Shown here: positions 1 through 23,221 of the stretch, piece by piece
Layout: each line of letters starts with the position of its first letter
How positions within the stretch are numbered: position 1 is the stretch's first letter
IMG/VR virus record: IMGVR_UViG_3300000313_000014
Span: 1 to 23,221 of that record
DNA length: 23,221 nt
Strand: one strand, 5' to 3'
Origin: a virus
Made by a program: the position numbers and the translations under genes
Notes under the pieces: model-generated
What the model saw: the letters and a program-made list of their open reading frames with translations, nothing else
Told to the model about the DNA's origin: nothing
The model's database searches: none

Positions 1-402
1 AAAGGGTTCCATGAAAGCACCGCCATCCAAAAGATACACAAATTGATGGCTTTCAAGAACGTCCGCTGCTATGCAGAGATCCGACCATGTATCAACTCTT
101 CGAAACGTCGTCTTACCCGCTGCATCCGTAACAGATAATTGTTTCCGGCTTACATTCCATACCCATTTCCAACCTGTCTGCAACGCATCGTATACTGCGG
201 GATCGTTATCTCCCCACAAAACATTTAGTGCTGACATAAAATCCATTGTAGCCTCATCACCATACACAATGACGTCTGCATCGATGCCAAATGAGCCGAG
301 CGGTTTCAGCCGGACACTAAAAAACGGTTCCGGTGGCCGAGCCAAACTTTTGCTCATACCACCAAAACCGATATTATTATTTATGATTAATCCTGTAGGC
401 AC
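1..402 (-). CDS. Unknown tail-region protein, N-terminal 134 residues (runs off window)
   Basis: This open frame runs without a stop to the left edge, so only the first 134 codons are seen. I chose the GTG at 400-402 because AAAGGAGG lies 8 bases upstream; the protein begins MPTGLIINNNIGFGGMSK. It starts 14 bases after the stop of the preceding tail gene and so belongs to the same transcript. The visible part is soluble-looking, tryptophan-rich around residues 70-90 (the WKWVW stretch), with no signal peptide or membrane segment. I do not recognise a family. Position after three tail-tip-like paralogs suggests a virion or tail-tip role, by inference only. Confidence 0.75.
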   Translation of the reverse strand, partial: MPTGLIINNNIGFGGMSKSLARPPEPFFSVRLKPLGSFGIDADVIVYGDEATMDFMSALNVLWGDNDPAVYDALQTGWKWVWNVSRKQLSVTDAAGKTTFRRVDTWSDLCIAADVLESHQFVYLLDGGAFMEPF

Positions 403-416
403 TTTTCATGCCTCCT

Positions 417-1520
417 TTATTGTTGGACCGAAAATCCGTCCATACCATAGATACCCCGACGACGCGTATACGGAAACACTTGATGCAGCAGTCCCGATTT
501 CGGATAGCTGATTTCGTACATCTGCCCAGGTGCCACATTCCGCATCGATATAAAATAGACTCCTGGTACGTAACCGACTGGCGAGAAATTCCGCAGACCA
601 TCAGGATCTCGTAGCACATACGCGATAAGGTTCATGTTCACCGTAATGCAGTTCAGCGTGTTCACATTGCGACCGCTGTCCGTGGTGTTTTGACTCTGCA
701 GCTTACTATAGTCCGGAATAAATGCATTCCATTTTGCTGCTGCTGGCACTTCGCTCGTCTTAACCGGTAATGCCAACTGTTTTCCCGTATAAGCATAACT
801 GATATTTGAAGCATCATTCGGACCGGCACTTGCCCATAGAACCGATGGGTTTCGAAGTGGCGCTGCATCGATATCTGCTCGCAAGAATGTTGCTGCATTG
901 GTCGTCATAGAAAAAAGCGGCACGCTCTCTGTCTCAATAGTTGTGGCATCAAATGTTTTAGATGCCGTAAACATATTGTAGCTGTTGCGACTGCCAGATA
1001 AGATTAAGCCACCATCCCAGTCACCAATTTTCTGCAGCGCACCCAATGCAAGGTGCTGAAATACCCCATCCGTTTCCACACTTACGATAAGTAGTGGTGC
1101 CGGGTCCGTAATTGTATTGCAATATAACGTGTGACTGCCCGCCGGATTTACCGGAATTCCTACACCAAGAACCTCCTGCGTACCAACATGCTTTGGAGCA
1201 TTCGGCTGATCATACCAATAGCCAGAAGCAGGCTTATCCGTATGCGCTGTGCTGGCCACAAGACCAATGCCATATGCATTGCCATCATTTCGCTGGGATG
1301 GAAATATCTTCTTTCCGGCCGCTGTCCGAAACTGTCCGAACACGGTACCATCTGCAGACTTCAGACTGAGTAGCACCCCATCCGAATTACTACTCCCATC
1401 GATCGGCAGATCACTCACGCAATTTTGTAAGACGGTCCAGCCATTGGCCGCTGCGAATTCACTAACCTTTGTCAGTATAGCTGCCGCGTCCACAAGACCT
1501 GTATATTTTTGATATGCCAT
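417..1520 (-). CDS. Tail-tip/virion protein, third tandem paralog
   Basis: A 367-residue protein beginning MAYQKYTGLV. The ATG at 1518-1520 is preferred over the one at 1524-1526 because GGAGG sits 7 bases before it but only 2 before the other. The layout follows the two genes upstream: a short helical N-terminus, a W-x-V-L-Q strand near residue 28, a GQFRT strand near 62, and a C-terminal block with VYFISMRNV followed by a YEISYP turn and FPYTRRR. This parallels the blocks ending in NIFRRED and WEDRKF in the neighbours. No enzymatic motif is seen. It starts only 2 bases after the upstream stop, so the three genes are co-translated. A structural tail or receptor-contact role is inferred from position and family pattern. 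Confidence 0.7.
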   Translation of the reverse strand: MAYQKYTGLVDAAAILTKVSEFAAANGWTVLQNCVSDLPIDGSSNSDGVLLSLKSADGTVFGQFRTAAGKKIFPSQRNDGNAYGIGLVASTAHTDKPASGYWYDQPNAPKHVGTQEVLGVGIPVNPAGSHTLYCNTITDPAPLLIVSVETDGVFQHLALGALQKIGDWDGGLILSGSRNSYNMFTASKTFDATTIETESVPLFSMTTNAATFLRADIDAAPLRNPSVLWASAGPNDASNISYAYTGKQLALPVKTSEVPAAAKWNAFIPDYSKLQSQNTTDSGRNVNTLNCITVNMNLIAYVLRDPDGLRNFSPVGYVPGVYFISMRNVAPGQMYEISYPKSGLLHQVFPYTRRRGIYGMDGFSVQQ

Positions 1521-1522
1521 AT

Positions 1523-2902
1523 TCATTCCTCCAATCGGATTAAAAGATTCATCATCTTCGATATTTTTTCTATGCGACGTTCTTGGACCAGCAGAGTGTC
1601 GACATCACAATTGTAAACAACCCCCGCATGACCTGGGATGTGAAATTTACGATCTTCCCAACCATTCGGGATTGAGAGATATTTTTTACCGCTGATCGTA
1701 ATTTCACCGTACTCTTTCATTGGCCGGCTCGAAAAAAACATGTAAGGGAGCTTTCCAAGAATGCCCCTGCATTCACTATCCATCTGCAGAAGCTCTATTG
1801 GTTCAAGCTTCAGCTTTCCATAGCCATGCGCAAAATCTTCAATATCATTTTCCGTCGGTCGAATACGAAATTTTATGTTTTGTGGCCGTGCCGGTTCCTG
1901 CCTTACAAAATGGTAATTTGTTACGTATCCATTGCAGACATGATCTGCAACAGCCGTAATAGCCTGTACATAGTTTGCATAGCCCTGCCACGTTCCATCC
2001 GGGTGGCAAAGCATTACCTGCGTAGGAATACCTGCCGCGTCCCCAGCTGCTGTTGCAAATGGTGCAATTCCATGTGTAAGGCTCCACTGCTGTGGACGAT
2101 AATCCAGCCGCATACCAATAACGGGTACCGGACTTCTCTGATTTGGCGAATACCAATAATTCCTGCCAACCGAAACAAGACCAGACGTTCCACCAACAAC
2201 TGCTGCAGGAAAAGCGTATTCGCCGCCATCATACGGCTCAAATTGGCCCAGGAATGCACTGTCCCAAACTTCTGCATTATTCATAACTATAATGAGCCGC
2301 TGCGCATCCTTAACAAGCCAAAATTTAAATACGTCGATTGTTGGCCCAGTAAAGTCTATGCTTAACGTGGGATACCCACAACCTGGGAGCAATGGCGGAT
2401 TGTAGTCAACCTTACCGCCATTTTCCTGCATATATTGAAGCGGTAGCAATTTGATGTTGGAAAAGTCTATACCCCCGCCTTGCTCCTGCCAATCAAGTTC
2501 TGCTGAATATTGCTTGAATATTCCAAGATGGAGGACCTGCGCTGAAGCTTCAAAAATGTCTGGTGTTTCAACAAACGGCATCTTAGCTGCATCAAAATCT
2601 TTCCCCGGCTTATTTAGTCCATTTGGACTCCATACAAAATGCGTGGCTAGATTCTTCTTTTGCAGGAACCAGTCTGCATAGGTTTTCCCCTTCTCAATTT
2701 CATTCGGTAACAACCCAATATATTGATATTCTCCTGACTCTCTACCTGCCGCTTTCAGAATTGTACCGCGTGGCCATGGCTCATTACGCATAAGTGTCCA
2801 GGCATCATCTCCCTGAACAGTTTTGTCCGTTACCCATGTAATAATCTGAGTAATAAGATTATCAAAGCTTGCAGCTGTTCCTTTTGTAATTTTTATGGCC
2901 AT
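1523..2902 (-). CDS. Tail-tip/virion protein, second tandem paralog
   Basis: A 459-residue protein starting MAIKITKGTA at an ATG 4 bases after the preceding stop. Residues 34-43 (AWTLMRNEPW) and 58-66 (EYQYIGLLP) match the upstream paralog's VWQLMRPV and DEIYIGMKI. Residues 193-240 contain FKFWLVKDAQRLIIVMNN, AFLGQFEPY and FPAAVVGGTSG in the same order as the paralog's YWLTANTSRITFRV, AYLGFFKP and YPYPMAIGGSS. A segment at about 110-175 has no counterpart upstream and makes this copy the longest. The AYLGF-P-YPYP-IGGSS pattern resembles virion proteins encoded behind the tape measure in other long-tailed phages, from memory only. The exact structural role is unknown. Confidence 0.72.
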   Translation of the reverse strand: MAIKITKGTAASFDNLITQIITWVTDKTVQGDDAWTLMRNEPWPRGTILKAAGRESGEYQYIGLLPNEIEKGKTYADWFLQKKNLATHFVWSPNGLNKPGKDFDAAKMPFVETPDIFEASAQVLHLGIFKQYSAELDWQEQGGGIDFSNIKLLPLQYMQENGGKVDYNPPLLPGCGYPTLSIDFTGPTIDVFKFWLVKDAQRLIIVMNNAEVWDSAFLGQFEPYDGGEYAFPAAVVGGTSGLVSVGRNYWYSPNQRSPVPVIGMRLDYRPQQWSLTHGIAPFATAAGDAAGIPTQVMLCHPDGTWQGYANYVQAITAVADHVCNGYVTNYHFVRQEPARPQNIKFRIRPTENDIEDFAHGYGKLKLEPIELLQMDSECRGILGKLPYMFFSSRPMKEYGEITISGKKYLSIPNGWEDRKFHIPGHAGVVYNCDVDTLLVQERRIEKISKMMNLLIRLEE

Positions 2903-2906
2903 ACGA

Positions 2907-3806
2907 TCACGCCCATTCTATGACATGATACTGATCATCTTCGCGCCGAAAGATGTTGTTAAAAATCTTGTAGGTTTTATCCTTGTATATAACATTATCT
3001 TTAACCGACAAATCTGCTCGACCACCAATCCAATACAAACCATCAAACTCTCCTACCATCCCTACTGGATCTGTCTCATAGAGCATAACCGGATATAACA
3101 TATGATCTTCCATTGTGGCTTCTTGCTTGGATTTTTTGTAAATCGTAAGTGTATCTACAGGTGCGGTATTGATAGGCCACGTCAAAAGGGTGCTGCCACC
3201 AAATCGCCAAGCACCATCCGGCCGACGAATGCAGAGGGATGAATACCCACTCTGTGAAATCTGCGGACTCAAGAAAAGGCTGTGTTCATTGCCTTTATTA
3301 TTCCAAGCATTGCCCTCATATGAACTACCACCGATTGCCATTGGATACGGATACTGCCGTTCAATGGCCACCGGCTTAAAAAATCCCAGATAAGCACCCT
3401 CATACTGGTTCGACATTTCTACGCGAAAAGTAATCCGGCTAGTGTTTGCCGTAAGCCAATACGTCATAAATACATCTTTGGCAAGTGGTACACAAGGCAA
3501 TTTGTCTTTATATATAGCACCCGGCTGCTCATACCATTCAAGATTTTCATCATAGCCACAAAAACCATTCAGAAGAATATTCTCCTGATCCGTTCCCTGT
3601 GCTTTGATTTTCATACCGATATAAATTTCATCCTTGCCATCACCGACACCTTTGAGAATAACCTCTGTCGTATCGGAGGTAACAGCAACCGGTCGCATCA
3701 GTTGCCATACATTGCCAGCCGTAAAATTATTGCTATCAATGAGAAAAGACGTAATGTTTTGTAATAACTGCTTAACGGTTGTTGCCGTTGCGTTTAATAC
3801 TGCCAA
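2907..3806 (-). CDS. Tail-tip/virion protein, first tandem paralog
   Basis: A 299-residue protein translated from a TTG at 3804-3806, with GGAGG 9 bases upstream; the N-terminus is MAVLNATATT. Blocks in order: GNVWQLMRPV (31-40), DEIYIGMKI (59-67), YWLTANTSRITFRV (116-129), AYLGFFKP (138-145), YPYPMAIGGSS (152-162), CIRRPDGAWRFGG near 200, and a C-terminal beta region with GLYWIGGR and YKIFNNIFRR. It is the shortest of three tandem paralogs and probably the closest to the basic fold. It follows a moron-like metalloprotease gene and a terminator, so readthrough or antitermination is needed to express it with the late operon. A distal tail or adhesion role is inferred. Confidence 0.72.
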   Translation of the reverse strand: MAVLNATATTVKQLLQNITSFLIDSNNFTAGNVWQLMRPVAVTSDTTEVILKGVGDGKDEIYIGMKIKAQGTDQENILLNGFCGYDENLEWYEQPGAIYKDKLPCVPLAKDVFMTYWLTANTSRITFRVEMSNQYEGAYLGFFKPVAIERQYPYPMAIGGSSYEGNAWNNKGNEHSLFLSPQISQSGYSSLCIRRPDGAWRFGGSTLLTWPINTAPVDTLTIYKKSKQEATMEDHMLYPVMLYETDPVGMVGEFDGLYWIGGRADLSVKDNVIYKDKTYKIFNNIFRREDDQYHVIEWA

Positions 3807-3828
3807 ATGTATCGACCTCCTTTAAATT

Positions 3829-3842
3829 TGGGCATAAGAAAA
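3829..3842 (-). repeat. 14-bp repeat TGGGCATAAGAAAA (copy 1)
   Basis: On the plus strand this reads TGGGCATAAGAAAA, identical to 16295-16308. Both copies sit immediately 3' (in the transcription direction) of a terminator hairpin that closes a probable accessory gene. Confidence 0.8.
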
Positions 3843-3863
3843 CCGTCCTTGAAAAAGGACGGT
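3836..3863 (-). terminator. Rho-independent terminator after the metalloprotease gene
   Basis: On the minus strand a perfect 9-bp stem ACCGTCCTT/AAGGACGGT (3855-3863 with 3842-3850) closes a TTTC loop and is followed by TTTCTTATG. It lies 24 bases past the metalloprotease stop and before the TTG of the next tail gene. It therefore separates the accessory gene from the late operon. Confidence 0.85.
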
Positions 3864-3887
3864 CAAAATGTAAATTAAACATTGTTT

Positions 3888-4865
3888 TTATAACACTAAA
3901 TCAATCCATAATGAACCAGTTTCCAAGTAACGCGGCTTAATTCCTATAACTGTAAAACCTTGCTCAATTATGTCATATAAGCTTTCAAAAGAAGCCTCTG
4001 AATAGTCCATTCCCATTGCTTGAAAGATTTTCGCAAAATCCAGCAAAACATTTTTCATAGCTGGATTTATATTCTCCATTTTTTCAGCCAGTTCTTTCCA
4101 AAACAGCACAGATTCTGTATCTTCCATAGACTCTAGAAATCCTATAGCCCGTCCAAAGCTATCAAACAATCTCGATAATACAATATTTGCTTCTTGCCAC
4201 ATTTGAAGCAAATCATGATGTACAAGATAATTTTGATATGATTCTCTTATTGATTGTTGTGTCAAGTAAAAAATATCAACCGGTGAAAATATGGTTTCCC
4301 GCAATGCTTCTTTATCGGTTTTAATTAATTGATATGCTACCTTGTTAGCTATACGCTCGCTATTGACAGATCTAGCTATAAATTCCTTTATCCCTCGCCA
4401 GTCATCCACTAAAGGCTGTTCTTCCCTGCCCCTAATAGAATTCACTGCTAACTTTTCACCAACATGGGTTAATTCATGTACTATTACTGTACAAGGAAAA
4501 CTTTCAGCATCTATAGCTCCAGCAACTATATTTTCAAAAAATATTATACCTGCGAACTCTCTATCACCATTTCTCCAATTAAAAATTTTTCCTGCCAAAA
4601 CATTTCCTTTTAATGGCGCTGTCACTGAAGGTGTCCCATCTAACAAATGGCTAATAAATTTATTATATGACCGAACAACATTATCAGAAACTACAATTAC
4701 CTTCAAACAATTCCCTAACGGATAATAATTTTCTACATATTTTATAGCTTCCTTAAACATTTTATCCAAAAGCTGTTTAACTTCTGCACTATTCCATGCT
4801 GGTTTATTATTGTCAATTACGATGGCATATTCGCCATCAGAAATTGTTTCATATTCTTTTAACAT
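3888..4865 (-). CDS. HExxH metalloprotease, probable moron gene
   Basis: A 325-residue protein from the ATG at 4863-4865, preceded by AGGGGTGAT (close to the full anti-SD complement) with 7 bases between. Residues 127-136 read VIVHELTHVG, a classic zinc-binding HExxH. Acidic residues about 27-36 positions later (GIKEFIARSVNSERIA, 158-173) could supply the third ligand, as in gluzincin-type peptidases. There is no signal peptide or membrane segment. The gene is visibly richer in A and T than the tail genes around it, and has a likely promoter in front and a terminator behind, so it looks like cargo inserted between tape measure and tail-tip genes. The substrate is unknown. It could act in the lysogen, in superinfection exclusion, or be packaged. 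A degenerate non-catalytic fold cannot be excluded. Confidence 0.75.
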   Translation of the reverse strand: MLKEYETISDGEYAIVIDNNKPAWNSAEVKQLLDKMFKEAIKYVENYYPLGNCLKVIVVSDNVVRSYNKFISHLLDGTPSVTAPLKGNVLAGKIFNWRNGDREFAGIIFFENIVAGAIDAESFPCTVIVHELTHVGEKLAVNSIRGREEQPLVDDWRGIKEFIARSVNSERIANKVAYQLIKTDKEALRETIFSPVDIFYLTQQSIRESYQNYLVHHDLLQMWQEANIVLSRLFDSFGRAIGFLESMEDTESVLFWKELAEKMENINPAMKNVLLDFAKIFQAMGMDYSEASFESLYDIIEQGFTVIGIKPRYLETGSLWIDLVL

Positions 4866-4885
4866 TGCACAAATCACCCCTAATT

Positions 4886-4915
4886 ATTATACAGCTATAT
4901 AGATTAATTCATCAA
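4886..4915 (-). promoter_or_regulatory. Sigma-70/A type promoter for the metalloprotease gene
   Basis: On the minus strand TTGATG (4910-4915) and a perfect TATAAT (4886-4891) are 18 bases apart, in the gap between tape measure and metalloprotease genes. The predicted start at about 4879 falls at the edge of the ribosome binding site (4873-4881), so the leader would be very short. The surroundings are AT-rich, so chance matches are possible. Confidence 0.55.
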
Positions 4916-4931
4916 TATAAATCAAGGTTAC

Positions 4932-7900
4932 TCACCTACTTATTCTCTTATGCAGTTCAGCATCTAATTTGGCATTTTTTATTCTTGATTTATTAATTTC
5001 ATTCCGAATAAAAGACTTTCCATAAGCATCAAACACAGCATGTCCATCAATGTAATTTGCAATATGCACTGGGGAACTAATATTTGCACCAAAGTCTGTC
5101 ATAAATTTACTTGTCATGCCTGATGTGACCCCACCCACAACTCCACCACGTGCAAATTTGGGTAATTTCATTCGCATATTACTAAAAGTGCCATTATTTA
5201 TACGCCGAAGCATACCACTAATTCTCTTCTTAAAAGTGCCATCATTAATACTTTGAAGTAACGGGGTTCCGACCTCTTTTGCTCCCTTTGCTGTTACAAC
5301 AAATTCTTTTCTAGATAACAAGCTAAGTATGCTATCGCTTGTCGTTGTACCTGGCCCCTCAGTAAGACCACCTTCTGCAAAACGAGGCACATCGGCAAGA
5401 TTTCCAGCCGAAAACGTATAGGCTGCTGTGTTCAAAGCTGAGGATGCTCCAGACGGGGCATTGAGCTGTGTTGTAGCTGATTGCAAAGTTGATATTGCCC
5501 GCGTAGCAAAATCATTAATGGATTGCAAAAATATATCAGCTTGTGAAATAAATGTAGATGTATAACCTGCCGATTGGCTGAGAACACCACTAATCTTTCC
5601 TGTTTGTTGTGTAAATCCATCAAGCAAGTTTCCAGAATAAGCGAAACGGTCATCATATCCTGTATTATATCCTTTGTTCTTATCCCCTAGAAATGACTTG
5701 TCAGATTGTGCAAGCGGCTTCGTAACATCACCGCTATAACCAAAGCTCATGTTGTATCCAGTATTCTGCAACGGATTCATATCCTTGACCGGAAACCATT
5801 GTTTCATAAGATCGTCACGAATAGACTCTGCAAAAATTTTCTGCATCGATTTTAATACTGAAGTAATAAGATCATTTAGTGCATCCAGTAAGTTTTCCGC
5901 TTGATTGACCCCATCCGTAAGGAAAGTTACCAAACCATCATCAAGAGCCTGTTTGCCGGACTGCCCGATCTTTTCTAGCAACGTTGGCATCTTTTCTAAC
6001 TGTTTATTCAATAAGATGGATTCCTGTAGCCCTGGAATCGTAATGAGCTGCAATGATTGTATTCTGGTATTCAAAACCGCAATCATAGATTCTGAATCCT
6101 GACGCTCTGTACTACCCTCGCTGCTCTTATTTCGGATATCCTGCTGTGTCAGCAGTTCTCTCTTATCATTTTCCAACAATTTCCGGTACATCTTTACTTC
6201 AGTCTGCTGAACAATACCCTCATCTTTTGCCTTTTTAGCAGTTATCGCTTTTTTAGCATTATCCTTCTGGCTTGTCGTCATAGAGAAGTTATTTTCCACC
6301 AAATTGGTTCGGAACGCGGCATAATCATCAATACGCTGAATCCAATCTTTATAGATGCTGCCAAGACTATTGAATACCTTATCAACTTCTTCTTTTATCG
6401 ACCTATATTCCTTAAGCCCTCCGTTATTCTGGTAATGAACCATAGCTTTTTCTAACTCATGAATCTGATTTCCAACTGAATCAAGTTTCGGTTTCCCTGC
6501 TGCATCGACTTGTTTCGTTACGCCATCTATGCCATCCACAAAATCCCCAAAATATTTTTCAACTGCGTCCTTTGCATCATAGAGTCCAAGCGAAATCCTG
6601 TATCCCATTTTACTAGCGGTATCCTGCAAATCTTTAACATTTAAATCAAGATCTTGCTTGATATACTTTGTCTGTATGGCATAGGTTTTTTCCTCATATA
6701 TCGCTTGTAATTTTTTTCTAGTATCTGCATTATCACTTGAACCATATTTTCGCATCTCTTGGGCTGTCTTTATTGTTTCAATAGCGATTTCTTCTTGCAT
6801 ACCCTTAGACATGGTTTCTGACAGTTTCAGGTCAATACCCAATTTATCAAGCAAGTCTTTTTCATATTTAGTAAGTGCTTCTAATGAATCCGCATTATGC
6901 AGTACCATGTTATTGGTTAACTGGCTGGCATCGATTGTGTTAAATGTCGGCTGTTTATCTAAATTACCATTTGCGTTAGCTGAAACCGGAGTACCACCTA
7001 CACCGCCGCGTGCACCGGACAAATCATAATGACTTCCTTCATCGCCAGCGGCAAAACCATATTTCTCAGCAAGTTTGACAAACAAATCATCAAAGCCTCT
7101 GACATTAACAATATCAGCTTTCCAACCGCCTTCATGGCCCCATTCTCCTGACGCATGGTAACCTGTCTCAGCACCACCCGTGAGCATAAGTTTTTGCCCA
7201 GTTTGTTCCAAAAATTCTTTAGCTAAACCATTCAGCGCATTTTTCACCGTTGCCTGCATATTGGATACGTTGGTTACGTCCTCATTCTCGTTATTCACAT
7301 CAATGACTCGATTATCCAACCCGTGATAATCGTTTTCCGTTGGTGGTGCATAACCGCGTCCTGCAAGACGATTTTGCTCATTTATAATATCCGCCTGACT
7401 ATAGGCATCTGCATACGCCTTTTTGAGCGAATCCGTTATCATTCTTAAATCCGGAATATAGCTCATAGATCCATAGTTGTTTTTTACTGCATCAACATAG
7501 TTCTGAGTTTCCTTATACGGAGGTGTCCCGTTATATTTCTGTACAGCTTGCGCTCCTGCATTATATGCCGCTGCAGCCTTTTCGAAATCCCCATCAAATG
7601 TTGCCAACATATCAGCCAAATAGCGGGTTCCACCATCAATATTTTCATAAGCATTGTGCGGATCGACACCAAGTCCTGCAGCCGTATCCGGCATGAGCTG
7701 CATAAGACCAATCGCTCCCGCATCTGATACAACATCTTGTTTACCACCGGATTCCTGTTTCATTAATGCAAGTACCATGCGTGGGTCTACGCCATATTTC
7801 AATGATGAATTCATGGCTGCATCAACATATGAAGCATCTATTCCGCTGCTTTTCCCCCACGCTTCAAGCAATTGCTGTATCTGTGATTCCTGAGCAATTG

Positions 7901-10034
7901 TAGACTTATCATCACCAGTAAAAGCAGATGATTGACTCGTAGCATCTAACGGTCCCCCCATAGCTTTAAGGACTTTAATGCGGTTTTCTTCCTGTTTGGC
8001 CTGTAAAGTAACTTCAGCAATTTCCTTTTGCGTTTGGGTTACTTTTTCTAATTGCTTCGTATATTTATTAAGCTCTCTATTTAATTTACTGAGTTCCTTT
8101 TGCCTGTCACCCTCATGCTCATAAGGAGTATTTTGAACCGTAGCAATTTCAGCTTGAATCTCATCAATCCGGGCTTGTGCCTCATCCTGCTTTGCCGCTT
8201 CTTTTTGGTCATAGTAATCTTTGATGGACAGTGCTCCCTGCTTGAACTCAAGCTCGATATCATCCATCTTTTCTTTAAAATATTCAAGCTGATCTGCAAG
8301 ATTATCCTTGAGATACTGAACCTGCTCACGCATAGCACGCTGAGATTCCTGAATCGCCTTTTTATCTTCACCCTGCTGTATTGCATTCGGTTTCGCTCCT
8401 GGATACGGCTGTTGATTATTCTTCGCGTCATTTATCTTCTTCTGCGTCTCACGCATTTTCTTTTCAACATCATCTTCACCAGCAGATAAATTGTTTTCCA
8501 ATCCGCTTATGGCTCCACCTATTTTTCCCATAATACTATCAAGCGCACCAGAACGATAAGCCATCCAACCAGTAGCAGCAACACCACCAATACCAATAAG
8601 TGCCGCAGGATTTCCAGAAGCGGCTGCCGCTGCTGCGTTCATGGCAATCTGTGCAACACCGGTGGCGATAATTGCTTTGCGCACACCTAGCACAGCTACT
8701 TTCACAGCTTGATATGTCAGCGCCAAACTTTCCACCAGTTTTATGACACCTTCGATGATAAGGAAGCCCGCCATCGCATCCACAATCGTATCGATAATTG
8801 TCTTTGTTGTAGCAAAAGAACCGTTGGCATCGTCCGCCCCCGCTTTTACAACATTAACGATCGTATCTGCAACATTAAGTAAAATCTCTATCCATGACCC
8901 TATACGACTCATAACTTCTATGGCTATCGGTGACAGCGAAGATAATGCCGCCCCAACATCTAAAGCGAAACCATAGGCAAGTTCCATCAGATGACCGAAC
9001 TGCTCAACTTTTTGCAGTGTTTCTTCTGACATATAAAAAGACCCATCATCATCATAGGCCCCAAACTGTTCCGTAAATCTTGTAAATAAATCCAGTGCTT
9101 TCTGAATACCAACCTGCAGAACTGATACGAAATGCAATGCTCCCGAATTTTCATCGATATTCCCACCTGTACCATTAATAGCATTTGAGAACTGATCCGT
9201 AAAATTACGCACTTTAGTAAGTCCATGTTCAAGTGCCTGGAACAGTGGATCAAGCGCAAAACCACCAATGTTCGACAAATCATCTTTGATGGTCGAAATC
9301 AAGCCATGCATTTTATTGGACATCTTTTCTGCCATACCACCAAAGCGTTCATTCATACCTTCTGTAAGCGCTTGAATAGCAGTATCTGCATCGATGCCAG
9401 CGTCACCGATGTTTTTTACTTGGTCTGCGGTTAAATGCAACTTTTCAGCTAAAATCTGCTGTGCAGGAATACCAACTTCGGTAAGCTGCAAAAGCTCATC
9501 ACCCATAACACGGCCTTTTGCCTTCATCTGACCAAGTGCAATGACAATGCGCTCAATACCTTCCTGTCCTTTGCCTAGGCCAGCGGCAGCATCGCCGACT
9601 GTTCGCAACAAAGAAAGTGCTGTATTCGCATCAAAGCCAAATGCAAGCAGTTTCTTCCCAGCATCCGCAACACCTGGAAGATCAAACGGTGTTTCTGCAG
9701 CAATTTTTTTAAGGTCGCTTAAATATTGGGCTGCCAATTGTGAGTTTCCTAAAAACACTTCAAATGCTGCCTGATTATCTTCCATGTTGGCGTTATATTT
9801 CATTGCAACGCCTATCGTGCTATCCAATGCTGCTTTCACAAGATTCAGCGCACCATAAACACCGGCTGAAATAATACTCAGGTTGGCAAGTCCTGAGCCA
9901 AAGCTTTTCACTGAGCTTTCCGCTTTACCGGATGAACGTTTTGCATCTCCAATAGCAGTAATAACCTCTCGCATTTTCGAGACAAAGCTTTCGTTCTCCG
10001 CTGTTATATGGACTTCAATCGTATTATTTCCCAT
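4932..10034 (-). CDS. Tail tape measure protein with transglycosylase and M15-like domains
   Basis: A 1700-residue protein from the ATG at 10032-10034 (GAGGTGAGAAAC upstream), the longest gene in the window. It sets tail length and carries lytic activity for DNA entry. The N-terminal 275 residues show the tape measure pattern (FEVFLGNSQ, AAETPFDLPGVADAGKKLLAFG, GRVMGDELLQL). Hydrophobic helices lie at about 430-500 and coiled coil at about 560-700. An SLT transglycosylase domain sits at about 735-855, with LALMKQESGG holding the catalytic Glu near 762, then AIGLMQLMPDTA and AAAAYNAGAQAV. An M15-like peptidase motif follows at about 955-1005: GYHASGEWGHEGGWKADI, then EGSHYDLSGA. The C-terminus has the usual FAEGGLTEGPGTTTSDSI and KEFVVTAKGAK repeats. 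Its length implies a tail of roughly 250 nm if the usual 0.15 nm per residue holds. Confidence 0.95.
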   Translation of the reverse strand: MGNNTIEVHITAENESFVSKMREVITAIGDAKRSSGKAESSVKSFGSGLANLSIISAGVYGALNLVKAALDSTIGVAMKYNANMEDNQAAFEVFLGNSQLAAQYLSDLKKIAAETPFDLPGVADAGKKLLAFGFDANTALSLLRTVGDAAAGLGKGQEGIERIVIALGQMKAKGRVMGDELLQLTEVGIPAQQILAEKLHLTADQVKNIGDAGIDADTAIQALTEGMNERFGGMAEKMSNKMHGLISTIKDDLSNIGGFALDPLFQALEHGLTKVRNFTDQFSNAINGTGGNIDENSGALHFVSVLQVGIQKALDLFTRFTEQFGAYDDDGSFYMSEETLQKVEQFGHLMELAYGFALDVGAALSSLSPIAIEVMSRIGSWIEILLNVADTIVNVVKAGADDANGSFATTKTIIDTIVDAMAGFLIIEGVIKLVESLALTYQAVKVAVLGVRKAIIATGVAQIAMNAAAAAASGNPAALIGIGGVAATGWMAYRSGALDSIMGKIGGAISGLENNLSAGEDDVEKKMRETQKKINDAKNNQQPYPGAKPNAIQQGEDKKAIQESQRAMREQVQYLKDNLADQLEYFKEKMDDIELEFKQGALSIKDYYDQKEAAKQDEAQARIDEIQAEIATVQNTPYEHEGDRQKELSKLNRELNKYTKQLEKVTQTQKEIAEVTLQAKQEENRIKVLKAMGGPLDATSQSSAFTGDDKSTIAQESQIQQLLEAWGKSSGIDASYVDAAMNSSLKYGVDPRMVLALMKQESGGKQDVVSDAGAIGLMQLMPDTAAGLGVDPHNAYENIDGGTRYLADMLATFDGDFEKAAAAYNAGAQAVQKYNGTPPYKETQNYVDAVKNNYGSMSYIPDLRMITDSLKKAYADAYSQADIINEQNRLAGRGYAPPTENDYHGLDNRVIDVNNENEDVTNVSNMQATVKNALNGLAKEFLEQTGQKLMLTGGAETGYHASGEWGHEGGWKADIVNVRGFDDLFVKLAEKYGFAAGDEGSHYDLSGARGGVGGTPVSANANGNLDKQPTFNTIDASQLTNNMVLHNADSLEALTKYEKDLLDKLGIDLKLSETMSKGMQEEIAIETIKTAQEMRKYGSSDNADTRKKLQAIYEEKTYAIQTKYIKQDLDLNVKDLQDTASKMGYRISLGLYDAKDAVEKYFGDFVDGIDGVTKQVDAAGKPKLDSVGNQIHELEKAMVHYQNNGGLKEYRSIKEEVDKVFNSLGSIYKDWIQRIDDYAAFRTNLVENNFSMTTSQKDNAKKAITAKKAKDEGIVQQTEVKMYRKLLENDKRELLTQQDIRNKSSEGSTERQDSESMIAVLNTRIQSLQLITIPGLQESILLNKQLEKMPTLLEKIGQSGKQALDDGLVTFLTDGVNQAENLLDALNDLITSVLKSMQKIFAESIRDDLMKQWFPVKDMNPLQNTGYNMSFGYSGDVTKPLAQSDKSFLGDKNKGYNTGYDDRFAYSGNLLDGFTQQTGKISGVLSQSAGYTSTFISQADIFLQSINDFATRAISTLQSATTQLNAPSGASSALNTAAYTFSAGNLADVPRFAEGGLTEGPGTTTSDSILSLLSRKEFVVTAKGAKEVGTPLLQSINDGTFKKRISGMLRRINNGTFSNMRMKLPKFARGGVVGGVTSGMTSKFMTDFGANISSPVHIANYIDGHAVFDAYGKSFIRNEINKSRIKNAKLDAELHKRISR

Positions 10035-10317
10035 GTTTCTCACCTCGCAACTGCTGCAACATTGGCTTCAAATCATCAAAACCTCCGAATGCACCACCTA
10101 TGCCCGCGGCAACATCTTCAATAAAATCTGCTCTCGCCGCATATTCTTCCATTAAGACTTTGTCGAGAAACAATTTAACCTCGGACATACTATATTCGTT
10201 AAGGACCTGTCCTTTTGTATGCCCGTGAGAAATCAGCTTTTGAATTACTTCATATGGCGTTATTTCTTTTGTTTCTTCTGAGGCTTCGCTGGCATCATCT
10301 TGGCCAGACGTTTTGTA
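10024..10317 (-). CDS. Tail assembly chaperone gpT-like extension, made by -1 frameshift from gpG
   Basis: A 97-codon reading frame overlaps the end of the gpG gene in the -1 frame and has no good start of its own. It reads YKTSGQDDASEASEETKEIT and continues PYEVIQKLIS to a stop at 10024-10026, overlapping the tape measure start. The -1 frame is open only from 10326 (a TAA lies at 10327-10329), which limits where slippage can occur. Shifting at T TTT TTT would give a gpGT protein of about 229 residues (132 from gpG plus 97). The acidic DDASEASEE linker followed by TPYEV and a helical domain is typical of gpGT extensions, which contact tape measure and tail tube in lambda-like tails. This short frame is easily missed by standard gene finding. 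Confidence 0.85.
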   Translation of the reverse strand, partial: YKTSGQDDASEASEETKEITPYEVIQKLISHGHTKGQVLNEYSMSEVKLFLDKVLMEEYAARADFIEDVAAGIGGAFGGFDDLKPMLQQLRGEKHGK

Positions 10318-10712
10318 AAAAAATCTTTATTGACCTCGAACACCGTGCGCCCAAGTGTCAATGCATCATCTGCTAAAAGTGCTGTCACAAATTCCTTATC
10401 TTTGCTCGAAGCTACAGCCATGAGTTCTATAAGTGCATCAATAAGTTCATCTGCATTTTTTAGATCGCCAACAAAAGCAGATAGCTCCATGATCTGATTG
10501 ATAATATTGCCGTTTTTACCATCTTTATTATCTTTGAGCATTTTTTCCAGTGCATCATAATTTGTAAACAACATATTTAATACCACAGACAGCGGCTTCG
10601 CCATCTTAATTGTATTCGCCCAGCTGTAAGGCTTAATTATAATTGTCTCACCCATAATCGTGATTTCTTTCCCCATTGATGCTGCCAGAACTTCCATTTC
10701 ATTTACTGCCAT
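10260..10712 (-). CDS. Tail assembly chaperone gpG-like
   Basis: A 150-residue protein from the ATG at 10710-10712 (AAGGGAG 8 bases upstream; the ATG at 10730 lies before that site). It sits between tail tube and tape measure, the conserved place of the lambda G gene in long-tailed phages. N-terminal beta strands (KEITIMGETIIIKPYSW, 15-31) are followed by an all-helical body with a lysine-rich end (KPQKKQKK). The protein is not part of the virion in relatives; it keeps the tape measure soluble. About 18 codons before the stop lies the slippery run that allows the longer gpGT form. Confidence 0.88.
   Translation of the reverse strand: MAVNEMEVLAASMGKEITIMGETIIIKPYSWANTIKMAKPLSVVLNMLFTNYDALEKMLKDNKDGKNGNIINQIMELSAFVGDLKNADELIDALIELMAVASSKDKEFVTALLADDALTLGRTVFEVNKDFFTKRLAKMMPAKPQKKQKK
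10317..10323 (-). promoter_or_regulatory. Programmed -1 frameshift slippery heptamer T TTT TTT
   Basis: Seven T residues on the minus strand fall as gaT TTT TTT ACA in the gpG frame, which fits the X XXY YYZ rule. It lies inside the window that is open in both frames (10262-10326). No strong downstream stem-loop was noticed, so slippage efficiency is unknown. Confidence 0.7.
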
Positions 10713-10735
10713 AAGATCAACTCCCTTCAAACTAT

Positions 10736-10770
10736 GTAAAAATCAGGCCACTTTTATACAAGTGGCCTGA
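10736..10770 (-). terminator. Rho-independent terminator between tail tube and tail chaperone genes
   Basis: On the minus strand TCAGGCCACTT (10760-10770) pairs perfectly over 11 bp with AAGTGGCCTGA (10743-10753), with a 6-base loop followed by TTTTTA. It lies 14 bases past the tail tube stop. It would give more tail tube message than chaperone and tape measure message, matching the needed protein ratios. Confidence 0.9.
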
Positions 10771-10784
10771 CCCAAACTGCTATA

Positions 10785-11990
10785 TCATTCTTTTTTAACC
10801 AATACGCCCGATACATCTCCTGGGTAATCCACACGATAATAACGACTGTCCGGATTATCCGGATCTGCATGAGCTGCATCTGCAAGTACTGAACATTTAA
10901 TCTGACGACTACCCCAATCTTCACCAATCAATGCATCATCACCCGTAGGAGCAATTGATACGTGATAGAAGAAATATGCCTTATCGCGACCATGCGTCGG
11001 ATCATATTCGAACCGGAGTGCACCTTCAATTCTTTTCTTCACGCCCGCATAAATTCGCGGAATATACTGCTCTGGTACCTTATAGCTCACAACAATAGTC
11101 TCATCCATACCAATAGAAGAATCTAGTGGGAAACGTACCTTGCCATTCTGCACATCGACTTTATCAGCTGCATAATCTTTTCCAAGTACCAACACACCGC
11201 CAGCCGGAGCAACAGAAATTTTCCATTCATCATCAAGAGCAAAATCAATACCGGATGTACCTGCCACAAAGGTTACTGCCACACCTTCGTCCAGCGTTTG
11301 AGCTGCACCAGTAACAACAATCGCTGAACTATAGGTACCCGCGATACCTTTCTTCCACTTAAATTCTGCATCTGTGATAATACCCTTTGTCATATTTGCC
11401 TTAGTAATCTTAACGTAGTAATCATCTGCCGTAATTCCAGTATATTTCCCGCCGGAAGTTATCGACCCCGTAGAAGCTACAACACCTCCCTGCTTATCCA
11501 GATTAGCTGAGCCAATGCTGGCTCCTGTCGTGTTCTTTTTCTTGATGACAATATCCGTGTAATTATATGCGGCTGTATTACCATCAGCCATAAGAAAGAT
11601 TTCATCCCCTGGCGATACAGTAAATTCCTTGCTGATAGTCGCAGCATCAATATGCTTAATAGCCGTCTGCCCGTACATTGCCAATGCATACTTGATCGGA
11701 TCGCTTTCATCCATCGTAATTGTGAGGTCTACATCACGCTGTGTCTCAGCCTCGGCAATCTTCTCACGTGTACCACGCGTCGCATCACGTTTAACAATGG
11801 AATTAACACTCCATGCTAACGCAGCAGCCGAACAATTCCCCATTGAGAAAAAGGTCTGTCGCGGATTAGTATCCCCATCGAAATTACAAAAAGACCACTC
11901 ACCGGCACCAACATCGAAGTTGTCTGCACTCTTCTGCGTAGCAAGTCTAGGCCCAGCAAATCGCTGTAAATTAAATTTCACCTGTTTCAT
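10785..11990 (-). CDS. Major tail (tube) protein with NLQRF processing tag
   Basis: A 401-residue protein. Of two close ATGs I prefer 11988-11990, because AGAAGG lies 6 bases before it but directly abuts the one at 11994-11996. The N-terminus MKQVKFNLQRFAGP carries the FNLQRF tag also seen in scaffold and coat, with a possible cut after Phe11. The N- and C-terminal parts (GTREKIAEAETQRDVDLTIT; RRYYRV-like YYRVDYPGDVSG end) fit a tail tube fold, while residues about 125-290 form a threonine- and glycine-rich beta insert (VIKKKNTTGASIG, VVTGAAQTLDEGVAV) that could decorate the tail surface. Position just before a terminator and the gpG/gpGT pair supports the call. Specific homology was not testable here. 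Confidence 0.82.
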   Translation of the reverse strand: MKQVKFNLQRFAGPRLATQKSADNFDVGAGEWSFCNFDGDTNPRQTFFSMGNCSAAALAWSVNSIVKRDATRGTREKIAEAETQRDVDLTITMDESDPIKYALAMYGQTAIKHIDAATISKEFTVSPGDEIFLMADGNTAAYNYTDIVIKKKNTTGASIGSANLDKQGGVVASTGSITSGGKYTGITADDYYVKITKANMTKGIITDAEFKWKKGIAGTYSSAIVVTGAAQTLDEGVAVTFVAGTSGIDFALDDEWKISVAPAGGVLVLGKDYAADKVDVQNGKVRFPLDSSIGMDETIVVSYKVPEQYIPRIYAGVKKRIEGALRFEYDPTHGRDKAYFFYHVSIAPTGDDALIGEDWGSRQIKCSVLADAAHADPDNPDSRYYRVDYPGDVSGVLVKKE

Positions 11991-12004
11991 TTTCATCCTT
12001 CTTT

Positions 12005-12436
12005 CTATTTTTTCCATTCAAATACAATAACAAGCTGATTGCTGTAATAAGGCCGGGTAAGTTTACCAAGCGGCGCAACACCGGCCGCAGATATCTTTAC
12101 CGCGATTTTCAGATTCCTTAAAATGTAATCATGCAAAAGCTTTGTTTTTTCTAAAATAAGATTCTGCATCTCATATTGTTCCTGATAAGCCTGCATCATA
12201 TCGATTTCATCTGCCCGATTTTTAATCAATAGATAAAGAACAACCTCACCTACCGTATTTACTATATCTGCAGCTCCGGACTCATTATCCCAATCGATCT
12301 CAATCGTGGATTTCTTATTTTTATCTCCACCGGGCAGATTTCCAAGAATCCCAATATTGTATCTAGCATTTACTTCCGGTATGCTTTCAAGATAATCAAG
12401 CGTACTTTTCACCAAGGGAAACCACATCAGCTGCAT
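12005..12436 (-). CDS. Tail completion/terminator-like protein
   Basis: A 143-residue protein. The start ATG at 12434-12436 overlaps the upstream stop as TGATG, with GAGGCGGGG just before it; a second ATG three codons on is possible. The frame extends further upstream but that part overlaps the previous gene. Features are mixed alpha/beta: an N-terminal helix (MWFPLVKSTLDYLESI), GILGNLPGGDKNKKSTIEID, a long helical stretch and a C-terminal strand YYSNQLVIVFEWKK. Lying between connector genes and tail tube, it is most likely the protein that caps the tail tube (lambda gpU / SPP1 gp17 position). The family assignment rests on location, size and secondary structure, not on a recognised motif. 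Confidence 0.6.
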   Translation of the reverse strand: MQLMWFPLVKSTLDYLESIPEVNARYNIGILGNLPGGDKNKKSTIEIDWDNESGAADIVNTVGEVVLYLLIKNRADEIDMMQAYQEQYEMQNLILEKTKLLHDYILRNLKIAVKISAAGVAPLGKLTRPYYSNQLVIVFEWKK

Positions 12437-12819
12437 CAGCCCCGCCTCACTTTCGTTGTAAGCGGTATGGCTTCGCCGCTGTCCCGCCCTGATAATCCAG
12501 TAAAGGTTTCTGCTGTAATGCGTGACTCCCACCTTTGGTATTCCTTTTCATAGATGGCTCGCTTTTTCTCATACGGATCATCACCAGCCTCCATATCGCG
12601 CCCTTCCACCATTATGGATTGGTTTCGTGCACACACCATGAGCGCATAAAAAAGTGCCAGCTGCTTTATAGGATATGCAACTGGCATCCTTATTTTATTC
12701 GGACTAACATTGAGGCGAACCGCTAAGCCATCGACATACTGAGTACTCTCATTGACATCCTCATCTGTAACTCTATCTTTTAGGAGTAAATCCCGAACAT
12801 CTTCTGTATCAAAATACAT
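12436..12819 (-). CDS. Head-tail connector (adaptor-like) protein
   Basis: A 127-residue protein from the ATG at 12817-12819, with AAGGTGGTGA upstream. It is largely helical: MYFDTEDVRDLLL, then the helix YPIKQLALFYALMVCARNQ and YEKKRAIYEKEYQRWESRI. The pattern of an N-terminal helix, a proline-started long helix with aromatic and cysteine residues, and a terminal Tyr/Lys-rich helix is common in adaptor proteins that bind under the portal (SPP1 gp15, HK97 gp6 type). It overlaps the next gene by one base and follows the gp10-like gene by 13 bases. The specific family is inferred. Confidence 0.6.
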   Translation of the reverse strand: MYFDTEDVRDLLLKDRVTDEDVNESTQYVDGLAVRLNVSPNKIRMPVAYPIKQLALFYALMVCARNQSIMVEGRDMEAGDDPYEKKRAIYEKEYQRWESRITAETFTGLSGRDSGEAIPLTTKVRRG

Positions 12820-12832
12820 CGTATCACCACCT

Positions 12833-13321
12833 TTACTTCAAATCAGCAGCTTGCAGGGCTTCATCAATATGTTTCTTAAATATTTCATTGATTTTTTGAC
12901 GATTGCTTTCAGCGGCAGAGAAAAGAAATTTATCTGCTGGCTGTCCTTTGATCTCATGACCTCGGCTAAAGCAAAATTTTCCATTCGCAGACCAACGTAA
13001 AGCCTTCTTCTCTTTTGGTTTCACCATCCAAGATGAACGTCCGGCAAATATGCCTGTACCATGATGCACATAACCACCATAAGGTGCTACCTCTGGACGA
13101 ATCCATATAATGCCTTCCATTTCCATACGTTCCACACGATAATCAATGGCTCTTTCTAAAGCACCCGTGTGAGCCTTGAACTTATGTTCTCTTCTCGCCG
13201 TATTTTGCACTGCTCGGCACGATTCCAACAATGCCCGCCTAATCTGCTCTACAACCTTTTCCGGTGCTTTTTCAGCTGCCTGCAACACTTGCTTAGCATC
13301 AAAATCAATTCTCAGTTCCAT
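12833..13321 (-). CDS. HK97 gp10-like head-tail/tail completion protein
   Basis: A 162-residue protein starting MELRIDFDAK, 3 bases after the preceding stop. Residues 46-60 (HKFKAHTGALERAI) and 81-90 (YGGYVHHGTG) are the hallmark of the HK97 gp10 / minor tail-completion family: a basic patch followed by TGAL, then a Y-x-x-YVxxGT turn. The N-terminal helix (KQVLQAAEKAPEKVVEQIRR) and C-terminal helix fit the family. Residues 91-125 (FAGRSSWMVKPKEKKALRW) form the usual variable loop. In relatives this protein finishes the head or joins the tail. Confidence 0.8.
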   Translation of the reverse strand: MELRIDFDAKQVLQAAEKAPEKVVEQIRRALLESCRAVQNTARREHKFKAHTGALERAIDYRVERMEMEGIIWIRPEVAPYGGYVHHGTGIFAGRSSWMVKPKEKKALRWSANGKFCFSRGHEIKGQPADKFLFSAAESNRQKINEIFKKHIDEALQAADLK

Positions 13322-13324
13322 GGC

Positions 13325-13555
13325 TTATACCGCCCCGGTCTGCTTCGTCTTGCCTTTTCCCTTACCAGTATCAGTGTCATTGTCATCCGGCTTATTATCA
13401 CCCGACTTATTATCATCTGGCGGTGTGGGGTTTTCAGGTACCTTTTCCTCTGCAGCTTTCACTGAATAACCAAGTTTTTCAAAGCTTTTTAAATTGCTTT
13501 CATTAACAATAATTGTCGCATCGTCCTTACATAGTGTTACCGTTTTTACTTCCAT
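13325..13555 (-). CDS. Small acidic-linker protein of unknown function
   Basis: A 76-residue protein from the ATG at 13553-13555, 8 bases after AAGGAGG; the ATG at 13573 lies before that site. It overlaps the end of the Prp-like gene by 29 bases. Residues 1-35 form a compact part (MEVKTVTLCKDDATIIVNES, then LKSFEKLGYSV). After it comes a low-complexity tail of Pro, Asp, Asn, Gly and Lys (NPTPPDDNKSGDNKPDDNDT, ending in a GKGKGK run). I do not recognise it. Its place between coat and connector genes suggests a minor head component or decoration. Confidence 0.7.
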   Translation of the reverse strand: MEVKTVTLCKDDATIIVNESNLKSFEKLGYSVKAAEEKVPENPTPPDDNKSGDNKPDDNDTDTGKGKGKTKQTGAV

Positions 13556-13859
13556 CCAAAGTGCCTCCTTCAAAACAATATAAATAATTTTCTTTTATCC
13601 TAGACAGTTCGATCATGGCCGCTGAAATGATTGCAATGGTCTCCGGCATAATCTCGCAGGTAATCATCATATAACCATTATTCTGCGTTACCTCAGTCGA
13701 TGGATCATATTGCATACAGCCTATAGCCACCATATCACATACAGTCGATATAGCGGCACAGACAATATTTTTCCCTTCATGCTCTGAGTATTCCGAAGCG
13801 TGTCCAGCAATCTCTAGGCCAATCCTGCTGTCATATTTTAGCTTTTTATACCGTACCAT
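13527..13859 (-). CDS. Prp-like cysteine protease (ribosomal L27 processing protease family)
   Basis: A 110-residue protein. The ATG at 13857-13859 follows the coat stop by two bases without a clear ribosome binding site, so translation is probably coupled to the coat gene. Residues 17-38 read IAGHASEYSEHEGKN then IVCAAIST: the GHA...(V/I)VCAxxS signature of the Prp (YsxB) family, giving a catalytic pair His20/Cys34. The length (about 110) fits the family. Prp in Firmicutes removes the N-terminal extension of ribosomal protein L27 (motif like NLQ-F-A), and in Staphylococcus it also trims phage 80alpha coat and scaffold. Here the gene is phage-borne and directly follows a coat gene bearing FNLQRF, so a head-protein processing role is likely. 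Activity is not shown. Confidence 0.85.
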   Translation of the reverse strand: MVRYKKLKYDSRIGLEIAGHASEYSEHEGKNIVCAAISTVCDMVAIGCMQYDPSTEVTQNNGYMMITCEIMPETIAIISAAMIELSRIKENYLYCFEGGTLDGSKNGNTM

Positions 13860-13861
13860 AA

Positions 13862-15031
13862 TCAGCCAAGAACACGGCAAGCGAGTTCCGGAATCATGGT
13901 CTGAACACCACTCAGCATATCAATTGAGCATATATCCTGCTTTTTATTGATGTCATAGGAGAACACAACACGAATTGAAAGACCATTATCATTAATGATG
14001 GCATATTGCTCCGAAGAGATCCCCATCGGCTTAGAAAGTGGACGCGTAACAAGAGAAAATGCATTGCGGTGGAATGCCAAGCTAGCCGTATGGTTATCGA
14101 TAACTTCTACTCCTGTATTGGCTGCAAATGTCTGACGAGCTGCCGGATAGAAGCTTACGGTTACCGTATTGCTGGTTGCTTCAGCATCTTTCATAACAAC
14201 ATATGGACGATCATCACCTGCAAACTTAAAGATAGTGCCTTTATTAAAGCTACCTACAAGCGTAGTGTCCGTGAATACCGCGGTGTTCACATTGGCCTTG
14301 ACCTCAGCAGCTAGCTTTATCGTTGCCGATTTCGGCAATGTACCATTACTATGCTGGCAAATATTCTGATCCATATAGAAATCAAAACCGAATTTACGAC
14401 CAAGCTGCGCGTTGATAATAGCATTCGTTTCACCAGTCGAACCGGCATTATTAAATGCGCTGAGTTCAAGAAGCTTTGCATCGGCAGCAGCATCAAGCAC
14501 GCACACGCGACCATCCATTGGCACTTTGTTATTATTCATTTCTTTGCGAATTGCCGTAATGTTACTTACGCTATTTGGCGTGTTGCCTGATGTACCAACA
14601 TAATACGGTACGTCTTTATAGCACTGGCAAAGCCGTTCATCAACATCCTGTTCAATTGCTGTAATAGCCGGTGCGATGAGTTGCGTAGAAAAGTCCTGAA
14701 TATCAAGTGTGAGTTCCTTTGAACTGATAGGGAACGAAACATCTGTAACCGTATCGAGGACTACTGGAACTCTGCCTTCATTGACATCCTGAACCTTAAT
14801 ACCGGTCTTAGGATCAAACATATCTGCTTTGAAATGCGCCGGACGGCGAACCATGACGGTATCACCCGCTTCGGCAAATTCATTCTCAAAATCGCGGTTA
14901 ACGAGTTGTCCCATGATCGTATTGTTTTTCAATATCATCAAGGCCTCACGCGCTACCTGTACCGGAGTAAGAAACGTGTTGTTCGTACCCGAAATATCAA
15001 ATCTTTGCAAATTAAAATTAATTTTACTCAT
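13862..15031 (-). CDS. Major capsid protein, P22 coat-like, with NLQRF tag
   Basis: A 389-residue protein from the ATG at 15029-15031 (GAGGAGATAAATT upstream). After the N-terminal MSKINFNLQRFDISG it follows the P22-type coat pattern: VQVAREALMILKNNTIMGQL, VNRDFENEFAEAGDTVMVRR, SSKELTLDIQDFSTQ, and near the end LAFHRNAFSLVTRPLSKP, with NGLSIRVVFSYDINKK, IDMLSG and PELACRVLG. It forms the icosahedral shell and assembles on the scaffold encoded just upstream. The FNLQRF segment at residues 6-11 matches those in scaffold and tail tube and precedes a possible Prp cut after Phe11. Confidence 0.92.
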   Translation of the reverse strand: MSKINFNLQRFDISGTNNTFLTPVQVAREALMILKNNTIMGQLVNRDFENEFAEAGDTVMVRRPAHFKADMFDPKTGIKVQDVNEGRVPVVLDTVTDVSFPISSKELTLDIQDFSTQLIAPAITAIEQDVDERLCQCYKDVPYYVGTSGNTPNSVSNITAIRKEMNNNKVPMDGRVCVLDAAADAKLLELSAFNNAGSTGETNAIINAQLGRKFGFDFYMDQNICQHSNGTLPKSATIKLAAEVKANVNTAVFTDTTLVGSFNKGTIFKFAGDDRPYVVMKDAEATSNTVTVSFYPAARQTFAANTGVEVIDNHTASLAFHRNAFSLVTRPLSKPMGISSEQYAIINDNGLSIRVVFSYDINKKQDICSIDMLSGVQTMIPELACRVLG

Positions 15032-15056
15032 AATTTATCTCCTCACATTTTAAAAG

Positions 15057-15896
15057 TTAAAACTTTCCTTCTTTACGTAACTTTTCATATTCCTTTTGGG
15101 ATATCTTGTTGAAATCAATCTTGCCAGGTGCGCTGCCACCAGATCCAGCACCCGGATTCTGATTGTTGGCTAAGAGCCGTGGATGTTTCTCAAAAAACAT
15201 CTTCACACCCTCAGCAACCGTTACATGACTTCCATCATCAAGCGGATACACGGGTGTTTCATCGTCAAGAATTTGTACCTTATCTCGGAAAATCGGAACA
15301 AGAGCGTCATATTCCAAAGCGCCACTATTCTTTAAAGCATTTTCGACCGAAGAATCACGGATAATGCTCTGAATACGTGATAACCGCTTATCCGCTAAGC
15401 CCTTATTATCATCACGTTCTTTTTCGATTCCCTTGCTTTTACGTATCAAATCATTAATTTTACTCTGTAAAAGCGCAACATCGACTTCACCCTTGTTTTT
15501 CGTCTTCTGCTGCTCACGCAACTCTTCAAGAGCTGCATCCAAATCTTCTGTATCGACCGGAATTCCATTGAAATCAAGCAATTTATTAAAATTACCGAGA
15601 GCAGAATCGCGCTCTTTTGTGATTCCTTCACTAGTTTTTGTCAATTTACTGATTTTTGATTTGAGCTTTGTAAGTTCACTCTGCGTTTTAGTATTTCCAG
15701 ACAAAATCTGATTCAATCCTGCAATATAAGAATCACCTTCATCTATTCCTTGTAACGCCGTCAAGATATCTTCCTGACTCTTTGGTGCAGGGTCACTTCC
15801 ACCATCGTCCCCCGGATCATCAAATCTCTGCAAATCAAACAAAATCGACTTTGCCAGCACTTTTTCTTTTAAACTGCCTAAAACATTGTTTCTCAT
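15057..15896 (-). CDS. Scaffolding protein with N-terminal DLQRF tag
   Basis: A 279-residue protein from the ATG at 15894-15896, with AGGAGGTTAGC upstream. It directly precedes the coat gene, as scaffold genes do. It is highly charged and mostly coiled coil from about 50 to 180 (SELTKLKSKISKLTKTSEGI, DVALLQSKINDLIRKSKGIE), then a smaller domain (LEYDALVPIFRDKV, 220s) and a basic C-terminus KISQKEYEKLRKEGKF of the kind that binds coat. Residues 18-25 (ILFDLQRF) repeat the tag of coat and tail tube, here inside a longer leader of 25 residues. Scaffold is expected to leave or be cut during head maturation. Confidence 0.85.
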   Translation of the reverse strand: MRNNVLGSLKEKVLAKSILFDLQRFDDPGDDGGSDPAPKSQEDILTALQGIDEGDSYIAGLNQILSGNTKTQSELTKLKSKISKLTKTSEGITKERDSALGNFNKLLDFNGIPVDTEDLDAALEELREQQKTKNKGEVDVALLQSKINDLIRKSKGIEKERDDNKGLADKRLSRIQSIIRDSSVENALKNSGALEYDALVPIFRDKVQILDDETPVYPLDDGSHVTVAEGVKMFFEKHPRLLANNQNPGAGSGGSAPGKIDFNKISQKEYEKLRKEGKF

Positions 15897-15917
15897 TTTC
15901 GCTAACCTCCTATAAAT

Positions 15918-15977
15918 TCAAGTATAAAAATAGACCGCATTCCTGCGGCCCTGCGGACAATCCCGTGTCCTGTTCAT
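15918..15977 (-). CDS. Short leader ORF (19 codons) overlapping a terminator-like hairpin
   Basis: ATG at 15975-15977 has an excellent GGAGGTG site 6 bases upstream and encodes MNRTRDCPQGRRNAVYFYT, ending at 15918-15920, about 21 bases before the scaffold start. In-frame upstream ATGs would give up to 31 residues. The hairpin at 15926-15949 lies within its last codons. This arrangement recalls a leader peptide with attenuator. It may instead be only a ribosome landing site. Confidence 0.35.
   Translation of the reverse strand: MNRTRDCPQGRRNAVYFYT
15926..15949 (-). terminator. Short terminator/attenuator hairpin before scaffold gene
   Basis: Minus strand CCGCA GGAA TGCGG (15935-15948) is followed by TCTATTTTTATAC. 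The stem is only 5 bp plus a wobble pair, so termination may be partial. A second CCGCAGG copy lies just upstream and could pair with the same TGCGG. Confidence 0.55.
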
Positions 15978-16027
15978 TGTATTCACCTCCATTTTTATTC
16001 TTTTGCTCATCACTGCAGCTCTCACAT

Positions 16028-16273
16028 TTACAATGCAAGCATTCTATTTTTTCTTATCTCTTCAAGAAGCTTTTTCTTTCTAAGCGGCTCTTTTTTGAAA
16101 AAGTCTCGTATTTCTGCATCCTCTAAGCAAGCCTTAGGCCATTCTGTACTATTGGAAAGCTTGGCTAATTCATTTTCTTTAATTATTACACCACCATCCG
16201 CCTTAGTCTCATTTACCCTGTTCATAAAAAATGCAGCTATTTTTTCTTCTGTACCTTCGATTACTATTTTCAT
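16028..16273 (-). CDS. Small protein of unknown function
   Basis: An 81-residue protein from the ATG at 16271-16273 (GAGGGAG 8 bases upstream), starting MKIVIEGTEEKIAAFFMNRV. The frame is open further upstream, but that part crosses a terminator hairpin and has no ribosome site. A beta-strand start is followed by charged helices ending in KKKLLEEIRKNRMLAL. It lies between the toxin/immunity terminator and the scaffold leader. I recognise no family. It might be a second accessory protein of the toxin module or a minor head gene. Confidence 0.65.
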   Translation of the reverse strand: MKIVIEGTEEKIAAFFMNRVNETKADGGVIIKENELAKLSNSTEWPKACLEDAEIRDFFKKEPLRKKKLLEEIRKNRMLAL

Positions 16274-16294
16274 AAATACGCTCCCTCTTAAAAA

Positions 16295-16308
16295 TGGGCA
16301 TAAGAAAA
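16295..16308 (-). repeat. 14-bp repeat TGGGCATAAGAAAA (copy 2)
   Basis: Identical to 3829-3842 and in the same relation to a terminator: on the minus strand the U-tract of the hairpin reads into CTTATGCCCA. Confidence 0.8.
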
Positions 16309-16334
16309 GACAGCCTATAAATAAGCTGCCTTTT
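16305..16334 (-). terminator. Rho-independent terminator after the putative immunity gene
   Basis: On the minus strand AAAAGGCAGC (16325-16334) pairs with GCTGTCTTTT (16305-16314), with one G-U pair and a 10-base loop; the TTTT of the second arm is the U-tract. It sits about 50 bases past the immunity gene stop and closes the toxin/immunity unit. Confidence 0.75.
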
Positions 16335-16384
16335 ATCAAACTATATTGCCACAATTATTTTCTTTCGACATAAATAAACCCTTT

Positions 16385-16717
16385 TTATGCCAAGTAAGCT
16401 TGGTATGTGTCTGTTCGATCTAAATCAACATTAAGTTTTCCAGCAACAACAAGATCAATATTTGACCACCAATACCCAAGGGGTTTTCTGTTCTGGAAAT
16501 GATATACTCCTTTTAAAGCTTCATAAAAGCGCGTAGCATTTTTTAACAGTTTTTTATCATATTGTTTCAACAAAATCTTTTCTTCAGTAGATAATTTTTC
16601 ATAATCACCCGCTAATTCATCTCGATTTACCAATGTGCCAATCAACTCAAAAGGACTGACACTATCAATATAGTCAATATCCATTCCATAATTTTTGATT
16701 TTATCCATATATGACAT
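16385..16717 (-). CDS. Probable immunity protein for the MuF-linked toxin
   Basis: A 110-residue acidic, mostly helical protein from the ATG at 16715-16717 (AAGGAG 9 bases upstream), 15 bases behind the MuF gene. Residues include FELIGTLVNRDELAGDYEKL and a Tyr/Trp-rich stretch VYHFQNRKPLGYWWSNIDLV. It matches no structural gene I know. A small gene directly behind a polymorphic-toxin C-terminus is, by family logic, usually the cognate inhibitor. Both genes are more AT-rich here than the head genes on either side, and a terminator follows, supporting exchange as one unit. A structural role remains possible. Confidence 0.6.
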   Translation of the reverse strand: MSYMDKIKNYGMDIDYIDSVSPFELIGTLVNRDELAGDYEKLSTEEKILLKQYDKKLLKNATRFYEALKGVYHFQNRKPLGYWWSNIDLVVAGKLNVDLDRTDTYQAYLA

Positions 16718-16732
16718 ATCAGATCACTCCTT

Positions 16733-18280
16733 TCACTTGATTCTAAAATAGCCAGATCGCGGATTCAAATACTCGTTATATGCCACACGGTCAACTGGAA
16801 ATGATGTTTCCACAATCCCATCTTCCCCAACAATTACAATCCATTTCGGTAACCCATAAACATAATAATTTTGATTAAATCCATCTAAATAATATTTATA
16901 TATTTCCACGCGCTTATCACTGACTATGTCAATGATTTTTGCATTATAATCTTCGACAGTCCAATCCGCTGGTATATGACCTAGTTTTTTTCGCTTTTCT
17001 AAATGTATTTTAAGCTTGTCATCTTTCCACGTTGGACCATTTTCTATAATGCTTTTTCTTATTTTCTCTGCAATATCCATTTCTTTAATTTTACCATTTT
17101 TGTCGAGTGTTTGCAATTGAAAATCATCTTTACTCAACCGCGATTTAGGCTTTTCAAAACCATCCCAGCCACGCAAAAGTTCTTGCCAGTCACCGCCAGC
17201 GTCATATTTCTCTGCTCCATCTGCACCAAAAAGCTGCATACGTTTTGCATCGCTTAAACCATCGATATATTCCCGGGCATCATCCGGATGAATTTCATTA
17301 CCTTTCTGCTCCCAAGAAAATACATCTTCCAACATGCACATACAGTGCGGATGCCGTGGAATACTTGGTACCTTGTTTTTAGGATATATTCCCCGACCAT
17401 ACCCAACATTCATATGCGCACACACATCACACTGATCATAAAATGGATGTCTGCTAGAGAGACGCCAACGATATCCCCATATATCCGAATTACCTTGTCT
17501 TTCTGCGATGTAGCCATCAAACCATGCCCTTACAGCTTCTGTACGCGCTATGCGCTCGGCATAATACCGAGTTTTTTCCTGCACGGCTACACGAGCCGCC
17601 CGCGATATGACTTTTTCATTTAGCTCATTACCACTACAGGCTTTTGCAAAATCACTATAGGCTGCTTTTAAATCTTCAGTTTTAAGATTGTCTACACTAC
17701 GCTGTAGTCGCTGAGCTTTTTTTCGTACTTCTGCGACAAGGTCTTTATCTCCCTGCGCAGCTCGAACAGCTAAATCACAAATATCTGCCAGCTTATCCGA
17801 CAAGCCCGCCGATTTAATAATCCCATTACCGCTGTTGTATCCATCATAAAGCTCCATCGCCATTTCTTTCATAGACTGCATTTTTTGCATGGATGATCGA
17901 ATGGTTTGAACCGTCTTATTGCGAACATCCAGCGTATGCAAACGACGTGATAGCGACATATCGTCAGGTGCCCAGCTATCAGACAGCAGCTTTTGCTTAA
18001 TGGCAGTCGTTGCTTTATCTGTCACCTGCTCTGGTAATACACCAAATCCAGCACAAGCAGCCAAATACACAGCCTCGCTGACAGCTTCCTGATAAGCCCC
18101 CTGAAAGCCTGTTTCCCTTAGAGCTTCATCGACTGACTTAGAAACTGGATTCCCTGCATTTATCCGTTGCAGAATATCCGCAATGAGTGTCTCTGCTGCT
18201 GAGTCATACGAAACCTTGTATTTCTTCAAGATTTCACGAACCTTATTTTTAAATGTACTTTGCTTGAATTCTTCAGCCAT
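16733..18280 (-). CDS. MuF/SPP1 gp7-like head protein with C-terminal toxin-like domain
   Basis: A 515-residue protein starting 3 bases after the portal stop, with GAGGAG 6 bases before the ATG. Residues 1-230 are helical. Residues 230-325 carry the MuF head-morphogenesis core: ARTEAVRAWFDGY, WRLSSRHPFYDQCDVC and the zinc-type PRHPHCMCMLEDVF. Such proteins bind the portal, enter the head and can be ejected with DNA. After a linker (FEKPKSRLSKDD) residues 400-515 form a separate domain: KLKIHLEKRKKLGHIPADW, NQNYYVYGLPKWIVIVGEDG and IVETSFPVD. That layout of a helix with His/Lys followed by a beta sheet ending in the ET-(S/A)FP strand resembles BECR-fold RNases found as phage and CdiA-type toxin tips. 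MuF proteins with polymorphic toxin tips are a known temperate-phage family; which toxin this is remains an inference. Confidence 0.82.
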   Translation of the reverse strand: MAEEFKQSTFKNKVREILKKYKVSYDSAAETLIADILQRINAGNPVSKSVDEALRETGFQGAYQEAVSEAVYLAACAGFGVLPEQVTDKATTAIKQKLLSDSWAPDDMSLSRRLHTLDVRNKTVQTIRSSMQKMQSMKEMAMELYDGYNSGNGIIKSAGLSDKLADICDLAVRAAQGDKDLVAEVRKKAQRLQRSVDNLKTEDLKAAYSDFAKACSGNELNEKVISRAARVAVQEKTRYYAERIARTEAVRAWFDGYIAERQGNSDIWGYRWRLSSRHPFYDQCDVCAHMNVGYGRGIYPKNKVPSIPRHPHCMCMLEDVFSWEQKGNEIHPDDAREYIDGLSDAKRMQLFGADGAEKYDAGGDWQELLRGWDGFEKPKSRLSKDDFQLQTLDKNGKIKEMDIAEKIRKSIIENGPTWKDDKLKIHLEKRKKLGHIPADWTVEDYNAKIIDIVSDKRVEIYKYYLDGFNQNYYVYGLPKWIVIVGEDGIVETSFPVDRVAYNEYLNPRSGYFRIK

Positions 18281-18283
18281 AGC

Positions 18284-19672
18284 TTACTCCTCAGATTGCA
18301 CCATGCCACGATCAGGAGGCATAGTCTCAATTTCGTTCATAATCTCAGCATAACGTTTATCATCAACATCAGCGAAATATACTTCTGCAATTTTGCGATT
18401 AACTTCACGTTCGACAACCGTGCCACCAACGACCAAGTCTTTCATCTTTTGAGCCTTATCCAACTCATCCACAATATCTGTGATATTAAAATTACGTGGA
18501 TATTTTACTTTCAGATCCTTGACCTCTGTTTTTGTCCAAGCTTCGAACAGATGGAATATACCGGTCTCTGCCATCTCACAGTTTTCGGCCATATCCGCTA
18601 AAATATTTGTAGTTTCTTCAAAGTCCCACTGCTTAGCCACACCGGACTGCTTTGTCTGTATAGCCAAAACACTGGTAAGCCCCGCCTGGCGAAACATATC
18701 ATCAATGATATCCTTAATCTCCTGTTGCAACACATTTACCGGCTCCATAGGCGGAGCAATAAACTCCGGCATAGCACTAGCAGAAGCATCGACGTTCATC
18801 ATATTATTCGTACCAATATTCAATCCAATTTCATTACCGTTTTCATCTCTTTGGCGTGCTTGTGCTGCCATTTGCGGAGTCATTGGATAGACCAACACAG
18901 GAAAGCACTGATTACGCAGAATTTCACGCTTTTCACTATCTCGGTTATAGATGTCTCGATTAGCTCTGGCTATATGCAGCATGTCCGGTACTGGCAACGG
19001 ATTATCTTCCTGCTCATCTGATGCAGAGAGCGCAACTACTGGCACAATGCCGATACTGTTTTCCCCTTCACTAACAAGCTTATCATCCGTCTTGCAAGAC
19101 CATGTTTCCGGTGTCCATGTCCATTCCTCATAGCTGCTATTTGCTTTTAAGTCATTCTTGCTCATCTTCGCACGAACCTTATATGAGAACATCAAAAAAC
19201 GTCCACTCTTATCGCAGGTGTAATCTACGACTTGATCTGGACGCACAATATACAAATATGGAAATTGACGGTTCTGCATAGCATCTTCTTTGTTTCCAAC
19301 CATCTGCTCTGCAGTATAGTTGTCCTCTACAATAAAAATTCTGTTATATACACGGGCCCATTTTGCCGCACGCTTTATGAATATATTGATTGGTGTTCCT
19401 TTTCCATCAACATCATCCATAAAATCTTCCATCATCTTGTTGCTTTCAAAATCCCTGACAATCGTCTTTTTGAAGATTGGATTTGTCAGAGCATTGACAA
19501 TGACTTTAACAAAATTTGAATACCGTGCCATCCGTTTGCGTTTAAGAAAATCCTCATCGTCTTCGCGTTTATGCCGAAACAGATAACTGCCATCAACAAA
19601 GCCGCCGCTTCCTGTATATGCATCATACAAAAGTTGGTATGAATTATCTGTTATCATTACATTTTCCAGCAT
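18284..19672 (-). CDS. Portal protein
   Basis: A 462-residue protein from the ATG at 19670-19672 (GAGGTGG upstream), directly after the terminase genes and before the MuF gene, which is the conserved portal position. The N-terminus has FLKRKRMARYSNFVKVIVNA and NPIFKK, followed by a helical and beta region (WARVYNRIFIVEDNY, WTWTPETWSCKTDDK). A central REILRNQCFPVLVYPM leads into a long helical stem part with QEIKDIIDDMFRQAGLTSVL. These features fit gp6-type portals of SPP1-like packaging systems in size and order. It forms the ring at the head vertex through which DNA enters and leaves. Confidence 0.85.
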   Translation of the reverse strand: MLENVMITDNSYQLLYDAYTGSGGFVDGSYLFRHKREDDEDFLKRKRMARYSNFVKVIVNALTNPIFKKTIVRDFESNKMMEDFMDDVDGKGTPINIFIKRAAKWARVYNRIFIVEDNYTAEQMVGNKEDAMQNRQFPYLYIVRPDQVVDYTCDKSGRFLMFSYKVRAKMSKNDLKANSSYEEWTWTPETWSCKTDDKLVSEGENSIGIVPVVALSASDEQEDNPLPVPDMLHIARANRDIYNRDSEKREILRNQCFPVLVYPMTPQMAAQARQRDENGNEIGLNIGTNNMMNVDASASAMPEFIAPPMEPVNVLQQEIKDIIDDMFRQAGLTSVLAIQTKQSGVAKQWDFEETTNILADMAENCEMAETGIFHLFEAWTKTEVKDLKVKYPRNFNITDIVDELDKAQKMKDLVVGGTVVEREVNRKIAEVYFADVDDKRYAEIMNEIETMPPDRGMVQSEE

Positions 19673-19693
19673 ATATAAACCACCTCACAAAAA

Positions 19694-19963
19694 TTAAAAA
19701 AGATGATGCCGCCCAACTGAAGATTTAAAGCCGGTAGTCATATCGTCGTTCAGCATATAGTGAGTTGCATCGATACAGTTATGGACTATCAGACCACCAT
19801 TTATTGCAAAATTATGGTGTTTCTGTACTTCCAGATTGTAAACCGGCTTGATGCCTACACGCCGAAGACTTTTGATTCCGACGAATCCAACGCAGTTTAC
19901 CTGCACATTTTCGGGAACAGCATTCACGTTTTGCATATTTATTTGAAACAAATTCTTTCCCAC
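19694..19963 (-). CDS. C-terminal half-intein fused to last 27 residues of large terminase
   Basis: An 89-residue product from the GTG at 19961-19963, placed 8 bases after AGAGGTG. An ATG at 19934-19936 is an alternative. Residues up to 62 form an intein C-half: VNCVGFVGIKSLRR, then block F VYNLEVQKHHNFAINGG and block G LIVHN with the penultimate His and final Asn. Cys63 is the +1 nucleophile. The remaining 27 residues begin CIDATHYMLNDD, which complete the terminase motif (PDKNDH joined to CIDATHYML). The frame differs from both the endonuclease and the N-terminal half, so joining must occur by protein trans-splicing or not at all. The gene overlaps the endonuclease end by 152 bases. All splicing residues look intact. 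Confidence 0.88.
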   Translation of the reverse strand: MGKNLFQINMQNVNAVPENVQVNCVGFVGIKSLRRVGIKPVYNLEVQKHHNFAINGGLIVHNCIDATHYMLNDDMTTGFKSSVGRHHLF

Positions 19964-20495
19964 AGTGCATACACCTCTTTGTAATATCATCAATACCAGA
20001 TTTTCTTCGCTGGGCAGCGTTGCATTTATTGGAACAAAACCTATTCACCCCATGATATTCCGCCGCAAATTCTTTTCCACAGCACTCACAAACCATCACT
20101 TTTTTCTCACGCAAGACTGCTTTAGTTCGTTTATAATGTTCTTTATGCCACAATTTCCCTGCTTTGGAACCATGCCACTCAGATGCATATTCACGAGCAT
20201 AATCCATACGGGCAACCATAACATCGTGATGTTTTTCATCGTTTTTACGCCCATGCAAAGATTGATGAGCTCTCATCTTCAGCAACTGCAAATTCGATAT
20301 AACATTATTACCTCTATCGCCATTTATATGATGAACCTGATATCCTTTTGGAATGGCTCCATTGAAAAACATCCATACATATCTATGCATACGTTCTCGA
20401 ATTTTATTCGAAGATATGGATGAGCATAAATAATATCCTGTTTTTTCATCAAGCGTAAATTTCTTTCCATCAAAAAACTGATACTTATCTTCCAT
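19812..20495 (-). CDS. Free-standing HNH homing endonuclease with two zinc fingers
   Basis: A 227-residue protein from the ATG at 20493-20495, with GGAGG 7 bases upstream; an earlier in-frame ATG lies before that site. An HNH_3-type core lies at 36-82: RMHRYVWMFFNGAIPKG, then YQVHHINGD and NNVISNLQLL with a later H-x-x-x-H region. His55/His56 and Asn64 are likely active-site residues. A segment EWHGSKAGKLWHKEHYKR (106-123) and two CxxC...CxxxC fingers (136-158 and 175-197) follow, probably for DNA binding. The start overlaps the terminase-IntN stop and the end overlaps the IntC gene. The last 30 residues are read from IntC DNA in another frame and may be dispensable. It should cut intein-free terminase genes to spread the insertion. 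Confidence 0.88.
   Translation of the reverse strand: MEDKYQFFDGKKFTLDEKTGYYLCSSISSNKIRERMHRYVWMFFNGAIPKGYQVHHINGDRGNNVISNLQLLKMRAHQSLHGRKNDEKHHDVMVARMDYAREYASEWHGSKAGKLWHKEHYKRTKAVLREKKVMVCECCGKEFAAEYHGVNRFCSNKCNAAQRRKSGIDDITKRCMHCGKEFVSNKYAKRECCSRKCAGKLRWIRRNQKSSACRHQAGLQSGSTETP
19972..19978 (-). promoter_or_regulatory. Ribosome binding site for the IntC-terminase C gene
   Basis: AGAGGTG on the minus strand lies 8 bases before a GTG in the IntC frame, inside the endonuclease gene. It argues that the C-terminal fragment is a real, separately translated gene and not a frameshift ruin. Confidence 0.55.
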
Positions 20496-21975
20496 CTGAA
20501 TCCCTCCAAATATCAAGGAGCCAATCCTCCTGACACAAACCTTGAATTTCTACCCAACCTCGCTGCGTCATGACAAGATGATCTCCTGTAGCTTGAACTT
20601 TTCTCCCATCAGTCAGTTCCAGCTCATATATTTCAGCAGTCTCTCTTGTCATTCGGCAATCATTGAAACGTGCTACTGTTTGGCATTTATTTCTTCTGTC
20701 ATAACAGTACACATCCCCAGTCTTCCCAACCAGATCTTTTATTGGTTTCGGTCCATCGGTCGTCTCGACTAATGTTTCCCCAACAAGACAATGATCGTTT
20801 TTATCAGGATACTTACTTTTGAAATTACCATAGGCATCCTGTTCAAGCTCATAACCGACAAACTCACGTGCTGCATTTGGACAGCGCACCGGATCAATAA
20901 TAATTTCATCGATATCATCTGACATAAAGGCATAGCCTTCTTCTCGACTTCCGTTGTACTTATCGCAAGGCAAAGCATTTATTAATTCATCCTGCAAATA
21001 ACTAATGGACTTAGGCTCGGAATTATCACAGTAAACCAGCTGATTAAGAATATTTTCCGTTTGAATAAATTCAGCAGCTTTTTTATTACTGATGTTCAGT
21101 CCATATTTTTCATAAAACAGCCATAGCCTGTGGTGTTTTTTATCATAATTCCCAACAAGATAGGTGAATGGATCTCCACCATATCCCCAGTCAAGCCCCC
21201 GCCGCAGATTGTCAAAACCGAGTATCTCTTCTCGTGGGATTTCTCGCAAAGTAACATTGCGAAATACTTCGCCGCCCGTACCAGTGGCTTCTCCAAGATA
21301 AACATGCCGATACTTATCAAAATTGTGCTGTTTAACATATAGTGCTTCTGTTATAAACTGTTCACCCAGCCACTCTGCTGGTACCTTTTCATAACTGCTC
21401 TTATGCACTCGCTTATCTGGCCGTGGCAAAGTTATTTCTGCATTTACCCAAGCATTTTTTGATTTGGGCGGGTTGAAAGAATAGAATACCCAAAATGCAT
21501 CCCCTCCACGGAGGACAGACTGGTTAATCATTTCGATTTCTTCCATGCTGGTAAATTCATCACATTCCTCATACCACACATAAGCAATATATCCATGAGA
21601 TACCTTGACTGATTTCGATTTGCGCGGATCATCCAAACCACGAAAGATGATTTGTTGTCCTGTAGGCTCGTAAATCAGTCGTAGTGGAGATTTCTGCTGC
21701 CGCCACAAATGTTCAACGCCCATTTGATAGATCGTCCATACAATCTGCGAATACACACTGTCCAAAAGGTACGTGCCGTATTTACGAAAACAAATAGCAT
21801 TGCGCTCTGGGTGCTGCATCATGCCAAGCGGAATTTCGCTGCCAATGAATGAAGACTTTGTAGAACCACGACCGCCAGCAAGCCAGTAATGCGTGTGCCC
21901 ATGCCGCTTAACATCACAATGCAACCCATAAAATGATGGAGCTATCAGATTTGTAAGCCGATATGTTTCAATCAT
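20485..21975 (-). CDS. Large terminase N-terminal part (395 aa) fused to N-terminal half-intein (101 aa)
   Basis: A 496-residue protein whose ATG overlaps the small terminase stop (ATGA). Residues 1-395 are terminase: Walker A-type GGRGSTKSS (34-42), Walker B YVWYEE (132-137), coupling motif FYSFNPP (164-170), and nuclease residues Asp262 (RGLDWGYGGDP) and Asp317 (LVYCDNSEP). The sequence reaches KYPDKNDH and then switches at Cys396 to an intein: block A CLVGETLVETTDGPKPIKDL and block B GRKVQATGDHLVMT, with the TxxH pair. It stops at residue 496 with no C-terminal block. The metal-binding HxxD that should complete the nuclease (His395, then Asp two residues after Cys) is split by the insertion. 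Trans-splicing with the downstream fragment would give 422 residues, a normal length (SPP1 gp2 is about this size). Confidence 0.93.
   Translation of the reverse strand: MIETYRLTNLIAPSFYGLHCDVKRHGHTHYWLAGGRGSTKSSFIGSEIPLGMMQHPERNAICFRKYGTYLLDSVYSQIVWTIYQMGVEHLWRQQKSPLRLIYEPTGQQIIFRGLDDPRKSKSVKVSHGYIAYVWYEECDEFTSMEEIEMINQSVLRGGDAFWVFYSFNPPKSKNAWVNAEITLPRPDKRVHKSSYEKVPAEWLGEQFITEALYVKQHNFDKYRHVYLGEATGTGGEVFRNVTLREIPREEILGFDNLRRGLDWGYGGDPFTYLVGNYDKKHHRLWLFYEKYGLNISNKKAAEFIQTENILNQLVYCDNSEPKSISYLQDELINALPCDKYNGSREEGYAFMSDDIDEIIIDPVRCPNAAREFVGYELEQDAYGNFKSKYPDKNDHCLVGETLVETTDGPKPIKDLVGKTGDVYCYDRRNKCQTVARFNDCRMTRETAEIYELELTDGRKVQATGDHLVMTQRGWVEIQGLCQEDWLLDIWRDSDGR
20503..20507 (-). promoter_or_regulatory. 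Ribosome binding site deciding the HNH endonuclease start
   Basis: GGAGG on the minus strand, 7 bases before the ATG at 20493-20495, lies within the last codons of the IntN fusion. It shows the endonuclease has its own translation start. Confidence 0.8.
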
Positions 21976-22796
21976 TCTTGTTTACCTTCCTCAATATCAT
22001 CAACAATCTGCACGGGGGCTGCTGCCTTACCACTTGTATTTGCCGGATTCAACAATATCCGATACTTACTTTCAATCGTCCGAGTTTTTGCTGTCTGCAC
22101 ACGCGTTAGCGCTTCTTCCACGCGAAGAATCTTATCGATAAGAAGTTTTGTCGTTTCTGTTTGTTCGACCAGCACTTTTTTTGTTTCCTTAATTTTAGCC
22201 GTTCGGACAGTTCCCGACTTTTCATCATAAATCTCTGTCATAACTGGCACTGATTGCATTTCATAGACATCTTTTGTCTCAACAAGCGCCTTTTGCTCTT
22301 TAAGATCGTTCAAGTGCTTTAACATGCGACGTTCCCGAAGCGTCAGCAATCGAATATCTTCATCAAGCTGTGCAATCGGATCGGTATTAATTGCCCCGAT
22401 AAGGGCCTGCTCCGTTTCATCCATCATGTCTAACCAAATGGTCTGATATTCACCAGTAAACACCGCGTTCTTGTTTTTTAATGGTGCACCACCGGAATTT
22501 CCCAAAGCATTTTTATTACCAATTGGCGCTCCGCTGCCTTTTGCGTTTTGGTTTCCCTTTGGAGCACCGGCTTTTTTAATGGTAACGTTACTATTCATTT
22601 TATTAGTAACGTTACTTTTGCCAATGGTAACGTTACCTTTCAATTTTGCATCCCAATTATCTAAGTTTTTCCACTTACGGATCTGTGTTGCTGAGGTAGC
22701 TACTACATCCGCAATATCTTTCAGCAGCATCTTACCGCCGGAATCTTTCCAAAGCTTAAATGCCATATCCCTATTGGGGCTTCTTGCTCTTGCCAC
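21972..22796 (-). CDS. Terminase small subunit, PBSX-type
   Basis: A 274-residue protein. The start is a GTG at 22794-22796, about 10 bases after GGTGGTGA, giving MARARSPNRDMAFKLW. Residues 8-50 are the helix-turn-helix of PBSX-type small terminases (PNRDMAFKLWKDSGGKMLLK, then IADVVATSATQIRKWKNLDNWD). The linker holds three NVT units (55-57, 62-64, 70-72) and three GAPxGNxNA-type units (78-111). A helical C-terminal half with RLLTLRERRMLKHLNDL and a lysine-rich stretch should form the oligomer and bind the large subunit. It recognises the packaging start and hands DNA to the large terminase, whose ATG overlaps its stop by 4 bases. Confidence 0.9.
   Translation of the reverse strand: MARARSPNRDMAFKLWKDSGGKMLLKDIADVVATSATQIRKWKNLDNWDAKLKGNVTIGKSNVTNKMNSNVTIKKAGAPKGNQNAKGSGAPIGNKNALGNSGGAPLKNKNAVFTGEYQTIWLDMMDETEQALIGAINTDPIAQLDEDIRLLTLRERRMLKHLNDLKEQKALVETKDVYEMQSVPVMTEIYDEKSGTVRTAKIKETKKVLVEQTETTKLLIDKILRVEEALTRVQTAKTRTIESKYRILLNPANTSGKAAAPVQIVDDIEEGKQE
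22582..22636. repeat. Three copies of palindrome GTAACGTTAC in the small terminase gene (candidate pac site)
   Basis: Perfect 10-bp palindromes at 22582-22591, 22606-22615 and 22627-22636, with centres 24 and 21 bp apart, near two helical turns each. They encode the NVT units of the protein. Packaging sites often lie in small terminase genes. Confidence 0.8.
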
Positions 22797-22832
22797 CTTA
22801 CATAGTCACCACCATCCTAAAACAAAATACAA

Positions 22833-23066
22833 CTACACATCATCTTCTTGTAACTGCAAATCTATTTCAATCAACTGACGAAGGTCAGAAACTGAATTGA
22901 TTACAATGTTTCCCTTTTGAAAATCAGAAATCCATTTAGCAATCCCTGCCTGCACAATCTTGCGGTACTGCTCTTTTGATTCTTGTCTCCGCAATGCATG
23001 TTCTGCCAAGTATTTCTCTAAAAGTTCGTCCTGATTTTTGGAAATATTAATTTTCCTACTGGTCAT
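22833..23066 (-). CDS. Small protein of unknown function upstream of terminase
   Basis: A 77-residue protein. I prefer the ATG at 23064-23066 (AAGGAG 10 bases upstream) to the GTG and TTG just before it, which are too close to the site. The N-terminus MTSRKINISKNQDELLEKYL is basic and helical; the C-terminus NIVINSVSDLRQLIEIDLQL is a strand-helix pattern I associate loosely with small phage proteins beside terminase genes. It lies 36 bases before the small terminase and shares its transcript. No DNA-binding motif is clear. A regulatory role is a guess. Confidence 0.65.
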   Translation of the reverse strand: MTSRKINISKNQDELLEKYLAEHALRRQESKEQYRKIVQAGIAKWISDFQKGNIVINSVSDLRQLIEIDLQLQEDDV

Positions 23067-23108
23067 GTTCACCAATCTCCTTTATAATGAGATTAGCGAA
23101 CACTTGTA

Positions 23109-23161
23109 CGGTAAATAACAGTGTGTTTCTACTGCCTGTAGTCTTTTCCTGTTATTTACCG
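23109..23161. repeat. 13-bp perfect inverted repeat in leader of the packaging operon
   Basis: CGGTAAATAACAG (23109-23121) and CTGTTATTTACCG (23149-23161) are exact inverted copies around a 27-base spacer. The spacer contains a small CTAC/GTAG inner hairpin (23129-23132 with 23138-23141). It lies upstream of the first gene and would fold in either transcript. Confidence 0.85.
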
Positions 23162-23175
23162 CCCAGTTTCGTCGG

Positions 23176-23203
23176 CAGGTGCAAAATGTACCTGTCTTTT
23201 TTC
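23176..23203 (+). terminator. Terminator-like hairpin reading rightward
   Basis: CAGGTGCA-AAA-TGTACCTG (8 bp with one G-T) is followed on the plus strand by TCTTTTTTC. In the minus direction it has only an A-run before it, so it can terminate only rightward transcripts, although all genes here read left. Confidence 0.55.
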
Positions 23204-23221
23204 TATGCAAAATCAGGCATC

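What the first reader, a model, noticed from the sequence alone, without database searches (positions are those of the whole stretch)
19694..21975. Large terminase fractured by a split intein with a separate HNH endonuclease gene nested between the halves
Seen: terminase-IntN, HNH and IntC-terminase C lie in three frames, each with its own ribosome binding site. Intein catalytic residues (Cys1, TxxH, penultimate His, final Asn, Cys+1) are all present. Known: natural fractured genes with split inteins flanking a free-standing endonuclease have been reported from metagenomes. Inference: the active packaging motor here requires protein trans-splicing after two separate polypeptides are made.
Basis: partly seen in the sequence, partly recalled or inferred. 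Interest (0 to 1): 0.92.

Follow-up and report, generated by a model that had tools for sequence, protein, structure and literature searches.

The report
Terminase gene split by mobile intein
This phage makes its DNA-packaging enzyme as two separate proteins, each carrying half of a self-splicing intein that should join them, with a DNA-cutting "homing" gene wedged between the halves; dozens of related phages show the same arrangement, which makes it possible to study how split inteins are born and lost.

Summary
On the minus strand, TerL residues 1-395 plus IntN (21975-20485), an HNH endonuclease (20495-19812) and IntC plus TerL residues 396-422 (about 19963-19694) lie in three frames, with all class-1 intein residues present. 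The spliced product (422 aa) matches the length of an 82%-identical intein-free relative. The inserted module is 1013 nt, not a multiple of three, and the HNH stretch holds 26 stops in the IntN frame and 5 in the IntC frame, so no pair of indels mends it. Best natural experiment: Lactobacillus phage CL2 against CL1 and iLp1308, a precise 1015-bp module present or absent in near-identical exteins. I found 39 non-redundant split+HNH loci and 74 contiguous TerL inteins with the same HNH family, out of frame in 72. Contiguous inteins stay stop-free across the HNH gene (72 loci; 8.6 expected by codon shuffling); split ones have neutral stop counts. Mini-inteins keep HNH relics, so halves can re-fuse. 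One pair shows the whole split module moving between diverged terminases. Trans-splicing is strongly inferred, not shown. New variant of known "fractured gene" split inteins.

The parts
20791..21975 (-). TerL N-extein, residues 1-395 (ATPase plus most of the RNase H-like nuclease), ending at His395
   Evidence: Pfam Terminase_3 and Terminase_3C; PDB 2wbn terminase nuclease domain aligned up to this His
20485..20790 (-). IntN: Cys1 to TAA stop (101 aa; CLVGETLV...ATGDHLV...SDGR*)
   Evidence: TIGR01445 intein_Nterm over cut-off; coordinates
20502..20507 (-). Shine-Dalgarno GGAGGG of the HNH gene
   Evidence: sequence; strong SD in 31 of 39 split loci against about 6% background
19812..20495 (-). 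Free-standing HNH endonuclease, 227 aa, HNH core plus two C-terminal Cys4 zinc ribbons; overlaps IntN stop by 11 nt and IntC by about 150 nt
   Evidence: Pfam HNH_3, phrog_15471, AF2 model pLDDT 91.8, best PDB fold match homing endonuclease I-HmuI 1u3e
19972..19977 (-). Candidate Shine-Dalgarno GAGGTG for IntC (spacing about 10)
   Evidence: moderate
19778..19963 (-). IntC, from candidate GTG start to Asn of ...GGLIVHN
   Evidence: TIGR01443 intein_Cterm over cut-off; phrog_28563 'unknown function' matches this fragment, E 3e-19
19694..19777 (-). TerL C-extein CIDATHYMLNDDM...HHLF (27 aa, Cys+1; carries the Asp of the nuclease HxxD motif) and stop
   Evidence: comparison with the empty site of L001
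21972..22796 (-). Terminase small subunit, context
   Evidence: Pfam Phage_terminase E 3e-21
18284..19672 (-). Portal protein, context
   Evidence: phrog_145 E 5e-59

Best explanation
A mobile split-intein homing element has inserted at the conserved nuclease motif of the large terminase (after His395, two residues before Asp398). The transcript is translated as three proteins: TerL1-395-IntN, the HNH endonuclease, and IntC-TerL396-422. IntN and IntC associate and splice in trans by the class-1 pathway (Cys1, block-B His, penultimate His, terminal Asn, Cys+1), giving an intact 422-aa TerL and restoring a nuclease active site otherwise divided between two chains. The HNH protein cuts intein-free terL alleles during co-infection, so that the whole IntN-HNH-IntC block is copied in. 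The split most likely arose because this HNH family sits in a frame different from the intein; once the intein frame through the HNH gene is no longer kept open, the intein survives only as two halves. Shown: anatomy, conservation, empty sites, unit mobility, re-fusion. Inferred: splicing, DNA cutting, translation start of IntC, direction contiguous to split.
For: Intein and HNH families over curated cut-offs. Empty-site relative L001: TerL 422 aa, same length as the spliced product, exteins dN/dS about 0.04 though dS is saturated. 39 non-redundant split+HNH loci: all have Cys1, TxxH, terminal Asn and Cys/Ser/Thr+1. Lactobacillus CL2 against iLp1308 and CL1: 1015-bp insertion between His and the +1 codon; against iLp1308 the only differences are two bases in that codon (Gly to Cys). 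CL2 and BL3 are complete phage genomes with one Terminase_3 (PF04466) hit each, the fractured gene. L126/L131: module 93-100% identical inside exteins at about 40-85%, intein/HNH dS 0.03-0.12 against extein dS 2.5. 72 of 111 out-of-frame loci keep the intein frame stop-free against 8.6 +/- 2.0 expected, whereas split loci sit at neutral stop numbers, window 5 against 4.6. Mini-inteins L157 (96% identical to split L162) and L119 retain HNH 3' relics. Charge is partitioned in the window, IntN -5 and IntC +4. HNH fold nearest to I-HmuI.
Against: No splicing assay. The IntC start and Shine-Dalgarno are not strong in this window. The HNH active site is conserved but cutting is untested. The tree is unrooted and has few columns, so contiguous-to-split polarity is likely, not proven. 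Homing rests on footprints, not on crosses. The charge comparison is not corrected for shared ancestry. The Pfam model used for the single-terminase check might miss a very divergent second TerL.
Confidence: 0.9

Rival explanations
1. Assembly or sequencing indels broke an ordinary contiguous intein with an in-frame endonuclease.
For: Single metagenomic record; indels are common errors.
Against: 26 stops in the IntN frame and 5 in the IntC frame inside the HNH gene; HNH is out of frame in nearly all relatives; same arrangement in CL2, BL3 and 36 other non-redundant loci.
Confidence: 0.01
2. Decaying element: the terminase is a pseudogene and no splicing occurs.
For: The record is a 23-kb fragment, so phage viability is unknown.
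Against: Catalytic residues intact on both halves; N- and C-exteins under strong purifying selection against L001; TerS, portal, head and tail genes open; split state conserved across a clade.
Confidence: 0.04
3. IntC is not started independently but made by +1 frameshifting from the HNH gene into the IntC frame, giving an HNH-IntC-TerLC fusion that still splices.
For: HNH and IntC overlap by about 150 nt and the IntC start here is not ideal.
Against: In L040, L051 and L038/L041 IntC starts at or after the end of the matched HNH stretch with a Shine-Dalgarno match of 5-7 bases; BL3 has lost most of HNH but keeps IntC.
Confidence: 0.07
4. The interruption is removed at RNA level (group I or II intron) and intein motifs are relics.
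For: A related HNH sits at the same TerL site in Exiguobacterium phage EauM-23 without intein halves, with a weak group I core match (11.9 bits, E 4.8).
Against: No Rfam match in the window locus or in CL2 and BL3; intein residues are conserved in all split loci.
Confidence: 0.02
5. The two pieces work non-covalently as a genes-in-pieces enzyme without splicing, as reported for a phage ribonucleotide reductase.
For: Precedent exists for an HEG-split nucleotide reductase (cited in PMC10448857).
Against: As far as I know that case has no intein; here all splicing residues are kept, and Cys+1 replaces Gly or Thr at the junction.
Confidence: 0.03

Closest known systems
'Fractured genes' with split inteins and an intervening homing endonuclease gene (Dassa et al. 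2009, NAR 37:2560; paper not held, known to me from memory and citations)
   Same: Essential gene broken into two, each half carrying a split-intein part, with a free-standing endonuclease gene between
   Different: Here the endonuclease is an I-HmuI-like HNH with zinc ribbons, not the Vsr-like EDxHD family; the host gene is TerL; HNH overlaps both halves out of frame and has contiguous, mini and split relatives
AceL-TerL and GOS-TerL natural split TerL inteins (reviewed in PMC11766414)
   Same: Natural split inteins in phage large terminase; trans-splicing was shown for them
   Different: Atypical early split with IntN of 25-37 aa; here IntN is about 100 aa with a canonical split site. Insertion site not compared because their sequences were not at hand
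[quoted passage not shown]
   Same: HNH gene overprinted in a host ORF that stays open
   Different: No intein or splicing domain there; here the overprinted frame is an intein linker and can be broken into a split intein
Gosselin et al. 2025 preprint on actinobacteriophage inteins and 'non-canonical architecture'; Gorbalenya 1998 'Non-canonical inteins' (both cited in PMC11855218, neither readable here)
   Same: Cited there for overlapping reading frames
   Different: Content could not be checked; they may already report out-of-frame endonucleases in inteins

Membership tests
Class-1 intein (HINT) | Block A Cys1, block B TxxH, penultimate His, terminal Asn, Cys/Ser/Thr+1 | tested here: met
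Class-1 intein (HINT) | Catalyses splicing | not testable with these tools
   Needs co-expression
Natural split intein | Two halves encoded by separate ORFs not joinable in one frame | tested here: met
   Module 1013 nt; stops in both frames
Natural split intein | Opposite charge of the halves (typical, not obligatory) | tested here: met
   IntN -5, IntC +4; split loci differ from contiguous ones, p 6e-6 uncorrected for ancestry
Fractured gene (split intein + free-standing homing endonuclease) | Endonuclease gene between the intein halves in an essential gene | tested here: met
Fractured gene (split intein + free-standing homing endonuclease) | EDxHD (Vsr-like) endonuclease of the original description (from memory; a feature of the first examples, perhaps not obligatory) | tested here: not met
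   HNH_3, I-HmuI-like fold
I-HmuI-like HNH homing endonuclease | HNH core and I-HmuI-like fold | tested here: met
   Pfam HNH_3; best PDB match 1u3e, E 2.7e-3, prob 1.00, modest TM 0.28-0.35
I-HmuI-like HNH homing endonuclease | Cuts the intein-free target site | not testable with these tools
   Only footprints of mobility
AceL-TerL type split intein | Very short IntN (25-37 aa) | tested here: not met
   IntN about 100 aa
TerL (Terminase_3 / PBSX type) | ATPase and RNase H-like domain | tested here: met

The most novel reading that the evidence does not exclude
An HNH homing-endonuclease gene that overprints phage terminase inteins acts as a switch between intein states: while its out-of-frame overlap is kept stop-free the intein is contiguous; when that is relaxed the intein becomes a stably transmitted, mobile split intein; and loss of the HNH gene re-fuses the halves into a mini-intein. 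This is a general, reversible route for the birth and loss of natural split inteins.
Probability: 0.6. Interest if true: 0.82.

Novelty: new variant of a known kind. Interest (0 to 1): 0.68.

Why it matters
Natural split inteins are major protein-engineering tools, yet how they arise is unsettled. This family shows contiguous, split, endonuclease-decayed and re-fused states side by side, including an almost isogenic filled/empty phage pair (CL2 and iLp1308), so origin, homing and trans-splicing can be tested directly. It also adds dozens of new candidate split inteins and explains an 'unknown function' phage protein family (phrog_28563) as IntC-TerL fragments.

Tried and rejected
Sequencing error or two-indel repair rejected. 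Intron at RNA level: no Rfam hit in the window locus, CL2 or BL3; only a weak group I trace in EauM-23, and none at gathering score in 12 HNH-only loci. Near-DNA search of the window in known phages: no match, so host unknown. Dassa 2009, Gorbalenya 1998 and the Gosselin preprint were not held. First thought that EauM-23 (L017) might be another split intein: it has no intein halves. Bacillus phage 049ML003 looked intein-like in BLAST but has an intact TerL.

Full report
What is there. The window is one 23,221-base virus record. On the minus strand, between the terminase small subunit (22796-21972) and the portal gene (19672-18284), lie three ORFs in three frames. The first encodes TerL residues 1-395 followed by IntN and a TAA stop (21975-20485). 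The second is a 227-aa HNH protein from ATG 20495, with GGAGGG upstream, to 19812. The third ends at 19694 and encodes IntC followed by CIDATHYMLNDDM...HHLF. Pfam and NCBIfam put TerL, the intein N-terminal region, the intein C-terminal region and HNH_3 over curated cut-offs; the general Pfam intein model is below its cut-off on each half, as expected for halves. Cys1, TGDH, His-Asn and Cys+1 are present. The HNH gene overlaps the IntN stop by 11 nt and the IntC gene by about 150 nt. The best IntC start is GTG 19963 with GAGGTG about 10 nt upstream; this is only moderate evidence.

Where it sits in the enzyme. The terminase nuclease structure 2wbn aligns up to His395. The intein is inserted directly after this His and before Asp398, that is inside the HxxD motif; from what I know of SPP1 gp2 these are metal-site residues (memory, not tested). 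So neither chain alone holds the whole active site. Without splicing the N fragment lacks the last 27 residues.

Not an artefact. The module from Cys1 to Asn is 1013 nt, so the two halves are out of frame with each other. Inside the HNH gene there are 26 stops in the IntN frame and 5 in the IntC frame. No two indels could make one intein frame. A relative with 82% identity, L001, has an intact 422-aa TerL at this site, the same length as 395+27. N- and C-exteins both show dN/dS about 0.04 against L001, with dS saturated.

The same arrangement elsewhere. Lactobacillus phage CL2 has TerL-IntN, an HNH gene and an unannotated IntC-TerLC. Its near-twins CL1 and iLp1308 have an intact terL: 1015 bp are missing between the His codon and the +1 codon, and against iLp1308 the only two differing bases in the 1280 aligned are in the +1 codon, GGA to TGC, Gly to Cys. 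1015 is not a multiple of three either. Brochothrix phage BL3 has gp2 = TerL-IntN and gp3 = IntC-TerLC, with only the zinc-ribbon end of HNH left. Both complete genomes have a single Terminase_3 (PF04466) hit, the fractured gene. The IntC-TerLC fragment matches phrog_28563, annotated as unknown function.

The wider family. Scans of viral contigs with the HNH alignment and with an IntN alignment and my own profiles gave 113 non-redundant loci with IntN, IntC and HNH: 39 split and 74 contiguous. Nine of ten exteins sampled match Pfam terminase families (one, L058, matched nothing). In the contiguous ones the HNH gene is encoded inside the intein but in another reading frame in 72 of 74 loci (66 in one phase, 6 in the other). 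Phages TJE1, Highwayman and MD07 are examples annotated as a single TerL, with the HNH gene itself unannotated. Shuffling synonymous HNH codons shows that a stop-free intein frame is expected in 8.6 +/- 2.0 of 111 loci; 72 are observed. This count does not depend on how loci were classed. In split loci stop counts are neutral (315 against 336 expected) and the window has 5 against 4.6. So the family has two clean states: frame kept open, or frame given up.

Evolution. On an intein tree, 39 of 41 split rows fall in one well-supported set of 49 rows, and L032/L049 are a second, separate split group. The tree is short and unrooted, so the direction contiguous to split is likely but not proven. 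Re-fusion is better supported: mini-inteins nested among split ones (L157 with L162, 96% identical around a 652-bp difference; L119 with L142) keep bits of the HNH 3' end in their linker. Mobility of the split block as one unit is seen in L126/L131: the ~1060-nt block is 93-100% identical, inside flanks of about 40-85% identity, and dS is 0.03-0.12 inside against 2.5 in the extein.

Mechanism. All 39 split loci keep Cys1, TxxH, terminal Asn and a Cys/Ser/Thr+1. Split IntN are more acidic and split IntC less acidic than in contiguous relatives (p 6e-6, not corrected for ancestry); in the window IntN is -5 and IntC +4, as in known split inteins that assemble by charge (general knowledge). HNH genes in split loci have strong Shine-Dalgarno sites in 31 of 39 against about 6% by chance (the best of a few candidate starts was taken). 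The HNH model (pLDDT 91.8) is nearest to homing endonuclease I-HmuI. I therefore conclude: three separate translations, protein trans-splicing to a 422-aa TerL, and HNH-driven homing of the whole block. Splicing, cutting and the exact IntC start are inferred.

Known or new. Fractured genes with split inteins and an endonuclease between are known (Dassa 2009, from memory; the paper was not held). Natural split TerL inteins are known (AceL-TerL, GOS-TerL; PMC11766414) but with a very short IntN. Out-of-frame HNH genes inside a phage ORF are known from the ShiLan methylase, without an intein (PMC11855218), and that paper cites a preprint on non-canonical intein architecture that I could not read. 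What appears new is a canonical split TerL intein clade with an HNH gene, and its close link to overprinted contiguous inteins and re-fused mini-inteins. I class it as a new variant of a known kind.

Noticed in passing
L019, L022, L023, L027 and about 68 further loci: Contiguous TerL inteins with a complete HNH gene in a different reading frame inside the intein, frame kept stop-free (72 loci against 8.6 expected).
   Followed up: yes
L017 2288-3261 (Exiguobacterium phage vB_EauM-23): A relative of the HNH gene sits at the same TerL site with no intein halves; plausible exon junctions and a weak RF00028 match suggest a group I intron using the same endonuclease family.
   Followed up: partly
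L084 1218-3715: Free HNH gene downstream of an intact TerL, followed by a second, relic-like copy of the TerL C-terminus (CDAMRYACMWAESSSKGVYV), as if the insertion had duplicated the 3' end.
   Followed up: no
L021, L026, L018, L033: Free-standing HNH relatives directly next to intact, intein-free terL genes (in L018 in opposite orientation).
   Followed up: partly
L029 (Streptococcus phage vB_SagM-GXN1): T4-like TerL that seems to carry a second intein, with IntN plus an apparent Vsr/EDxHD-like domain in one ORF and IntC in another frame; unannotated.
   Followed up: no
L167, L170/L171: The only loci where the HNH gene is in frame with the intein; they lie inside the split clade of the tree.
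   Followed up: no
window 3888-4877 minus strand: Gene next to the tape measure gene with a zinc-protease-like HELTH motif; only a weak match to phrog_11743 of unknown function.
   Followed up: partly
window 16733-18280 minus strand: Head morphogenesis protein with a C-terminal extension of roughly 170-190 aa not covered by any family matched; possibly an extra domain.
   Followed up: no
phrog_28563: Phage protein family of 'unknown function' that matches the IntC-TerL C-terminal fragment of this split terminase.
   Followed up: partly
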